Origin: Bdellovibrio sp. 22V
Lineage (GTDB): Bacteria > Bdellovibrionota > Bdellovibrionia > Bdellovibrionales > Bdellovibrionaceae
DNA length: 64,000 nt
Assembly (NCBI RefSeq): GCF_030169785.1
Contig: NZ_CP125854.1
Coordinates: forward strand, 1,860,001 to 1,924,000
Direction of reading: 5' to 3'
Of this stretch, positions 1 through 64,000 are shown in pieces. Position 1 is the first letter of the stretch; each line of letters starts with the position of its first letter. Made by a program: the position numbers and the translations under genes. Below the pieces are notes generated by a model, which did not search any database, was not told the DNA's origin, and saw only the letters and a program-made list of their open reading frames with translations.

Positions 1-247
1 AGAGGAGGTCGACATCGGAGCTGAGATTTAATTCCTCAGAACCCAACTTTCCTAGGGCGAAAAGCGCGACGCCTTCTTGAGGAAAACACTGTTGAAAAGC
101 CTTTTGTAAAAGGAGATCGGAAGAAGCGCTCCACTCTTTGCAAATCTGGTCAGGGGGGAGCGAATTGTTTTTTGCGGCAAGAGCGCAGCGAGACCAAATC
201 TCGTTGCGCTCGTTTCTTACCTGTTCCTCGAAGGGAAGATTAGTCAA
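1..247 (-). CDS. glnE: GlnE-type nucleotidyltransferase, N-terminal part (runs off left edge)
   Basis: An open minus-strand frame runs from a TTG at 247 to the window edge, giving 82 residues. Residues 62-82 read ALFALGKLG, then [12 protein letters not shown], the signature of the GlnE adenylyltransferase fold (GxGKLGGxELNxSSDxDL), with Ser76, Ser77 and the metal-binding Asp78 and Asp80 in place. GlnE adenylylates and deadenylylates glutamine synthetase in nitrogen control. The start is forced: an in-frame stop lies about 50 bases upstream, and TTG is the only usual start before the conserved part. It overlaps the tolB stop by 8 bases, suggesting translational coupling. Only about 65 residues precede the motif, fewer than in E. 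coli GlnE, so this may be a shorter or single-domain relative. Confidence 0.7.
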
Positions 248-1622
248 GGTTGGCAGACCATTTTGGTTTGAAGTAGTTGTGGTTGTCGTTAGTCACACGA
301 CGCTCTTCCGTGCCATCCACAGTTGAAATATAAATCTGATTTTTTCCAGTGCGATTGCTTGTGTACATCACGAAGCGTCCGTCAGGCGAGAATGAAGGGT
401 CTTCGTTACTAGCCCAGCGCCCGTTCGGCTTTTTCGCAGAAGTGAGGCGAATCATTCCTGTGCCGTCGGCATTCATCACGAAGATGTCGAAATGATCTTC
501 GCTTTGTCCAGCAAAAGCGATCTTCTTGCCATCAGGAGACCAGGAAGGAGACGAGTTGAAGACTCCCGCGAAAGTGATACGTTTCACGTTCGAGCCGTCT
601 GCATTCGCCGTATAAATCATCGGGCGGCCCGCACGGTCGGAAGAGAACGTCAGCTTTCCGTCTTGCGACATGTTTGGCTCTACGTTCATAGCTCCGGCAG
701 GTCCATTCGTGATTTTGCCGACAAGATTTCCATCCAAAGTCATTTTGTAAATATCAGGGCTGTTACCTTGAGAGATCGTCAAATAAATATGACGGCCATC
801 CGGTGAAAACGAAGCACCTGAATTAATACCTTGGCGATAAGAGACAAGCGAGCGACGGCCTGTTGCCAAGTCTAACAAAAGCATATCGGCATTTCTAAAT
901 TTCGCGCCCACACGTTTTACGTAAGACGTATATGCGATTTTCTTTCCGTCAGGAGACCAAGCTGGAGAAATCGAGATACTACGGTGGCTGGAAACCTGTT
1001 CCATATTCGCGCTATCCCAGTCCATAACAAAAATTTCTTTGGAAACGCCACCCGAACGATCGCTCGAAACAACGATGCGCGAAAGGAAGGGTCCTTCTTT
1101 GCCGGTCAATGCTTTCATCACGTCATTGGTGAATGTATGAGCGATACGACGAGCGCTGGAAAGAGGGCCTTTATATTTCTTGCCGAGAATCAAATTCGCG
1201 CGTGGCACGTGATACGTGTAAGTTTCCAAAGTCACTTCATTGCCCACGATCGAGTATCCAGCACGGATCAAGAAGTCCGTTCCGATCGCAGACCAGCTTT
1301 GAAACTTAAATCCGTTCGGAGCGCCTGGTGCCGGCATCAAACCGGTTTTTGCCGTGTCTTCAAGAAAAGCACTTTGACTGATGAACTGAAAATAGGAAGA
1401 AACCGTTAAGTCATTTGTGATTGTATTAAAAAGCTCAACGCCGACAGACTGATATTTCGAAGCCGTTGAGGGAGAACCAAAATATTGCAAGGGTGGAAAC
1501 GCCAACATACTTTTTTTCGTGCGCGCTTCACCAAGCTTAATATAGATACCGTTTTCTTGCGCTTGAGCAAAAAGCGGGGAAAGGCCAAGGACGAGGAGCA
1601 AGGCCATTAAATGCTTCATCAT
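240..1622 (-). CDS. tolB: TolB, periplasmic beta-propeller of the Tol system
   Basis: The 460-residue protein starts with a signal peptide (about residues 1-21, cleavage near AQA|QEN). It has an N-terminal TolB domain (about 22-170) and then PD40 propeller repeats such as [28 protein letters not shown] and [16 protein letters not shown]. TolB links the inner-membrane TolQRA motor to Pal and keeps the outer membrane attached during division. It is the last recognisable tol gene of a minus-strand operon (tolQ, tolR, TolA/TonB-like, tolB), 10 bases behind the transducer gene, with a strong AAGGAGGA ribosome site. Two ATGs in tandem could serve as start. No pal gene follows; a GlnE-like gene overlaps its stop instead. 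Confidence 0.95.
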
Positions 1623-1632
1623 GATGTCCTCC

Positions 1633-2478
1633 TTATTCTGGGAACCCGATTAGAATTCCATCGACAGATACAATCGCCAAGAACTTTTCCGGAGGTGCCG
1701 GATAAGGAGCGGCGCGATCAATTGTCGCTAGAACTTCTTCATCGTAACTGGGGTTACCACTGGATTTAACAATTTTTCTGCCAAGGATATTACCACGGGA
1801 ATCAATAAACACTTTCGCTTGGGCTTTGAAGTCTCTTTTCGCGAGCCACTCAGGTAAAGCCCAGGATTGTTTGATATGGCGATCTAAATCAGCAGCGTAG
1901 CTGTCGTGCTGAAGTTTCGTCAGGCCGGTCAGCGAGGTTCCGGGAGAAAGGACATTTCCCTTTACGACTTGTCCGCCATTTGCGGATTTACCGTTACCGG
2001 GAGGAGTCTTCTTTTTTTCTGCCGCGACATCTTCTTTGATCTTTTCAAGAGCGGCCATGGCCTTTAATTTCTCAATAGCACTTTGCTGTTTCGATTTTAC
2101 TTTTTCAATATTAATACCGTCGTCTTTTTTCGCGACGGGCTTTACGGGCTCAGGCTTTGGTGCTGGAGCTTTTTTCTCGACCACTTTTTCCGGCGGCTTC
2201 TCCGGAGTTTTCTCTACAGGTTTTTCCTGAACGGGATCTTTATCCGGCAAAGTTTGTTTGGCTTCTTCTTTGGCAGGTGTTTGCGGCAGTTGCGCAACTT
2301 TATCAGGCAAGCCCACCATGTCGACGCGGATCGCTTGCGTAAAGTCGATAGCTTCGGGAGTAAAGAACGCAGCCTTCAAGATAAAGAAAGACAAAATAAG
2401 AGCATGCACGGCGAAGGAAACCCCTACGCCGCGGAAAAGTTGCTCATCTCTTTCTGGTTCTTGCTCGATATAGTTCAC
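1633..2478 (-). CDS. TolA/TonB-like energy transducer
   Basis: This 281-residue protein has the architecture of a periplasm-spanning transducer: a short cytoplasmic tail, one membrane helix (about 22-40), a long Pro/Lys/Glu-rich stretch (about 65-160) and a globular C-terminal domain (about 185-281) matching the TolA/TonB C-terminal fold, with [19 protein letters not shown] and YPAPPEKF. In this operon it should act as TolA, coupling the TolQ-TolR motor to TolB or Pal. The start is GTG, overlapping the tolR stop in a GTGA arrangement, so it is translationally coupled. Sequence alone does not settle TolA versus TonB; the tolB neighbour favours TolA. Confidence 0.88.
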
Positions 2479-2894
2479 TGGTCTTTAGGTTGCGTGATTA
2501 GCCCGATATTAAAGATCCCAGCAGCACGAACTTCCGCCATGGCTTCCGCGACGAAGCCATAATCCACTTTGCGGTCTGCTTGGATATAAACCTGTTTGTT
2601 CTTTTTATGCTCGAAGATGGCTTTGAGCTTTGTGCGGATGTCCCCCATCGCAATTTTTTGTTTTGCGATAGTCATTTTTTGATCCGGCCCAATCACAAGA
2701 ACAAAAGGCTCTTCGTTAAGTTCAACTCCCGAAGAAGAGGTCTTCGGAAGATCCACTTCAATCCCTTGTTGCATCAAAGGAGTTGTCACCATGAACATGA
2801 TAAGCAAAACAAGCATGACGTCCACAAGAGGCGTCACGTTGATCTCGCTTAATGTCGCTCGGCTTTTTCCGCCGCCGCCATTACTCATTCCCAT
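2475..2894 (-). CDS. tolR: TolR/ExbD-family motor protein
   Basis: The 139-residue protein has a short cytoplasmic N-terminus and one membrane helix (about 18-38) with the family motif INVTPLVDVMLVLLIMFMVT. Its Asp in PLVDV is the proton-carrying residue of ExbD/TolR. A periplasmic domain follows, including IQADRKVDYGFVAEAM. It forms the stator of the proton-driven Tol motor with TolQ. It lies 2 bases downstream of tolQ and overlaps the transducer gene, so the three are co-expressed. Confidence 0.93.
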   Translation of the reverse strand: MGMSNGGGGKSRATLSEINVTPLVDVMLVLLIMFMVTTPLMQQGIEVDLPKTSSSGVELNEEPFVLVIGPDQKMTIAKQKIAMGDIRTKLKAIFEHKKNKQVYIQADRKVDYGFVAEAMAEVRAAGIFNIGLITQPKDQ

Positions 2895-2896
2895 GC

Positions 2897-3637
2897 TTAG
2901 TTTCCTTGAAAGAAGTTGCGTTTAACAATGTTCAGGAAGTCAGCGTTGAAGTTATTAATGGAAATTTCCTGCTTGCGAATTTTTGAGATGAAGCTGTTGT
3001 AAAGAACAACCGCTGGGATCGCAGCCGCAAGACCGATCGCCGTCGCGATCAAAGCTTCCGAAATACCCGGAGCCACGACGGCCAAACTTGCAGAACCTGT
3101 TTGGCCGATTTTATGGAAAGATCCCATGATCCCCCAAACCGTACCGAAAAGACCGATAAAAGGACCAGTGCTTCCCGTCGTTGCAAGAACCGTCAAGCGC
3201 GATTCTAACTTGGCGATTTCATTTTCAGAGGCCTTATTCAAAATACGCTCAAGATTATCAAGACCCGACAAGATCGGTTTGTCGCCTTCTGTTTTTGCCA
3301 GAAGAGGAGACTCAGAGATCTTTTTCATTTCAAGATAAGCCGCCTTGAACACGCGTGCGATGGAAGAGTCTTTATATTGATCGATATCTTCAAAAAGAGT
3401 GTCCAGGGAATTCACTTTCCAAAACTTCGTCAGGAAAAGATCGTCAGACGTTTTCATTTTTTTGAATGTCTGGAATTTGCTGTATCCGATAGCCCAACAA
3501 AAAACAGAAAGCGCGATCAAGATGATCAACGTCAATTGCACAATGGGGCTGGCCTGAAAAATCGCATCAATGGAACTTGTATTCACTGACACAGAGGGTG
3601 CGGCCTGAGCCACATTAACAAATGTTAGAGCGGACAT
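2897..3637 (-). CDS. tolQ: TolQ/ExbB-family motor protein
   Basis: This inner-membrane motor subunit is about 246 residues from the ATG at 3637, chosen because GGAGG lies 6 bases upstream; an in-frame GTG or TTG further up is less likely. It has three membrane helices (about residues 32-52, 145-170 and 185-210) and the conserved region STGPFIGLFGTVWGIMGSF followed by GISEALIATAIGLAAAIPA, typical of MotA/TolQ/ExbB. It forms the proton channel with TolR and drives outer-membrane constriction. It is the first gene of the tol operon. Confidence 0.94.
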   Translation of the reverse strand: MSALTFVNVAQAAPSVSVNTSSIDAIFQASPIVQLTLIILIALSVFCWAIGYSKFQTFKKMKTSDDLFLTKFWKVNSLDTLFEDIDQYKDSSIARVFKAAYLEMKKISESPLLAKTEGDKPILSGLDNLERILNKASENEIAKLESRLTVLATTGSTGPFIGLFGTVWGIMGSFHKIGQTGSASLAVVAPGISEALIATAIGLAAAIPAVVLYNSFISKIRKQEISINNFNADFLNIVKRNFFQGN

Positions 3638-3711
3638 ATTTTGACCTCCGATGAAGGACGCAGTTGCATCCTTAGAGTAAAAAGATATGCCCAAATGCAG
3701 ATGAGTTCAAC

Positions 3712-4578
3712 CTATTGAGCAGGGCCTTGGTCGAGAAGGCGCTGCAATTCGCCAAGATTCTCTGTGATATATCCTTCGGCCTTATAGCGACTCGCCTCAG
3801 CAAGTTGCGCTGTATTTTCGATGGGGCCTAGGAAGATTCTTTTGTTACGTCGACGCATCTCTGCGATCACGTTCTCATTGATGGCCGGTCTCTTTTTTAG
3901 AATGAACGGTGCAATAAAAACGTCGCCCATAAACTGCGTCGAAGGCAAAATATAAAGCGAATCAAAAGTGAGAAGACGCATGATATCGGGTGTGCTTGTT
4001 CCGTAAACCCACTCCGGCTTCAGCTCTTTGACAGACGTCAGAATAACCAGAGCTTCACTCTGAATCAGAGTGCGTGCATTTGGTTTAAAGTCTTCAATGG
4101 TTTTCACTAGCTCCGTGTGCACGTCAGCAACATTATCGACGATATTTAGAACAAAACGAGTTGTCGGAAACTGTTCGTAGAGTTCTTTTAAAGCCGGAGT
4201 CGTTTTGTAAAACTCGTTGATCTGCTCCCAAGGATACTCGGAAAGTTTTGCGCCAATCAGGATCGGCGTGGATGGATTTTTTTCCTGAAGCTCACGCTTC
4301 ATATCCAGAAATTCACGATCACGAGACGCCGGAAGAATGAACGGAACCTTCTCGCGAGAGAAACGCACATCCACCCACAAAACCGCGTCAGGCTTTGCTT
4401 TCACCACTTCTTGCGCTTTTGGCAGAGTGTCCACTTTGACAATAATCAATGGAGTGGGGCCAGTAAAAAAGGCGTGGTCATAAACAGGAAAGTTCTGACT
4501 TAAGCCCCAAATACGGGCCATCAAGATAAGAACGCCAAGAACAATGAAGCTGCCGATGGTAATGAAAAGAATTCTCAT
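3712..4578 (-). CDS. membrane-anchored GDPD-like protein lacking the catalytic His
   Basis: The protein is about 288 residues from the ATG at 4578 (AAGG just upstream; a GTG 18 bases earlier is possible). It has one N-terminal membrane helix (about 3-24) and a soluble domain. The stretch AQEVVKAKPDAVLWVDVRFS and then KVPFILPASRD follows the glycerophosphodiester phosphodiesterase pattern (GaD.iE.Dv..T.Dg..v..HD). The HRG and PENT motifs with the first catalytic His are missing and the final His is Ala, so it is probably not an active phosphodiesterase. It lies upstream of tolQ on the same strand and may be co-transcribed with the tol genes. The fold call is inference from motif spacing. Confidence 0.55.
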   Translation of the reverse strand: MRILFITIGSFIVLGVLILMARIWGLSQNFPVYDHAFFTGPTPLIIVKVDTLPKAQEVVKAKPDAVLWVDVRFSREKVPFILPASRDREFLDMKRELQEKNPSTPILIGAKLSEYPWEQINEFYKTTPALKELYEQFPTTRFVLNIVDNVADVHTELVKTIEDFKPNARTLIQSEALVILTSVKELKPEWVYGTSTPDIMRLLTFDSLYILPSTQFMGDVFIAPFILKKRPAINENVIAEMRRRNKRIFLGPIENTAQLAEASRYKAEGYITENLGELQRLLDQGPAQ

Positions 4579-4659
4579 AAGACCTTCGTATAGCACTCTA
4601 AGGCTTTGAAATCAGCACATTTTTTCAAAACTTAAGCAAAGATTTCTGTCATAGACTTA

Positions 4660-4682
4660 AATACGCTAAAATTAGGCGTATT
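4660..4682. promoter_or_regulatory. palindromic operator candidate for the SUF regulator
   Basis: The arms AATACGC and GCGTATT flank a 9-base AT-rich centre. The layout ATA-CGC-taa...ttag-GCG-TAT recalls the AT-ended dyads bound by IscR/Rrf2-type regulators. It lies in the divergent gap between the GDPD-like gene and the rrf2-suf operon, about 135 bases before the rrf2 start. Autoregulation by the Rrf2 protein is inference. Confidence 0.45.
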
Positions 4683-4816
4683 TCGTCTTGTTTTTCATTA
4701 CACTTTCGTTTAGAAACGGGCGATAGCCCGCAGTGTGGACGCACGAATCGGCGGATGCCGGCAGAGTGGAGCGGCGGGCCGCGGAACTGAAGCAGCGCCC
4801 ACTGAAGTGAGAATTT

Positions 4817-5269
4817 ATGAATAAAATCAACCGCAAACTCGAATACGCGCTCATGGCTTTAAAGTACATGAGTCAAAAAATTCCCGGTGAATTAACTTCT
4901 GCAAAAGAAGTTTCGGATGCATTTCATACTCCTTTTGATGCGACAGCTCGAGTAATGCAACAGATGGCACAAAAAGGCGGGATTCTGCGCGCGGAATATG
5001 GCGCGAACGGTGGTTATCAAATCACGAAGGATCTTGCGAAAGTTTCTATTCACGATCTGGTCGAGGTTATCGAAGGCCCGACGGCTTTAGTGAAGTGCCT
5101 GCACAAAGAAGCTCCCTGTGAAATTCAGGGAACGTGCAACATTGTTTCTCCTATTACACATCTCAATCATCGACTCACGGATTTCTACAAGAGCTTAAGC
5201 TTGAAAGAACTCCTTGTGGAGAAATCAGCAACTGGCAAGAAGTCAGCGGAGGTAGAGGCTCATGGATAA
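4817..5269 (+). CDS. Rrf2-family Fe-S-sensing regulator of the SUF operon
   Basis: This 150-residue protein has an N-terminal winged helix (about 1-80; [11 protein letters not shown], then the wing YGANGGYQI). A cysteine cluster follows at Cys94, Cys101 and Cys107, matching the three-cysteine cluster-binding loop of IscR, NsrR and SufR-like Rrf2 proteins. It is the first gene of the SUF operon and overlaps sufB by 8 bases. The likely job is to sense Fe-S status and control the operon, perhaps through the palindrome upstream. The ribosome site before the ATG is weak, and the leader is GC-rich and self-complementary. Confidence 0.88.
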
Positions 5270-6719
5270 TAACAAGCCCTCCAATAGCCCTCTTGAAGAG
5301 AGCTACGAATACAAATACGGTTTCACGACGGATATCGAAACAGATGAAGTTCAAAAAGGTTTGAACGAAGATATCATTCGTTTGATTTCGCAAAAGAAAA
5401 ATGAACCTGAATGGATGTTGGAATACCGTCTTAAAGCTTTCCGTCATTGGCTGACAATGGTTGAGCCAACGTGGGCGGCTGTTTCGTATCCTAAAATCGA
5501 CTTCCAAGATATTCGTTATTACTCAGCTCCGAAGAAAAAATCAGAAGCTGACAAACCAAAATCTTTGGACGATTTAGATCCAGAGTTGATTAAAACTTTT
5601 GAAAAGCTGGGCATTCCTTTGTCCGAGCAAAAACGTATTTCCGGTATTGCCGTCGATGTGGTTTTTGACTCTGTTTCTGTGGGTACGACTCATACGGAAA
5701 CTTTGGAAAAAGCGGGCGTGATTTTCTGTTCGATTTCTGAAGCGATCCAGAAACATCCTGACCTTGTGAAGAAGTATTTGGGATCTGTTGTGCCTTACAC
5801 AGATAATTTCTATGCGGCTTTGAATGCGGCCGTCTTCACAGATGGGTCTTTCTGTTACATCCCTAAGGGAGTTCGTTGCCCGATTGATCTTTCAACGTAC
5901 TTCCGTATCAATGCAGCGGACACAGGACAGTTTGAAAGAACTCTTCTTGTTTGTGATGAGGGCGGTTACGTGAATTATCTTGAGGGCTGTACAGCGCCTC
6001 AGCGTGACGAAAACCAATTGCACGCGGCTGTTGTAGAGTTGATTGCTCTTGATGATGCCGAGATCAAATATTCGACTGTGCAGAACTGGTACACGGGCGA
6101 TAAAGAAGGTAAAGGCGGAATCTACAATTTCGTTACGAAGCGTGGGAAAGCGGCTGGAAAACGCTCTAAGATTTCTTGGACTCAAGTGGAGTCAGGCTCG
6201 GCGATTACCTGGAAGTATCCATCTTGTATTTTGCAAGGGGATTACTCTGAAGGCGCTTTCTACTCTGTCGCTTTGACCCATGATCTTATGCAGGCCGATA
6301 CCGGAACAAAAATGATCCATATCGGTAAGAACACAAAGAGCACGATTATTTCCAAAGGTATTTCGACAGATAAATCTTCGAATGCTTATCGTGGTCAGGT
6401 GAAGATCATGCCTTCAGCGGAAAACGCGCGTAATTATTCTCAGTGCGACTCCATGCTTGTCGGCGATAAGTGCAGTGCTAGCACGTATCCATATATTGAA
6501 GTTAAAAATAAGACGGCTCAGATTGAGCACGAAGCGACTACTTCGCGCATCAGTGAAGATCAGATCTTTTATTTGCAGTCACGCGGGATGGATATGGAAA
6601 AAACCATTTCCATGCTGGTGAACGGTTTCTGTAAGGAAGTTTTTAAAGAACTTCCTCTAGAGTTCGCCGTTGAAGCCGTGAAATTGATCGAAATGAAATT
6701 AGAAAATTCTGTTGGTTAA
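5262..6719 (+). CDS. sufB: SufB, Fe-S cluster scaffold subunit
   Basis: The 485-residue length is normal for SufB. Conserved SufB/SufD-core features include [38 protein letters not shown], the [17 protein letters not shown] strand and, near the C-terminus, [20 protein letters not shown]. SufB accepts persulfide sulfur and builds the nascent cluster in the SufBC2D complex in the cytosol. It starts inside the end of rrf2 and is followed by sufC with about 10 bases between the stop and the sufC ATG. Confidence 0.97.
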
Positions 6720-6729
6720 GGATAAAGAA

Positions 6730-7482
6730 ATGTTAGAAGTAAAAAACCTCCACGCAAAAATTGAAGATAAAGAAATCCTTAAAGGTTTGAATCTTACTGT
6801 GAAAGCAGGCGAAGTGCATGCGATCATGGGACCGAACGGTTCTGGTAAATCGACATTGTCGAAGATTCTTGCGGGCCATCCGGCGTACGAAGTGACTTCC
6901 GGTGAAGTGAATTACGAAATCAACTTCCAAATGAAGAATCTTTTGGATCTTGAACCGGATCAAAGAGCGAAAGAGGGCATCTTCCTGGCTTTCCAATACC
7001 CGATTGAAGTTCCGGGCGTTTCCAATTTCACATTCCTGCACACGGCTTTCAACTCTATCCTGGAACACCAAGGCTCTGAGCCAATGCCTGAAGGGGAGTT
7101 CAGAGAATTCCTTTATCAGAAAATGAAATTAGTAAATATGAAGCCTGAATACTTGGATCGCTCTGTGAATGTTGGGTTCTCGGGCGGCGAAAAGAAACGT
7201 AATGAGATTTTGCAAATGGCGGTTTTGTCTCCGCGTTTGGCTTTGCTTGATGAAACGGATTCAGGACTGGACATCGACGCTTTGAGAATCGTCGCAGACG
7301 GCGTGAACAAACTTCGTCGCAAGGACAATGCGATTGTTTTGGTTACGCACTATCAAAGACTTTTGGATTATATCAAGCCGGACTTTGTTCACGTTTTGGC
7401 GAACGGAAGAATTATCGAAACAGGTGACGCTTCCTTGGCATTGAAACTTGAAGAAAAAGGTTATGACTGGTTGGTGAACTAA
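6730..7482 (+). CDS. sufC: SufC, ABC-type ATPase of the SUF complex
   Basis: From the ATG at 6730 the protein has 250 residues, the usual size; a TTG six codons upstream would overlap sufB and is less likely. It shows Walker A GPNGSGKST (about residues 34-42), the signature FSGGEKKR, Walker B LALLDETDSGLD and the H-loop in LVTHYQR. SufC hydrolyses ATP to remodel SufB-SufD during cluster assembly. Its stop overlaps the sufD start codon by one base. Confidence 0.96.
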   Translation: MLEVKNLHAKIEDKEILKGLNLTVKAGEVHAIMGPNGSGKSTLSKILAGHPAYEVTSGEVNYEINFQMKNLLDLEPDQRAKEGIFLAFQYPIEVPGVSNFTFLHTAFNSILEHQGSEPMPEGEFREFLYQKMKLVNMKPEYLDRSVNVGFSGGEKKRNEILQMAVLSPRLALLDETDSGLDIDALRIVADGVNKLRRKDNAIVLVTHYQRLLDYIKPDFVHVLANGRIIETGDASLALKLEEKGYDWLVN

Positions 7483-8744
7483 TGAACTTGTTATCTACTT
7501 ACGACAGATTCAGTCAGGTTCAGCCTGCAGAAGGGGCTTTGGCTTCCTTCCGTCAGGCAGGATATGACTATGCTCTTAAAAAGGGGCTTCCCACTCGTAA
7601 AGATGAAGAGTGGCACTACACCAGCGTGAAAGTTTTGGGTGAAGTGAACTTCATGCCAAGTGCTTTTAATCCCGTGGAGCCAAGTCATGAAACAATGACC
7701 GAAATCCGTAAGCATCTTAATGCGGATTTCTGTAACGTCGTTTTCTTTAACGGCGTTTTGAATAAAACTTTATCCGACGAATTACCTGCAGGTTTTACGT
7801 TGCGCGAGCTTTCAGAATATCCAACGCATTTTGATGATGCCTTTGATGCTTTGAACAGCGCTTATTTGTCTAAACCGTTTGTTGCGGCTTTAGCTAAAGA
7901 AACGTCTGTGGAAAAACCTGTGAATTTCGTTTTCTTTACTTCTGTTGAAGGCGGGCCTGCGCTGATGGTGCATCCACGTATCTCGTTGGACATAGGCGCA
8001 AGATCTTCTGTTCGCATTCTTGAAAGTCACTATGGCAACGCTGGCGTTTCTTATTTCGTAAACTCTGTTTTGGATCTGCACGTCGGTGAAAGCGCAAAAG
8101 TTTCTTACGTGCGCGTTCAAGCCGATTCCGACAATGCAATTAACATCGGGCGCACTCGATTGCGCATTGAAAAAAACGCGAACGTGGAAAGCCTGGCTTT
8201 TGCAACAGGTGCGGGATTGTCTCGTCACTCCTTAGAAGTTTCTCTAAAAGGGGAAGGTTCTTCTACCGAGGTTTTGGGTGTTTATGCCGTCCGGGGTTCA
8301 CAACATGTCGATAATACGACTTTGATCGACCACCAAGTGGGCGAGTGCAATACCAATCAGCTTTACAAAGGCATTCTTGATGGCGAGTCACGAGCTGCAT
8401 TTACCGGTAAAGTGTTGATTCAAAAGGGCGCGCAAAAAGCGAACTCGGCGCAATTGAATAACAATCTTCTTTTGAGCAAAAAGGCCGAGGCAGACAGCCG
8501 TCCAGCTCTTGAAATCTATGCTGATGACGTTAAAGCGGCTCACGGTTCAACTGTGGGTCAGTTGGATGAAGAAGAATTATTTTATATGCTTTCGCGTGCA
8601 ATCCCTAAAAAGAAAGCCATCCATATGATGAGTTATGGATATCTCGCGGAAGTGATTGAAAAGATCTCGAACGATGACATTCAAAAATGGTTGAAGCGCC
8701 ATTTGGATGAAGTGTTTTCGCAACTGAGCACGGGATCTCGCTAG
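7482..8744 (+). CDS. sufD: SufD, Fe-S assembly scaffold partner
   Basis: The 420-residue protein has the SufB/SufD beta-helix core, seen in ARSSVRILESHYG, GEGSSTEVLGVYAVRGSQHV and the C-terminal segment AAHGSTVGQLDEEELFYMLS with its conserved His. It pairs with SufB in the SufBC2D scaffold and is needed for iron entry. The N-terminal RKDEEWHYTSV is also typical of SufD. It sits between sufC (1-base overlap) and sufS (9-base gap). Confidence 0.95.
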   Translation: MNLLSTYDRFSQVQPAEGALASFRQAGYDYALKKGLPTRKDEEWHYTSVKVLGEVNFMPSAFNPVEPSHETMTEIRKHLNADFCNVVFFNGVLNKTLSDELPAGFTLRELSEYPTHFDDAFDALNSAYLSKPFVAALAKETSVEKPVNFVFFTSVEGGPALMVHPRISLDIGARSSVRILESHYGNAGVSYFVNSVLDLHVGESAKVSYVRVQADSDNAINIGRTRLRIEKNANVESLAFATGAGLSRHSLEVSLKGEGSSTEVLGVYAVRGSQHVDNTTLIDHQVGECNTNQLYKGILDGESRAAFTGKVLIQKGAQKANSAQLNNNLLLSKKAEADSRPALEIYADDVKAAHGSTVGQLDEEELFYMLSRAIPKKKAIHMMSYGYLAEVIEKISNDDIQKWLKRHLDEVFSQLSTGSR

Positions 8745-8753
8745 GAGGAGTTT

Positions 8754-9983
8754 ATGGAAAAACTCAATGAACTCTTTGCCAAAGTCAGAAGTGAATTTCC
8801 CGCTTTAACGCAAAAAGCGCACGGCAAAGATATTGTGTATCTTGATACAGCGGCTTCCTCTTTGAAGCCCAAGTCTGTTATTGACCGTATCACGCACTTC
8901 TACTCGTTCGAGACCTCGAATGTGCATCGCGGAGCGCACTATCTAAGTGACCTCGCGACTTCACATTTTGAAGCTGCACGTTTGCGTATTGCACAGTTTT
9001 TAAATGCCAAGCAGTCGGAAGAAATTATTTTTGTTCGCGGTACAACAGAGGGCATCAACTTGGTGGCTCACTCCTGGGGGGTGGCGAATCTCAAAGCCGG
9101 TGATGAAATTCTTGTGACAGAAATGGAACATCACGCGAACATCGTTCCTTGGCAAATGATCGCCGAAAGAATGGGCGCGAAGGTTGTCGCTGTGTCGATT
9201 CATGACAATGGCGAACTTGATATGGAAGATCTGAAAAAGAAACTGACTTCCAAAGTTAAGATGGTTGCATTTACGGCGTGCTCAAACACATTGGGCACAA
9301 ATACAGATATGAAAACGATCACGGCGTGGGCGCATGCTGTGGGTGCGAAAGTCCTTGTCGATGGAGCGCAAATCGTTTCTCAGACTCCTGTGGACGTGCA
9401 AGCTATCGATTGTGATTTCTTTGTGCTTTCTGCGCATAAACTTTTTGGACCTTTTGGTTTCGGCGTTGTTTACGGCAAGCGTGAAGTTTTAGATCAAATG
9501 CCTCCGTATCAAGGTGGCGGCGCGATGATCTCCAAGGTAACGTTTGCGAAAACGACCTATAATGATGTTCCTCACCGCTTTGAAGCGGGCACTCCACATG
9601 TTGAGGGAGCGATCGGTCTGCACACGGCGATTGATTTTGTTTCTAAAATTGGATTTGAAAATATTCATGCTTATGAAGCGAATCTTTTAGAGTATGCAAC
9701 CAGCAAACTTGAGGCGATTCCGGATTTGAGAATCTTCGGAACCTCTGCGAATAAAGGCCCTATTATTTCCTTTAACTTGCAGGGTGCGCACCATTCTGAC
9801 GTTGGTCAGATTTTGGATCAAGAAGGTGTGGCTGTTCGTGCGGGCCATCACTGCTGCCAGCCTTTAATGGCCCGCTACGGAATCACAGGCACAGTGCGCG
9901 CGTCTATTTCCGTGTATAATAATAAAGAAGATATTGATCGTTTAGTAAAAGCCGTGGTGAAGGCCCGGGAGATGTTGTTATGA
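8754..9983 (+). CDS. sufS: SufS, group II cysteine desulfurase
   Basis: This 409-residue PLP enzyme releases sulfur from cysteine to give alanine and an enzyme persulfide. The PLP lysine is Lys229 in SAHKLFGPFGFGV; the catalytic cysteine is Cys367 in RAGHHCCQPLM, where the usual following Ala is replaced by a second Cys. N-terminal motifs YLDTAASSLKP and NVHRGAHYLS are typical. AGGAG lies 5 bases before the ATG. No SufE or SufU partner is seen in this operon. It overlaps the nfu gene by 4 bases. Confidence 0.96.
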   Translation: MEKLNELFAKVRSEFPALTQKAHGKDIVYLDTAASSLKPKSVIDRITHFYSFETSNVHRGAHYLSDLATSHFEAARLRIAQFLNAKQSEEIIFVRGTTEGINLVAHSWGVANLKAGDEILVTEMEHHANIVPWQMIAERMGAKVVAVSIHDNGELDMEDLKKKLTSKVKMVAFTACSNTLGTNTDMKTITAWAHAVGAKVLVDGAQIVSQTPVDVQAIDCDFFVLSAHKLFGPFGFGVVYGKREVLDQMPPYQGGGAMISKVTFAKTTYNDVPHRFEAGTPHVEGAIGLHTAIDFVSKIGFENIHAYEANLLEYATSKLEAIPDLRIFGTSANKGPIISFNLQGAHHSDVGQILDQEGVAVRAGHHCCQPLMARYGITGTVRASISVYNNKEDIDRLVKAVVKAREMLL

Positions 9984-10540
9984 GCACCCAAGATGTACTT
10001 ATCAGAATTCAAGCAACGCCAAATCCGAACGCATGGAAATTTGTCCTTGATCGTCCGGTATTGAATGAAGGCAAAGCGACTTACGCCGATGCGAAAGAAG
10101 CGGACCAATCGCTCTTGGCTTCAGCCCTTTTTCAGGTTCCTGGCGTGCGCCAAGTGCATTTCTTCCAGAACGTTATTACGATTACGCACAATTTTGATGA
10201 CGATCCGGAAGAAATTCAAAAAAACGTATGTGCCGTGATCCAAACTCGCATGCCGGCGCACAATCCGAATCAAACACAGATGGACGAAAAGAAAATGCGC
10301 AGAGCAAATCTTCCTGCTGAAGTGCAACAGATCGAAGAAATCCTGGATCACACGGTTCGTCCTGGCTTGCAGGGCGACGGTGGTGACTTGGATGTTGTGA
10401 AATACGAAGACAATAAACTTTACGTATTCTATCAAGGCGCGTGCGGTACCTGCCCAAGCGCAACTTCCGGCACATTGATGGCGATTGAAGGAATTCTAAG
10501 AGATCAATTCAATCCCGAAATCGAAGTCATTCCCGTTTAA
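9980..10540 (+). CDS. Nfu-type Fe-S carrier (Nfu_N plus NifU C-terminal domain)
   Basis: The 186-residue protein has two parts. Residues about 8-95 are an Nfu N-terminal domain (IQATPNPNAWKFVLDRPV). Residues about 108-186 are a NifU C-terminal domain with the cluster-binding CxxC at Cys155 and Cys158 in GACGTCPSATSGT. Such proteins carry [4Fe-4S] clusters from the scaffold to target enzymes. It ends the SUF operon, overlaps sufS by 4 bases and is followed by a strong terminator. Confidence 0.93.
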   Translation: MSTQDVLIRIQATPNPNAWKFVLDRPVLNEGKATYADAKEADQSLLASALFQVPGVRQVHFFQNVITITHNFDDDPEEIQKNVCAVIQTRMPAHNPNQTQMDEKKMRRANLPAEVQQIEEILDHTVRPGLQGDGGDLDVVKYEDNKLYVFYQGACGTCPSATSGTLMAIEGILRDQFNPEIEVIPV

Positions 10541-10566
10541 TATCTTAATTTAGAATGTACCGGCAT

Positions 10567-10600
10567 AAGCCCCTACCAGAAATGGTGGGGCTTTTTTTTT
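10567..10600 (+). terminator. Rho-independent terminator of the SUF operon
   Basis: The stem AAGCCCC-ACCA / TGGT-GGGGCTT, with one bulged T and a 4-base loop, is followed by nine T. It lies about 26 bases after the nfu stop. The T tract also forms the stop codon region of the convergent frameshifted LysR gene. Confidence 0.92.
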
Positions 10601-11547
10601 AGCGACGGGATTTATCACCGAGCTGCTCTTCGGCGGCTCGTTTCATTTCGGGGGCTACGGCCTCCCAGGTGTCTTCCGGGCGACTGGCGAGAATCGCAGA
10701 ATTCCCCAAAAGATCTTGGCCTCGTTTGCCGGAAGCTTGCAATGTTACCAGTCGTAAATAGGGCCTGGCATCTTTTTTAGTCCAAAGCTCCTGTGATATT
10801 TTCCCAGAGGACCGGGCTTAAAAGTTCGGAGCCGATCATAAGAACTGGTTCCGCGTCTTTCGCCTTTCCTTTTTTTGCTTCTGTCGGCAAGTGTCCTGTG
10901 CCGCCAATTTTGTCAAACCATGAGCGGCGTATCGCCAAAGAGTTAGAAATAAAAAGATGCGGGAAGGTTTCGAGTTCTTTCTTATTCGCACGTCCGTACT
11001 CAAACGTGCTGAGAACATTGAACTTCTTCGACGTTTCGATGTTCTCAAGTTTTTGGAATCCCAACTCTGTCAGATATTTAAATTTCTGACGTCCCGGCTG
11101 TTTGGACGTGAAAATCAAATCCAAGTTCCCGGAAAGGAAATTGGCTTCCAGTTCGTTAAGGTCGAAGATATCGAGCGTGATCTTTTTTACGCCGACCTCT
11201 TCAAAACACAGTTTCGAAGTGTTGAGCGCGAAATCAGAAAGGCCTTCCAAAGTTCCGATGTGCAGTTCGGCGACCATTTGGTTGTTGCTGATACCTTGCA
11301 GTTCTGTTTCCAAACGACGCGTGGATTTTTCAAAGATCTCGGAAAGTTGAAACGCCACTGTCGTCCAGCCCGATTTACGTTTTGCGGAGCGGTCGAGGAG
11401 AACGATTTTTAATTCATCTTCAATCTTGGCAATAATACGGGAAAGTTGCGGTTGACTGAGGCCGACATGCAAGGCCGCTGCAGAAAGATTTTTAAAGTGA
11501 ACGGCTTTAGCAAGGACGCTGAGTTCGTAATAAAGTTGTTGCATCAA
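10599..11547 (-). pseudogene. LysR-family regulator broken by a one-base frameshift
   Basis: The first frame (11547 to 10777) gives 256 residues: an N-terminal LysR helix-turn-helix (about 1-60; SAAALHVGLSQPQLSRIIAKIEDEL) and most of an effector domain, ending abruptly after LSPVLWE. Removing one A from the A4 run near 10799-10802 restores a second frame of 66 codons that continues ISQELWTKKDARPYLRL and ends DKSRR at 10599. The rejoined protein would be about 315 residues, normal for LysR. The second frame has no internal stops and normal codon use. It could be a real mutation, a homopolymer sequencing error or, less likely, programmed slippage. The target genes are unknown. Confidence 0.78.
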
Positions 11548-11557
11548 GTCTCCACGC

Positions 11558-13285
11558 TCAAGGTTTTCGGATGTAATTCAAGAAGGCGATCATGCCAAGA
11601 ATAATGGCGAGGGCGTAACCGATAAAGCTGATTGTCGGAACGCCTGCAATATGGCTGACGGTATCGTGTACAAAAATATAAGAAGAACTAAGGATCAAAG
11701 CTGCGATAATGACGCCTAAGAAAAGTAAATTCGAGGAGCTTTCAACAGAGCGTTTCAGTTCTTTAATTTCACCGACTTTTAATCGAAAGGCATGGTCGGG
11801 ACTGTTTACTTTTCTAAGAAAGAAGTTCAGTTGGCGCGGTAAAGAGTTTAAAAACGCTTTCGATTCTCGCGCCATTTGTGTCATGTCGTTCATCACGCGC
11901 TGGGGGCCGTATTGAGTCTTGGCCAAATCTCCGGCGAATTCCAAAGAGTACTGCAGGAAATCGAAGTCCTTTTGAATCTTGCGGCCCATACCTTCAATGG
12001 AAACGATGGATTTAAAGAACAGCATCAAATCGGTCGGTACATGCAAATGATGTCGAGCCGCGATGCCTGAAGACTTCATCAGGATTTTTCCAAGATTCAC
12101 GTTTTTAAGAGTTAATCCGAAATAAGGCGCAATCAACTCGCGCAGATCTTTGGCAAAGAGGTCGACGTTCACCCGATCCGTGAAAGGCGCAAGATCCACG
12201 TACTCGTAGGCCAAGCGTTCGTAATCTTCCTTGGATAGAGCTAAAAGCATATTGGCGATAGCGGATTGAGTGCGCACATTCAAACGGCCTACCACGCCGA
12301 AATCAATCAAACCAATTTGATTTTGGGGAAGAACAAAGAAATTTCCAGCGTGCAGATCCCCGTGAAAAAGACCGTCTTCGAAGACCATTTTTAGATAGGC
12401 ACGAAGACTGCGGCGAATGACTTCGCTAGGATCAATGTTTTCTTGGCGTAAAGAACCTTCCTGCGAAAGGGGAATGCCGGGAAGCAGCTCCATCACAAGT
12501 ACTCGCTCTGTCGTTAAGTCGAAATAGACCTTAGGAATTTTGATGTGTTCGTCTGCGGCGAAATTTTCTTGGAAGCGACGGATATTATTCGCTTCGACAA
12601 CGAAGTTCGTCTCCAGCTCTAAAGTTCTAAAATATTCGTCGACGATGCCGGTAGGATTGTACGGGCGTGACTCTGGTACGTACGTCACAAGCAGATCGGC
12701 GAGCAGGTAAAGGACATTTAAGTCGTCGTTGATAGTTTGAATAATTCCTGGACGCTGTACTTTAACGACAACGTCTTCGCCCGTTGCGAGGCGGGCTTTG
12801 TGCACTTGAGCGATGCTGGCAGAGCCTAGCGGAGTCGGATCAATACTTTCGAACTTTTGGTAAAGCGAATTGCCAAATTCTTCTCTTAAGACGGATTCAA
12901 CAACTTCAAATGAAAGAGGCTGCACGCGATCATGAAGTTTTTCGAATTCAGCGACATATTCGTCGGGAACTAAATCGGGACGGGACGCGAGAAGCTGACC
13001 AAGTTTTACGAAGGTGGGACCGAGCTCTTCAAAACTGATACGCAGACGCTCTGGCATCGAAAGTCTTTCGATGTCAGAGGCCGTGTTAAGTCTTTCAATA
13101 ATGAACTTACCGAGCTTTACCTTTTCCGCGACCTGGTGAAACCCGTGCTTTGCGAACACTCCGACGATCGTTCTCAGTCTTCCCGCGTTTTTGAGAGTCT
13201 TTCCGATCTGGCTTCCGGTCTTTAAGGCTGTCACTATTCTTCTCCGAATAGTCGTTATTATCTCGGAGTTTAGACTGTTCGGCAA
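11558..13285 (-). CDS. UbiB/AarF/ABC1-type atypical kinase
   Basis: The 575-residue protein has the UbiB family marks: KxGQ-like FVKLGQLLASRPDLVP (about 93-108), the Ala-rich loop ASIAQVHKA, the Lys in VVVKVQRPG, the catalytic-like HGDLHAGNFF and the metal site LIDFGVVGR. Two membrane helices close the C-terminus (about 520-572). Family members act in ubiquinone synthesis or lipid handling at the inner membrane. Its first 60 codons overlap the 3' end of rnr by 179 bases in another frame. The overlapped part holds the conserved RTIVGVFAKHGF region, so a shorter start is unlikely. The LysR gene follows 10 bases downstream. Confidence 0.9.
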   Translation of the reverse strand: MPNSLNSEIITTIRRRIVTALKTGSQIGKTLKNAGRLRTIVGVFAKHGFHQVAEKVKLGKFIIERLNTASDIERLSMPERLRISFEELGPTFVKLGQLLASRPDLVPDEYVAEFEKLHDRVQPLSFEVVESVLREEFGNSLYQKFESIDPTPLGSASIAQVHKARLATGEDVVVKVQRPGIIQTINDDLNVLYLLADLLVTYVPESRPYNPTGIVDEYFRTLELETNFVVEANNIRRFQENFAADEHIKIPKVYFDLTTERVLVMELLPGIPLSQEGSLRQENIDPSEVIRRSLRAYLKMVFEDGLFHGDLHAGNFFVLPQNQIGLIDFGVVGRLNVRTQSAIANMLLALSKEDYERLAYEYVDLAPFTDRVNVDLFAKDLRELIAPYFGLTLKNVNLGKILMKSSGIAARHHLHVPTDLMLFFKSIVSIEGMGRKIQKDFDFLQYSLEFAGDLAKTQYGPQRVMNDMTQMARESKAFLNSLPRQLNFFLRKVNSPDHAFRLKVGEIKELKRSVESSSNLLFLGVIIAALILSSSYIFVHDTVSHIAGVPTISFIGYALAIILGMIAFLNYIRKP

Positions 13286-15698
13286 ACATCAATTTTTTAC
13301 TGAGCTTGGGCTTGTCTTTAGAAGAGGTGTCTTCATCTCTTCGACGATATTTCTCTGGACCAAGGATCATATCAAGCAAGCTTTGGTCAGGTCCTCGGCG
13401 CTCGCCATCGCGAGATTCCGGTGGACTGAACTTCGCTTGGCGCTCGAGTTTTTGCAACTTTTGCGCTTGTCCTTCTTTGTCCTGACGAGAGTCGCGGAAG
13501 AATTTGGATTTCTGATCGCGATCTTTTCTGAAAGACTTTTCTTTAAAAGATTTTTCGCCGCCAGGACCGCGACGCTCGCGTTCGCCATCACGGTCGCGTT
13601 CACGGCGTGGGCCGCGCTCTTCCCTGTCGCGGTCTCGATCTCGGCCTCGGCCGTGACGGGCCTCTTTACGAGGACCTTCCCCAGTGCGCGGACGATCTTG
13701 TTTGTGAAGTTTCTTGAGGAGCTTTTCTGCTGAAATTTCCGCAGCAGTGCGATCATCCTCTTCGTCCATTTCTTCTTTCTCAACGCCGGACAGAACGAAG
13801 TTGATCTGGCCTAGTTCAGGATCTGCAGCGGCGACTTGGATGCGAATCATGTCGCCAATGCTGTAAGCAAAGCCGGAACGTTTGGCAACAAGACGAAGAT
13901 TTTCTTCGTCATACTCGAAGCGCTCTTTGCCAAGATCATCAAGACGGACAAGTCCGTCAACGTCGTATTCACGTAGCAGAACGAAAACACCGAACTTAGC
14001 GACAGAGCTGATCATTCCATCAAACTCTTGCCCGACAAATTTTTCCATGAAGCGGGCTTTTTTGATTGATTGAACTTGGCGCTCCGCTTTGACCGATCTT
14101 TGCTCTGCCGCGGAAAGAATTGTTCCTGCCGAAGAAAGGTCATCTTCGCTCATTAAGCGATACTGCGAGTTCGGCATCACCTGATTTTTCAGAAGGCGAT
14201 GCACGATCAAGTCAGGATAACGGCGAATCGGCGAAGTAAAGTGTGTATAGAATTCAAATCCCAAGCCGAAGTGACCTACGTTGTTCATACTGTACTTCGC
14301 CTGGCTCATTGAACGAAGGGTCAGGATGTTAAGGATTTGCGCTTCAGGACGGTTTTCAAACTCTTCAAGAGCTTTTGTCAGTCTCTTTTGTAATTTTCCC
14401 TGTCCCAGTTTTGTTTTGCCGCCAAAGTTCGCCAGATATTTTTCAAGAAGGCGGATGGCTTGCTCATTTGGCGGTTCGTGAATACGGTACAAAGCCGGAA
14501 TATTTCTGCTTGCAAGAAATTTACCCACGGCCACGTTCGCTGCAAGCATCATTTCTTCAATCAAACGGTGAGAGAATAAACGCTCGGATCGTTGAATGTC
14601 GACGGGGACTCCGGCGCCGTCAATAACCAATTCTGTTTCTGGGATTTCCAAATCGAGCGAACCTTCTTTGAATCTTTTGGCCATTAGAATTTTGGCAAGA
14701 TCGGAAAGTCTTAGAATATTTTCTTTAACGTGACTGAATTTCTCGATGTCATTTCCGTCGATGATTTCTTGCGCTTCTCCGTATGTGACACGGGCTTTGC
14801 TTTCCATGACGGCTTCATAGAAGTCGGATTTCTTGAGGTCTCCGGTAAAATCGAAAAGCATCTCGGCCACAACACAGAGGCGAGGGACATGAGGATTTAA
14901 CGAACAAAGTCCGTTACTAAGAACTTCCGGAAGCATCGGCACGACATAGTTAGGGAAATAAACCGACGTCCCGCGCTCGTACGCATCTTTATCGATTGCT
15001 GAACCCACGCGAACATAATGACTGACATCCGCGATCGCGACGTAAAGAAGAAATCCATCGTTATGAACTTCTACATAAACCGCGTCGTCAAAATCCTTCG
15101 CAGTGGCTCCGTCAATAGTAATCAGATTTTTATCGCGAAGATCGACACGGCCTTTGAAATCTTTTTCGTTGGGAACCTCGTCGAACTGTTTAGCCGCTTC
15201 AAGAGTTTCTTTTGAAAATTCCAGCGGAATATTGTTCGAGCGAATGACGCGTTTGATGTCCGTTAATGGATCCAGGGCGTTTCCGATAATCTCTGTCACT
15301 TTACCTGCGAAAGGTTTTCCCTCTTCGGGATAGGACGTGATTTCTGCCGCGACAAGCTCTTTGTCCTTGGCGTTCATGGAGTCTTCAATTTTGATTTTAA
15401 GATCTTGACCCCAGCCTTTGCCCTCGTCGCGAATAGCGCCCAGGCGGTCGTTCATTCGATAAAAACGGCCTACGATAGTTTTTGTGCCGCGTGAAAGAAC
15501 ACGAATGATCTCGCCGCGGAAGCGATCTGTACCTTTTTCGGGAAAGACTTCGATGGACACTTTATCATTCGTCATAATTCCTTCCATCGAATGGCGGGGA
15601 ATATATACATCAGGATGTTCTATATCATCAGGAATAAAAAAGCCGAAGCCGTCAGGATGTCTTTTGATTGTACCGTTGAGAAGTCTTTTCTTTTGCAT
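13107..15698 (-). CDS. rnr: RNase R, 3'-5' exoribonuclease with long charged tail
   Basis: This 863-residue RNase II/RNB-family exonuclease degrades structured RNA. It has N-terminal cold-shock-like domains (about 1-170; HPDGFGFFIPDD), the RNB catalytic core with metal-binding aspartates in TIDGATAKDFDDAVYV (about 193-208), and an S1 domain (about 570-655; FDGMISSVAKFGVFVLL). The last 200 residues are a low-complexity Lys/Arg/Glu/Asp tail, much longer than usual, probably for RNA binding. The final 59 codons overlap the start of the UbiB-like gene in another frame. Confidence 0.94.
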   Translation of the reverse strand: MQKKRLLNGTIKRHPDGFGFFIPDDIEHPDVYIPRHSMEGIMTNDKVSIEVFPEKGTDRFRGEIIRVLSRGTKTIVGRFYRMNDRLGAIRDEGKGWGQDLKIKIEDSMNAKDKELVAAEITSYPEEGKPFAGKVTEIIGNALDPLTDIKRVIRSNNIPLEFSKETLEAAKQFDEVPNEKDFKGRVDLRDKNLITIDGATAKDFDDAVYVEVHNDGFLLYVAIADVSHYVRVGSAIDKDAYERGTSVYFPNYVVPMLPEVLSNGLCSLNPHVPRLCVVAEMLFDFTGDLKKSDFYEAVMESKARVTYGEAQEIIDGNDIEKFSHVKENILRLSDLAKILMAKRFKEGSLDLEIPETELVIDGAGVPVDIQRSERLFSHRLIEEMMLAANVAVGKFLASRNIPALYRIHEPPNEQAIRLLEKYLANFGGKTKLGQGKLQKRLTKALEEFENRPEAQILNILTLRSMSQAKYSMNNVGHFGLGFEFYTHFTSPIRRYPDLIVHRLLKNQVMPNSQYRLMSEDDLSSAGTILSAAEQRSVKAERQVQSIKKARFMEKFVGQEFDGMISSVAKFGVFVLLREYDVDGLVRLDDLGKERFEYDEENLRLVAKRSGFAYSIGDMIRIQVAAADPELGQINFVLSGVEKEEMDEEDDRTAAEISAEKLLKKLHKQDRPRTGEGPRKEARHGRGRDRDRDREERGPRRERDRDGERERRGPGGEKSFKEKSFRKDRDQKSKFFRDSRQDKEGQAQKLQKLERQAKFSPPESRDGERRGPDQSLLDMILGPEKYRRRDEDTSSKDKPKLSKKLMFAEQSKLRDNNDYSEKNSDSLKDRKPDRKDSQKRGKTENDRRSVRKARVSPGRGKGKAR

Positions 15699-15821
15699 TG
15701 TCAGGATGTTCTTCCTTTATCTTTCTCAGAGTATCACAACATAAGAAAGGAAAAGAACTTAAATCCATAAACAGAAAATTGGCACAGGACCTAAAATGGC
15801 GCGAACGTAACTGAAGAAATA

Positions 15822-15851
15822 AAAAAGGCCGCGTGAGGCGGCCTTTTTTAT
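15822..15851. terminator. bidirectional terminator between rnr and a porin gene
   Basis: A perfect stem GGCCGC / GCGGCC is flanked by A6 on the left and T6 on the right, so it can end transcription in both directions. It lies 17 bases after the stop of the minus-strand porin gene, which is its most likely user. Confidence 0.88.
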
Positions 15852-15868
15852 TTTTGTTGTGTCAATTT

Positions 15869-16921
15869 TTAGAAATAAGCAAGAGCACCCAGTGTTACAA
15901 GGTGTGCTGAACCAGTTGCCGCTCCATCGGCGTCGACAAAAGCGTCTTCATCGGCAGAGTCATTTCTGTATTCAACATAAAGATTGAAGTTCTCTGTCAG
16001 AGCAATTTTGTCAGCAAGGATGAAAGAGTTGATTGTTTCCGCTCCCGCGCCGTAACCAATCTCGCTGGCACCACGAACGTACTCGTAGCGAAGTGCTAAG
16101 TTATTGATTCCAAGGCCATATGTTAAAACTGCGCTTGTTGAATCGGCCCAATGATTGTGTTCTCCATCAGGTTTAAATGTGCGTGAATCATAAGTGATCG
16201 CAAGACCGAAATTATCTGTGAACTTGTAAGAAGCCCAAACGCTGGAAGAAGATTTGTCTACTTTGCCGGTAGCTGGCGCTACCGCTGAATCTGTTCCTGT
16301 AAGGTAGCCTGCAAACCATGTGATGCCGGCAAAAACGCCTGTGATTGAAGCCTCTGTCGTTTTAGTCGGTGTGTAGTCATCGCCAAAAGCACCGTAAGTC
16401 GTCTGATTATATGTCGACACCGTGGCTGTGAGCCAGTCGCCAGCGATGTACTTCGCACGAAGACCTTCGCCGTAACCAGGCACGATAGATTGGTAGGCAA
16501 TCGTATTAGTATAAGTCGCGTTTTCGTACTTCATAAGCGACTCATAACCCATTGTCGTCAAGAAACGACCGAAACCAATATATAGATTAGCTGCTGGTTT
16601 GTAGAATATCTCAAGCTGATCAAGAGTGCCGAAGTTGGCTTTCTTCTGAACGGCTGCATCTGTATAAGAAGTTGTTGTGTAGTTAAGGCGAGTCAGGAAA
16701 GAGAGCTTGTCTGTTTCTTTCTTAAGAAGAGCTTGCACGTAATTCAAACGATAGTTCTCGTTTGTCGCTCCTCCCGTGTAGAGCATAGGAGTGCCTTTTG
16801 AGGACACAAAGTTATAGTCAAAAGCTGCCTCGGCGTTAACTGTGATTCCTGCAATGTCAGCAGCACTTGCTGATGCACTTACAAGAAAGATGACAGACGC
16901 CAAAATTTTAGAAACGTTCAC
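15869..16921 (-). CDS. outer-membrane beta-barrel porin, BBP2-like
   Basis: The 350-residue protein starts at GTG behind a good AAAGGAG. It has a signal peptide (about 1-20, ASASA|ADI), amphipathic alternating strands throughout and a terminal Phe (GALAYF), typical of outer-membrane barrels. The stretch GFGRFLTTMGYES, then IVPGYGEGLRAKY, matches BBP2-type porins (NPxH-poor, GxExxxN pattern). It probably lets small solutes through. It is transcribed alone, with operator-like palindromes upstream and a terminator downstream. The substrate is unknown. Confidence 0.82.
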   Translation of the reverse strand: MNVSKILASVIFLVSASASAADIAGITVNAEAAFDYNFVSSKGTPMLYTGGATNENYRLNYVQALLKKETDKLSFLTRLNYTTTSYTDAAVQKKANFGTLDQLEIFYKPAANLYIGFGRFLTTMGYESLMKYENATYTNTIAYQSIVPGYGEGLRAKYIAGDWLTATVSTYNQTTYGAFGDDYTPTKTTEASITGVFAGITWFAGYLTGTDSAVAPATGKVDKSSSSVWASYKFTDNFGLAITYDSRTFKPDGEHNHWADSTSAVLTYGLGINNLALRYEYVRGASEIGYGAGAETINSFILADKIALTENFNLYVEYRNDSADEDAFVDADGAATGSAHLVTLGALAYF

Positions 16922-17423
16922 AACGAAACTCCTTTATATTGGTTTTGAGTTGTTAAGTATGGTTAAGATTATGACCTTGGTCTAGGTGTGTAACGTAAAA
17001 AATGTATAAAGCTAGACCATGATCTAGTGTCCGCACTCTATTTTGAAATTTCGCGTCAATGGTCAGATTTGATGAGTTTCTTGGACCAAAAAACGGTATG
17101 AAATCCACATCAGTAAAACACGAAACGCCTCGATGCTAAATGAGGATCTGTTTCTATGAAAACCGCGACAGGAGCGGATTTCGTCGGCATAAAAATTTAA
17201 AAAAAATGCGATGAGTGAAGCGAAAAATTCATCAACTGGATCTGTGGCTTTGCGACCACAAGAAGAATTTTTTCCACGCGGTTTTGGTGGAACGGAAAAG
17301 GTCCAAAAATTTTTGTTGTTGATCTTAGACTAGCACCTCATTAGCATTTTTTATGTATACGCTTACAGCTTTTAATGGATTTAAAAGTTTCATAGATTTG
17401 CAACGAAACGAAAGGATGCAACA
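16922..17423. promoter_or_regulatory. divergent regulatory region between two porin genes
   Basis: This 502-base gap has no supported gene. Next to the left porin it holds a segment shared with the third porin gene (16944-16966) and two dyads (16972-16984 and 17012-17027). The right half is AT-rich with A and T runs, for example near 17196-17214, and leads to the ribosome site AAAGGA of the right porin. No clear -35/-10 pair stood out for the right gene. Confidence 0.5.
16972..17027. promoter_or_regulatory. pair of operator-like dyads upstream of porin gene
   Basis: TGACCTTGGTCTA (16972-16984) contains the dyad GACC-TT-GGTC. CTAGACCATGATCTAG (17012-17027) is a 16-base palindrome with one mismatched pair. 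They share the half-site GACC/GGTC, and their centres are about 41 bases apart, close to four helical turns, 50-105 bases before the porin start codon. This spacing fits a dimeric regulator bound on one face of DNA; the regulator is unknown. Confidence 0.4.
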
Positions 17424-18536
17424 ATGAAAAAGCTTCTAGCAATGGCAGTAATGTCTCTTGCAGCAACTCAGGCAATGGCGGGTGTAAAACTCGTTGTTCG
17501 TTCTGACTATGTTTACACTGGTAACTACGACAACAACGCAGGTGCTGAAGTAGAATCTACTTCTGTATTTGTTCCAGACGTAGCACGTATGTACTTCTCT
17601 GGTAACGTAGGTGATGCAGTTATTGACTCTGCGTTCAACCTTCGCTCTTTCTCTAGCGAACTTGCTTTTGACCCAACTAAAGATACTGCTGGTCAAAAAG
17701 TTATGACTGTAGATACTTTCGTTGAGCACTTGTTCATCACGAAAAATCACGGTGACTGGTCTTTCTCTGGTGGTAAGTTGTGGATGAATGTTGGTGGTTT
17801 CGAACGTCGTGCATTCTACGATGGCGATACTTACCTTACTTCTTTGGCTAACGGTGGAATCGGTGGCGCAGCTACTATCAATCCATTCTTGACTGGTTCA
17901 GTTTTGACTCCAGAAAACTCTTCTGGTATCTCTGCTGCTTACAAAATTGCTGAGAACCACAAAGTTGAAGTTCAACTTTACAACCAAGTTAACCGTGACT
18001 CTGATTTGTTGACTGCAACAAACAAACGTCACTCTTATGGCGTTGCTTACTGGGGTTCTTTTGCTGAGAAAATGTTCCAAACATACTTGAGCTACAACAT
18101 GGGTGCTGGTGATGACAGAGTGACTGGTGGTCATGAGTTGTCATACATCGCTGCGGGTTTCCGTATCGCTCCAATGGAAAACTTGAACATCGACCTAGAG
18201 TACTTGGCTAACTCTGACAAGACTGCTCTTACAGATGAAAAAGACGAGACTACTTCTACAATCCTAGAAGCTCGTTACAAAATGGGTATGTGGACTCCAA
18301 TCTTGAAGTACGAAATGTCTACAGACAAACTTCAAGGCGAAGACAACTTCAAGCGTGATGCTTGGGCATTGGCTCTTGAGTTGACTCCAAAAGCTGAAGA
18401 CGCTTTCCGTTACCATGTAGCTTACACTTCAATCAAAGACAGAGATTTTGGTGCAGCTTTCGGTGCTAATACTGAAGACATGACTAAAAACATGATCACT
18501 GTTGGTTTCAAATACGTAGGCGATATCGCTAAGTAA
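17424..18536 (+). CDS. major outer-membrane porin (highly expressed type)
   Basis: The 370-residue protein has a clear signal peptide (about 1-19, ATQAMA|GVK) and alternating barrel strands. It is a paralogue of the porin at 37602-38651: both have FRYHVAY, an EDMTK segment near the end and a similar N-terminal design. Codon use is strongly biased (GCT, ACT, GGT, AAC, CGT, CCA almost exclusively), unlike the neighbours, which points to very high expression. It is monocistronic, with a long upstream region and a strong terminator. It is probably one of the abundant porins of the cell; the substrate is unknown. Confidence 0.82.
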   Translation: MKKLLAMAVMSLAATQAMAGVKLVVRSDYVYTGNYDNNAGAEVESTSVFVPDVARMYFSGNVGDAVIDSAFNLRSFSSELAFDPTKDTAGQKVMTVDTFVEHLFITKNHGDWSFSGGKLWMNVGGFERRAFYDGDTYLTSLANGGIGGAATINPFLTGSVLTPENSSGISAAYKIAENHKVEVQLYNQVNRDSDLLTATNKRHSYGVAYWGSFAEKMFQTYLSYNMGAGDDRVTGGHELSYIAAGFRIAPMENLNIDLEYLANSDKTALTDEKDETTSTILEARYKMGMWTPILKYEMSTDKLQGEDNFKRDAWALALELTPKAEDAFRYHVAYTSIKDRDFGAAFGANTEDMTKNMITVGFKYVGDIAK

Positions 18537-18560
18537 TTGATCCTGAAAAGGTGAAAACTA

Positions 18561-18590
18561 AAAAGCCCAGGCAACCCCTGGGCTTTTTTT
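18561..18590 (+). terminator. terminator of major porin gene
   Basis: The stem AGCCCAGG / CCTGGGCT with a short loop is followed by seven T, 25 bases after the porin stop. A4 on the left side gives it weak bidirectional character. Confidence 0.92.
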
Positions 18591-18717
18591 ATTTTTTAAG
18601 CGACAGATTTTTTAATGGGTCGCAGGCTGAGTTGCGAACTCGGCATGCCTATCTTCTTTGCAAATTCTTTGATGCCATAGAAGACGGAACTATATGAAAT
18701 TAGTTTCGATAAACCGG

Positions 18718-18756
18718 AAAAAGGGAAAACCCAGGAAGGGGGATTTCCTGGGCTTT
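18718..18756 (-). terminator. terminator of small secreted-protein gene
   Basis: The stem CCCAGGAA / TTCCTGGG lies 35-60 bases past the stop of the gene at 18788. Read on the minus strand, the stem is followed by TTTT, CCC and TTTTT, a broken but usable T tract. The stem sequence resembles the porin terminator. Confidence 0.6.
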
Positions 18757-18787
18757 TGGGGGCATTTCAATTTGTGTCGGTTGCGGA

Positions 18788-18967
18788 TTAGCGAGTACCT
18801 ACGTTTGTAGTCGTAGAACCTTTAGCGACTTGTGTTTTAGCTACTGCAGGTGGGTTTGTGTGAGCGAAAAGACCACCGGCACCTTTGTGATCACATTTAG
18901 TAGCTGCCAAAGAAGCTGAAGAAGAGATCGTGATGATTGCTGCTGCGATGATATTCTTGATTGTCAT
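18788..18967 (-). CDS. small secreted protein, unknown function
   Basis: The ATG at 18967 has an AAAGGAG site 5 bases upstream and gives 59 residues; longer in-frame starts lack a ribosome site. Residues 1-21 form a signal peptide (IIAAAIITISSSASLAA). The mature part is about 38 residues with one Cys, HKGAGGLFAHTNPP and a Thr-rich end. No family was recognised. It has its own terminator and faces away from rhtA. Confidence 0.7.
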   Translation of the reverse strand: MTIKNIIAAAIITISSSASLAATKCDHKGAGGLFAHTNPPAVAKTQVAKGSTTTNVGTR

Positions 18968-19167
18968 TTTGACTCCTTTGTCACAAGCGGTATACATATC
19001 CCTAATGCTAAGAGCGTGCCTGGCTCTCCGTTCTGTTCTGAGATTCTTGCGACCACGAATCAATAGCTTAGCAAAATGGATTCTCATGATGAGATCGCAG
19101 TAACAAGAAGTGCCCGACAGCGCGCGCACCTGTTACTTTTCTAACAGCAAACGAGGAGAAAACGTCG

Positions 19168-20010
19168 TTGCGAAATCAAGTCTTGTCATCCATTGTGTGG
19201 ATTCTCTTGGCGATGTTTTCGATTCAATTTGGAGCATCCATTGCGAAACACCTGTTCCCGCAAGCAGGGGCTGCGGGCACAACAGCTTTACGTGTCTCGA
19301 TGTCAGCCGTTCTTCTTCTTGTTGCCGCCCGGGTTTGGAAACATAAGATTTCCCGCGAAAGCATTCCGAGCATCGCTGCGTATGGAGTCTCATTAGGTTT
19401 AATGAATCTCCTTTTTTATTTTGCCTTGGAAAGAATTCCTTTGGGATTGGCCGTGGCTCTCGAGTTCGTAGGTCCGTTGTCCGTAGCGCTTCTTTCAAGC
19501 AAGCGAGCACTGGATATCGTGTGGGCTGTGCTCGCGGGACTCGGAATATATTTTGTTCTTCCAATAGGAGAAACCAATACGACCTTGGATATGACCGGGG
19601 TTGCTTTAGCTCTTATCGCCGGAGTCTTCTGGGGTCTCTATATCATCTTCGGAAAAAAGGCCGCGAAGAATGGAGGCAGCCTTGTCATCACAGCTTGGGG
19701 TATGGCGTTCGCAGCGCTGGTAAGTTTTCCGGTGGGGGTTTTCATTAATGTCGAGCAAATTAAAAATCCCGGTTTGTGGCCGATGGGACTCTTGATCGCG
19801 ATTCTTTCAAGCGCTCTGCCTTATTCTCTGGAAATGAAAGCCATGCGCAATATGCCCGCAAAGACATTCGGTATTCTTATGAGTCTAGAGCCGGTCGTAG
19901 CGACATTCATGGGAATTCTGCTCTTGCAAGAGCATCTAACACTCACTCAGTGGTCCGCCATCGCGTGCATCATCGCCGCCTCCGTAGGAAGTACCGCTAC
20001 AAGTAAATAG
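19168..20010 (+). CDS. rhtA: RhtA-like DMT-family amino-acid exporter
   Basis: This 280-residue EamA/DMT-superfamily membrane protein has about ten helices in two repeats. It closely follows the E. coli threonine/homoserine exporter RhtA, with SIQFGASIAKHLFP, GLAVALEFVGPLSVALLSSKR and the C-terminal ILSSALPYSLEMKAMRNMP and FGILMSLEPVVA. The start is TTG with CGAGGAG 8 bases upstream. It probably exports threonine, homoserine or related compounds. It is a single gene; no regulator is next to it. Confidence 0.85.
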   Translation: MRNQVLSSIVWILLAMFSIQFGASIAKHLFPQAGAAGTTALRVSMSAVLLLVAARVWKHKISRESIPSIAAYGVSLGLMNLLFYFALERIPLGLAVALEFVGPLSVALLSSKRALDIVWAVLAGLGIYFVLPIGETNTTLDMTGVALALIAGVFWGLYIIFGKKAAKNGGSLVITAWGMAFAALVSFPVGVFINVEQIKNPGLWPMGLLIAILSSALPYSLEMKAMRNMPAKTFGILMSLEPVVATFMGILLLQEHLTLTQWSAIACIIAASVGSTATSK

Positions 20011-20040
20011 AATCTTTCATTTGATATCTAAATTAGAAAA

Positions 20041-21720
20041 CTAAATTTTAGCCTGGGACTTTTTTATTGCACGGATAACTTGCTCAAATTTAGATCGAAT
20101 GCCGTCATTAACTATGGTGTCACAATCTTGAAAGAGATCCACTTTTGTGCATTTTATATCTTCAGCCGAAATTGTTGAAGTTAAGAGTGAGTTCCATAGA
20201 GCTTCAGCAGCAATGGAGTACATCTTTCCAGGAACTGAATAAATAATTGCATTATGTTTATTGAAAGATGGTAACTCGATCTGTTTATCAAAGTATAATT
20301 TACGGAAAATTAGTTCAGTGGTCGCAAAGAAAGTTAAGTCTGCGGCGTTTCCTAAATTTCTCTCTGTGAGAAATTGGATTGTACCGCCAGGGTTTATATT
20401 TATAAGCAGGTTTTTTCCGGAGTTTCCAGTTAGGGTATCCAAAATCAATTGCGACCCTTTTCCTTGAACAATAAGAGCTCTTTCGAAGTTTTCTAGTTCT
20501 AATGTTGCAAAATGATTTTGAAATCCTGTGATAGTATTGCTTTTTATCAAGGCTAAAAATGCCGATAAAGTTTTTTCATTGAAGAAATTAGGCTGAATTA
20601 AGCGAGTTTCTTTAATCTTTTTTAGAGTAATGAGGGTTGTTTCGTCTGAGGGAACAACGTCGAGCTTAGAGAAGAGAGCAAAAAGATGCGAACTTTCTTC
20701 CAAGGTTAAGGCATTGATGATTTCATTTGGGCTCAGCAGGCTCGTTAGAAAATGCTGCCCAGAAGCCGAAATTAACTTTTCTAAGTCATACTGTAGCTTT
20801 TGTGAGTATGCCAAACCTCGAAGCAATTGTCCTTCGTCTTGATAAGCTAGCTTTGCAAGCTTAAGTAAGTTGACGTCAGTACGTTTGACAGCCATCGAGA
20901 CTACGGCGGTAATCGATTTCCAAGAAAGGTTTTCAGTTCTTTTTATGAGAGAAGTATTCAAAGCATTTTCCAGCGTAAGAACTTCCGTTTGATCAATGGG
21001 CACAATATAGGCAGCACGTTTTAGTAAGAGATCATGCAGGTCATAGGAAGCTCTGCACATTTGTAGCAAATATGAAGTGTGAGAGTTGATGGTCTTTCTG
21101 CTGAAGATGAGCCCTAGAGATTTATTAGTACAAAAATTTTGCAATGTGATTTTTTGAACCAAAATTTCAGTTGCTTGGGCAAAGTCGTCTATAGACAAGT
21201 GATCGGTTTTAGCCAGAGCGAAAATACCTTTTTGTACAAAATCTTCCGAAATAATAATTTCGTTTAAGAGGTAATTGCCAGTCAGATTATTTAAATTAAT
21301 CAATTGTTGATCGGGTGGTCCTGACAGAGACTTCGAAAATGACGATGCCCATTTTAGAAAGTTCTTAAAATAGTGTTTTTTTTGTTCCGGTGAAATTTGT
21401 TCGGAGTAGATAGTAGTGGAATTTAGCAAATTTGAGAAAGCGACTTTATGAACAGGAAGTATAGCATTCTCTTTTTCAAGTTCTTTTAGGCTTAACCAAA
21501 CTAGACACAAGTCATTTTCCTTTGTACTTGTGCTAAGTGAAATGAAATCTACCTTTTCTAACTTCTTTTGATAGTCCTTGCATAGGGCCGTTTCATTCTT
21601 TGATGCGGCAATCTGGAATATTTTATCTGCTTTTTCATCATTCTTTTTAAAAGAACAAGCCCCCATGCTTAAGCACGAGATCAGAACTGCATAAGTAATG
21701 GGAGCTTTTATCTTCAACAT
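20041..21720 (-). CDS. large lipoprotein of unknown function
   Basis: The 559-residue protein starts with a lipoprotein signal (about 1-22; lipobox LSMGAC, Cys22). The rest is mostly helical, Leu/Ser/Lys-rich, with six or so scattered Cys and no recognised domain. Base composition is clearly more AT-rich than the flanks, with many AAA, TTT and ATT codons, as is the small gene before it. The two are 12 bases apart and likely form one operon. The composition suggests foreign or fast-evolving origin. Confidence 0.8.
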   Translation of the reverse strand: MLKIKAPITYAVLISCLSMGACSFKKNDEKADKIFQIAASKNETALCKDYQKKLEKVDFISLSTSTKENDLCLVWLSLKELEKENAILPVHKVAFSNLLNSTTIYSEQISPEQKKHYFKNFLKWASSFSKSLSGPPDQQLINLNNLTGNYLLNEIIISEDFVQKGIFALAKTDHLSIDDFAQATEILVQKITLQNFCTNKSLGLIFSRKTINSHTSYLLQMCRASYDLHDLLLKRAAYIVPIDQTEVLTLENALNTSLIKRTENLSWKSITAVVSMAVKRTDVNLLKLAKLAYQDEGQLLRGLAYSQKLQYDLEKLISASGQHFLTSLLSPNEIINALTLEESSHLFALFSKLDVVPSDETTLITLKKIKETRLIQPNFFNEKTLSAFLALIKSNTITGFQNHFATLELENFERALIVQGKGSQLILDTLTGNSGKNLLININPGGTIQFLTERNLGNAADLTFFATTELIFRKLYFDKQIELPSFNKHNAIIYSVPGKMYSIAAEALWNSLLTSTISAEDIKCTKVDLFQDCDTIVNDGIRSKFEQVIRAIKKSQAKI

Positions 21721-21732
21721 AAATATTTTTAG

Positions 21733-22086
21733 TTATTTGCAGTTGGCTTGGCCAGTGGCGATCTTGCACGCAGTTCTTTTGAGCGTGTTCACTTGGGCCC
21801 AGGCAGCATCAATTTCGTCTTCACTTGCGGAGTCGGATAAACCTCCATAAATAATTTGAGCTTCTTCAATTATTTTTGTGAGAGAGCCGACTTGATTTGT
21901 GCTTCCGTCTGACGTTAAGCCAACCTCTTCCTGAAGCTCAGTCATATCTTTAATCATTAATTCAATTTGATTAGCTTGTGCAGCACTGATTCTTGTGTGT
22001 TCCAAATCGAATTCATCATAAGCCATTGAGTTAACCGAACTTATAAGAGTAAGGGCTGCAAAAGCGATTGCTAGTGACTTTTTCAT
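21733..22086 (-). CDS. small secreted helical protein, unknown function
   Basis: The 117-residue protein has a signal peptide (about 1-22, NSMA|YDE) and a mature acidic helical domain ending in two Cys (ACKIATGQANCK), which could form a disulfide. GGAGAG lies just before the ATG. It is followed after 12 bases by the 559-residue lipoprotein gene on the same strand. No family recognised. Confidence 0.75.
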   Translation of the reverse strand: MKKSLAIAFAALTLISSVNSMAYDEFDLEHTRISAAQANQIELMIKDMTELQEEVGLTSDGSTNQVGSLTKIIEEAQIIYGGLSDSASEDEIDAAWAQVNTLKRTACKIATGQANCK

Positions 22087-22229
22087 TTTTCTCTCCTTTG
22101 TTTCAATGACGTTGAAATGCCAGAGCCATGCCCGCGCGAGGAGCAGGTCTTGAAGAGCTGGGTGTTTAGAGATAAGACAGAGGCCGAAGAGGGGCGCTCG
22201 ATTCTCAGAATGAGACGGGCGATGGGAGA

Positions 22230-22251
22230 GGGCTTTCCAAGAAGAAAGCCC
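22230..22251. repeat. hairpin after the nuclease gene
   Basis: An 8-bp perfect stem GGGCTTTC / GAAAGCCC with a 6-base loop lies 12 bases beyond the nuclease stop. On the minus strand no T tract follows it, so it may protect the 3' end of the mRNA rather than terminate it. Confidence 0.4.
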
Positions 22252-22262
22252 TTTTCAGATTT

Positions 22263-23333
22263 TTACTTTTTCTCTGCCGGAGTGGTCGTGTCGTAATAAT
22301 CGGGAGCCACGAAGTCCACCGTGAACGGATACTTATAAGATTTGTAAGCACCTAGCTTGGGTTTGCCGGCTTTTGCGTAGGCTTCGTCCCAAAGATTTGC
22401 TAACAAAACAGAGCCGCGGGCCATTTCTTTCACGATCAAAGGTTTCATTTTCTTGAAAGCCTCGGAAGCAGGTTTGCGTTCGGCAGCCGTTTTGATCTCC
22501 ATACCTTTTTCTTTTACGAGAGTGGACTTTTTCGTAACAGGATCCACTTTCAAAATTTTTGGGATTTCCGTATTAGAGATAACACTCAAAACTTTCATTT
22601 TTTCGATCGGTGTCGCAGGTTTCAAAAACTCAGGATTTTTCATCGCTCTCGCTTCTTTCAAAACAAGATAATCAAGATCGCCGTCGAATTGCCCCACGAC
22701 CGCATCTTCAAAGTAAGCGTGGATGCCGCCATGTCCGGTCGCATAGCCATCGTAATCCGCTGTTGTGTGGAACGGTTGAGAATTGTCACCCACGAAGTGT
22801 CCCATCAAACCCATCGAGACAACCATCTCGTAAGCAAGCTTGTTATATGGAAGCTCGTTGTTTTGTTCTTCTTTGAAATTTGCAGGCAAAGTCGCTTTTG
22901 CAAGCTGCTGCCCCAAATTTTCAATGATGCGCATGAATTGATCGACTCTCCACCAGGAAGATCCGAATTCTGTAGGGATAGACTTGATTGTCGAGCCATC
23001 GTTTTTGAATTTGTTAGGCTTGCCGGTGAAATCCGCGATCAACTTTTTGTAGTCCGTTGGGATGTCCTTGACGGGAAGACCGATCACTTCGATATCAATA
23101 AAGTGCGTGGGATTTCCTAACTTGTTTGCGTCTCCACCCAAACTTTTCCAGTAGAAGTCCGGCATGTTGCACAGATGACCCATCATCTGAGGTTTGTGCT
23201 GAAGATATTCTTTAAGACCTGGTTCTTTCACTAAAAAGGAAGCGACTCTGCAGATGGTATCGTGTCCGCGACCGCCCCAAGCGAAGACTTGGCTTGAAGA
23301 AAGAAGAATCAAACTGATCAATAGATGTTTCAT
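22263..23333 (-). CDS. secreted S1/P1-type nuclease
   Basis: The 356-residue protein has a signal peptide (about 1-18) whose cleavage leaves Trp19 at the mature N-terminus, as in S1/P1 nucleases, where that residue binds zinc. Family zinc-site motifs follow: WGGRGHDTICRVA (His24), NPTHFIDIE, and MGHFVGDNSQPFHTTADYDG, then GIHAYFED. These enzymes cut single-stranded DNA and RNA and remove 3'-phosphates. The gene is 19 bases behind the nucleoside-importer permease on the same strand, so it probably belongs to that operon and feeds it. Confidence 0.9.
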   Translation of the reverse strand: MKHLLISLILLSSSQVFAWGGRGHDTICRVASFLVKEPGLKEYLQHKPQMMGHLCNMPDFYWKSLGGDANKLGNPTHFIDIEVIGLPVKDIPTDYKKLIADFTGKPNKFKNDGSTIKSIPTEFGSSWWRVDQFMRIIENLGQQLAKATLPANFKEEQNNELPYNKLAYEMVVSMGLMGHFVGDNSQPFHTTADYDGYATGHGGIHAYFEDAVVGQFDGDLDYLVLKEARAMKNPEFLKPATPIEKMKVLSVISNTEIPKILKVDPVTKKSTLVKEKGMEIKTAAERKPASEAFKKMKPLIVKEMARGSVLLANLWDEAYAKAGKPKLGAYKSYKYPFTVDFVAPDYYDTTTPAEKK

Positions 23334-23352
23334 AAAACCTCACACTAGTTTC

Positions 23353-24225
23353 TTACTCTCGTCCCAAAGCTTTCGGAGCACGGCTTTTACCGATAAAGCC
23401 AGCCAAAGCCACAATGGTAACGACGTAAGGTAAAATTTGAACAAATTGAACGGGAACTTCCATGTCGCCAATGCGAACCCCTTGCAAACGAATTTGCAGG
23501 GCATCGGCAAAAGCGAAAAGAAGGCACGCGGCTAAAGCAGGAACGGGCTTCCATTTTCCAAAGATCAGCGCCGCTAACGCCATGAAGCCGCGACCGCCTG
23601 TCATCATGGGAGAATAAGAGGAAGCTAAAAACAAAGACAAGCTGGCTCCACCCCATGCGGCGAAAGCACCGCTGGCACAAACGGCACTCCAGCGAACTTT
23701 GCGGACGCTGACACCGCTAGCGACAAGAGCTTCCGGGTGTTCTCCGGCAAACAGAAGCCAAAGCCCCGAGCGCGTTTTATAGAGCCAAAAGCTAATCAAG
23801 GCGACTAAGGCAAATGCCATCAACAGAGGTTCAAAAGCAAAACGGTCTTCGACTAACAATGCCGGGGTCGAGCCCGTAGAGTTATAAAAAATCTTCGTGA
23901 GAAATGGAATCACGCCCATCGCTAAAAGATTGAAGGCCATACCAGTCACGATTTGATCTGCTTTAAGTTCAATGACAAACAAAGCATACAAAGCGCCGAT
24001 AACGAGTCCGGCAAAAAGAGCTGCGGCCCAACCCATCCACGCCGAGGCGAAGTATTGTCCTGCTACCGCGCCGGCGAAAGCTCCGGTGAGCATAAAGCCT
24101 TCAAGGGCGACGTTCACGATACCAGAGCGTTCGCTCATAAGTCCGCCCATTGAAGCGAAAATCAGCGGCGTTGCTAAGCGAAGTGTTGCCAAGCTTAAAG
24201 ATAAAAGGAGAGCCATCATATCCAT
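23353..24225 (-). CDS. nucleoside ABC importer permease, second subunit
   Basis: From the ATG at 24225 the protein has about 290 residues. It is a BPD_transp_2-type permease with eight or more helices and family motifs GGLMSERSGIVNVALEGFML and GGRGFMALAALIFGKW. This matches the YufQ/NupQ/BmpD-like permeases of guanosine/nucleoside importers. Its start overlaps the stop of the first permease (TAATG), so the two are coupled. The partner ATPase and binding protein lie upstream in the same operon. Confidence 0.9.
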   Translation of the reverse strand: MDMMALLLSLSLATLRLATPLIFASMGGLMSERSGIVNVALEGFMLTGAFAGAVAGQYFASAWMGWAAALFAGLVIGALYALFVIELKADQIVTGMAFNLLAMGVIPFLTKIFYNSTGSTPALLVEDRFAFEPLLMAFALVALISFWLYKTRSGLWLLFAGEHPEALVASGVSVRKVRWSAVCASGAFAAWGGASLSLFLASSYSPMMTGGRGFMALAALIFGKWKPVPALAACLLFAFADALQIRLQGVRIGDMEVPVQFVQILPYVVTIVALAGFIGKSRAPKALGRE

Positions 24226-25253
24226 TAGCTTTTTCTCCTTTTCGATTTCATCCACTCCCAATAACCCTGAGCTGCGACACCCAAGATAATCAATGCTTGA
24301 ATGATGCGGGAAAAATCACGGGTGATTGTGGAAGTTTCGAGATCTAAATCGGAAGCGCCTTTATGAAGAGCTCCCATCAAGAAAGCCGCGAAAATAATCC
24401 CGATAGGATTGTTATTTGCTAAAAGAGCCACGGCGATACCGATGAAGCCATAGTCTGGCGAAAAACCGATACGATACTGTCCTGAGCTTCCTAAGACTTC
24501 CGAAAGTGCGACACAACCGGCGAAGGCCCCCGCCAAAGTCATAGCTAGAATTTGCACTTTCTTTTCAGAAATACCCGCGCGATGAGACGCTTCCGGATTC
24601 GAGCCGACCGCCCGCAATTGAAAGCCCCACGTGGTTTTCCAGAGAAATATCCACAACAAAATTGCAAACGCGATGGCGAATCCCAAAGACGCATTCGCTG
24701 GAGTATCCGGAAAGAAACGCGCGATCAGATCGTAATCTTTAAACATGTAGTTGCTAGAAACAAGCGCTGTCTCTGGATTCTGCGAGTGCGGATTCGGAAT
24801 AATTTTAAGAGTAAACCAGCTTGCTAACCCTGCCGCGATGAAATTCAGCATGATCGTGATGATAACTTCGTGACTGCCGCGATATGCCCGCAACCAGCCT
24901 ACGATTGCCCCCCAAAAACCGCCCATCATCAGAGCCGCCGCGAATGCAACAAGAGGTGCCACAGGGAAAGGAATCTGCGGAAAAAGAACGCCGACCGCCG
25001 CCGCTGTCACCACCGCCATCGTCATCTGTCCTTCCGCGCCGATGTTGAAAAGACCGGCGTGAAAACCGATTGCGACGGAAAGACCACAAAAAATCAAAGG
25101 AGTCGTGTAAGATAAAGTCAAACCCAGATCATAGACAGAGCCAAACGCGCTTCGCATAAGGATCATGAAAATGTTCAAAGGGTTTTCCCCCGCAATGAGC
25201 GTCAAAAGAAGTGCGACAGTTAAACCGATGATAAAACCCAAGAAGCGCTTCAC
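24225..25253 (-). CDS. nucleoside ABC importer permease, first subunit
   Basis: The 342-residue BPD_transp_2 permease has about nine helices and the motif FHAGLFNIGAEGQMTMAVVTA near residues 64-84, plus GFSPDYGFIGIAVALLANNNP, typical of YufP/NupP-type nucleoside permeases. It overlaps the ATPase gene by 4 bases and the next permease by one base. It forms the heterodimeric channel with that permease. Confidence 0.9.
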   Translation of the reverse strand: MKRFLGFIIGLTVALLLTLIAGENPLNIFMILMRSAFGSVYDLGLTLSYTTPLIFCGLSVAIGFHAGLFNIGAEGQMTMAVVTAAAVGVLFPQIPFPVAPLVAFAAALMMGGFWGAIVGWLRAYRGSHEVIITIMLNFIAAGLASWFTLKIIPNPHSQNPETALVSSNYMFKDYDLIARFFPDTPANASLGFAIAFAILLWIFLWKTTWGFQLRAVGSNPEASHRAGISEKKVQILAMTLAGAFAGCVALSEVLGSSGQYRIGFSPDYGFIGIAVALLANNNPIGIIFAAFLMGALHKGASDLDLETSTITRDFSRIIQALIILGVAAQGYWEWMKSKRRKS

Positions 25254-26728
25254 TGTCCGCCTCCCATAGCACAGCCCAAAGAAATCTCGTTGAACTCGGC
25301 GCGCGTGAACTCGGCGACGATACTGCCTTTATATAAAACGACGATGCGATCAGAAAGAGCCATCAGCTCGTCGAGCTCGGAAGAAATTAATAAGATGCCG
25401 GAGCCTTCGTCACGTGTCTTGCGCAATTCATTATGAATAAACTCGATCGCCCCGATATCCACCCCACGAGTGGGTTGTGCGGCGATGACGACGGAAGGCT
25501 TTTGTAAAAGAGTCCGTGCGACGACAAGTTTTTGCTGATTACCGCCCGAGAGTTTTTCAAAAGGCAAATGCGGGTTGTGGGGACGAATGTCATAGGTATT
25601 CATCACATCCTGAGTCGCAGATACGATATTCTTAAGTTTTAAAAAGATACCCTGTGCGAAGGATCCCGATTTCTGTTGTCCTAGAATGAAGTTTTCATAA
25701 ACGGGGCGGGAAGGAAGGACGCCAAAACGCAATCGGTCTTCGGGAAACGAACCTAAAGAGCCTTTGACTGTGATGCTCCCCGAGAAGGATTTTTTCTCTA
25801 GAGCGTGACGATCTAAAAGCGCGCGGATAAGAACATCTTGTCCGTTGCCTTCAACGCCGGCGACGCCGACGATTTCACGTGCACGAACCTCAAGATGGAT
25901 GTTCTGAATTTGATGATTGCCCAGTCGCGCGCTGACATTAGCGAACTTAAGCAACGTCTGATCTGTATCCACGGACGTGCTACGCTCACGCGGTGTTTGC
26001 GGACGATGGCCTACCATCATCTCTGCCAATTCGGCAGTATTTGTGTAAGTCGTAACTTTATTGCCGACGACACGGCCTTGACGAAACACAGTCACGGCGT
26101 CAGTAAGAGCCATCACTTCTTTAAGCTTGTGAGTGATGATAAGAATTGTTTTTCCTTCATCACGCAGTCGATTGAGATTTTTAAAAAGATTTTGAACTTC
26201 TTGCGGAGTTAAAACAGCCGTAGGTTCATCAAGAATCAGAATCTCGGAGTTTTGCGAAAGGATCTTGAGAATTTCCAAACGTTGTTGTTCACCAACGGAA
26301 AGATCTTCAACTTTGGCATCGAGATCCAAGTGAAAACCATATTTTTCCGCAATTTCACTGAGTCTTTGTTTCTGCTCTTTTCGCGGAAGTAAAGAAAACG
26401 CCGAACCTTTTTGCTGAAGCAGAATATTGTCGAGAGCTGAAAGTGGTTCGGCCAGCATGAAATGCTGATGGACCATTCCGATTTGCGCGGCCATCGCGTC
26501 AATAGGAGAGTGAAACTCCACCGGCTTTCCATGGACGAGGATTTGACCGCCGTCGGGCCGGTACATCCCAAAAAGAATTTTCATCGCGGTTGATTTGCCA
26601 GCACCGTTTTCGCCGACGATGGCATGAATGGTTCCTGGCGCGACAGAAAAAGAAATATCGGAGTTGGCGCGCACTTCGCCAAAATATTTTGAGACTCCTT
26701 TAAACTCGACCGCGGAAACTGTCATCAC
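25250..26728 (-). CDS. nucleoside ABC importer ATPase (two ABC domains)
   Basis: The 492-residue protein fuses two ABC domains, as in sugar and nucleoside importers. The first has Walker A GENGAGKSTAMK, signature LSVGEQQRLEIL and Walker B ILILDEPTAVLTP. The second has a degenerate Walker A (GVEGNGQDVLI), signature LSGGNQQKLVVAR and an AQPTRGVD in place of the usual Walker B, so only the first site is likely to be fully active, as is common in this family. It overlaps both neighbours by 1-4 bases. Confidence 0.93.
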   Translation of the reverse strand: MMTVSAVEFKGVSKYFGEVRANSDISFSVAPGTIHAIVGENGAGKSTAMKILFGMYRPDGGQILVHGKPVEFHSPIDAMAAQIGMVHQHFMLAEPLSALDNILLQQKGSAFSLLPRKEQKQRLSEIAEKYGFHLDLDAKVEDLSVGEQQRLEILKILSQNSEILILDEPTAVLTPQEVQNLFKNLNRLRDEGKTILIITHKLKEVMALTDAVTVFRQGRVVGNKVTTYTNTAELAEMMVGHRPQTPRERSTSVDTDQTLLKFANVSARLGNHQIQNIHLEVRAREIVGVAGVEGNGQDVLIRALLDRHALEKKSFSGSITVKGSLGSFPEDRLRFGVLPSRPVYENFILGQQKSGSFAQGIFLKLKNIVSATQDVMNTYDIRPHNPHLPFEKLSGGNQQKLVVARTLLQKPSVVIAAQPTRGVDIGAIEFIHNELRKTRDEGSGILLISSELDELMALSDRIVVLYKGSIVAEFTRAEFNEISLGCAMGGGQ

Positions 26729-27708
26729 TATTTCTTTTTATAGTAATCAGGAACTTGAATCTGACCGGCGATGATTTTCTTTTTAATCTCTTCGACTTTC
26801 TTTTTCATATCAGAAGTGATGAGTTTTTCATTATACTGATCCAGAGTGTAGTCGACACCTTTGTTCTTTAAACCGAAATGTACGATACCTGGAGAAAACT
26901 TGCCTTCCTGAGTTTCCTTGATTGTGTCGTAAACCGCGACATCGACAGCCTTCAACATGCTTGTAAGAATAGTGCCTGGCTTAATCCAGTTTTGATTGGA
27001 GTCGCAACCAATGGCGAATTTTTTCTTTTCTTCAGCAGCATCGAAAACACCTGTGTTAGACGCACCTGCCGCAGCAAAGATCACATCGGCTCCTTGTGCA
27101 AATTGTGACAACGCCAATTCTTTGGCCTTAGCCGGATTGTTCCAAGCTTCTCCGGTCACGCCCACATAGTTTTCGCTTGTTTTGATTTTTGGATTTACGT
27201 ATTTCGCTCCGGCAATGTAACCCATTGCAAAACGGCGGATGAGAGGAATGTCCATGCCTCCGACGAATCCCACTGAGTTTGTTTTTGAAGTCATCGCCGC
27301 CAAAGCGCCGACTAAGAAAGAGCCTTCATGTTCTTGAAATAAAAGCGAACGAACGTTCGGCGCCGTGACTTCGGCGTCAACAACGGCAAACTTAACTTGC
27401 GGGAATTGGGCAGAAACTTTTTTAACGGCTTCTTTTTGCGCAAAGCCGATACCGATCACAAGATCAAAATTTTTGCGCGCAAACGAGCGATGAAGATTTT
27501 CGATGGCGTTTGTATCCGTTGCTTCGACGAATTTAAGATCAATCTTTAAATCTTTTTGCGCTTTCGTAGCGCCGAGGTACGCAGCGGAGTTAAAAGATTT
27601 ATCGTCTTTTCCGCCCTTATCGAGGACCAGGCCGACTTTTAGCGTATTTGCGAAGGAAACTGTGTTAATTGACATCAATATCAGGGTGGTAAGGATACTT
27701 TTCACCAT
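26728..27708 (-). CDS. BMP-family substrate-binding protein of the nucleoside importer
   Basis: From the ATG at 27708 the protein has 326 residues: a signal peptide (about 1-20, VSFA|NTL) and a BMP/PnrA-like periplasmic binding fold with GLVLDKGGKDDKSFN, DLVIGIGFAQKEAV, VGFVGGMDIPLIRRF and DVIFAAAGASNTGVF. No lipobox Cys is seen, so it may be soluble in the periplasm. Family members bind purine nucleosides. It is the first gene of the importer-nuclease operon, with a G-rich site just before the ATG. Confidence 0.92.
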   Translation of the reverse strand: MVKSILTTLILMSINTVSFANTLKVGLVLDKGGKDDKSFNSAAYLGATKAQKDLKIDLKFVEATDTNAIENLHRSFARKNFDLVIGIGFAQKEAVKKVSAQFPQVKFAVVDAEVTAPNVRSLLFQEHEGSFLVGALAAMTSKTNSVGFVGGMDIPLIRRFAMGYIAGAKYVNPKIKTSENYVGVTGEAWNNPAKAKELALSQFAQGADVIFAAAGASNTGVFDAAEEKKKFAIGCDSNQNWIKPGTILTSMLKAVDVAVYDTIKETQEGKFSPGIVHFGLKNKGVDYTLDQYNEKLITSDMKKKVEEIKKKIIAGQIQVPDYYKKK

Positions 27709-27904
27709 CGGTGGGCCCCCTTGCAGCATCTAAACTCGGTGCTTTTTGGCACGAAGTAAGCAGTTGATTTCACAAAAAAATTCTCTGAATTATGTGCGCC
27801 TGAAATTAGGAGACTCGTCTATGTGAGTCAAGTCAAAACCTTGTTAGCTCTTTTACCAGGTGCCGTTACAAGTGAGTTATGTCGAAATTTCAATTAGGCG
27901 GCTG

Positions 27905-27910
27905 TATAAT
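27905..27910 (+). promoter_or_regulatory. -10 box candidate for the Crp/Fnr-type gene
   Basis: A consensus TATAAT lies 61 bases before the start codon. At 17 bases upstream only a weak TCGAAA matches the -35 box, so the promoter may depend on an activator. Confidence 0.4.
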
Positions 27911-27970
27911 ACCAGATTAGGATTGGCCTAAACATTTAACCCAAAGAAGAAAGCTCGGAGGAAATAGAGT

Positions 27971-28687
27971 ATGGAATCTCAAACGATACTCAACGGCGGA
28001 GTAAACTCCCTTGGTTTTATGGGCAATCAAAACCTAAACATTCCGAATACTTCAAACGTTCCCTATGAAGTCATTCACCTCAAAGAAGAGGAAATGATTT
28101 TCAAAGAAGGTGAACCAGCGAAGGGTCTGTATTACGTGCAATCTGGCTGTGTTAAAGTTGTAGTGAATCGTTCTCATGCCCGCGGACGCACTACCACAAA
28201 TGAATATGTAACTAAATTGGTCTCTCCCGGAGAGTATTTTGGTTATAAAGCGTTGGTTAAAGGTGCACCGGTGCAGTGCCATGCAAAGGCTGTGAAGTCG
28301 ACAGTGCTTTGGCTCTATCCGCGTGAGCTGATTCAAGTAGCAATGGCGCAAGCAAGCCCGCTTGTAAAACTTCTTCTTAATCAGGCTGTCAGTGATCTTG
28401 AAGCGTTCGAGACGACAAGTCAGTTGCATTATTTGGCGTCTGTGCAGGAAAGAATTGCTTATCAGCTTGTTCTTCTTGCCGATAAGTTCGGAGTGCAAAC
28501 TCCTAACGGTATTTCTTTGAACTTGAAGCTGACACGCAACGAATTCGCGCAGCTGGCGAGTACGATCAACGAATCACTTTCTCGTCATTTGACAGAGTTC
28601 AAAAACGAGGGACTGATTGATTTGAATGGCAAAGAGATCATCATCAAAAATAAAGAAGGTTTGATGAGAAGATCTGGAAACTTCTAG
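27971..28687 (+). CDS. Crp/Fnr-family transcription regulator
   Basis: The 238-residue protein has a cyclic-nucleotide-binding-type beta-barrel (about 35-150; FKEGEPAKGLYYVQSGCVKV, SPGEYFGYKALV) and a Crp-type winged helix (about 165-235; LTRNEFAQLASTINESLSRH, the recognition helix region). No Fnr-type cysteine cluster is present at the N-terminus. GGAGG lies before the ATG. It is expressed alone, between a -10 box and a terminator. Ligand and targets are unknown. Confidence 0.9.
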   Translation: MESQTILNGGVNSLGFMGNQNLNIPNTSNVPYEVIHLKEEEMIFKEGEPAKGLYYVQSGCVKVVVNRSHARGRTTTNEYVTKLVSPGEYFGYKALVKGAPVQCHAKAVKSTVLWLYPRELIQVAMAQASPLVKLLLNQAVSDLEAFETTSQLHYLASVQERIAYQLVLLADKFGVQTPNGISLNLKLTRNEFAQLASTINESLSRHLTEFKNEGLIDLNGKEIIIKNKEGLMRRSGNF

Positions 28688-28716
28688 GTTTTTGACTCTG
28701 CTAAACTTTACTTATG

Positions 28717-28746
28717 AAAAAGCCCGGGAAAAACCTGGGCTTTTTT
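28717..28746. terminator. bidirectional terminator after the Crp/Fnr gene
   Basis: The stem AAGCCCGGG / CCTGGGCTT with one G-T pair has A runs on the left and T6 on the right. It serves the Crp/Fnr gene and the convergent small membrane-protein gene, whose stop codon lies in the T tract. Confidence 0.88.
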
Positions 28747-28882
28747 ATTTGTCGGAGAAGAACGAGAAGTAAGCGATCAGCCCGAGGACGCATCCCGCGA
28801 TCAAAAGTAGAATGCTGTGCCAGCCAAAAATTTTGGCTCCTTCGGTCACGTCGGGTTTGTTTTTGTCTTTTTCCTCAGGCAT
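28745..28882 (-). CDS. small single-helix membrane protein
   Basis: The ATG at 28882 has AGGAGG 5 bases upstream and gives 45 residues; a longer in-frame start lacks such a site. A charged N-terminus (PEEKDKNKPDVTEG) precedes one membrane helix (about 22-42; ILLLIAGCVLGLIAYFSFF). The helix has one Cys and Gly spacing suited to packing. Function unknown. Confidence 0.65.
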   Translation of the reverse strand: MPEEKDKNKPDVTEGAKIFGWHSILLLIAGCVLGLIAYFSFFSDK

Positions 28883-28961
28883 GGCGGTCCTCCTGGAAAA
28901 GAGGGTACCGCAATGCCCGCAAGAGTAAATTCTTAGAGGGACTTCTTGCCTCAAAGCATTT

Positions 28962-30551
28962 TTATAGACGGAAATTTTTGCCGTTTCCGCTGTTTGCTAT
29001 TCGGCACAAGCCGGCCTCAAGAGGACGCTGGAAAATTTCCGCGGCGCCTGCAGGAATCATCGCATTGCGCGGGTAAACGGCGTAGCCACCTTGAGGCAAT
29101 GCCACGATCATATCGTTCATCAAATTACGACGAAGATGCGAAGCCAAAGTGATCGGATCAAAAGGAACAATCACACGAATACCCACAGTCGTTTGCACAA
29201 GATAACCGCCTTTGGAAACGACCTCACGCAAGTAATGCGGCAAAGGATTGTAGTTCACATCGATAAAACAGCCGGGGCCTGTCGGAGCAAAACCAAGAAG
29301 ATGCAAAGAAAGTCCACGCTGATCCCAAGCGCCGCCGCCATAAGAGCTGACGGCTTTCAGAAGATCCACACGAGTCATTTTCGGTTGTTGCGATTTCAAA
29401 ATTCCCAAACCTGCAGCGACTATCGCGGCAGAGTTAGAACTTCCGCGATATTCGGCGCCGTTATTTAGAAATAACGAAGACGGCGCGAAGAGGTCCGGTT
29501 TGCCTAAGGATTGTGATGAAGAAGAACGAGGGGAGTCGCTGGCGCCCACGGTGATGACCGTCGCGTTGTCGGCAGGATTTAAAAGTGTTTCACCGCGGCT
29601 GTGCGAAGGCATGATAACATTGTCGCCATCAACCGTGATGCGAAGCTGGTCGTTGCTAGCAAAGTTCTGCGAGCGGTTTTTCACGCGGATGAAGTATGTG
29701 CCGGGATTTAACTCCGCAGTGATGATCTCACGAGGATACTTTGAAAAACCAGGGCGCGACTCATTCGCATCTTTGGATTGTTTCAAAGCGCTCGACTGAA
29801 CAATATTTAAAAGATCGTCCGTCAAAGCTAGATCAAGATCTTTATCCGTTCCCAGATCCACGTTGTTCTTAAAGTCATTCCACGACAATACGATTTTCAC
29901 AGGGCAAGTGCCATTTGTGTTGTATTCACAGCGAATCATCAGGCCGTTATTTTGATCTGGAAGTTGCACCCAATTGTCAGCAATTGTGCGGATGCCAGAA
30001 TTGAAAGTCGTCAGTGCAAAGTTTCCAGCCGCATTCACCCAGATCACGCCGTTGCGTGTGGCGCGATTGATTTCATGGTTAATGAAGCCCGCACCGTCGA
30101 AGTTGCCTCCGTATTCCCACACTTCAGAGTAAAGAACCAAATCCACTTTGCGGGCGATAATGTCGTCGATCGCCGCTTTTAAATTTGAAAAACCAAACAC
30201 GTTGTAAAGAGTCAGATCAGGCACCCACTGCGATGCTTGCAGATCATTCGTCATCAATGACGTCAGAATCTGCGCCATGCGAAGCCCGTGCTCGACGTGC
30301 ATGTTTTCAGGAGAAGAGACCGGCCCCGCCACATAGCGAGTCGAGGACGGAAGTGTTGTGCCGATTTCTTTTTCGTATCCGAAGAAACCTTTATCTAAGA
30401 CCGCGATTTTTAAGCGGCGACCGGTATTCTCTTGCGAGTAAAAACGAGAAAATCCCAAAGAGTTTTTGTAAGTATCGATATTAGTAAACGGACCCGCCCA
30501 CGCTGTGAAACCTGTGAGCACGATAGCGGCAAAGAAAGTGAACCCCTTCAT
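28962..30551 (-). CDS. secreted subtilisin-like (S8) serine protease
   Basis: From the ATG at 30551 (AAAGAGGGAGAG upstream) the protein has 529 residues, with a signal peptide (about 1-19). The S8 triad is readable: Asp53 in IAVLDKGFFG, His88 in HVEHGLRMAQIL and Ser372 in RGSSNSAAIVAAG, with the oxyanion Asn177 in NAAGN. A 200-residue insert lies between Asn and Ser and includes a jelly-roll-like part (ELNPGTYFIRVKNRSQNF). The Ser motif is GSSNSAA instead of GTSMSAP. It is probably exported to degrade protein in the periplasm or in prey. Confidence 0.87.
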   Translation of the reverse strand: MKGFTFFAAIVLTGFTAWAGPFTNIDTYKNSLGFSRFYSQENTGRRLKIAVLDKGFFGYEKEIGTTLPSSTRYVAGPVSSPENMHVEHGLRMAQILTSLMTNDLQASQWVPDLTLYNVFGFSNLKAAIDDIIARKVDLVLYSEVWEYGGNFDGAGFINHEINRATRNGVIWVNAAGNFALTTFNSGIRTIADNWVQLPDQNNGLMIRCEYNTNGTCPVKIVLSWNDFKNNVDLGTDKDLDLALTDDLLNIVQSSALKQSKDANESRPGFSKYPREIITAELNPGTYFIRVKNRSQNFASNDQLRITVDGDNVIMPSHSRGETLLNPADNATVITVGASDSPRSSSSQSLGKPDLFAPSSLFLNNGAEYRGSSNSAAIVAAGLGILKSQQPKMTRVDLLKAVSSYGGGAWDQRGLSLHLLGFAPTGPGCFIDVNYNPLPHYLREVVSKGGYLVQTTVGIRVIVPFDPITLASHLRRNLMNDMIVALPQGGYAVYPRNAMIPAGAAEIFQRPLEAGLCRIANSGNGKNFRL

Positions 30552-30632
30552 AACTAACTCTCCCTCTTTAAACAAAAGGTCCCGACATCGCGGAACCTTT
30601 TTTTAAAACCCCCATTTTACGAACGCTGGATA

Positions 30633-31043
30633 TTACCAGCCGTAGTAAGAATAGTAGTAGTAACGATAGTAGCTGTACGCGTATGAGTAGCATGGGTTGT
30701 ACCACGAACCATACCAGTACATTGAAGCGTAATAGTAAGAGTTGTAGTTATTATAGAAGTACCAACTGGAAGCTCCACCGTCGCGATCCAACTCATTACC
30801 GACATGAGCGGCGGAAAGATCTTGGAAAGAGCCTGATTGCGCCAAGGCTTGAGCCTCAACGTCGCTGGACAAGGCTTGTTCTGTCGTCAAAACAGAAGCT
30901 TTGTTTGTGCGCGTGTCGACACGGATAACGACTGTTCCGTTCATTGCTTGGTTTGTGACTGAAGACTCGTTATCAAGTTCTCCAGCGGTAGCAAAAGAGC
31001 TCGCGCCTAAAATGAGAGCGGCTACTAGAATAAGGTGTTTCAT
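30633..31043 (-). CDS. secreted tyrosine-rich protein
   Basis: The ATG at 31043 lies 6 bases after AAGGAG and gives 136 residues; an ATG two codons earlier is too close to that site. A signal peptide covers about 1-20 (SSFATA|GEL). Residues about 92-136 contain some 20 tyrosines among Ser, Asn, Trp and Gly, ending YYYYSYYGW. Such aromatic tails are found in surface, adhesive or cross-linked proteins; that role is inference. No known domain. It lies next to the subtilase gene on the same strand, with about 80 bases between them. Confidence 0.75.
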   Translation of the reverse strand: MKHLILVAALILGASSFATAGELDNESSVTNQAMNGTVVIRVDTRTNKASVLTTEQALSSDVEAQALAQSGSFQDLSAAHVGNELDRDGGASSWYFYNNYNSYYYASMYWYGSWYNPCYSYAYSYYRYYYYSYYGW

Positions 31044-31117
31044 AGACATCTCCTTTTTGTTTGATGGCCCTCTTTTAATCCTTACAGCGCTGTTGTCATC
31101 CAAAAAGGACATGTGAA

Positions 31118-31873
31118 TTGAAAGTCCTTGACGCAAAACATCTCCAAAAGGTACGGCCTACCTTTATGGAACCCATCGGTTATTTAGAGTCGTGTTTTAA
31201 GGATAAGTTTGGCACTCCGCGCCAGCCGGGCCTCGTGAAGAAGGCTTGGGCGCGACTCCGGATTCGTGCGGATCTTCAGCCCGAGGAATCTCTTCAGGGG
31301 CTCGAAGGATTCAGCCATGTGTGGCTGATCTGGGTTTTTCACCAGAATAAAGTTTCACGTTATCACGCCAAAGTTCATCCTCCGCGTTTGGGCGGCAAGA
31401 GTATGGGGTTGTTTGCGACGCGCACTCCGCATCGCCCGAATCCCATCGGCCTTTCCCTTGTTGAGTTGGTAAAAGTGGAGAAAGACGGCATCGTGGTTGC
31501 GGGTGCTGACCTTGTTGATGGCACTCCGATTTTGGATATCAAGCCGTATCTTCCCGAGGTGGAGGCGGTTCCTGAGGCACGCACGGGCTGGCCGAGCGAG
31601 GTCGCCAAAGATCCCATTCATGTAGAATTTTCTGAAAAAGCCGAGGCCCTTTTGCGCTCTTGGCAGGAAAAAAATCCAGACAGAGACCTTCGCGAGATCA
31701 TCGCAGAGACTTTGAAATTGGACCCGCGCCCCGTCGTCTATCGCGGCTACGAAGATTCAGATTCTCCATATCGCAATACACATGCGGTGCGACTCTTCGA
31801 TGGAGATATCCATTTCAAATTTGAAACACCGACGCTCGTGAAAGTACTAGATATTCTTTTTACGCATAATTAG
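31118..31873 (+). CDS. trmO: TrmO, tRNA (N6-threonylcarbamoyladenosine37-N6)-methyltransferase
   Basis: The protein matches the TsaA/YaeB family that methylates t6A37 in threonine tRNAs using S-adenosylmethionine. Family motifs are FMEPIGYLESCFKDKFGTPR, QPGLV, GFSHVWLIWVFH, LFATRTPHRPNPIGLSLV and DLVDGTPILDIKPYLP. Length is 251 residues from a TTG at 31118; an ATG at 31166, just before the conserved EPIGYLES, would give 235 residues and is also possible. It faces away from the tyrosine-rich gene. Confidence 0.92.
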   Translation: MKVLDAKHLQKVRPTFMEPIGYLESCFKDKFGTPRQPGLVKKAWARLRIRADLQPEESLQGLEGFSHVWLIWVFHQNKVSRYHAKVHPPRLGGKSMGLFATRTPHRPNPIGLSLVELVKVEKDGIVVAGADLVDGTPILDIKPYLPEVEAVPEARTGWPSEVAKDPIHVEFSEKAEALLRSWQEKNPDRDLREIIAETLKLDPRPVVYRGYEDSDSPYRNTHAVRLFDGDIHFKFETPTLVKVLDILFTHN

Positions 31874-31938
31874 TTGCAGTTGCCTTTTAAATAGGCGCCT
31901 TGGTAAGTTCCCTATGAACCTAAAAAAGGGAGGGATTC

Positions 31939-32922
31939 ATGAGAACGACGGAAACTGCTTCTCATTCTGAAAACAGCACTCTTCGTAAAGTTCCAACTTT
32001 GAGCTTGGCGAGTTATACAAAGGGCTCTGATTCAGATCGCGCGAAATTTATCGACAATCTTTTCACGGGTCTTAAAGAATACGGTTTTATTATTCTTAAA
32101 GATCACAACGTAAAAGCCGAAGATTTGCACAAGGCTTACGACATTCTTAAAAAATTCTACTCTTTGCCTACGGACGTAAAAAAATCTTATATCTCTCCTA
32201 AAGCAGGTTTCCAGCGTGGTTACACTCCGTTTGGTCAAGAACACGCGAAAGATTCTCCAGTGATGGACTTGAAAGAGTTCTGGCACGTAGGACGCGTTCT
32301 TGAAGAAGGCAACGCTTTGAAAACGGTTTATCCCGAGAACGTATGGCCCACAGAAATTCCTGAATTCAAAACTCACTTCACGGCTTTGTATGATGCTTTG
32401 GAAGAAGCGGGGAACGTGATGTTGGAAGCTTTGACAATGCCTCTTGAAGTTGAAAAAGACTTCTTCGCGAAAATGACGAAAGATGGAAACTCCATTCTTC
32501 GCCTTCTTCACTATCCACCGATTCCAGAAGGTGTGGATCCTCGTTGTGTGCGTGCGGCGGCTCATGAAGACATCAACTTCATCACGATTCTTCCTGCAGC
32601 GACAGCTTCCGGTCTGCAATTGAAAGATCGCGACGGCCAATGGTTGGATATCGATTCTGAACCAGACACATTGATCGTGGACGTGGGTGATATGTTGGCG
32701 CGTTTGACGAACGACGTTTTACCTTCAACTACTCACCGTGTGATCAATCCTCAAGACGGTAGAAACGAAAGCCGCTATTCAATGCCTTTCTTCATGCACC
32801 CACATCCAGAAGCGATGTTGAGCTGCTTACCTTCTTGTAAAGGGACAGGGGCAAAATACCCTGATATCACTGGTCATGATTTCTTGATGCAGCGTTTGCG
32901 CGAGATCGGTCTCATCAAATAG
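31939..32922 (+). CDS. 2-oxoglutarate-Fe(II) oxygenase, isopenicillin-N-synthase type
   Basis: The 327-residue protein has the DIOX_N region (about 18-125; GLKEYGFIILKDHNV) and the 2OG-Fe(II) core. Iron ligands His209, Asp211 (AAHEDINFITIL) and His265 (TTHRVINP) and the cosubstrate-binding Arg278-x-Ser280 (SRYSMPFF) are all present, so it should be active. GGGAGGG precedes the ATG. No biosynthetic neighbours tell the substrate; it may act in secondary metabolism or small-molecule oxidation. Confidence 0.88.
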   Translation: MRTTETASHSENSTLRKVPTLSLASYTKGSDSDRAKFIDNLFTGLKEYGFIILKDHNVKAEDLHKAYDILKKFYSLPTDVKKSYISPKAGFQRGYTPFGQEHAKDSPVMDLKEFWHVGRVLEEGNALKTVYPENVWPTEIPEFKTHFTALYDALEEAGNVMLEALTMPLEVEKDFFAKMTKDGNSILRLLHYPPIPEGVDPRCVRAAAHEDINFITILPAATASGLQLKDRDGQWLDIDSEPDTLIVDVGDMLARLTNDVLPSTTHRVINPQDGRNESRYSMPFFMHPHPEAMLSCLPSCKGTGAKYPDITGHDFLMQRLREIGLIK

Positions 32923-33049
32923 GACGATTCTTGTCACCAAAACTGAAATGACTTCAAGAAGGGGATCTGAAAAGATCCCTTTCTTGCGTTTTGAGGGCAA
33001 GATTGGCTAGAAGGAGTGAGACCCACGAATAGCACATGAGGGGGATGTC

Positions 33050-33520
33050 ATGCGATATTTTGTGTTTTTACTTCTGGTTCTTATCGGTATGTGGTCCATA
33101 GAAAGTTATGCCGCTGATGCGCGAATGAGCTTTCGCATTCAGGAACTTGGCAACAATCAATACGACTATTCTGCGATTTGGAATCCAGTGACAGAAGAAG
33201 TTCTTCTGCGCGTGGGGCTCGTCGTAGATAAAGTCGATCCTCTCTTGCAAGACAAAGAAATCTCCTTTCAGACGGCACGCGAAGCCCAGTTTATCGCGTT
33301 GGATTTGCCTGAAATCGGTGAAAATTGCGAACAAGTTTCCCAATGGCATTTTGATTATCAGCCAGGCCTTCCTGATTATTTAATGTTTGTGACCTTAAAG
33401 GGCGCCGGTTGTCAAAAAGTCGGCGAGATGTTTGATATTCTGCAAGTGCGCTTGCGTTTTATGGGAGTCTCTTTGCTGCACTTTGAACCCATTGACGTCG
33501 CCGTGGATATCAGTCGATAA
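33050..33520 (+). CDS. secreted protein of unknown function
   Basis: The 156-residue protein has a signal peptide (about 1-21, ESYAA|DAR) and a mature part of mixed strands with two Cys that could pair. GAGGGGG lies 6 bases before the ATG. It is followed after 7 bases by a membrane-anchored protein on the same strand and likely shares its operon. No family recognised. Confidence 0.7.
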   Translation: MRYFVFLLLVLIGMWSIESYAADARMSFRIQELGNNQYDYSAIWNPVTEEVLLRVGLVVDKVDPLLQDKEISFQTAREAQFIALDLPEIGENCEQVSQWHFDYQPGLPDYLMFVTLKGAGCQKVGEMFDILQVRLRFMGVSLLHFEPIDVAVDISR

Positions 33521-33527
33521 CTGAAGG

Positions 33528-34298
33528 ATGAAGAAAAAAACGATCATCTCTCTTGCTATTGTTGTCGCTATTATTTTGATTCTCTCTTACTGCCATTTCT
33601 GGAAAATGGAAGATGCTCCCGCTCCTGTGAATATGGAAGCGATGGGGACGGTGCCTTCGCAAGGCGCCCCGCGCTCAATGCCCACACCGCCGCCACCAGA
33701 CATCGTTAAAGAAGCGTCTCCGACAGCAACGACCGCAGGTTTTCTGCCGACGGAAATGGAAGATCCCGCTAAGTTTGAAGCCTACAAAAAAAATCTCGGG
33801 GCCATGGCGAAATGTTTGAACATGGAGATGGCAGAGCTAGATCCACAAAGCGAGATCGGCTTTGACTCTCTTAATAAAGCTATTTCACCCGATCTTGGAG
33901 ATATCGTGGCTCAACACGTTGAGTGGACGACAACAGACATTCGCACAAAAGCCGGCGAGGTTCGTCGTATTTATCTTGAAAGCCGAGGCGGTGTTGGTCA
34001 GGAAGAAAGACGTTTCCTAAAATATTTCGCCTATACACCCAGCGGGGAACAAAAAGAAATCAGTCTTTCCCAAGAACAAATGACAGGTCCCACAGATGCG
34101 TTGATTGCAAGTCTTGAGGCGGACGGAGAAATTTTCGGTCGCGCGGAAGCTCGTCGTATCGCCTATGAAAACGGAGACGATCTTTTGCTGGTGGAAAAGA
34201 ATGGAAAGATTTTTTCTTTCGATCTTTCTCATGACGAAAAACGATTCTTCTGTCAGGGCGCCGATGTGGCCGCGACAATGAATTGCGAATGTAAATAG
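33528..34298 (+). CDS. membrane-anchored periplasmic protein, unknown function
   Basis: The 256-residue protein has one N-terminal membrane helix (about 4-22), then a Pro/Ala/Met-rich linker (about 28-70) and a globular domain with four Cys (MAKCLNM, FFCQGAD, MNCECK). The final CEC could bind metal or form disulfides. It is the second gene of a pair and is followed by a terminator. No family recognised. Confidence 0.7.
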   Translation: MKKKTIISLAIVVAIILILSYCHFWKMEDAPAPVNMEAMGTVPSQGAPRSMPTPPPPDIVKEASPTATTAGFLPTEMEDPAKFEAYKKNLGAMAKCLNMEMAELDPQSEIGFDSLNKAISPDLGDIVAQHVEWTTTDIRTKAGEVRRIYLESRGGVGQEERRFLKYFAYTPSGEQKEISLSQEQMTGPTDALIASLEADGEIFGRAEARRIAYENGDDLLLVEKNGKIFSFDLSHDEKRFFCQGADVAATMNCECK

Positions 34299-34315
34299 AT
34301 TTCAGCAGTCTCTAA

Positions 34316-34350
34316 ATAAAAAAGGCGAGATAATATATCTCGCCTTTTTT
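34316..34350. terminator. bidirectional terminator before valS 3' end
   Basis: The stem AAGGCGAGAT / ATCTCGCCTT is flanked by A and T runs on both sides. It lies between the unknown plus-strand pair and the convergent valS, and can serve both. Confidence 0.92.
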
Positions 34351-34370
34351 ATTTTTTAAGAGCTTTTGTT

Positions 34371-37049
34371 TTATTGGAAACGTGTCAAAGCTTCGCGCAA
34401 AGATTCTAGTTGAGTCTTAGACTGACTTAGAAGAGCCTTGTCAGCCGCAACGACATCTTCATCGGCGTTGGCGATAAACTTCTCGTTAGAAAGTTTATTC
34501 GTCAGCATAGAGATATCTTTTTGCAACTTCTCGACGAGTTTGTTGATGCGTTTTACTTCTTCATCAAAGTCGACCAAACCTTCAAGAGGGATGATCACCT
34601 TCACGCTCGCATCTTTCACGATCACCGGAGCCACCGCACACTTCATCAAGTCGCCCTCAGCACCAATTTCAAGATTTTCCACGCGGCCCATTGTAATGAT
34701 AGCCGTGCGGTTATTGCCAAGTATTTTTTGGACTTGATCGTTCATCACGCCCAAACGAACGTTGATTTTCGTTGCCGGGCTGATGCGGTTTTCACCACGG
34801 ATATTACGAATGGCCGTGATGACCTCTTTAACCACGTCGATTTCAAACGCACTTTGCGGTGAACCAAGGCTTAAAAACTCGCGGTCGTTTCTGGTATTCG
34901 GGAACTGATCCACGATACAAGCGGCACCTTTGATCGGCAGCTTTTGGTAAATCTCTTCCGAGATAAACGGCGCGAATGGATGCAACAAACGTGTGATGCG
35001 ATTCAAGACTTGCGCAATCACAAGCTGAGTCGCTTTCTTTTCGTCTGCGTTTGTGCCGTTCATGATTGGTTTTGTGAATTCGATGTACCAATCACAGAAT
35101 TGATTCCAAATGAACTGATAAAGAGAGTTGGCAGCGTCAGAGAATCTTTCAGACTCCATCGCGTCTTCAACTTCTTTTGTAACTTCCGCAAGTTTCGTGA
35201 TGATCCATTGATCGAACACGCTGATGTGCGCTTTGTCCGGCAAAGCTTTTACGCCTTCTGCAGGAGCTTTAAAATCAGACAAGTTCGAAAGGGCAAAGCG
35301 GGCCGCGTTCCAGATTTTATTCATGAAATTGCGGTAGCCTTCCAGGCGCTGTTCGCTGAACTTAAAGTCTTTGCCCGAGTATAAGTGAGCCGCGAAAGTA
35401 AAGCGCAGAGCATCCGCACCGTACTTTTCGATCATTTCTACCGGGTCGACAGAGTTACCAAGAGACTTCGACATTTTACGACCTTGAGAATCGCGCACCA
35501 AACCGTGGATATAAACCGTGCGGAAAGGAACGTCGCGCTTAAACTCAAGACCCATCATGATCATACGCGCCACCCAGAAGAAGATGATGTCGTGACCCGT
35601 GACAAGATAACTTGTTGGATAGAATGTCTTTAAAGCTTCCGTTTCGTTTGGCCATCCCATAGTGGAGAACGGCCACAGACCCGAACTAAACCATGTATCA
35701 AGAACGTCTTCATCTTGATGTACTTTAGTGCTGCCGCATTTTTCACAAGACGTAATGTCCGTTTCGCTGACAGTTTGGTGATTGCACTCGTCGCAATACC
35801 ATACAGGGATGCGGTGGCCCCACCAAAGCTGACGGGAAATACACCAGTCTTCGATGTTATTCAGCCAATGCAAGTACACTTTTGTCCAAGATTCCGGTTC
35901 GAAACGAATCGTACCGCTTTCAACGACACGTTTTGCAGGAGTAGCAAGCTGATCCATTTTTACGAACCATTGTTCTGACAAGAACGGCTCAACAACGGCG
36001 CCCGAACGAGAGCAATGTCCTACTGAGTGAACATGCGGCTCTTCTTTTACCAAAAGATTTTGCGCCTTCAGATCTTCAAGAACACGCTTGCGGGCTTCTT
36101 GAACTTTAAGGCCTTGATAAGGACCTGCATTTTCGTTGAGCTCGGCTTTTTTTGTCAGGATGTTGATGAACTCCAAGTGGTGCGCTTTGCCGATTTTGTA
36201 ATCGTTAAAGTCATGCGCAGGAGTGATCTTTACAACACCCGAGCCAAATGATTTGTCCACGTAAGTGTCAGCGATGATTTTGATCTTTCTGTTGATCAAA
36301 GGAATCACCACGTTTTTACCGATCAAGTGTTTGTAGCGTTCGTCTTCAGGGTGAACGCAAAGAGCGGTGTCTCCCAACATGGTTTCAGGACGAGTTGTCG
36401 CCACCGTCAAGAAGCCGGAGCCATCTTCAAGCGGATAGTTGATGTGATAAAGAGATCCCTTGATCTGCTTGTGTTCAACCTCAAGATCTGAAATAGCTGT
36501 CTCAAGTGGACCTGACCAGTTCACCAAGCGCTGACCACGATAGATCAGACCTTTTTTGTGAAGAGTCACAAACACTTTGCGAACCGCCTTGGATACGCCT
36601 TCGTCCAAAGTGAAAACAGCGCGATCCCAATCACAAGAGTCGCCAAGACGGCGCATTTGTGAATAAATACGATCGCCATATTGGTTTTTCCACTCCCAGA
36701 TTTTTTCAACGAACTTTTCGCGGCCTAATTCATGGCGAGTTACACCGTCTTTTTTAAGTTCACGCTCAACAACAGATTGGGTCGCGATGCCGGCATGATC
36801 CGTTCCTGGCAACCACATGGCATTGTAGCCATTCATTCTTTTCCAACGAATAAGCATGTCTTGGATTGTGTGATCCAAGGCGTGACCCATATGCAAGAAA
36901 CCCGTGACGTTGGGAGGAGGCAAAATGATAGAGAACGGAGGTTTTGTTGATTGATCCTGTGCTTTGAAATAGCCGGACTGTTCCCACCACTGATACGTGC
37001 GTGTTTCTACATCTGCGGGATTGTAGCGATCTGATAATTGTTCTGACAT
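34371..37049 (-). CDS. valS: valyl-tRNA synthetase
   Basis: This 892-residue class I synthetase charges tRNA-Val. It has the HIGH-type motif PPPNVTGFLHMGHALD (about 43-58), an editing domain in the middle (TTRPETMLGDTALCVHPED), zinc-like Cys pairs (WYCDECNHQT, CEKCGS) and the KMSKS loop in GRKMSKSLGNSVDP (about 525). The C-terminal coiled coil (about 820-890; INKLVEKLQKDISMLTNKL) is typical. The leader holds small dyads, but no T-box was recognised. Confidence 0.97.
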   Translation of the reverse strand: MSEQLSDRYNPADVETRTYQWWEQSGYFKAQDQSTKPPFSIILPPPNVTGFLHMGHALDHTIQDMLIRWKRMNGYNAMWLPGTDHAGIATQSVVERELKKDGVTRHELGREKFVEKIWEWKNQYGDRIYSQMRRLGDSCDWDRAVFTLDEGVSKAVRKVFVTLHKKGLIYRGQRLVNWSGPLETAISDLEVEHKQIKGSLYHINYPLEDGSGFLTVATTRPETMLGDTALCVHPEDERYKHLIGKNVVIPLINRKIKIIADTYVDKSFGSGVVKITPAHDFNDYKIGKAHHLEFINILTKKAELNENAGPYQGLKVQEARKRVLEDLKAQNLLVKEEPHVHSVGHCSRSGAVVEPFLSEQWFVKMDQLATPAKRVVESGTIRFEPESWTKVYLHWLNNIEDWCISRQLWWGHRIPVWYCDECNHQTVSETDITSCEKCGSTKVHQDEDVLDTWFSSGLWPFSTMGWPNETEALKTFYPTSYLVTGHDIIFFWVARMIMMGLEFKRDVPFRTVYIHGLVRDSQGRKMSKSLGNSVDPVEMIEKYGADALRFTFAAHLYSGKDFKFSEQRLEGYRNFMNKIWNAARFALSNLSDFKAPAEGVKALPDKAHISVFDQWIITKLAEVTKEVEDAMESERFSDAANSLYQFIWNQFCDWYIEFTKPIMNGTNADEKKATQLVIAQVLNRITRLLHPFAPFISEEIYQKLPIKGAACIVDQFPNTRNDREFLSLGSPQSAFEIDVVKEVITAIRNIRGENRISPATKINVRLGVMNDQVQKILGNNRTAIITMGRVENLEIGAEGDLMKCAVAPVIVKDASVKVIIPLEGLVDFDEEVKRINKLVEKLQKDISMLTNKLSNEKFIANADEDVVAADKALLSQSKTQLESLREALTRFQ

Positions 37050-37138
37050 TGTAAACGACCTCTGAAAGGTTTAAGGACAAGAAATCCTTAGGTTTTTAAC
37101 CTTAAGAGGTTAACAAAAATAGGCGCAATGCGGAAGGT

Positions 37139-37292
37139 TTAATCCAGCGGGCAATTTACAATTCGGACGTCAAATGTCCCGGGAGATCGCAGTTGAGGCA
37201 AGATCTTGGGCTTAAAAATGCAACAGCGAGTCTTAGCCGAAGCCAAACTCGCTGTTGTGGAACTCCCGTCCGAAAATAACGGGAGGTGTCCA
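37139..37292 (+). promoter_or_regulatory. structured leader with two hairpins, second masks a ribosome site
   Basis: Two perfect inverted repeats stand in a row. CAACAGCGAGT / ACTCGCTGTTG (37221-37257) is an 11-bp stem with a 15-base loop. CTCCCGT / ACGGGAG (37263-37285) has a 9-base loop, and its right arm contains the GGGAGG that serves the small gene at 37293. A longer-range pair CTTGGGCT (37205-37212) / AGCCCAAG (37431-37438) brackets the whole small gene. No T tract follows, so these are not terminators. Confidence 0.5.
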
Positions 37293-37403
37293 ATGCGTAA
37301 AACACGGTATTTACGTATTCGGCGCATTTTAAGAATTACTAAAGAATTTGTGATTATCGTTTTGTTGATCTTGACGATAGTTATAAAGCTAAAAGCTCTT
37401 TAA
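37293..37403 (+). CDS. 36-residue hydrophobic peptide with basic N-terminus
   Basis: The ATG at 37293 lies 7 bases after GGGAGG and gives 36 residues. An Arg/Lys-rich start (MRKTRYLRIRRILRITKEF) is followed by one hydrophobic helix (about 20-31; VIIVLLILTIVI) and a KLKAL end. The layout resembles short membrane peptides of type I toxin-antitoxin systems, and the ribosome site lies inside a hairpin. A longer in-frame start exists but lacks support. Function is inference. Confidence 0.5.
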   Translation: MRKTRYLRIRRILRITKEFVIIVLLILTIVIKLKAL

Positions 37404-37515
37404 ATGCTGATACTTCTCGACGTGTTACTTAGCCCAAGGACCAGTGACTGGGAAACGGGCTTATAAACTTGGACGGAGTTTCATAGGGAGGCGGGTTTGG
37501 TGGAGGCACGGAACG

Positions 37516-37542
37516 GGAAAAAGGTACCAGGTACCTTTTTCC
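37516..37542. repeat. 27-base perfect palindrome (REP-like)
   Basis: GGAAAAAGGTACC and its exact reverse complement are separated by one A. It lies in the gap between the small peptide gene and the porin terminator. The form resembles REP-type palindromes of the AAAGGTRCC...GGYACCTTT kind found scattered in some bacterial genomes; only this one copy is seen in the window. Confidence 0.6.
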
Positions 37543-37548
37543 GAAATT

Positions 37549-37578
37549 AAAAAAGGGAGGTAGAGCCTCCCTTTTTTT
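37549..37578. terminator. bidirectional terminator of the third porin gene
   Basis: The stem GGGAGG / CCTCCC with A6 before and T7 after lies 24 bases past the stop of the minus-strand porin gene. Confidence 0.9.
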
Positions 37579-37601
37579 GTTTTTGGAATTTTCTGGAAAA
37601 A

Positions 37602-38651
37602 TTATTTCAAGAAATCTGCAAGAAGGCGGGCACCTACGACAACTTCTTGTTTTGTCATGTCTTCGCCCACTTCTGGAGCTTCTTTGATTGTGTTGTAAGC
37701 GACATGGTAACGGAAGTTTGTATCAGTCCAAGGTTTGTACTCAAGAACTGCGCCGTAACCAGTGAACTTGTTAGTAGCCGCGCCACCGATTTCGATTTTT
37801 TCTTCAGAAGTCGTGAATTCAAGACGTGGCGTCCATTGTTCCCAACCTGTGTAAGCAAGTTTCGCAACGATCGAAGTCACAGTGTCTTTGTCGCCGGAAG
37901 CATCTTGCTTGAATTCAGAAACAAGGTAGTCAGCAGAAGCCGTGATCGGTGCCAGATTCCACATTACGCCGGCAGCCATGAACTGATGTTTGTCATCAGC
38001 CGCAGGACCGTTCATCGTGTGATAGCTCAGGTTGAAGTTCAAAGCTTTCTCCATGAAGCCGCCTCTCCATACAACACCGTAAAGAGAAGAGTTTTGCGCC
38101 GCTGGATCGCCCGCTTCTGTTGCGCCGTTTGTTTCATTCGTCGCCATAACGTGAACTTGTTGACCTGCGAAAGAAAAAGTTCCCTTAACGCCAGTCATGT
38201 AAAGCAAGTTTGTCGTACCTAGGTTCAAACCATCAAGAGAACCGTCAAGGCCTCTCATCGTATAGAACTCAGACGTGAGGTAAAGATCCGCTCCGCTTGT
38301 CGCGCCTTCAAAACCACCGAATTCAGTGTTGAATTTACCAACGGACAAAGTGAAAAGCTCAGACATTTTGTGTGACAAGTAAGCGTATTCCACTGCCACT
38401 TGCGTGCTGTCTGTTGTTTGCACAGCAGCGTCTTTATTGAAAGCAAGACGAACGCGGTAAGAAAGATCTTCCGTCGCTTTGCCTTGGTAATCAAGACGGC
38501 CTGTTTTAAAATAGAACTTAGTGAAGTCTGGAAGTGGAGACTCATCGTAAGTTGTTGAGTTGTAGTCAGCGCGCATGTCGAGGCTCAAAGAGCCTGCTTG
38601 AGCGTGCACCGCCATAACTGAAATCAAAGACGCGAACAAAAACTTTTTCAT
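37602..38651 (-). CDS. outer-membrane porin, paralogue of the major porin
   Basis: The 349-residue protein has a signal peptide (about 1-19, VHAQA|GSL) and alternating barrel strands. It shares with the porin at 17424-18536 the segments FRYHVAYNTIKE and EDMTK near the C-terminus and a GGFE region near residue 110. The upstream sequence shares a short segment with the porin gene at 15869. A TATAAC box is possible about 45 bases before the start. Substrate unknown. Confidence 0.8.
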   Translation of the reverse strand: MKKFLFASLISVMAVHAQAGSLSLDMRADYNSTTYDESPLPDFTKFYFKTGRLDYQGKATEDLSYRVRLAFNKDAAVQTTDSTQVAVEYAYLSHKMSELFTLSVGKFNTEFGGFEGATSGADLYLTSEFYTMRGLDGSLDGLNLGTTNLLYMTGVKGTFSFAGQQVHVMATNETNGATEAGDPAAQNSSLYGVVWRGGFMEKALNFNLSYHTMNGPAADDKHQFMAAGVMWNLAPITASADYLVSEFKQDASGDKDTVTSIVAKLAYTGWEQWTPRLEFTTSEEKIEIGGAATNKFTGYGAVLEYKPWTDTNFRYHVAYNTIKEAPEVGEDMTKQEVVVGARLLADFLK

Positions 38652-38743
38652 GGATACATCCTTCTTTAAAGTTTTATTTGTGAGTCTTAAGTATGTTATA
38701 GAGGCGGACGTTAGCCAACAATGAGTTTTTTTCGTTTTGTCAG

Positions 38744-39091
38744 TTATCTGTTAGATTCTTGTTCGCGTTCCTTCGCCAAGTGGGTAAAGCCACCTTTAAC
38801 GTAATAAACATTGATATAGCCGGCGTCTTCCAAAGTCTTTGCAACGGCGGGACTCTTTTCCGCATTCTGATCCAGAATGATGACCGCGAAATGCGGGGGC
38901 AGTTTTTTATTTTGAATCTCTGGCAACACTTGTTCCGGCGAACAATGCAAAGTCACGTTCTGCAAGTGCATGTTCACAACACTATTGTACCAAGGTTTCA
39001 GATCGACGGGATCTAAGAGCACAAGGATCAGAGGGATTCGGTTCTGAACAAGGTTTTCGAATTGAAAAAAGCCGATTTGATTAAGTTCCAT
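38744..39091 (-). CDS. rhodanese-like protein without catalytic Cys
   Basis: The 115-residue protein has a compact rhodanese-like pattern: AVIILDQNAEKSPAVAKTLE, then GYINVYYVKGGFTHLAKE, matching the region after the active loop and the GGxxxW-like end. Where an active Cys is expected, it has Asp-Gln-Asn, so sulfur transfer is unlikely. It lies 2 bases after the MFS transporter gene on the same strand and is probably co-expressed with it. Confidence 0.6.
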   Translation of the reverse strand: MELNQIGFFQFENLVQNRIPLILVLLDPVDLKPWYNSVVNMHLQNVTLHCSPEQVLPEIQNKKLPPHFAVIILDQNAEKSPAVAKTLEDAGYINVYYVKGGFTHLAKEREQESNR

Positions 39092-39093
39092 GG

Positions 39094-40311
39094 TTATCCT
39101 ACGCGCCCGTGCTCGGGAATAAGTTTATAAATTTTGATGACGATGATCAGTGCTATCGCAGCAAGAAGCCCTGAGGCCCAAAAAGGCGCCGTGATGGCCA
39201 CGGATCCATAAAGAGCTCCGCCAAGAGCGGGTCCGATAATTCTGCCCAAAGACGCCATGCTTTGTGTGACACCCATGGTGACTCCTTGTTCTTTCGCATC
39301 GGTAAGAAGGCTGATGCTTCCCAATGTGGAAGGATTGGAGAGACCGTTGCCGATCGACAGCAATGTCATCGCCACAGCCATCACCGGAATTGAAGAAGCG
39401 ATGGCAATGCACGTAAGGCCCAGAGCGAATGAGATAAGCCCAAGACGAAGAACTTTGCGCTCGCCCCACTTCGGGATCAAACGGCGCACCAAAAAACCTT
39501 GAGTGAAGACGATGATCACGCCGATGTAAGCAAAACCGAAACTGACTTGTTTTACGTCCCATTGAAACTTTTCGCCCATGAAAAGAATCAAAGTCGCTTC
39601 CATCGAAGACATCGCCAAAGATGCAAGCATAAAGACCGTCATCAAGGAGCCGACCGTTTTGACGTTCAAGTAATGCCACATAATTGAAAATCGTTTTTTC
39701 TTTTCTGCGGATTCGCTTTTTTCGCTGAGAGACTCGGTCAGGAATTTCAAACCGAACAAAAAGTTCGCGAAACACAAGGCAGCGACCCAGTAAGCAGAAA
39801 AGGACGTGTCGAAATGAGGTTCGGCTGAAATATGATGTCCCCAAACCGCCAAGCCTCCGCCTAAGGCAGGACCAATCACAAATCCTAAACCGAAAGCGGC
39901 TCCGATAAGAGCCATGCCTTTCGAGCGTTCATGTTTAGGAGTGATATCGGAAATATATGCCGAAGCGGTCGAAAGACTCGCACCAAAAAAACCGGCGAGA
40001 ATGCGCGCAATGAAGAGCCATTCAAGAGAGCGCGCCCACGCAAAAAGAATATAAGAAAGTCCTTCACCGAAAAGACAGAACAGCAAAATAGGACGGCGAC
40101 CTAAACGATCGCTCAAGCGACCCCAAAACGGTGAAAAGAGAAATTGCATCAAAGAATACACGGAAAGCAAAAGTCCCGTTTGCAAAGCCGTAGCACCAAA
40201 GTTTCGACTTAAGATCGGGATCACGGGAATAACCACACCAAAGCCCACTAAATAGAGGAAAACAGTGAAAAAGATAATCGCCAGCCGTGATTTATTTGAT
40301 GTCGAAGTCAT
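39094..40311 (-). CDS. MFS transporter, drug-efflux type
   Basis: The 405-residue membrane protein has twelve helices. The MFS loop motif is GRLSDRLGRRPILL (about residues 62-75), and helix 5 carries GLGFVIGPALGGGLA, the antiporter motif of 12-helix efflux pumps such as TetA. It likely exports a small molecule by proton exchange. The rhodanese-like gene follows directly. It faces away from the outer-membrane gene at 40335, 23 bases off. Confidence 0.87.
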   Translation of the reverse strand: MTSTSNKSRLAIIFFTVFLYLVGFGVVIPVIPILSRNFGATALQTGLLLSVYSLMQFLFSPFWGRLSDRLGRRPILLFCLFGEGLSYILFAWARSLEWLFIARILAGFFGASLSTASAYISDITPKHERSKGMALIGAAFGLGFVIGPALGGGLAVWGHHISAEPHFDTSFSAYWVAALCFANFLFGLKFLTESLSEKSESAEKKKRFSIMWHYLNVKTVGSLMTVFMLASLAMSSMEATLILFMGEKFQWDVKQVSFGFAYIGVIIVFTQGFLVRRLIPKWGERKVLRLGLISFALGLTCIAIASSIPVMAVAMTLLSIGNGLSNPSTLGSISLLTDAKEQGVTMGVTQSMASLGRIIGPALGGALYGSVAITAPFWASGLLAAIALIIVIKIYKLIPEHGRVG

Positions 40312-40334
40312 AGGGTTGTTAATATTAGGAAGTT

Positions 40335-41483
40335 ATGAAAATGGCAAATAATCTTCAGCGTTTGACGTTCGTATTCGTGGGTCTTCTTTTCTCGTGCTCT
40401 TCGGCTTTGGCTCTCGACAATTTTAAAGAATACAGAAGAGATCGCTGGGATTTTGAGGTGGGCACTCAGTATTTCTATTCGGAGGCAAACTATCCGTCTT
40501 CAGGTGGCGGCAGTCAGAACCTTCCTTCCGGAAACCATTACTCCCTTTTAGATGTTTATCTGGGCTCACGCTATACTCCGCGCAGGAATTGGTCGGTTTT
40601 TGGTTGGGGGAATGTCGGAAGTGCGGAAAGTAAGGACTCCGTGGCAACGCGCTCCAACAGTACGATCACGGAAGCGGCCGTGGGTTTTGATTTTCTTATG
40701 TACTCAGAAGCGTTCCAACTCATTCCAGAGATCATCGGCGTGATCCCGTTCGAAAAAGTAGATCCGACTTCAGATACCGTGTTGAATTCCGAAGGAGTTA
40801 TTGAAGTTCGTTCTCGTTTGATCGCACAAAAAGACTTCGGCTCTGTGCGTGCCTACGGATGGTTGGGTTTTACATTTCGAGGCGACGACCGGTCTTATCT
40901 TATGCCTTGGGGAGTGGGCACGCAGTTGAAACTGTCTCGTTTGCGCTTGGGGGCGGAACTTTTCGGTTATCAAAGTGTGACTGACGATCCCAATAAAAAT
41001 CCGGCGACACGTACGGCTTACATCAACGGCGTGAATGCAGGCTCGATGAAATTTTATGGCGTGAATCCCTCCTTGATGGATTCGCAACTTTTTGCAACTT
41101 GGCTTATCAGTCCCAATTGGACTTTGCAGGCCAATGGCGGAATGACGTTGATGGGCTCGAACTCGGCGGCTGGTTTTCATGTCGGCGCTTTTGTCCGCTA
41201 CTCATTTGATATGACAGAGGGTTACACAGAGCCGACTTATGTTCCTGTGGATTCCCCGGTGCCGAGTTACCGTTCGAACATGTACGACGATCAGGATGAA
41301 ATGAGTTCGGAAAGAAAAGTGCGTCAGTTCAAAGAGCAAACGGACGATGGCGTAGACCAAAATCTTTTCAAACCGCGCCCGACGAAAAAACCACGTGTGA
41401 ATCAGCAGCAGTTGCAACAGCAATTGGACGACACTGAATTCCAAATTGAGTTGAAATCAAATAAGAAAAAAAGACGACGATAG
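40335..41483 (+). CDS. secreted, probably outer-membrane, beta-rich protein
   Basis: The 382-residue protein has a signal peptide (about 1-27, SSALA|LDN; a Cys at LLFSCSS may instead be a lipobox). Residues about 35-300 show alternating strands with aromatic girdles (FEVGTQYFYSEANY, NWSVFGWGNVGS, GAFVRYSFDMT). The tail (about 310-382) is charged with QQQLQQQL and a basic KKKRRR end. It may be a barrel with a periplasmic tail. No family recognised. Confidence 0.65.
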   Translation: MKMANNLQRLTFVFVGLLFSCSSALALDNFKEYRRDRWDFEVGTQYFYSEANYPSSGGGSQNLPSGNHYSLLDVYLGSRYTPRRNWSVFGWGNVGSAESKDSVATRSNSTITEAAVGFDFLMYSEAFQLIPEIIGVIPFEKVDPTSDTVLNSEGVIEVRSRLIAQKDFGSVRAYGWLGFTFRGDDRSYLMPWGVGTQLKLSRLRLGAELFGYQSVTDDPNKNPATRTAYINGVNAGSMKFYGVNPSLMDSQLFATWLISPNWTLQANGGMTLMGSNSAAGFHVGAFVRYSFDMTEGYTEPTYVPVDSPVPSYRSNMYDDQDEMSSERKVRQFKEQTDDGVDQNLFKPRPTKKPRVNQQQLQQQLDDTEFQIELKSNKKKRRR

Positions 41484-41493
41484 CGTTTGCGCG

Positions 41494-41772
41494 CTATCGC
41501 AGTAGTTCTTGAACGGCGCTTACGTCAATACCAAGAACGTCGACGGTTTTGTGTCGACCGGTATCCCCTTTGACAAGAGTGATATTTCTTTTCGGCACGT
41601 CAAAAAGATCGGAAAGGAATTCGATCAGTCCTTCGTTGGCTCTGCCGTCAATTGGAGGTGCGGTGATTTTTACTTTGAGTTCGCCGTTGTGAGGACCCAC
41701 AACTTCGTTTTTAGAGGCCTTAGGCTGAATAAAAAGGTGGAGCCGAACTCCACCTTTTATTGATTCAATCAT
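41494..41772 (-). CDS. YggU/DUF167-family protein
   Basis: The 92-residue protein shows the DUF167 pattern: RLHLFIQPKASKNEVVG, KVKITAPPIDGRANEGLIEF and KRNITLVKGDTGRHKTVDV. The function of the family is not known. It ends the yggS-proC-divIVA cluster, an order also seen as yggS-proC-yggT-yggU in other bacteria, 15 bases after divIVA. Confidence 0.9.
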   Translation of the reverse strand: MIESIKGGVRLHLFIQPKASKNEVVGPHNGELKVKITAPPIDGRANEGLIEFLSDLFDVPKRNITLVKGDTGRHKTVDVLGIDVSAVQELLR

Positions 41773-41787
41773 GAGGGTCTTCCGCGA

Positions 41788-42327
41788 TTACTCAGCAGAA
41801 AGAGGAGACACGTTTGTTGTGCGTCCGCCGCCATTATTGCCATTCACAATGTTGTGACCTGGAAGCTGCATTTGCGGCATGTACTTTTCGCCTTGTTCAA
41901 GCAAAGACAAGTGGGCTTGCGCCAACGCCTTCAAGTTTGCTTCAAACTGCAAGCGAGCACGTTTCAACTCTGTGACTTCTTGATACATTTTTTTCAATGA
42001 ATCGCGAGAGTCGCGAGTGATGATTTCCGCTTTTTGTTGAGCATCTGCGATAATTAGTTTAGCTTCACGGTCGGCGTCTTGGCGAAGACGTTCCGCCATT
42101 TGCGTTGCTGTCGCGATAGTGTCTTTAAGGACTTGATCGCGCTCTTTATATTCCATCAAGGAAAGTTCTTTTTCGCGAATGGCCTCTTTGAGGGAGTTTC
42201 TCTCTTGAATAAGAGCTTCCATTTGCGATGCGATCTGCTGGAGGAAATCCACAACCTCATCAGCGTCCAAACCCATCATCTTTTTTCCGAAAGACTTGTG
42301 AGCAATGTCGATAGGAGTAATTCTCAT
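41788..42327 (-). CDS. DivIVA-domain protein
   Basis: The 179-residue protein has the DivIVA N-terminal motif RITPIDIAHKSFGKKMMGLD, ADEVVDFLQQI (about 2-32) and a long coiled coil (about 35-150). The tail is Gly/Asn-rich (NGNNGGGRTTN). DivIVA proteins bind curved membrane and organise poles or septa. It sits in the yggS-proC cluster, as in Gram-positive ylm clusters. AGGAGG lies before the ATG. Confidence 0.88.
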   Translation of the reverse strand: MRITPIDIAHKSFGKKMMGLDADEVVDFLQQIASQMEALIQERNSLKEAIREKELSLMEYKERDQVLKDTIATATQMAERLRQDADREAKLIIADAQQKAEIITRDSRDSLKKMYQEVTELKRARLQFEANLKALAQAHLSLLEQGEKYMPQMQLPGHNIVNGNNGGGRTTNVSPLSAE

Positions 42328-42388
42328 CTTGTTCCTCCTTGAACAAATATGACTTAAGGATAAAGGCCGAGTCTGTATCCGCGCAAGG

Positions 42389-43216
42389 TTATTTGATTTC
42401 CCGGGCCATTTCTTTGTTTCTCATCGCGGCTTTTTCAAAGCTAATGCGAAGAGCGCGTTCGATTTCAAGCTCTCTCATGGACTGAAGTCCAGCTGCGGTG
42501 ACACCTTTTTTAGAAGTAACACGGGCCTGTAAATCCTCAACTCCTTCGCGAGCCTGGGCTGCCAGAAGGGACGCGCCCACAAAAGTTTCGATCGTCATAA
42601 GGCGGGCCTCTTCCTGAGAAAAACCATGCTCTTCGATCCAATCCTGCCAGTACATCATCATTTCAAAGACAAAACCCGTTCCGCTGGAGCAAGACACCAT
42701 CAATGCTTCAAACTGATCTTCGTCGCTCACTTTGATCACGCGACCTAGCGGCGCAAAAAGATCTTCGACTGTGCTTTCCAAAGCGTTGTCATCATCGTCG
42801 TTAAGAAGATAGCCAATGACCCCTCTGCCGATAAGCGACGGAGTATTCGGCATCACACGAGAAAGACGGGCGCCTTGAATGAAGCGTTCCAATTTTTCCA
42901 TGCGAATACCAGCGGCCACGCTGATAACGACTTTGTTTTCATCAAAAGCTCTGGTGACAGGCTCGAGCGCTTGCAACAAATCCTGCGGTTTCACGGCTAA
43001 GATAATAATGTCACAAGTGTCGATAAGAACTTCATTGCTCGAAACCGGGTTGATTTTAAATGTCTCGGCCAGTTTTAGAAGTTTTCCTTCGGAGCGATTT
43101 GTAGCGAAGATATTTTTGGAGGGGATTCCGCCTTCAAGGAGGCCCTTAATCATGGCTTGCGCCATATTCCCTGCACCCAAAAATCCGATTTTTTGCGATT
43201 TCAAAAATGGGTTCAT
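42389..43216 (-). CDS. proC: pyrroline-5-carboxylate reductase
   Basis: This 275-residue enzyme makes proline from pyrroline-5-carboxylate with NAD(P)H. It has the Rossmann motif IGFLGAGNMAQAMIKGLL (about 11-28), AVKPQDL, RVMPNTPSLIGRGVIGY and the C-terminal QARVTSKKGVTAAGLQSM, which matches the ProC signature. It follows yggS after 9 bases on the same strand. Confidence 0.95.
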   Translation of the reverse strand: MNPFLKSQKIGFLGAGNMAQAMIKGLLEGGIPSKNIFATNRSEGKLLKLAETFKINPVSSNEVLIDTCDIIILAVKPQDLLQALEPVTRAFDENKVVISVAAGIRMEKLERFIQGARLSRVMPNTPSLIGRGVIGYLLNDDDDNALESTVEDLFAPLGRVIKVSDEDQFEALMVSCSSGTGFVFEMMMYWQDWIEEHGFSQEEARLMTIETFVGASLLAAQAREGVEDLQARVTSKKGVTAAGLQSMRELEIERALRISFEKAAMRNKEMAREIK

Positions 43217-43225
43217 AAGATCATC

Positions 43226-43885
43226 CTACCGTTTCGAAGGACGTTCGCCAAACAAAATAGTCCCAAGACGCACGATTGTCGCTCCCTCTTCAATGGCGAC
43301 TTTAAAATCGTGGCTCGTGCCCATTGACAGCTCTGTCAGCGGATGCCGAGCCAAATCTGTTTGGGTGCGAAGCTGGTTTAGCAGCTCGCGGAGTTCGCTA
43401 AAATAAGGACGTACTTCCGCACCTGTTTCGGTTAATGGAGGCATCGTCATCAAGCCGTGAATTTGCAGATGAGGCAGATTTGTAATCTGCGCCCAACTTT
43501 GCAATAGACTTTGTTTGTCAAAACCGCCCTTTGTTTCTTCGCCCGCTAAATTGACTTGCACAAGGATGTTTTGGGTTGTGTGTTTTTGCTCGCACTGGCG
43601 GCTCATGACTTGCGCCAGCTCGAGTGAGTCGACGGAATGAATTAAGTGGAACTTTCCAACGACAAGTTTTGCTTTATTCTTTTGTAAGTGGCCAATCAAA
43701 TGCCAACGGATGTCGGGAAGGTCTTGAAGGTTCTCAAGTTTCGTCAGCGCTTCTTGGACGTAGTTTTCGCCAAAATGGCGTTGGCCGTGGTGATAGAGCG
43801 AGCGAATTTTTTCCTCCGGCTGCAATTTAGAAACAGCAAGGACTTGCGCCGGAGAACAGTTTTTTACAATAGTTTGAAGGTCCAT
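43226..43885 (-). CDS. YggS/PLPBP pyridoxal-phosphate homeostasis protein
   Basis: The 219-residue PLP-binding protein (alanine racemase N-terminal fold) has VLAVSKLQPEEKI with the PLP Lys, HFGENYVQEAL, WHLIGHLQKNKAK and LSMGTSHDFKVAIEEGATIVRLGT. Family members buffer PLP and affect amino-acid metabolism. It is the first gene of the yggS-proC-divIVA-yggU set. Confidence 0.94.
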   Translation of the reverse strand: MDLQTIVKNCSPAQVLAVSKLQPEEKIRSLYHHGQRHFGENYVQEALTKLENLQDLPDIRWHLIGHLQKNKAKLVVGKFHLIHSVDSLELAQVMSRQCEQKHTTQNILVQVNLAGEETKGGFDKQSLLQSWAQITNLPHLQIHGLMTMPPLTETGAEVRPYFSELRELLNQLRTQTDLARHPLTELSMGTSHDFKVAIEEGATIVRLGTILFGERPSKR

Positions 43886-43903
43886 GCCTTCAACGTAGCA
43901 GAA

Positions 43904-44761
43904 TTACTGAGGGAGGTCGACAAAATGAGGAGCGTCAGCGCCCAGCTCGGCCGCCGTTTCCAAAATAAACTTTTTGAAACGGGACGCAAAAGTATATTCG
44001 CCATAATGACGGCAGTCTGGCGCCAGTTCATGAGGGCCGCGAGTAATACCAACCACAATCAAACCTCTTGAGGTTTCAAGGTAAGCAGGTCCGCCAGAGT
44101 CACCACTGCACGCACCTTTTGCCCGAGTTTGGTCTGTCACAAGAATGTTATCGAAAGTTTTTGCCAAAGGAACGCGTACGTAATTCAAGCCTTTCGCTCT
44201 GACAGGCTGGTTGATTTCATTTGTTAGGCCATAACCGGCAAGCAAAAGCGATTGACCGTTTGCAAGAGCAATATTTTCCTCGAGAATCGGAATGATTTGA
44301 GCCGTCCCCGGCAAGTCTTTTTTGAGTTTAATCAAAGCAACATCATTCACGCCGGTGCGAGGAAATCCATTAGAATCCAGTACCATTTTATATTCGGGAT
44401 GGACCTTCCATGACTCCACTTCAAAGCCCGCGTTCTTTTCAAAAGAAGTCGGAAGTGTTTCGCCAAGATAAATAGAGACATTCTCTTTGTCATTTTCCGG
44501 ATCAAGTTGTTCTAAGCAATGTGTTGCCGTCAAAATAAGATTTTTTGAAATAACAGTTCCTGTGCAGAACAAGTAAGGAGAGGCTTCAAGATTGTAGATA
44601 AGGGAAACTGTGGAGGAAGTCACTGTATCGGTTGCTTTAGCCGCTTCACCGCCAATAATGGAAGTGTCGGCTCCGCCAAGCGTGAGACTTTCAGAAGTTT
44701 TCTCTGAACAAGCGGAAAGAGCGATAAGAGAAGCTAGCAACAACGACATACGTACGGACAC
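43904..44761 (-). CDS. trypsin-like serine protease lipoprotein
   Basis: The GTG at 44761 lies 6 bases after GAGGAG and gives 285 residues. The lipobox LIALSAC anchors it. IIGGE (about 35-39) is the trypsin-type activation N-terminus. The triad is present: His81 in LTATHCLE, Asp140 in NDVALIKLKKDL and Ser222 in CSGDSGGPAY. Asp is not at the usual S1 pocket position for trypsin (ARAKGACSG), so the cleavage preference may differ. It probably acts at the cell surface or periplasm. Confidence 0.87.
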   Translation of the reverse strand: MSVRMSLLLASLIALSACSEKTSESLTLGGADTSIIGGEAAKATDTVTSSTVSLIYNLEASPYLFCTGTVISKNLILTATHCLEQLDPENDKENVSIYLGETLPTSFEKNAGFEVESWKVHPEYKMVLDSNGFPRTGVNDVALIKLKKDLPGTAQIIPILEENIALANGQSLLLAGYGLTNEINQPVRAKGLNYVRVPLAKTFDNILVTDQTRAKGACSGDSGGPAYLETSRGLIVVGITRGPHELAPDCRHYGEYTFASRFKKFILETAAELGADAPHFVDLPQ

Positions 44762-44866
44762 AGAAGTCTCCTCGTGAATAGGGTGGCTCAATTTAGCAGA
44801 GTTTTGTGAAAACCCCTAAAAGAACCGCGCTGTCAAAAGTATGGACGGTAGAAAGTTCACTACTGA

Positions 44867-45778
44867 CTATTTTCCATTCTCGAACTCAATTTCAAGATCC
44901 TTACCGATTTTTAAAATCGCGTTTTTATAAGAAAGAGCGCGGTTGCACGATTGCGCAAGTGATGAGGTCAAAGTTTTGTCAGAGGCGTTCAGTGTTTTAC
45001 GCACATCCGAGCAGATTTCCAGGATGATATCGAGGTTCATCAGCGCCTTCGTTCCGGTCGATTTGATATATCGGGTACTGCGATCAAAGCTGTTTTGATC
45101 AAAACCCGGAGGTTTGTGATGGATGTAGATGACGCGCAAAAACTTTTCGATGGCCATTTCCTCCATCTCGAATCCCAGCAGAAGCTGTTGCAGTCGATCT
45201 GAATAGGCAATGAAATTTGCAACCGTGGCTTGCTTGTGTTCTTCGTTCGCATAACCGTCGAACATCTTATAGCGCTCCCAAGTTCCAAAAAAATCCTCAC
45301 GGGCATCGCTCATGTTGTTGACGATTCGCGATTCTGATGTGGGATCTTCCAAAAGGCGGGCACGATCGAAAAGATAATGCATGAACTCGTGCGTGATCGT
45401 CCACGCATCGGAACTTTCAATAAGCAAAATTGTTGAGGTGTGAACGCGGTTGTACGTGGCATTGTGAGAAAGGAACAAACCTAAAACGCCTTCGTCACGA
45501 AAGTATTTTTCGTAGCGTTTCATAATCTCTACAGGGGGACTGGCTAAAAACGCAATCGTCGGAGATTCGTCAGGGCTCGGCATTTTAAAAAGATCAACTC
45601 CAAGGCTGGCGATGTATTCCAGCTTCGCTTTGGAATCCATGGGGAGCAGAGGACTTAAAAGAGGAAGCTGAACTTTTTTTCCGAACTCCAAAGTCGTACA
45701 ATCCGTGCATTGTGCCCAGGAATTCTGTGTAAAAAGCCCGAAAATTAAAACGGCTAACAGCAAACTCTTGATGCGCAT
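44867..45778 (-). CDS. secreted HExxH protein, possible metalloprotease
   Basis: From the ATG at 45778 (AGGAAAAG upstream) the protein has 303 residues, with a signal peptide (about 1-22, SWA|QCT). ITHEFMHYLFD places His130, Glu131 and His134 in a zinc-protease HExxH motif. A third ligand is not obvious. Other parts are helical with no recognised family. It follows the trypsin-like gene on the same strand but has a 105-base gap, so co-expression is not clear. Confidence 0.6.
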   Translation of the reverse strand: MRIKSLLLAVLIFGLFTQNSWAQCTDCTTLEFGKKVQLPLLSPLLPMDSKAKLEYIASLGVDLFKMPSPDESPTIAFLASPPVEIMKRYEKYFRDEGVLGLFLSHNATYNRVHTSTILLIESSDAWTITHEFMHYLFDRARLLEDPTSESRIVNNMSDAREDFFGTWERYKMFDGYANEEHKQATVANFIAYSDRLQQLLLGFEMEEMAIEKFLRVIYIHHKPPGFDQNSFDRSTRYIKSTGTKALMNLDIILEICSDVRKTLNASDKTLTSSLAQSCNRALSYKNAILKIGKDLEIEFENGK

Positions 45779-45939
45779 CTTTTCCTCATTTCTCTGAGGC
45801 AATCAAAGAGCAATAGCCATACCCATGAAGAATGTCGTGAGAGGCCAATATAGGCGACAAGGGCCCTGGGTGATCGTCTAAACTTTAGACAGCACATCTA
45901 AAAAGTCAGGCGTAGAGGCGACAGGGAAACGTCTTAATT

Positions 45940-46521
45940 CTACGAAGGAAAAAGAGAAAGAAGTTTGCGAACTGTTGCGATCGGGAGGCCCACGACATTA
46001 TCGAAAGGTCCTTCAAAGCGCTCGACGAACATTCTTCCTTTGCCTTGAATTCCGTAAGCACCGGCTTTATCCATGGGCTCTCCGGTGTCGATGTAGGTCC
46101 AGATTTCTTCGTCGGAGAGCGTGCGGAAGTAAATTTGTGTCGTCTCAGCTTGAGACACTTCTTTACCCGTAACGGAGTCGATCACACAAACGGCGGTGAT
46201 CACCTCATGAAAATTTCCAGACAAAAGTTTTAAAATTCGATAGGCGTCTTCACGATCAGCGGGTTTGCCGAGGGGGCCCCCGCCGAAAATCACTTCGGTA
46301 TCGGCGGACAGGACACGAAAGGGGCCTGTTCTGCTCGACTTTAGTTGGTCAAAAGCCGCTCGAGCTTTGCGTCGCGCGATATCTAAAATCTGCTCGTTTA
46401 CATTCAGGTTTTTGTTAGGAATTTCCGATACTTTAACTGGAACCACGTCAAAGTCAAAACCAGCTTCTTTGAGAAGCTCACGACGGCGTGGGGACTCAGA
46501 TGCCAAAACAAGTGGTGTCAT
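45940..46521 (-). CDS. maf: Maf-family nucleotide pyrophosphatase
   Basis: The 193-residue protein has the Maf start LVLASESPRRRELLKEAGF, SADTEVIFGG, LGKPADREDAYRIL and DKAGAYGIQGKG. Maf proteins hydrolyse non-standard or dTTP/UTP nucleotides, and affect septum formation. It faces away from the FHA operon, with only 29 bases between the start codons. Confidence 0.93.
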   Translation of the reverse strand: MTPLVLASESPRRRELLKEAGFDFDVVPVKVSEIPNKNLNVNEQILDIARRKARAAFDQLKSSRTGPFRVLSADTEVIFGGGPLGKPADREDAYRILKLLSGNFHEVITAVCVIDSVTGKEVSQAETTQIYFRTLSDEEIWTYIDTGEPMDKAGAYGIQGKGRMFVERFEGPFDNVVGLPIATVRKLLSLFPS

Positions 46522-46550
46522 GAGTTTTACTTGAACACAAAGAGGCGAAA

Positions 46551-47459
46551 ATGGGAAGTGCAGAGTTAATGCTCATTCTAGGATTGCTGCTCGCAGGAGT
46601 GGCCGTCTTCCTATTTGTCAGCTCTATCTTCGCAAGTAATGCCGACAAACAACAGCTTTCCTGGGCGAACAATGATGAACCGGCAAAATCAAAAAATCCG
46701 GTGATCAATTTCTCGCGTCCGCTTGTACATCAGTTCACTTTGCAGCACGCCATGAGGATTCGCAGTGAAGGCTATCGCAAACGCGTCCGTAAATACATTC
46801 TTACTTCGGGTCTTTCGCGCGAGTTGAACGAAGATGAATTCATTGGGTTGCAGCTGCTTTGGGGTATCATGTTCCCCATTTTCCTTTTGATCATGAACTT
46901 CTCGCTGCAGTTGGGACTGTCGCCGATGATGGTGATGGGTATGGGACTCATTGGTTTTTATCTTCCGCAAATCCATGCGAAAGGTGAAAAGAAACGCCGC
47001 GAACTTTCTGTCCGTGCGGATCTGCCTTTCTTTATCGATCTTTTGGCGTTGTCGGTGGAAGCGGGTTTGGACTTCTTCTCTGCAATTCAAAAAATCGTGG
47101 ATAAAGCTTCCGGTACAGACAGCGTTCTGGCCGACGAGCTGGGAACAGTTTTGAAAGATATCAAAATCGGTGCTTCCAAAGCGCAAGCTTTGAAGGACAT
47201 GGCAGAGCGTTTGGATATGAACGAGATGACAAGTTTCGTGGCGGTCTTGGTGGATGCCGAGTCGACGGGCGCAAGTATCTCGCAAGTATTGAAAGATCAA
47301 TCCGTGCAAATGCGTTTGGAAAGATTCGTGCGTGCGGAAAAGGCCGGTGCGCGAGCATCGCAAGCGATTCTTATTCCGTTGATGGTGTTTATCCTTCCAG
47401 CGGTATTTATTATTGTATTCGGTCCCGTGGCCGTGTCGTTCATGTACGGGAATAAATAG
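46551..47459 (+). CDS. TadC-like type II secretion F-domain membrane protein
   Basis: The 302-residue inner-membrane protein has an N-terminal helix (about 4-26), two close helices (about 102-145) and a C-terminal helix (about 272-296). The T2SF domain between contains LPFFIDLLALSVEAGLDFFS and the E-rich DAESTGASISQVLKDQS, as in TadC of Tad pilus assembly. Here it opens an operon of FHA proteins, with no TadA, TadB or pilin beside it. Its stop is one base before the next start. Confidence 0.85.
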   Translation: MGSAELMLILGLLLAGVAVFLFVSSIFASNADKQQLSWANNDEPAKSKNPVINFSRPLVHQFTLQHAMRIRSEGYRKRVRKYILTSGLSRELNEDEFIGLQLLWGIMFPIFLLIMNFSLQLGLSPMMVMGMGLIGFYLPQIHAKGEKKRRELSVRADLPFFIDLLALSVEAGLDFFSAIQKIVDKASGTDSVLADELGTVLKDIKIGASKAQALKDMAERLDMNEMTSFVAVLVDAESTGASISQVLKDQSVQMRLERFVRAEKAGARASQAILIPLMVFILPAVFIIVFGPVAVSFMYGNK

Positions 47460-47460
47460 T

Positions 47461-47811
47461 ATGATGACAGCGTTGCAGAATAAAACGACAAATCAAACAT
47501 TGATTCCGAAGCTGGAAGTGGCTCGCTCTTTTGCCGCGCGCGGAAAAGGTTTGTTGGGACGTTCGTCTTTGGCGGAGGACCAAGCCTTGTGGATTCTTCA
47601 TTGCAACAGCATTCATACTTTCTTTATGAAGTTTTCAATTGATTGTGTTTTTGTAGATAAGAACTTAAAAGTGAAGGCGGTCTATCAAGACGTCCGTCCT
47701 TGGCGATTGGTCCTTCCTGTATGGGGAGCCAGTTCCGTCATCGAAATGGCTTCAGGCTCCGTCAGCAAGATGAAACTCAGCGTGGGAGATCAACTTTATG
47801 TGGGCGCTTAG
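47461..47811 (+). CDS. DUF192-family protein
   Basis: The 116-residue protein starts at tandem ATGs just after the TadC-like stop. It has the DUF192 pattern: VARSFAARGKGLLGRSSL, LWILHCNSIHTFFMKFSID and VFVDKNLKVKAVYQDVRPW. Most family members carry a signal peptide; this one does not, so it is probably cytosolic. It overlaps the first FHA gene by 14 bases. Function unknown. Confidence 0.85.
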   Translation: MMTALQNKTTNQTLIPKLEVARSFAARGKGLLGRSSLAEDQALWILHCNSIHTFFMKFSIDCVFVDKNLKVKAVYQDVRPWRLVLPVWGASSVIEMASGSVSKMKLSVGDQLYVGA

Positions 47812-49465
47812 AATTTTGACCGGCCCGCAAGCGGGACAAATTATAGAATTAAAAATGGGGAAAAACCTGATTGGTCGGGCACCTCAATGTGATATCAAAC
47901 TTGTGAGTCCTGGTGTTTCTAAAGAACACACGGAAGTTTCCGTCTTCAAAGAAAAGATTGTGATCACGGATTTGAAATCCAGCAATGGAACTTATCTTAA
48001 CGGGATCCGTATTCAAAATGGTTTGATGCGTTTAGGAGATAAACTGGGAGTTCACGATATTCTTGTCGACGTGATTCCAGCTCCAGAGATACGTGCGCAG
48101 AACACACGTTCTACGGCGACGAATACAGGTGTGCCGGCGCCAATGCCTTATTATGGCGGTGGGGCTGCTCCGCAAATGCCGCAACAAATGGGGATGCCGC
48201 ATGGAATGCCTCAGGGCATGCCGCAGCCCATGGCCGGAATGCCCGGAGCGGGTCCCGCGCCAGCACCGGCACCCGCTTATCAACAAGGTGGCTTAAAAGG
48301 TCTTCTTGATAAATTGAATGACTATTTAGATCGCGTGGCTCTGCCGGGCGTTTATAAATTGCCGCAATTCTTAGAACTGAAAATGGTTCTGTTAGGGTTT
48401 GTGGTTCTCTTCATTTTTTCAACGACACTTTTATCGATGATTCCGATGGTGCAAATCACACGCGCCAGTATCATCAACGAAAGCAAACGTCGTGCAGCCT
48501 CCATCGCACGTACGGTGGCTACAATCAATCAAGCGGCGCTTTTACAAAACAGTTATTCTTCATTGAGCACCAATGCCGCAGAAGCGGAAGATGGTGTAAA
48601 ACAAGTTCTAATTGTGCAGCAGTCAGACGGTATGATCCTCGCTCCGGCGACACGCGCGGGGACGACACCGGATCTGCCGTTCGTGCATTCGGCTCGTCGC
48701 GAAATGCGACCGCAGGCCGTCGAGGTGGACTCGTCTACCATTGGCGCAAGTTTTCCGATTGGCTTGTTTGATCCGAATACGGGTGAGCAGTCAGTAAAGG
48801 CGCATGCGATCGTGCTTTACGATATTGGCAGCTTAGCGTTCGACGACGGTCGTGCGATCAGTTTGTTCATGCAGACTTTAGTGATCGCTTCTTTGATTGG
48901 GCTGATTATTTACTTCTTTATGTATAAGCTGATCGAGTATCCGCTGGTTTCTCTCAATACGCAGTTGGATATAGCGATGCGTGAAAAGAAAGACAACACC
49001 GAAGTAGACTTTATGTTCCCGCCTTTGCAGGCGTTGATCGGCAATATCAACAGTTTGCTTACGCGGTATATTCACGGAGAGACCGACAGCGGTTCGCCGG
49101 GAGCCGCGGGCTTTGTTAATAAAGACGGAGAAGCGGAAAATCTGGTGCAGTTGATCGGCTTCCCAAGTATCGCGATTTCCAAAGAGGGTCGCATTATCGC
49201 GTGCAGTCCCGCGTTTGCTCAAGTAGCGCGCGCGGAAGTGGCGCAACTGCAAGGCCAGCTTTTTAAGGCGATTCCGGATGTGGCTTTGCAACAGAATATC
49301 GACGGTTTGATGGTGCGCACGCGTGAAAATCCGCGCGCGATTCACACCGATCAGCTCGAGTTTAGCGGTCATCTTTGTATTTTAAGCTGTCAGGCTTTTG
49401 CGACAGGACAAGAAGTGGATTACTACGTAGTGACAGTGTCACCCACTGATGGCGGAGGCTCTTGA
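47798..49465 (+). CDS. FHA protein with two membrane helices and a PAS-like domain
   Basis: The 555-residue protein has an N-terminal FHA domain (about 5-90; GRAPQCDIKLVSPGVSKEHT, DLKSSNGTYLNG), a Pro/Met/Gly linker (about 105-165), a membrane helix (about 197-217), a periplasmic region (about 220-345), a second helix (about 352-372) with a HAMP-like part, and a C-terminal PAS-like domain (about 450-540; GFPSIAISKEGRIIACSPAF). FHA domains bind phosphothreonine. It is probably a membrane sensor. It is coupled to the genes on both sides by overlaps. Confidence 0.85.
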   Translation: MWALRILTGPQAGQIIELKMGKNLIGRAPQCDIKLVSPGVSKEHTEVSVFKEKIVITDLKSSNGTYLNGIRIQNGLMRLGDKLGVHDILVDVIPAPEIRAQNTRSTATNTGVPAPMPYYGGGAAPQMPQQMGMPHGMPQGMPQPMAGMPGAGPAPAPAPAYQQGGLKGLLDKLNDYLDRVALPGVYKLPQFLELKMVLLGFVVLFIFSTTLLSMIPMVQITRASIINESKRRAASIARTVATINQAALLQNSYSSLSTNAAEAEDGVKQVLIVQQSDGMILAPATRAGTTPDLPFVHSARREMRPQAVEVDSSTIGASFPIGLFDPNTGEQSVKAHAIVLYDIGSLAFDDGRAISLFMQTLVIASLIGLIIYFFMYKLIEYPLVSLNTQLDIAMREKKDNTEVDFMFPPLQALIGNINSLLTRYIHGETDSGSPGAAGFVNKDGEAENLVQLIGFPSIAISKEGRIIACSPAFAQVARAEVAQLQGQLFKAIPDVALQQNIDGLMVRTRENPRAIHTDQLEFSGHLCILSCQAFATGQEVDYYVVTVSPTDGGGS

Positions 49466-50640
49466 TGAGTGCGGCTCCGCAAGTGAAAGACACTTTGAAA
49501 TTCGATATTGAAATCGTGAAAGGGCCGCACATCGGTTTTAAGGCGACCTTTACGAAAGCCTCCGTGTCCATTGGTCGTGGGCCGGAGAACGATATCGTTT
49601 TGTCAGGTGATCCACGCGCAAGTCGTCAACATGCCGAGATCAAACAGCGTGGTAACGAGTTTGTGATCGTCAATTTGAGTCAGAAGAATTTCATTTTGGT
49701 GAATTCTCAGAACGTTCAGTCTGAAATTCTCAATAATGAGTCTGTGGTTCAAATTGGTGATACAGAAATTCGTTTCCACATGGAAATGCCGACGCCCGCT
49801 CCGACACCGGCTGCCCCAACGGCATCCATGCCGGCGGCAGCGCCAACACCATCTCCGATTTCGAGTTCGATTCTAAAACCGCAAATGCCACAGCCGATGC
49901 CGGCCCAAACACCGGCATTCCAGCAACCTCGACCTATGCAAACGCCGACAATGAATCAAGGTGGTTTGCCGTCGATGCCGTCCGCCTCTATGCCTCCGGC
50001 GCAGCCGATGCAATATGGTGGTTATCAGCCGCCACCATCAGGACCTACACCGACAATGGGAGTTCCGCGAGGAGCCTCATCGGGCGGAGGTCTTATGCAA
50101 AATCCGAAAGCAAGATTCTATGGAATCGTTGCGATCGTGGCTTTGGTCGGATGGTTTTTGCTGTCACCGTCCAAAAATGGCGAGAAAAAGGATCCGAATG
50201 CATTCCGGACTTCCGCAATTTCCATGCAGGACGTCGCAGATGCAGAGAAACGTTCTCAGGAACTTCTCACAATCAAAAAAGAAAAATATGATTCCGTTCA
50301 ATATCGCCGGGCCCAAGAAAACTTTATTAAAGGGTTCCGCGACTTTCAGCAAGGTCAGTACGCAAGAGCTCGCGAAGCTTTCCAGGTTGTTTTAAACTTA
50401 GATCCTGAAAATGAATTGGCGAAACGTTATTATCATCTCGCTAAAATTAAGTTTGATGAACTGGTGAAGTTCAACATGATTCAAGGCAACCGCTATAGAG
50501 AAAAGAAGAACTGGAGAATGTGTCAGTCCAATTACTCGAACGTTATGACCATGCTTGCAAATCGTAAAGATGATCCTAGTTATAAAGAAGCAAAACAGTT
50601 CTTTGAAGAATGCACGTTGAATTTGGAGGGTCGTTTCTAA
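49462..50640 (+). CDS. FHA protein with one membrane helix and TPR-like C-terminus
   Basis: The 392-residue protein has an FHA domain (about 12-105; IGRGPENDIVLSGDPRASRQ, HAEI), a Pro/Met/Ala/Gln-rich linker (about 112-208), one membrane helix (about 216-234; FYGIVAIVALVGWFLL) and a helical TPR-like part (about 285-385; FQQGQYARAREAFQVVLNLD). The FHA side is cytosolic and the TPR side periplasmic. It overlaps the previous gene by 4 bases and the next by one. Confidence 0.87.
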   Translation: MMSAAPQVKDTLKFDIEIVKGPHIGFKATFTKASVSIGRGPENDIVLSGDPRASRQHAEIKQRGNEFVIVNLSQKNFILVNSQNVQSEILNNESVVQIGDTEIRFHMEMPTPAPTPAAPTASMPAAAPTPSPISSSILKPQMPQPMPAQTPAFQQPRPMQTPTMNQGGLPSMPSASMPPAQPMQYGGYQPPPSGPTPTMGVPRGASSGGGLMQNPKARFYGIVAIVALVGWFLLSPSKNGEKKDPNAFRTSAISMQDVADAEKRSQELLTIKKEKYDSVQYRRAQENFIKGFRDFQQGQYARAREAFQVVLNLDPENELAKRYYHLAKIKFDELVKFNMIQGNRYREKKNWRMCQSNYSNVMTMLANRKDDPSYKEAKQFFEECTLNLEGRF

Positions 50641-52661
50641 TGGCACGTCTCCGAGTTCGTCTGCGTGGAAAACCTGTTTACGATATCACTCTTTCGGAGG
50701 ACCGCTCCTACGTCGCGGGCCGCAAGGAAGACTGTGATATTGTTTTACAGCCGGAAAAAGGGATTTCACGCGAGCATTTTAAAGTTTCTTTCGCGAATGG
50801 CGTTTGGAGCGTAGAAGTTGTTTCCCGTTATGGAGAAGTCATTCATAACGGCGAGCAGGTTCAGCAGTTTAACCTGGATCACGGCACACAGTTTTCAATT
50901 CCTCCTTATGAATTCGATTATTTGAATACGACGGATGATGTTGCCGCCGTTCATCAAGGAACCTCCTCGAATCTTCCCGCAGTAAGCGGAGAAGGCGAAG
51001 GCTTCGACGGCAGTGAAGAAAAAACTGTCATCGGGGTCGCGCCGACGGCGGCTTATATTAAGATCGTGGATTCACAGAACGAAGCCAAGGAATTGATCCG
51101 TCTTGATGAAGGGGATTCTTGGGTAGCGGGACGTGATCCGAACTGCCAGATTCATATCAAAGATCAACGCGTCAGTCGTCGCCAATTTGAGATTCGCAGA
51201 GCGGGTTCTCAATATGTGATTCTGGATTTGGGGAGCGTGAATGGAACGCTTCTCAACGGGACTCCGATTTCTTCTTCGGAGCCGACGCCTATTAAAAGTG
51301 GCGATGCGATCAGCGTTCTAGAAAACTATTTGTACTTTGAGTTGCATGATTCTCATTTCCAAAGTCGATTGGAAATGGTGAACGTAGCGCCGCCGAATCC
51401 GCTGGTTCCTATGGGCTCGGATTCCGTGCCTATGGAATATCAGCAGCAGATGTCTCACGAGTTGATGCCTTACCAAAATCATGGCGGTATGGCTCCGGTG
51501 CCTTACCAACAGCAGATGCAATATCCTGCGATGGGTGGCGCAATGCCGGGGCATGCTCCGGTAGAAACAGGTAAGTTTGATTTTCAAAAGAATCGCCCGA
51601 AAATTATCGGTGCCGCTGTTTTACTGTTGGCGCTAGCGTATTTCTTTAGTGGCGGAGAGAAAAAACCTCCTGCGCCGGCGCCGGGCAGTGCTTCTGCTCC
51701 GGGTTCTCCGCAAGAGGCATTTGCGAAATTAAAACCTGAACAACAAGCTTTGGTTCGTCAGCGCTATAAAGACGCCAAGAATCTTTACATGCAAGGAAAG
51801 TATCAGCTTGCTCAAGATGAGATCATCAAAATTCAGGAAGTAATTCCTGATTATGAAGATATCAAAGAAATCGAACGTCTTTCCAAAGAAGCGATCTTCA
51901 TTCAAGAGCAGCAACGCCGTCAGGAAGAGATCGAAAAAGCGAAAGCGGAGACGGAAGAAAAAATCCAAAAACAAACGGCGGAGTGCCAGAAGAAAATCAA
52001 TCCTTCAATTACGATGGCCGATTTGGATGAATGTTTGTCCTCTGTGTTGCAGTTCAATCCAGAGCATCCGCGCATCCTTGACTTGAAAGCGCAAGTGGAG
52101 TCGATCAATGCGCAAAGAGAAGCCAAGGAAGCGGAGCGCATAGCTTATCAGTCGCAGGTTTCGAAATTGCGTAATTTGTTTGATCGGGCTCAACAAGTGC
52201 ATAAAAAAGGCAAACCTTTGGATGCGATTGCGGCTTACGAGAAAGTGATCGACGCAAGACTGCCGGATCCAAATGGTTTCAAAGGTCAGTCGAAGAGGAA
52301 TATTGCTTCCATCCGCCAAATGATGAACTCGAAAACAGCCAGCCTTCAGGCGGAAGCGGAAAAGTTTTATCAAGCTCAGAACTTACGAGGCGCCATTACC
52401 GCTCTTCGTAAAGCGCGCATGTTGGATCCGACAAATCCAGAATTGCCCGAGAAAATCGAACGCTATGTCGTCGAACTTCGCAAGCAGATGATGTCTCTTT
52501 ATCAAGAAGGTATTCTTGAAGAGAGCTTCGGTAACGTTGATGGAGGCGAGTCGAAGGCCGGTGCCAAAGACAAGTGGAAGAAGATTCTCGAACTCGATAT
52601 TCCGGACGGAGAATACTACAAGAAGGCTTACATCAAGTTGAAGAAATACGGAGCTCTGTAA
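50640..52661 (+). CDS. protein with two FHA domains, one membrane helix and TPR-like tail
   Basis: The ATG at 50640 shares its A with the upstream stop and gives 673 residues. FHA 1 (about 1-95; GRKEDCDIVLQPEKGISREH) and FHA 2 (about 140-240; GRDPNCQIHIKDQRVSRRQF, DLGSVNGTLLNG) lead to a Met/Gln/Pro-rich linker, a membrane helix (about 320-337) and a long charged, helical region with TPR-like repeats (about 370-670). It looks like a duplicated relative of the preceding FHA protein. It ends one base before the PP2C-like gene. Confidence 0.87.
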   Translation: MARLRVRLRGKPVYDITLSEDRSYVAGRKEDCDIVLQPEKGISREHFKVSFANGVWSVEVVSRYGEVIHNGEQVQQFNLDHGTQFSIPPYEFDYLNTTDDVAAVHQGTSSNLPAVSGEGEGFDGSEEKTVIGVAPTAAYIKIVDSQNEAKELIRLDEGDSWVAGRDPNCQIHIKDQRVSRRQFEIRRAGSQYVILDLGSVNGTLLNGTPISSSEPTPIKSGDAISVLENYLYFELHDSHFQSRLEMVNVAPPNPLVPMGSDSVPMEYQQQMSHELMPYQNHGGMAPVPYQQQMQYPAMGGAMPGHAPVETGKFDFQKNRPKIIGAAVLLLALAYFFSGGEKKPPAPAPGSASAPGSPQEAFAKLKPEQQALVRQRYKDAKNLYMQGKYQLAQDEIIKIQEVIPDYEDIKEIERLSKEAIFIQEQQRRQEEIEKAKAETEEKIQKQTAECQKKINPSITMADLDECLSSVLQFNPEHPRILDLKAQVESINAQREAKEAERIAYQSQVSKLRNLFDRAQQVHKKGKPLDAIAAYEKVIDARLPDPNGFKGQSKRNIASIRQMMNSKTASLQAEAEKFYQAQNLRGAITALRKARMLDPTNPELPEKIERYVVELRKQMMSLYQEGILEESFGNVDGGESKAGAKDKWKKILELDIPDGEYYKKAYIKLKKYGAL

Positions 52662-52662
52662 A

Positions 52663-53352
52663 GTGAAGTTGCAAGAACGTTCGTACAGCACCAAGATCAT
52701 GCGTCCCAAGCCGGCGATCCATCAAGAAGACGACGGTTCTTTGATTGTCATTGCCACATCATGGGGACAGCCTGAGCATGCACAACGCGCGATGGACGAG
52801 GTCGTTAAATACGTCAACGCCGCGAAGTCCGACGTGGAAGTCACGTCTCCGTTTGAATTCTTAACCTGCCTTTCAGATGAAGTGAACTATGTGCGCACGG
52901 GAATGCTGATTGCGAATGACATCCTCTATCGCGGTGAAAACAAGATGGAGTATTTCTCGGGCGTTGAAATTTTGGCTCTTTTTAAAAGGGGCCAGCAAGT
53001 CGCGTGGGGCCAGGTGGGTTGTCCAAGTCTTTTTATTCAAAGAAAAAATCAAAGCCTGCAACCTTTGTCGATCGGTTTGGATCTGTCTAGCGAGCTGCCT
53101 GTGGATTCAGAGGCTTTGCCTCCGTTACCGGCGCAGCTTCTGGGGCTTGATCCGACTTGCTACGTGCAATGCGGTCACACGCATGTGCAAGACGGGGATC
53201 AATTGGTTTTGCTGGCCAGTTCGTCTGTAGCCTCTTCTTTATGGGTGCACAGCGGTCAAGCCGCTGAGTTAAGTACGATCACAAATCGCATGATTCAAGA
53301 AAGTCCCGAATCGCCGTTTTGGCTGGGACTTGTGCAAATGAATCAAGACTGA
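52663..53352 (+). CDS. PP2C-like protein without metal-binding residues
   Basis: The 229-residue protein starts at GTG one base after the FHA gene. ANDILYRGENKMEYFSGVEI, then LFKRGQQVAWGQVGCPSLFI and, near residue 177, GDQLVLLASSSVAS follow the PP2C order (helix, GxT strand, vGDSr.yl, GDxLLLcSDGL). The aspartates of the metal site (GDSR, SDG) are replaced, so it is probably not an active phosphatase. Given the FHA neighbours it may be a pseudophosphatase that reads or blocks phosphosites. The fold is inferred from motif spacing. Confidence 0.6.
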   Translation: MKLQERSYSTKIMRPKPAIHQEDDGSLIVIATSWGQPEHAQRAMDEVVKYVNAAKSDVEVTSPFEFLTCLSDEVNYVRTGMLIANDILYRGENKMEYFSGVEILALFKRGQQVAWGQVGCPSLFIQRKNQSLQPLSIGLDLSSELPVDSEALPPLPAQLLGLDPTCYVQCGHTHVQDGDQLVLLASSSVASSLWVHSGQAAELSTITNRMIQESPESPFWLGLVQMNQD

Positions 53353-53355
53353 TTC

Positions 53356-55164
53356 TTAATACTCTTCCGTTTGAATGGATTTATAAACTTGCGCGCGGAT
53401 TTTTCCGTATTCAGGCAAATGCAAAGCTAATTCCGTGCGTGAGGGCGCAAAGATGTTGTCGCGGGACGTATCCCAGATCAAGCCGGCGGCGATGTTGGTT
53501 CTTTGAATTTGCTGATCCAGCATATAGTTTCTGAAAGATCTCTCGAAGCGCTTCTTTTGCGTGTCCTTCGCCAAACCGCGATCTTCCGCGCGGAGCCAGT
53601 CGATAAATTCCAAAAACAACGGGTCTGAACAATTTTTTAGTTGTTCTGCTTCAAGCACTTTGTCGGTCAAAAGCAGAAAACAAGGATCCGAAATTTTCGC
53701 GGACTTGCTGTTCAGATTTTTTTCGCCGACATATTGCCATGCCTGCACTCTATTTTTACTGCCCAATTGTTTCAATGTTTCCCAGTCCTTTTGGTTGAGG
53801 GCGATTTGCGCCGTCCAATTCAAAAGATCCAAACTTTGTGTCTGAGAAGAAGAAAGGCGTTTCAGGTCCTTGAGCAATGAAAACTCTTGATCCGGTCGCA
53901 TCCAGCGTGCATAGGGAATACTTAGTTTTGCATTCCATTCGGAACTCAAAGGTGGAAACGCCGGGAACTGAAATTTGCTTAAAAGGCCTTGCAGTCTTTG
54001 CGTCGTCGGCAGAATGCTTTCTTGCAAAAGAGGCAAAGGGTTGACCTCAAAACGATCGACAAGCGTATTGTAAAGCAGAGGTTTTTCGTCGTTGATGTAT
54101 AGAACATGATTGGAAATCGCCGCCGTTCGCAAAGGACCCGCTTTTCTCCACAAAGCCCAACCGGATTCGATCAGAAGAGGTCGGTCCTCGGGCCAATTCA
54201 CATTCGGACTTTTTAAAACGTTCAGCAGAGAGTGTGCGGGAAAGGAAGGATTTGTTTCGACAATCGTTTCGCCCAAAAGTTCATAAAGCGTACGACCGAC
54301 GTCAACAATACTGACGTTCTGATCGATCTTCCAGTGAATAGCTTCATCGCGTTTCTTTTTTTGCGCGGGCTTGATGAACAAAGCCACTTGCGTGTTTTCG
54401 CCATGCAAGTTGAGGGAGGACAATTCGCGGTAGCGCTCGCTTGTCGTATGTCCATTCAGACCTGCGAAGATCACCGTCGTACTATCCCAGCGCTGCGTGG
54501 CTTTAAGCTTGTTGATAAGTTCGTAAAGACTCTCATCCAGTTCGTCGACCTGACTTTCGAAACTGAGATTCCGCGTTTCCCCCAGATCCGTCACAGTCTC
54601 TGTCGTCGAAAACAAAAGATCAGGCACGTAGATCACGCTGAAGAAAGAATTTTTTCCAACTTCCTGGTCAAGCCATTGCGTGAACGCTTCGGCGTTTTTA
54701 TTAAATGGGCGAATCAGTGTTTTGAAGTTAGGAACGATGTTGTCCTCAAAAAGTTCGAAGCCTTGATTCAATCCCGTGCGACGAAAGACGGGGGCCCCGC
54801 CAGAGAAAAAACTAGTGCGGTAGTCTCGGCGAAGGGCGAGTTCAGAAACAAGATCTATCTCTGCAGCCAGTCCCGGTCCGCCGTTATGTCGGACTTTGTG
54901 TTGGAAAGGATAAAGTCCCGTGAGAAGGGAGGACAACGCAGGAACAGTCAGCGTGGATGGAGAGAACGCGTGCGTAAAGCGCACAGACTCGTTGCAAAGC
55001 AATTGAAAACCAGACCTCTCGACACTTTCCTGACTGCAAGTCACATCTGTGATCGTCAACTCGTCGACGGCGATCACAAGAATAGAACTCCTGTCGTTGG
55101 TTTGACAGGATAGCTGGACTAAGCTCATGAGAGTGACGAGAAGTACAAAAATGATTTTTCGCAT
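53356..55164 (-). CDS. sulfatase/alkaline-phosphatase-superfamily lipoprotein
   Basis: The 602-residue protein has a lipoprotein signal (lipobox LVQLSC). The N-terminal part follows sulfatases and phosphoglycerol transferases: ILVIAVDELT with the metal Asp, FTHAFSPSTLTVPALSSLLTG, and YPFQHKVRHNGG. The nucleophile site has Thr or Ser rather than the Cys of Type I sulfatases, so a phosphotransferase-like or inactive role is possible. The C-terminal 250 residues are helical. It converges on the PP2C-like gene with 3 bases between the stops. Confidence 0.75.
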   Translation of the reverse strand: MRKIIFVLLVTLMSLVQLSCQTNDRSSILVIAVDELTITDVTCSQESVERSGFQLLCNESVRFTHAFSPSTLTVPALSSLLTGLYPFQHKVRHNGGPGLAAEIDLVSELALRRDYRTSFFSGGAPVFRRTGLNQGFELFEDNIVPNFKTLIRPFNKNAEAFTQWLDQEVGKNSFFSVIYVPDLLFSTTETVTDLGETRNLSFESQVDELDESLYELINKLKATQRWDSTTVIFAGLNGHTTSERYRELSSLNLHGENTQVALFIKPAQKKKRDEAIHWKIDQNVSIVDVGRTLYELLGETIVETNPSFPAHSLLNVLKSPNVNWPEDRPLLIESGWALWRKAGPLRTAAISNHVLYINDEKPLLYNTLVDRFEVNPLPLLQESILPTTQRLQGLLSKFQFPAFPPLSSEWNAKLSIPYARWMRPDQEFSLLKDLKRLSSSQTQSLDLLNWTAQIALNQKDWETLKQLGSKNRVQAWQYVGEKNLNSKSAKISDPCFLLLTDKVLEAEQLKNCSDPLFLEFIDWLRAEDRGLAKDTQKKRFERSFRNYMLDQQIQRTNIAAGLIWDTSRDNIFAPSRTELALHLPEYGKIRAQVYKSIQTEEY

Positions 55165-55241
55165 ACCTTGACCAAGAGGAAGGGTTTTAGAGATAATGGA
55201 TCAATAATTTTGCACAGTCAAAGATTTGGAGGAAATCACCC

Positions 55242-55871
55242 ATGCTCGCGGAAAAAATATTTACGGTCGCTCACTTAGCCGATCAAGTGGTTCTATGGAT
55301 TCTTTTGCTTTTGAGCGTCTTGAGCATCGGAATGATTTTGGAACGTTATTTTGCATTGAAAAAAGTGGCTGCGGAATCTCAACGTGTACGTGCGCGCATC
55401 AAACTTGCTTTACAAAGCAATAGCGTAGAAGACGTTGAAGATCTTGCGAAAGATCCAAACTCTCTTGAAGGCCGCGCTGCAGGCTATGCTCTTAAACACA
55501 TGAAAGACTCCGGCAGCAAAGGACTTGAAGAAATTTTCAACACGTTTGCTTTGACTGAGCGCCCTGAGTTGGAAAAATTCTTGGGCTTCCTGGCGACTGT
55601 GGGTTCGAACGCTCCATACGTGGGATTGTTCGGTACGGTTTTGGGTATCATGAAAGCGTTCAACGATTTGGCAACGGCTCCTGAGGCAGGTCAACAAACT
55701 GTGATGGCAGGTATCTCGATGGCCCTTGTTGCGACGGCGGCAGGTCTTTTCGTGGCGATTCCGGCTGTTGCTTTCTACAACTACTACAGCAAACAAGTTA
55801 AAAGCGTTTTCCAAAGCCTTGAATCCGTCAAAGAACTTTGCCTTGCTTACGCTAAGAAAAAAGGTGTGTAG
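55242..55871 (+). CDS. second TolQ/ExbB-family motor protein
   Basis: The 209-residue protein has three helices (about 13-35, 120-142, 155-178) and the family motif SNAPYVGLFGTVLGIMKAF, then GISMALVATAAGLFVAIPA. It pairs with the TolR-like gene 2 bases downstream. No TonB/TolA gene follows, so it may be an envelope or gliding-type motor (AglR-like), as known in Myxococcus; that is inference. GGAGG lies before the ATG. Confidence 0.9.
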   Translation: MLAEKIFTVAHLADQVVLWILLLLSVLSIGMILERYFALKKVAAESQRVRARIKLALQSNSVEDVEDLAKDPNSLEGRAAGYALKHMKDSGSKGLEEIFNTFALTERPELEKFLGFLATVGSNAPYVGLFGTVLGIMKAFNDLATAPEAGQQTVMAGISMALVATAAGLFVAIPAVAFYNYYSKQVKSVFQSLESVKELCLAYAKKKGV

Positions 55872-55873
55872 TC

Positions 55874-56278
55874 ATGGGAATGAAATATGATGGAGACAAC
55901 GAGTCCATAGCGGACATTAACGTTGTTCCGTTGGTGGATATCATCCTTGTGGTTCTGATCATCTTCATGGTGACAGCGCCCATGTTCATGAAACCCACGA
56001 TCAACGTTAATTTGCCTAAAGCGGCGAGTGGCGATCAAACCGCTCCCAGTAAGCTGAACATTGCGCTTACAGCTGACGGACGCATCAACTTGAACGGTTC
56101 TTTTGTGAATGAAGAAGACGTTAAAGTTAAAGCGACCGAAGAGTTCACCAAGAACGCGGAAGTGCAAGCAATTATCTCGGCGGATAAAGACGTTCCGCAC
56201 GGGAAAGTTGTCGGAGTCCTCGATATCGTCAAGGGCGCCGGAGTTAAAAAGTTTGCAATCAGTATCGATAAAAAATAG
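55874..56278 (+). CDS. second TolR/ExbD-family motor protein
   Basis: The 134-residue protein has one membrane helix (about 18-38) with INVVPLVDIILVVLIIFMVT, carrying the proton-relay Asp, and a periplasmic domain with IISADKDVPHGKVVGVLDI. It forms the stator with the TolQ-like protein encoded just upstream. The pair is followed by a terminator, so they form a two-gene unit. Confidence 0.9.
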   Translation: MGMKYDGDNESIADINVVPLVDIILVVLIIFMVTAPMFMKPTINVNLPKAASGDQTAPSKLNIALTADGRINLNGSFVNEEDVKVKATEEFTKNAEVQAIISADKDVPHGKVVGVLDIVKGAGVKKFAISIDKK

Positions 56279-56282
56279 AAAT

Positions 56283-56311
56283 AAAAAAGGGCTCTGCACA
56301 GAGCCCTTTTT
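56283..56311. terminator. bidirectional terminator after the second motor pair
   Basis: A perfect stem GGGCTCTG / CAGAGCCC has A6 before and T5 after. It serves the motor pair and the convergent glycine-linker lipoprotein gene, whose stop lies at its right edge. Confidence 0.93.
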
Positions 56312-56314
56312 CTT

Positions 56315-57355
56315 TTAGCGTCTCACCCATTGGCAGGTGTTTGAAATCAGTTTCAGCTTTTGATTTCGACATTCGAAGACAATACCGCCTGAATAAACAT
56401 GTTGGTCGTTGTCCTCATAACGATTGTTGTATCCGTATTCGTAATCCCACGACGGATTTTGTTGTGGAGTATGAATGCGCGGAATCGTCGTTCTGCAACT
56501 AAACGTTGTTTTTTGCAGATAACTCAAAGCCCCTACGTTGTAAGCGCTCAAGCCCACATAACTTGGATAACTGTAAAGGAATCCATGAGCGTCGTAGCTT
56601 CGGTTCAACAAAAATTTTCCACGAGGTCCATCAAAGTATTCGCCGAAATAATTGTAGGCTGCATCGTAACTTGCGTTCGTGAATGTGAAATAAGACGTGG
56701 CACTGCAGCCTGTTGCAGGTTCGCTGATCGTGACTCGCGCGATACTGCTTTGCAGGGCTTGGCCGGAGCCGTCCTTAATAACAACGTGATAGTTACCATC
56801 TTTCGACCATGACGATGCATTGTCATAGTAAAAAGCATAGTTTCCGAAACCGCCATCAATTGATTTGCCGTCTTTGTACCATTGGAAAGTAAAAGGAGCT
56901 TTACCACCCGCGATCACCACTTCAAGTTGAAAGTCGTTCTTTTCAAGCACGCTTAAACTTTTTGGTTGTGAAGTGATGCGGAACGTATTGTTCACGGTGC
57001 CGCCTCCGCCAGAGCCGCCCGGCGTGACACTGCCACCTCCTGTGGAACCTCCGCCCGAGCTTCCGCCACCGACGACAATCGCGCCGCCAGAACCACCGGA
57101 GCCACCTACGTTCACGCCACCGCCGGAACCTCCGCCGATGTTAATGCCGCTGCCAGAGCCGCTTCCAGGGCGGGAATCCCAGATAGAGCCCCCCGATTTA
57201 TTTCCGTCCGTCGAAGGACTAGAATTGGCCCCTTCATTCGAATTAAATGAATTTTGTGGCGCACAGTTTTGAAAGCTTAAAATAGTGAGGAAAGTGATCA
57301 AAAGACCAGAGAGGACGCGAAAATTGCGGATCCTTTTGAGAATACGTTTGGTCAT
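56315..57355 (-). CDS. lipoprotein with glycine-rich linker and Ig-like domain
   Basis: The 346-residue protein has a lipoprotein-type signal (about 1-31; ILSFQNC), a Gly/Ser-rich repeat linker (about 50-120; GGGSGGGVNVGGSGGSGG), an Ig-like domain (about 125-210; FTFQWYKDGKSIDGG) and a C-terminal domain rich in Tyr with several Cys (about 215-346). It is probably surface-exposed, perhaps for binding. No known family covers the C-terminal part. Confidence 0.72.
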   Translation of the reverse strand: MTKRILKRIRNFRVLSGLLITFLTILSFQNCAPQNSFNSNEGANSSPSTDGNKSGGSIWDSRPGSGSGSGINIGGGSGGGVNVGGSGGSGGAIVVGGGSSGGGSTGGGSVTPGGSGGGGTVNNTFRITSQPKSLSVLEKNDFQLEVVIAGGKAPFTFQWYKDGKSIDGGFGNYAFYYDNASSWSKDGNYHVVIKDGSGQALQSSIARVTISEPATGCSATSYFTFTNASYDAAYNYFGEYFDGPRGKFLLNRSYDAHGFLYSYPSYVGLSAYNVGALSYLQKTTFSCRTTIPRIHTPQQNPSWDYEYGYNNRYEDNDQHVYSGGIVFECRNQKLKLISNTCQWVRR

Positions 57356-57397
57356 AGTAACTTCCCCCGAATTTACCTGGACTAAAATACGGAAGAA

Positions 57398-57991
57398 TTG
57401 TGGAAAAACTTGAGTAAAACCGGTTTAGGTCGGTCATTTTCTCAAAATGACACAGCTAAAGTCCTGGGCGGGATATCCGATCAAGACATCATGTTCAAGC
57501 GTCAACCCACAGACACACAATTGATTTTTGTAACGTTGATTTTAGTTCTCTTAATGGGGATTCCAACGTTTCAAACATTGGCCAACAATGATGACGAAGT
57601 GCCGTCTTCAGAGGTGGCGGCGCAGCCATCGCCAGCGCGTGTGCCTGCGAGCATTGCGCAACAACAACCGCACACAGTTCCTTCCGCGCTGAGTTCTTTC
57701 ACGCAGTATGATTTAAGCTGTGCAAAAAAAGGCCAAGCTTCGCTGAAGATTACGGGTTCGTATGTGCAATTCCAGGGCAAGAATTGCCTGAAGAATTACA
57801 AAACTGGAGACATCGAAATCATTAACAAAAGCAACGGCTATACAGCCTCGGTATTCAGCCGCGGCTCTGACAAATATCAAACAGACCTCATCCAATTGCA
57901 GAACGGGGAGAACGAAATTGCGATTCGTTATCGCGAACGTTCCGGAAAAGCCGTGGAAGAGGTTGTTCGCGTTCGTTCATCACAGATTTAA
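57398..57991 (+). CDS. single-helix membrane protein, unknown function
   Basis: The 197-residue protein starts at TTG 57398; an ATG at 57491 is also possible. A membrane helix (about 42-60; LIFVTLILVLLMGIPTF) is followed by a Pro/Ala/Gln-rich linker (about 65-100) and a small beta-rich domain with two Cys (LSCAKK, KNCLKN). It faces away from the glycine-linker lipoprotein, 42 bases off. No family recognised. Confidence 0.62.
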   Translation: MWKNLSKTGLGRSFSQNDTAKVLGGISDQDIMFKRQPTDTQLIFVTLILVLLMGIPTFQTLANNDDEVPSSEVAAQPSPARVPASIAQQQPHTVPSALSSFTQYDLSCAKKGQASLKITGSYVQFQGKNCLKNYKTGDIEIINKSNGYTASVFSRGSDKYQTDLIQLQNGENEIAIRYRERSGKAVEEVVRVRSSQI

Positions 57992-58030
57992 CATAAACAA
58001 ATCAATATCTTAATGCGTATCGCTAGAGTA

Positions 58031-58049
58031 AGATCAATTAAATTGATCT
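58031..58049. promoter_or_regulatory. 19-base perfect dyad before the lipid-gene cluster
   Basis: AGATCAATT and its exact reverse complement are separated by one A. It lies 40 bases after the upstream stop and about 70 bases before the kinase-like gene. No T tract follows closely, so an operator is as likely as a terminator. Confidence 0.4.
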
Positions 58050-58121
58050 TCCTTTCCTCTGCCTTTAAGGTAGCCGGCGTTGCGGAATTTGCACACTAAA
58101 AATGCGGCTGGATTTGGATTG

Positions 58122-58787
58122 ATGTTGATTGAAGGATTTTTACAACCAGTGGATTTAAAGAAGCGATCGGACATTCATTATGCTCGAAAGATCTGGCATA
58201 TGTCGGGAGTCTTCACGATGTTCCTGGCGTACGTCTACCTTCCACCGGCTGTCTCCATGACGATCCTTGTAACAGCGTGGCTTCTTTTTGTTCCGATTGA
58301 TTTCGCTCGTCAAAAATATCCTGCATTGAATGACCTTGCTGTCCACGCGTTTAAGCCTATCATGCGTCAAAGCGAAGTGAAAAAACTGGCGGGGACAACC
58401 TACCTGCTGAGCGGTGTTCTTATCGTTGATGTTTTGTTTCCGCGCGAGATCGTGGGCCTTACTCTTCTGTTCTTGGCATTCGCGGATCCTATCGCAAGTT
58501 ACTTTGGTATTCTTTACGGTAAAGACAAAATTTTCGGTCACAAATCCATTCAAGGGTTTATGGCGGCGTTCTTCGTTTGTGCCGCGGTGACATTCTTCTA
58601 TCTGCTGTATCACAATTATTTGATGGATCGTTTGATCATCGTGAGCTTGTTTGCAGGCCTTGTCGGCGCGTTCGCGGAGCTTATTCCCGTAGGTAAACTT
58701 GATGACAATTTGACTCTGCCTCTGATGAGTGCGGTCGGTCTTACTATCTTGTTTTATTTCTTTGGTTTTTTTGCCACCGTAGGATAA
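58122..58787 (+). CDS. DGK1/SEC59/VTE5-like CTP-dependent lipid kinase
   Basis: From the ATG at 58122 the protein has 221 residues; a TTG at 58080 is an alternative. About six helices are seen. KIWHMSGVF near the start, FLAFADPIASYFGILYGKDK, KSIQGFMAAFF and GAFAELIPVGKLDDNLTLPL match the dolichol-kinase/DGK1/phytol-kinase family, which phosphorylates lipid alcohols or diacylglycerol with CTP. The pssA gene follows 19 bases on, which fits a phospholipid role. Confidence 0.78.
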   Translation: MLIEGFLQPVDLKKRSDIHYARKIWHMSGVFTMFLAYVYLPPAVSMTILVTAWLLFVPIDFARQKYPALNDLAVHAFKPIMRQSEVKKLAGTTYLLSGVLIVDVLFPREIVGLTLLFLAFADPIASYFGILYGKDKIFGHKSIQGFMAAFFVCAAVTFFYLLYHNYLMDRLIIVSLFAGLVGAFAELIPVGKLDDNLTLPLMSAVGLTILFYFFGFFATVG

Positions 58788-58806
58788 AGTTCTCGCGGGA
58801 GAACTA

Positions 58807-59664
58807 ATGGCAACTGAAACTCATCTAGACAAAATTGACTCTGAAGAAGCTCGCGCTCAGCGCTTGGCAATGTACATCTATATTCTTCCTAACTTGATGA
58901 CAACGGGGAACCTTTTCTCGGGTTTCTTCGCTGTTATTCAAGCCATCAAAGGAAACTTTCTTTATGCCGCTTATGCGATTGTTGTCGCTGCGGTTTTCGA
59001 TCAGCTCGATGGCCGCTTGGCACGTTTGACTCGCTCAACAAGTAAGTTCGGCGCTGAGTACGATTCTCTTTGCGACCTTGTCAGCTTTGGTATGGCTCCG
59101 GGCGTGTTGTTGTTCTTGTGGGCGCTTCAACCCTTCGGTCGTTTGGGTTGGGTCGCATGTTTCCTTTTTGTCACTTGCGGTGCGCTTCGTTTGGCGCGAT
59201 TTAACGTACAAGCAAACGTTGTAGAGAAGAACTATTTCCAAGGACTTCCGATTCCAATGGCGGCGGGTATCGTTGCCTCCTCTGTTTTGGCATTCCAAGA
59301 TTTGGAATTGGATCCTATGGGGAATTATGGTCTTCTTGTGATGACGATCTTGTTGGCTCTTGTGATGGTCAGCAACTTCCGTTTCCGCAGCTTCAAAGAC
59401 TTGGATTTGAAAGAGCGTTTGCCATTCCGTTATCTCATTTTGGGTGTCGGTGTTCTTGTGGTTGTGGCTTTACGTCCTGAAGTTATGTTGTTTGTCCTTT
59501 TCATGGGATATGCTGGTCTTGGGGCGATTTTTGGTATTTTCAGACTTGGTAAAAACATCCGTAAGATTAAGCCTAGTGTGTATGCTCCGGCCCAAGTGCA
59601 TGAGAGCGACTTAGTCCTCGAAGAAGAGGAAGAAGAGGCGAAGAAAGATGAAAAGAAAACTTAA
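58807..59664 (+). CDS. pssA: CDP-diacylglycerol-serine O-phosphatidyltransferase
   Basis: The 285-residue protein has the CDP-alcohol phosphatidyltransferase motif FDQLDGRLARLTRSTSKFG, then EYDSLCD (the DGx2ARx8Gx3Dx3D pattern) and about eight helices. It makes phosphatidylserine, the precursor of phosphatidylethanolamine. The tail (about 265-285) is a Glu/Lys-rich charged stretch. It overlaps asd by 17 bases. Confidence 0.93.
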   Translation: MATETHLDKIDSEEARAQRLAMYIYILPNLMTTGNLFSGFFAVIQAIKGNFLYAAYAIVVAAVFDQLDGRLARLTRSTSKFGAEYDSLCDLVSFGMAPGVLLFLWALQPFGRLGWVACFLFVTCGALRLARFNVQANVVEKNYFQGLPIPMAAGIVASSVLAFQDLELDPMGNYGLLVMTILLALVMVSNFRFRSFKDLDLKERLPFRYLILGVGVLVVVALRPEVMLFVLFMGYAGLGAIFGIFRLGKNIRKIKPSVYAPAQVHESDLVLEEEEEEAKKDEKKT

Positions 59665-60658
59665 AGTCGGAGTGGTAGGCGCGACCGGAATGGTCGGCCA
59701 AACCTTCATGAATATCCTGGCAGAGCGTGACTTCCCTATTGCTGAGTTGCGCCCTTTTGCATCTGAAAATTCCCTGGGTAAAAAAATCGAATTGCAGGGC
59801 ACACAGTGGCCCGTGCAAATTTTGAAGGACGGCTGTTTCGACGGCCTCGATCTTGTTTTCTTTTCTTCCGGAGATGACATCTCCAAAGAATGGGCTCCGA
59901 AGGCTGTTCAAGCCGGTGCGTTTGCTGTCGATAACTCGGCCGCTTTCCGTATGGACCCGAACACTGTTTTGATCGTGCCTGAAGTGAACGGTCATTTAAT
60001 CAATGGTGGTTCTAAGCCGCAAATTATCGCGAACCCGAACTGCTCGACGATCCAACTTGTTGTCGCTTTGAAACCTCTTCTAGATAAGTTTGGTTTGGAA
60101 GAAGTGCGCGTGAGCACGTATCAAGCGGTGAGCGGTGCCGGTCAAGGTGGTTATGACGAACTTATGGAACAAACAGCGAACCATAAGAAAGACAACCACG
60201 AAGCAAAAACATTTCCGCACACAATTCTTTTTAACTGCATCCCGCAAATCGGTTCTTTCAACGACGACGGTTATTGCAGTGAAGAAGTGAAGATTATGAA
60301 AGAGACACGCAAGATCTTGGAACAAAAAGATCTTAAGGTGTCCGCTTTCACCGTGCGTATTCCTGCATTGAACGCGCACAGCGAATCCGTATGGGTGACT
60401 TTGAATAAAGAAGTAAAACGCGATGACATCATGGCCGCATTGAAGGACTTTCCGGGTATTGTCGTTCAAGATGATCCTAAGAAATCGGATTATCCTTTGG
60501 CTCGCGATGTTTCCGGCAAAGACCCCGTCTATGTAGGTCGTATCCATCGCGATCCGGAAAATGCCAAAATGTGGTTGATGTGGGTTGTCTCAGACAATAT
60601 CCGCAAAGGGGCCGCATTGAACGGCATTCAAATCGCCGAAAAAATCTTCCACTCTTAG
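59648..60658 (+). CDS. asd: aspartate-semialdehyde dehydrogenase
   Basis: The 336-residue enzyme has the NADP motif VGVVGATGMVGQTF (about 7-20), the catalytic Cys in ANPNCSTIQLV, QAVSGAGQGGYDEL and RIPALNAHSESVWV. It makes aspartate semialdehyde for lysine, diaminopimelate (cell wall), methionine and threonine. Its start lies inside pssA, so it is coupled to phospholipid genes. Confidence 0.95.
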   Translation: MKRKLKVGVVGATGMVGQTFMNILAERDFPIAELRPFASENSLGKKIELQGTQWPVQILKDGCFDGLDLVFFSSGDDISKEWAPKAVQAGAFAVDNSAAFRMDPNTVLIVPEVNGHLINGGSKPQIIANPNCSTIQLVVALKPLLDKFGLEEVRVSTYQAVSGAGQGGYDELMEQTANHKKDNHEAKTFPHTILFNCIPQIGSFNDDGYCSEEVKIMKETRKILEQKDLKVSAFTVRIPALNAHSESVWVTLNKEVKRDDIMAALKDFPGIVVQDDPKKSDYPLARDVSGKDPVYVGRIHRDPENAKMWLMWVVSDNIRKGAALNGIQIAEKIFHS

Positions 60659-60734
60659 CGCCGAAGCCGCCCAGTATCGAGATGAACCGACGAAGGTCTG
60701 GTCGGGCTGCTTATTTTGACATCCCGACCTTGGC

Positions 60735-62141
60735 ATGGTTCGATTAAGGGATATGGCTTTACTTCCAAGGATTGGATTTAGAAAAGGTCTTACGCTTCCC
60801 GCACTTTTGCTCGGTGCTGGGTTGTCTTTATTTTCTGCGCAGACACTGGCGACGGTTGAACTTGTTTCTATTTCTGGCGTCTCTAATCAAGATCTCACGA
60901 CACTGACTAAGCCGCTTATTTATGGCGGTTTTACCGGTGGTTGTACAGGCGACGGAATTTCCACTTGCGATAGTTGTACTGGGGCTGCAGTTTCCGGCTC
61001 CAAACTTTGGACATGTAATAAGACGAATGCTTATCCGAACTTGCGCATGACAATTCAGGTGTCGACGAACACCGCAGGCGCGAGTGCGACGAATTATTTA
61101 ATCAAGGTTAATGAAGATAAATTCACGCCGACGATATCTCCGACGTTTGCTGACGGTATTCTTACTGTGCAAATGACCTGGGGTGAGTTTTGTAATGCCG
61201 CAGGACAGGGCTCTTCTTGTGCGACAAGTTTTTCGGCCGACCTGCAAGTTGGTTTCGAGATCACAAATTCAGGAACAACGACGGCGGATACTCTACCGTT
61301 TAAAGTTTCCGTGCGTGCGGCGGCGACGGACGGCAGTGACTGGTTCTACACAGACTGTAATACGGCGGATGCAACCGCTTCGATCGGGTTTTGTCATTTC
61401 GAGACCTTCCCTGGCGATCAAAAAATTTACGCGGATAATTTAGTGGTCGCGCCGGGATATCCTGCTTCAACAGCGGCGGGCATCAATTACACAGACCTCG
61501 TTTTCTTCTATGAAGAACAACAAACGGCGGAAGCGGATACAGCCACGGTGGCGCGTATTTCAAATGCGTCTCCCTTCTTTACTATCGGCGTTCAAGAAAC
61601 AGCCAGTCCGCCGGTTGCAGACAATCGTATCGACGGCCTGACGAACGGAACGCGCTATTGCATGGTGATGGCGAATCAGGATGCGACGGGAATTATTTCG
61701 TTCTTCACGCCAGCTCCGGGACACACGACGACTCCGACACCAGTACCCATCGGGGAGTTGTGTACGACGCCTGCTGAAGTCGTCGGTCTGCTTGATGATA
61801 AAAAATGTTTTATTGCGACGGCGGCGTTTGGCAGCGAGATGGCTCCCGAAGTGCAAAGCTTCCGCGATTTCAGAAACAAATATCTGCTTCCGTACTCTTG
61901 GGGAAAAAGTTTTGTAAAATTCTATTACAAGCACAGTCCTTATTACGCGCATATGATCGCGGAAAGCGAAGTGGCGAAAACAGTTGTGCGTGCGGCTTTA
62001 TGGCCTCTTCTTTTCTTTGCAAGAATGAGTGTGTCGTTCGGGTTCTGGGCGACCCTTTTGATTTGGTCTTTGGTGGCCGTCAGCGCTTATGAACTCTATC
62101 GCCGTGTGATCGTAGGCCGACGTTATAGAGGAGAGCCGTGA
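60735..62141 (+). CDS. secreted CFI-box (CTERM-type) protein
   Basis: The 468-residue protein has a signal peptide (up to about residue 38, LFSAQTLA). Residues about 40-350 are Thr/Ala/Ser-rich and beta-like with paired Cys (GCTGDGISTCDSCTG). The C-terminal part begins CFIATAAFGSEMAPEVQSFR at Cys358 and continues FRNKYLLPYSWG, then SPYYAHM, followed by a membrane helix (about 425-450) and a basic tail. This is the CFI-box C-terminal domain known from diverse bacteria, whose function is unsettled. An ATG at 60753 is an alternative start. Its stop overlaps the next gene. Confidence 0.8.
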   Translation: MVRLRDMALLPRIGFRKGLTLPALLLGAGLSLFSAQTLATVELVSISGVSNQDLTTLTKPLIYGGFTGGCTGDGISTCDSCTGAAVSGSKLWTCNKTNAYPNLRMTIQVSTNTAGASATNYLIKVNEDKFTPTISPTFADGILTVQMTWGEFCNAAGQGSSCATSFSADLQVGFEITNSGTTTADTLPFKVSVRAAATDGSDWFYTDCNTADATASIGFCHFETFPGDQKIYADNLVVAPGYPASTAAGINYTDLVFFYEEQQTAEADTATVARISNASPFFTIGVQETASPPVADNRIDGLTNGTRYCMVMANQDATGIISFFTPAPGHTTTPTPVPIGELCTTPAEVVGLLDDKKCFIATAAFGSEMAPEVQSFRDFRNKYLLPYSWGKSFVKFYYKHSPYYAHMIAESEVAKTVVRAALWPLLFFARMSVSFGFWATLLIWSLVAVSAYELYRRVIVGRRYRGEP

Positions 62142-63241
62142 TGACTTGGAAAAACTATTTCATCGCTCTTCTTGCCGTCACAGCTTTTCAATCTTCCTGG
62201 GCGCAAGAAACCGAGTCAGCTCCCCAAGAGCCGCCGTTTGTCCAAGAGGAAAACGAATTTGAAACTCTGCCGGAACAACATCAGTCTTTAGAGGCTGTCG
62301 AAGGCGATGACGTTTTAAGTATCGAAGACGAACTCCAGCAAGCCGAGCCCGAAAAAAAGAGCACGGTGAACCTGAATGAACAGCTGCAAGAATCAGAAAA
62401 GAAACAAGAAGACGAATTGATCTTCGAAGAGCCCCAAGCCACGCCGATCGTGGAAGAGCCTTCCGTTCCTGAAGCGCCTGTTGTAGAGGTGAAGCCTTTG
62501 CCGAAATCTCGTCCAGGCAAGGCGGTTCGTCGCTCCGCTAAAGGGGGCGTCGAGTATATCGAGCATCCGCAAGCAGCCAAAGGTTTGCTGACGATCACCA
62601 AAGAAGGCGCCTACATTTATAAGACCAAAGAAGGCGAAGAGCATGACAAGAGCGGAACATTCCGCGTCGGCATGATTGATCCGCCAAAAATCACTTCGGC
62701 CGACGGTACGACGACTTTTGATTCAATGTATTCAGGTTCGCAGCAGCCGATGTTTATGTTCGATTACGAATGGCAGCCTTTCAATCATTACGGAAAGCTG
62801 GGCGTGCAATTCGGTGGCGGGATCATGCTTGCTAACGGAAACGGACGCTTTATCGAAGGCGATCACGTCGGTGAAGAGGCCAAAGAGAAATACACCTTCA
62901 TCGCAATTCCGTTGAATTTAGGAGTCGTCTATCGCTTGGAGTGGATGAGTCGTCAGTGGCTCGCACCCTATGTCTCGGGCGGTGGAACTTATATTGGTGT
63001 TGTCGAATATCGTGATGATGGAAAGTCGCCGTCTGTTGTGGGGACGCCAGGCGTTTATGGAGCGGGAGGTATGATGTTTAATATCTCCGCGTTGGATCGC
63101 GATACCGCTTTTACTTTGAGTTCCGAATACGGCATCGCTAATCTTTGGCTGACTTTGGAATACCGCTACCTGAATACCTTCAGTGAAGATGTTGACTTCA
63201 CGTCAGGTATTGCAGGGGCTGGTATTACAGTCGACTACTAA
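62141..63241 (+). CDS. outer-membrane barrel protein with Glu/Pro-rich N-terminal region
   Basis: The ATG at 62141 (an in-frame GTG is one codon upstream) gives 366 residues, with GAGGAG before it. The signal peptide covers about 1-21 (QSSWA|QET). A Glu/Pro/Gln-rich region (about 22-125) precedes a beta-barrel-like domain (about 150-366; KLGVQFGGGIMLANGNGR, LAPYVSGGGTYIGVVEYR, LTLEYRYLN). The ending YF-like girdle is replaced by GAGITVDY. It is coupled to the CFI-box gene, so the two products may work together. No exact family recognised. Confidence 0.72.
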   Translation: MTWKNYFIALLAVTAFQSSWAQETESAPQEPPFVQEENEFETLPEQHQSLEAVEGDDVLSIEDELQQAEPEKKSTVNLNEQLQESEKKQEDELIFEEPQATPIVEEPSVPEAPVVEVKPLPKSRPGKAVRRSAKGGVEYIEHPQAAKGLLTITKEGAYIYKTKEGEEHDKSGTFRVGMIDPPKITSADGTTTFDSMYSGSQQPMFMFDYEWQPFNHYGKLGVQFGGGIMLANGNGRFIEGDHVGEEAKEKYTFIAIPLNLGVVYRLEWMSRQWLAPYVSGGGTYIGVVEYRDDGKSPSVVGTPGVYGAGGMMFNISALDRDTAFTLSSEYGIANLWLTLEYRYLNTFSEDVDFTSGIAGAGITVDY

Positions 63242-63498
63242 GGCTCTTGGCAACTAGCGGAAAAGATCGTTCTGTTGTGACGGAACGTTTCGATAGCTTG
63301 GCACTTAAGACCTGCATCTGAACAGTTCGCACGAACGTAAACTTGGCCGTTGTTTTCAGCCATTACGTTATTGTTTTCACACCAGCTCAAGAAAAGAACT
63401 TCGAAGTCGTCTGGACGAGAGCTGATCTCTTCTGAAGAGTTGTATTGCGCCATTGCAGGACCCGCTACCATCATCAAAGCCACGATTAATGATTTCAT
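63238..63498 (-). CDS. small secreted cysteine-containing protein
   Basis: From the ATG at 63498 (AAGGAG 6 bases upstream) the protein has 86 residues, with a signal peptide (about 1-17, PAMA|QYN). The mature part has four Cys (SWCENN, ANCSDAGLKCQ, SASCQEP), likely two disulfides. Its stop overlaps the convergent barrel-gene stop by 3 bases. No family recognised. Confidence 0.72.
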   Translation of the reverse strand: MKSLIVALMMVAGPAMAQYNSSEEISSRPDDFEVLFLSWCENNNVMAENNGQVYVRANCSDAGLKCQAIETFRHNRTIFSASCQEP

Positions 63499-63747
63499 GT
63501 TTTTCTCCTTGGATTTTTTGTTCATTTAAAAAGATGGCATGAAGTACGCTGATCCCAAGCTGCCGTCAAGGGACTATGAAAAGAGAACACTCTCAAGAGT
63601 GACCATTTCTGTCCTGTCATGTAGTCACTTCAGGAACGTCAACTTCGTTGACACTCTCATGTTGCGTTTATTTTTAGCTCAGCCTGTTCCGCTAAATTAC
63701 GTTGAATCTTCAAGAGGAAAATACCGGCTTGTGCTACAAAGACCCTC

Positions 63748-64000
63748 ATGAAAACACTTCTTCTAATTCTCGTTCATACGTTGTTCGCTACATCTGCCTT
63801 CGCTGCGCAAACTGAGTATTGTAATGATCTTCAGCGCGTGGATAATATGCCTCGCTTGAATGCGGATCAGTTTTCGCGCTTCTCAAAAGACGGGAAGAAA
63901 GTGGATCGCCTTTTGGTTTCGAAAGACCGCCGCGAGATGTATCTTATGAAGGATGAGGTTGTTCTTAAGACTTATAAAGTGGCGTTCGGTCTTCAGCCGC
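63748..64000 (+). CDS. L,D-transpeptidase (YkuD/ErfK type), N-terminal part at right edge
   Basis: An ATG at 63748 opens a frame to the window edge: 84 residues. A signal peptide (about 1-19, TSAFA|AQT) leads to VDRLLVSKDRREMYLMKDEVVLKTYKVAFG (about 51-80), the start of a YkuD domain, in which this pattern precedes the catalytic part. These enzymes cross-link peptidoglycan (3-3 links) or attach proteins. The active Cys lies beyond the edge, so activity cannot be judged. Confidence 0.75.
   Translation, partial: MKTLLLILVHTLFATSAFAAQTEYCNDLQRVDNMPRLNADQFSRFSKDGKKVDRLLVSKDRREMYLMKDEVVLKTYKVAFGLQP

Follow-up and report, generated by a model that had tools for sequence, protein, structure and literature searches.

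A run of six genes in Bdellovibrio sp. 22V sets a TadC-like membrane protein and a small DUF192 protein beside three FHA-domain proteins and a PP2C-like protein, which raises the question of whether these genes encode a device of their own or belong to a larger machine, and what phosphothreonine readers would do in it. The original prediction, made from the letters alone, described a membrane phosphosignalling assembly tied to a secretion or pilus device, possibly undescribed. The window in which the operon lies is a stretch of 64,000 nucleotides (C1:1860001-1924000, C1 being the single contig of the 3.60 Mb genome), and the positions in Table 1 are those of the window.

A six-gene block conserved across Bdellovibrionota

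Analysis of the open reading frames revealed six plus-strand genes that lie back to back from 46551 to 53352. The spacings originally given for the junctions all stood except that between FHA1 and FHA2, where the in-frame ATG is a more likely start than the TTG and turns the 4-base overlap read before into an overlap of a single base (TGATG). A promoter and terminator scan gave promoter-like sites that were not above those of shuffled sequences, and it yielded no site of use. By order, protein lengths and domains, the block matches Bd0470-Bd0475 of B. bacteriovorus HD100, of which Bd0473, Bd0474 and Bd0475 are listed as 386, 674 and 228 aa (PMC12034629).

Table 1. Genes of the operon, with their positions in the window and their counterparts in B. 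bacteriovorus HD100
Product	Position	Strand	Evidence	Counterpart
TadC, T2SSF family	46551..47459	+	Pfam T2SSF, 58.6 bits (cut-off 25.2), 7.8e-16	Bd0470
DUF192 (COG1430), small soluble protein	47461..47811	+	Pfam DUF192, 73.9 bits, 1.2e-20	
FHA1	47798..49465	+	Pfam FHA, 3.5e-14	probably Bd0472
FHA2	49465..50640 (start TTG 49462 or ATG 49465)	+	Pfam FHA, 1e-14; weak TPR	Bd0473
FHA3, two FHA domains	50640..52661	+	Pfam FHA, 9.5e-29, two stretches	Bd0474
PP2C-like protein, GTG start	52663..53352	+	Predicted structure	Bd0475

The original prediction had made the idea of one functional device depend in part on this gene order being kept in related genomes. We searched 144 genomes of the phylum, many of which are draft bins, for TadC, FHA3 and TadZA, and gene order was read in 40 neighbourhoods and 20 further stretches. 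A TadC orthologue is present in all of these genomes except one (G029), and the six-gene order is preserved almost throughout the phylum Bdellovibrionota in the loci read. All six genes were found in 58 of 80 loci from named records; the rest are without some of them, and many of these lie on short contigs. Almost every locus has DUF192 flanked by TadC and FHA1, median intergenic gaps range from -14 to +2 bases both in Bdellovibrionales and in the other families, and no opposite-strand neighbours occur within the block among the loci compared. The claim of a tightly coupled unit is thus borne out by the order, the shared strand and the near-zero gaps that relatives keep. The Maf, ProC, sulfatase and ExbB/ExbD flanks are conserved only within the order Bdellovibrionales, and the operon is intact in families whose flanking genes differ. 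A DivIVA homologue (window 41788-42327) lies upstream of ProC and Maf, in a block beside the operon that is conserved within the order.

G029, a relative from the same order that is 100% complete by marker genes and assembled in about 100 contigs, contains TadZA, and no TadC, FHA1 or FHA3 orthologue was found in it; the block either fell into an assembly gap or was truly lost as a whole. One record titled Streptomyces griseus (CALQIT020000030.1) carries a Bdellovibrionales operon with a TadC that is 66% identical, and is evidently a metagenome bin with a wrong title.

The only TadC of the genome and a split Tad locus

The other part of what would defeat the idea of one device, in the same prediction, was a Tad locus elsewhere with its own TadC. 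A whole-genome search returned six T2SSF matches, four of which fall on two frames of 407-408 aa near a PilB/GspE-type ATPase; the remaining two, both stand-alone and of the Tad type, are TadB and the TadC of the window. TadB (C1:1761066-1761941, about 145 kb from this TadC) is the only TadB of the genome and belongs to a Tad locus at C1:1759382-1767841 (L007 9383-17842) that also encodes two TadE-like proteins, CpaB, CpaC, a TadZ-TadA fusion and a YD-repeat protein, with the CpaB, CpaC and TadE roles assigned by sequence reading and conserved order rather than by a curated model. The 738 aa TadZ-TadA fusion scores 311.7 bits against a TadA-family model, which is under the cut-off of 373 but by far the best match. 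No TadC is encoded in this locus, which lies 139 kb from the operon, and the genome has no TadC other than the gene in the window.

Elsewhere in the phylum the two loci are joined. In at least eight other families (23 genomes, hand-counted from the TadC and TadZA search results), TadC and TadZA share a contig and are no more than about 25 kb apart, and direct reading of the joined locus gave the order TadC-DUF192-FHA1-FHA2-FHA3-PP2C-TadE-TadE-CpaB-CpaC-TadZA-TadB-YD. In three genomes of one of these families (G054, G095 and G110) the FHA3 match adjoins TadZA and TadC is found on another contig, which indicates that the FHA genes keep to the tad genes in general rather than to TadC alone. The operon forms the front half of a Tad (type IVc, probably Kil-type) pilus locus that is split in this genome, and because the locus is joined in many families, the gene orders suggest that the joined arrangement is likely to be ancestral. 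What had been read as one device tied to secretion or a pilus is indeed a conserved, pilus-linked unit with FHA readers, but it is half of a Tad locus and does not stand alone. This corrects the picture of the Bdellovibrio tad locus, the TadC half of which lies elsewhere on the chromosome; for B. bacteriovorus, the main tad operon bd0109-bd0119 is described as attack-phase expressed and FliA-controlled (PMC5430801).

In nearly all tad loci that were read that far (for example L007 9383-11035, with relatives in L066-L072, L081, L082, L084 and L085), TadB is followed by a YD/RHS-repeat protein of 550-620 aa, which is a constant, uncharacterised part of the Tad locus. In L066 (G003:C6, about 277783-280500) the TadZ-TadA homologue is 917 aa long, the YD-repeat gene comes directly after it and a separate TadB was not called; this homologue is possibly a TadA-TadB fusion. 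The genome of Bdellovibrio sp. 22V also contains an orphan CpaF/TadA-type ATPase of 368 aa on the minus strand (C1:1304439-1305545; L166 16440-17546), beside which no other Tad genes and no FHA receptor occur in the stretch read, and which is possibly the bd3307 cpaF named in PMC3818213. About 11 kb away lies an FHA gene that encodes an FHA-sigma-54 activator of the NtrC type (L166 4602-5852), which adds one more FHA reader to this genome.

Predicted membrane FHA proteins and a PP2C fold that has lost its metal ligands

Pfam matches and hydropathy agreed with the earlier placement of four FHA domains on three predicted membrane proteins. The predicted structure of FHA1 (64 sequences, mean pLDDT 86) comprises an FHA domain, a proline-rich linker, a TM segment, a CitA-like periplasmic domain, a second TM segment and a PAS domain, and hydropathy places the two TM segments on either side of the sensor domain. 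Residues 1-95 correspond to a canonical FHA domain (GarA, OdhI and the FHA domain of Bdellovibrio DgcB at Z about 17-19), residues 218-348 match the CitA sensor domain (1p0z; Z 14.2, rmsd 3.0 over 122 residues) and the C-terminal part is PAS-like, with Pfam PAS matches in up to 8 of 64 relatives, so that the PAS-like part claimed at the outset is supported by both structure and relatives. On this model FHA1 looks like a receptor that crosses the membrane twice and has an FHA domain where a kinase would stand. FHA2 features an N-terminal FHA domain, a proline-rich linker, one TM segment (about residues 216-237) and a TPR-like C-terminal part, and FHA3 features two FHA domains, one TM segment (about residues 320-340) and a TPR-like C-terminal part; the TPR parts that had been claimed are present in these two proteins as weak Pfam matches.

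The linker between the FHA domain and the TM segment of FHA2 includes a long proline-rich stretch with QPPPSGP (window 49780-50110). GYF-like domains are of a type that binds proline-rich peptides. One such domain is reported in Bd0075, the partner of Bd0474 (PMC12034629).

Residues G26, R27, S41, H44, D58, N63 and G64 of FHA1 are 99-100% conserved both in the order and outside it, and by sequence this domain matches the core pattern of phosphothreonine binding (GR, S-x-x-H, N-G). Within the order, GR and S-R are largely kept in FHA2 and in both FHA domains of FHA3. The second FHA domain of FHA3 keeps GR, S and N-G with a variable His (Gln in the window), and within the order FHA2 and the first FHA domain of FHA3 keep GR and S-R-x-H, but not the N-G part.

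The PP2C-like protein of the window has no Pfam or NCBIfam match. Its predicted structure (56 sequences, pLDDT 93.6) revealed a complete PP2C fold, with tPphA at Z 20.5 over 212 residues, Stp1 and PstP at about Z 19 and PppA of the P. aeruginosa T6SS at Z 18.0. A family profile that includes outgroup members reaches tPphA at 1e-20 and PppA at 5e-17 by sequence, an order-only profile still reaches tPphA weakly (E 0.0026), and Pfam PP2C_2 is matched by 14 of 33 family members. The metal-ligand motifs are distributed unevenly: among 17 sequences from other families, 15 have DGxGG and 9 have (S/T)DG, whereas neither occurs in any of the 67 sequences from Bdellovibrionales. The corresponding positions of the window protein are T32/S33, S186 and S214, of which the S214 position is less surely aligned, and residue counts over the 56-sequence alignment show no Asp at either metal-ligand column. 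Since the motifs are gone from all 67 sequences, the Bdellovibrionales protein is probably a pseudophosphatase with a PP2C enzyme as its ancestor; loss of the motif has also begun in a few other lineages. The term phosphatase-like therefore fits the fold, but in this order catalysis is very probably absent.

The genome encodes three clear Ser/Thr kinases, all of which are unlinked to the operon. No HRD-type kinase motif, and thus no linked PpkA-type kinase, was found in any neighbourhood examined, and the surroundings of the operon, as far as they were inspected, showed no kinase, Tad ATPase or pilin, as the original prediction had it. A weak Pkinase match at window 12269-12526 was considered as a linked kinase and rejected, as it belongs to an ABC1/UbiB-type protein (window 11558-13285), which genome scans match weakly to protein kinases.

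A proposed phosphothreonine-reading layer, its rivals and named systems

Earlier work on B. bacteriovorus shows that Bd0470-Bd0475 are active in attack phase and that predation requires them (PMC6561027, PMC12034629, PMC3818213), and names tadC as one of the type IVb genes with lowered expression in host-independent strains (PMC3818213). An insertion in tadC (Bd0470) blocked attachment, killing and rounding, and an insertion in Bd0474 abolished killing and rounding with prey attachment kept; both were complemented (PMC6561027). Bd0474 binds Bd0075 in a two-hybrid test, and AlphaFold-Multimer predicts pairing for Bd0473-Bd0475 (PMC12034629). The early suggestion that the assembly was possibly undescribed is therefore only partly right, because the published tadC and Bd0474 insertions abolish prey killing. 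Bd0475 is called hypothetical in the parts of published work available to us, which yielded no description of the joined locus, of the receptor layout of Bd0472 or of the PP2C nature and decay of Bd0475, and no other report of an FHA/PP2C module in Tad loci came up in a search that misses most subscription journals. The place of the operon in an originally single tad locus, the transmembrane sensor and the dead phosphatase thus appear to be new.

We consider it probable that the operon supplies the front half of the Tad pilus together with an FHA-based layer for sensing and phosphothreonine reading, which has a non-catalytic PP2C partner. A mechanism is proposed where TadC and TadB, the physical pairing of which we infer from their family, would form the inner-membrane platform, and FHA1-3 would act as an integral, conserved control layer of the pilus machine. 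The CitA-like periplasmic domain and cytoplasmic PAS domain of FHA1 may sense a signal that is probably tied to prey contact or to the state of the envelope; phosphothreonine marks, for which the three unlinked Ser/Thr kinases of the genome are candidate writers, would be read by FHA1, FHA2 and FHA3 on their partners through their FHA domains, and the platform would be recruited or switched as a result. The periplasmic TPR parts could hold FHA2 and FHA3 in an envelope complex, and the PP2C-fold protein, which was presumably an active phosphatase in ancestors, may now serve as a non-catalytic binding partner. The pilus would act after attachment, and the phenotype of the Bd0474 mutant, which attaches and does not kill, fits such a post-attachment step. 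Loss of attachment sets the Bd0470 phenotype apart from that of Bd0474, which leaves room for the FHA layer to act by routes besides the platform. A more specific version is tentative and has somewhat less than an even chance of holding: the Tad pilus of Bdellovibrionota could have a built-in contact sensor, FHA1, that signals to phosphothreonine readers at the platform, with an ancestral PP2C switch that is now a pseudophosphatase in Bdellovibrionales. If this is true, a kinase-unlinked, T6SS-like control layer operates inside a type IV filament machine.

The main rival is a purely structural reading of the FHA proteins, by which their domains would be protein-protein modules of a scaffold, the TPR parts would replace TadD and TadG, and no phosphosignalling would take place. 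The FHA domains also match Pfam Yop-YscD_cpl above cut-off and PscD/YscD structures are among the structural matches of FHA1, which speaks for this reading; the lack of a linked kinase, the PP2C partner without metal ligands and the absence of TadG, RcpB and TadD from the Kil system (PMC8460266) point the same way. However, the phosphothreonine-contacting Arg, Ser and Asn/Gly hardly vary in FHA1 and are for the most part retained in the second FHA domain of FHA3, and a pure scaffold would have no need of them. The sensor-type periplasmic domain and PAS domain of FHA1 and the DGxGG motif that the phosphatase keeps in most outgroup families also speak against the structural reading, and we regard it as unlikely.

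Far less credible is the view that the operon serves general signalling in the envelope or in attack phase, has no tie to tadC beyond standing beside it, and exerts its effect at another site, for example via Bd0075 or Bd3743. That Bd0474 binds a TPR protein, Bd0075, from outside the known Tad loci (PMC12034629) and that Bd0474 mutants attach whereas the tadC mutant does not (PMC6561027) would suit this explanation, but the linkage of FHA and tad genes is phylum-wide and includes genomes in which the FHA gene is beside TadZA and not TadC. A new kind of secretion or pilus device, separate from Tad, which the absence of a Tad ATPase, secretin or pilin near the operon in this genome might suggest, is rejected, because the only TadC of the genome is here and other families have the operon joined to a complete Tad locus.

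The Kil literature presents it as an open question how predators detect contact with prey and go on to build the Tad/Kil pilus (PMC8460266). On the preferred reading of a sensing and phosphothreonine-reading layer, the receptor FHA1 (probably Bd0472), the two FHA adaptors and the pseudophosphatase are first candidates for prey-contact sensing, and as these candidates travel with the pilus genes across the phylum, the question can be tested by single gene removals.

The closest named system is that of M. xanthus, where Kil is a Tad-like machine encoded in two clusters (mxan_3102-3108 and mxan_4648-4661) with many FHA proteins (PMC8460266, PMC12075869) and where its authors propose an upstream contact signalling cascade (PMC8460266); Kil-like systems have already been reported in Bdellovibrionales (PMC8460266, PMC12075869). 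Compared by published description, the two systems share Tad components spread over two chromosomal clusters, FHA proteins (three are linked to Tad genes in the loci we read) and a need in prey killing. They differ in that the FHA genes of M. xanthus sit with CpaA, CpaC and CpaF, whereas here they sit with TadC, and in that KilF itself carries an FHA domain, whereas the ATPase here is fused to TadZ.

An FHA reader and a PP2C-type protein in a contact-dependent machine also recall the T6SS, the PppA of which is matched at E 5e-17 and Z 18. The T6SS threonine phosphorylation pathway consists of PpkA, PppA and Fha1/TagH. Unlike that pathway, the present locus lacks a linked kinase, has three FHA proteins where the T6SS has one, includes an FHA protein of receptor type and carries a phosphatase that is apparently inactive in this order, and it belongs to a Tad pilus instead of a T6SS. 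SctD/YscD of the T3SS inner-membrane ring resembles the FHA proteins in its layout of a cytoplasmic FHA-like domain, a TM segment and then a periplasmic part. The FHA-like domain of SctD/YscD is thought not to read phosphothreonine, whereas the canonical phosphothreonine residues are kept here, and the periplasmic part is CitA-like in FHA1 and TPR-like in FHA2 and FHA3.
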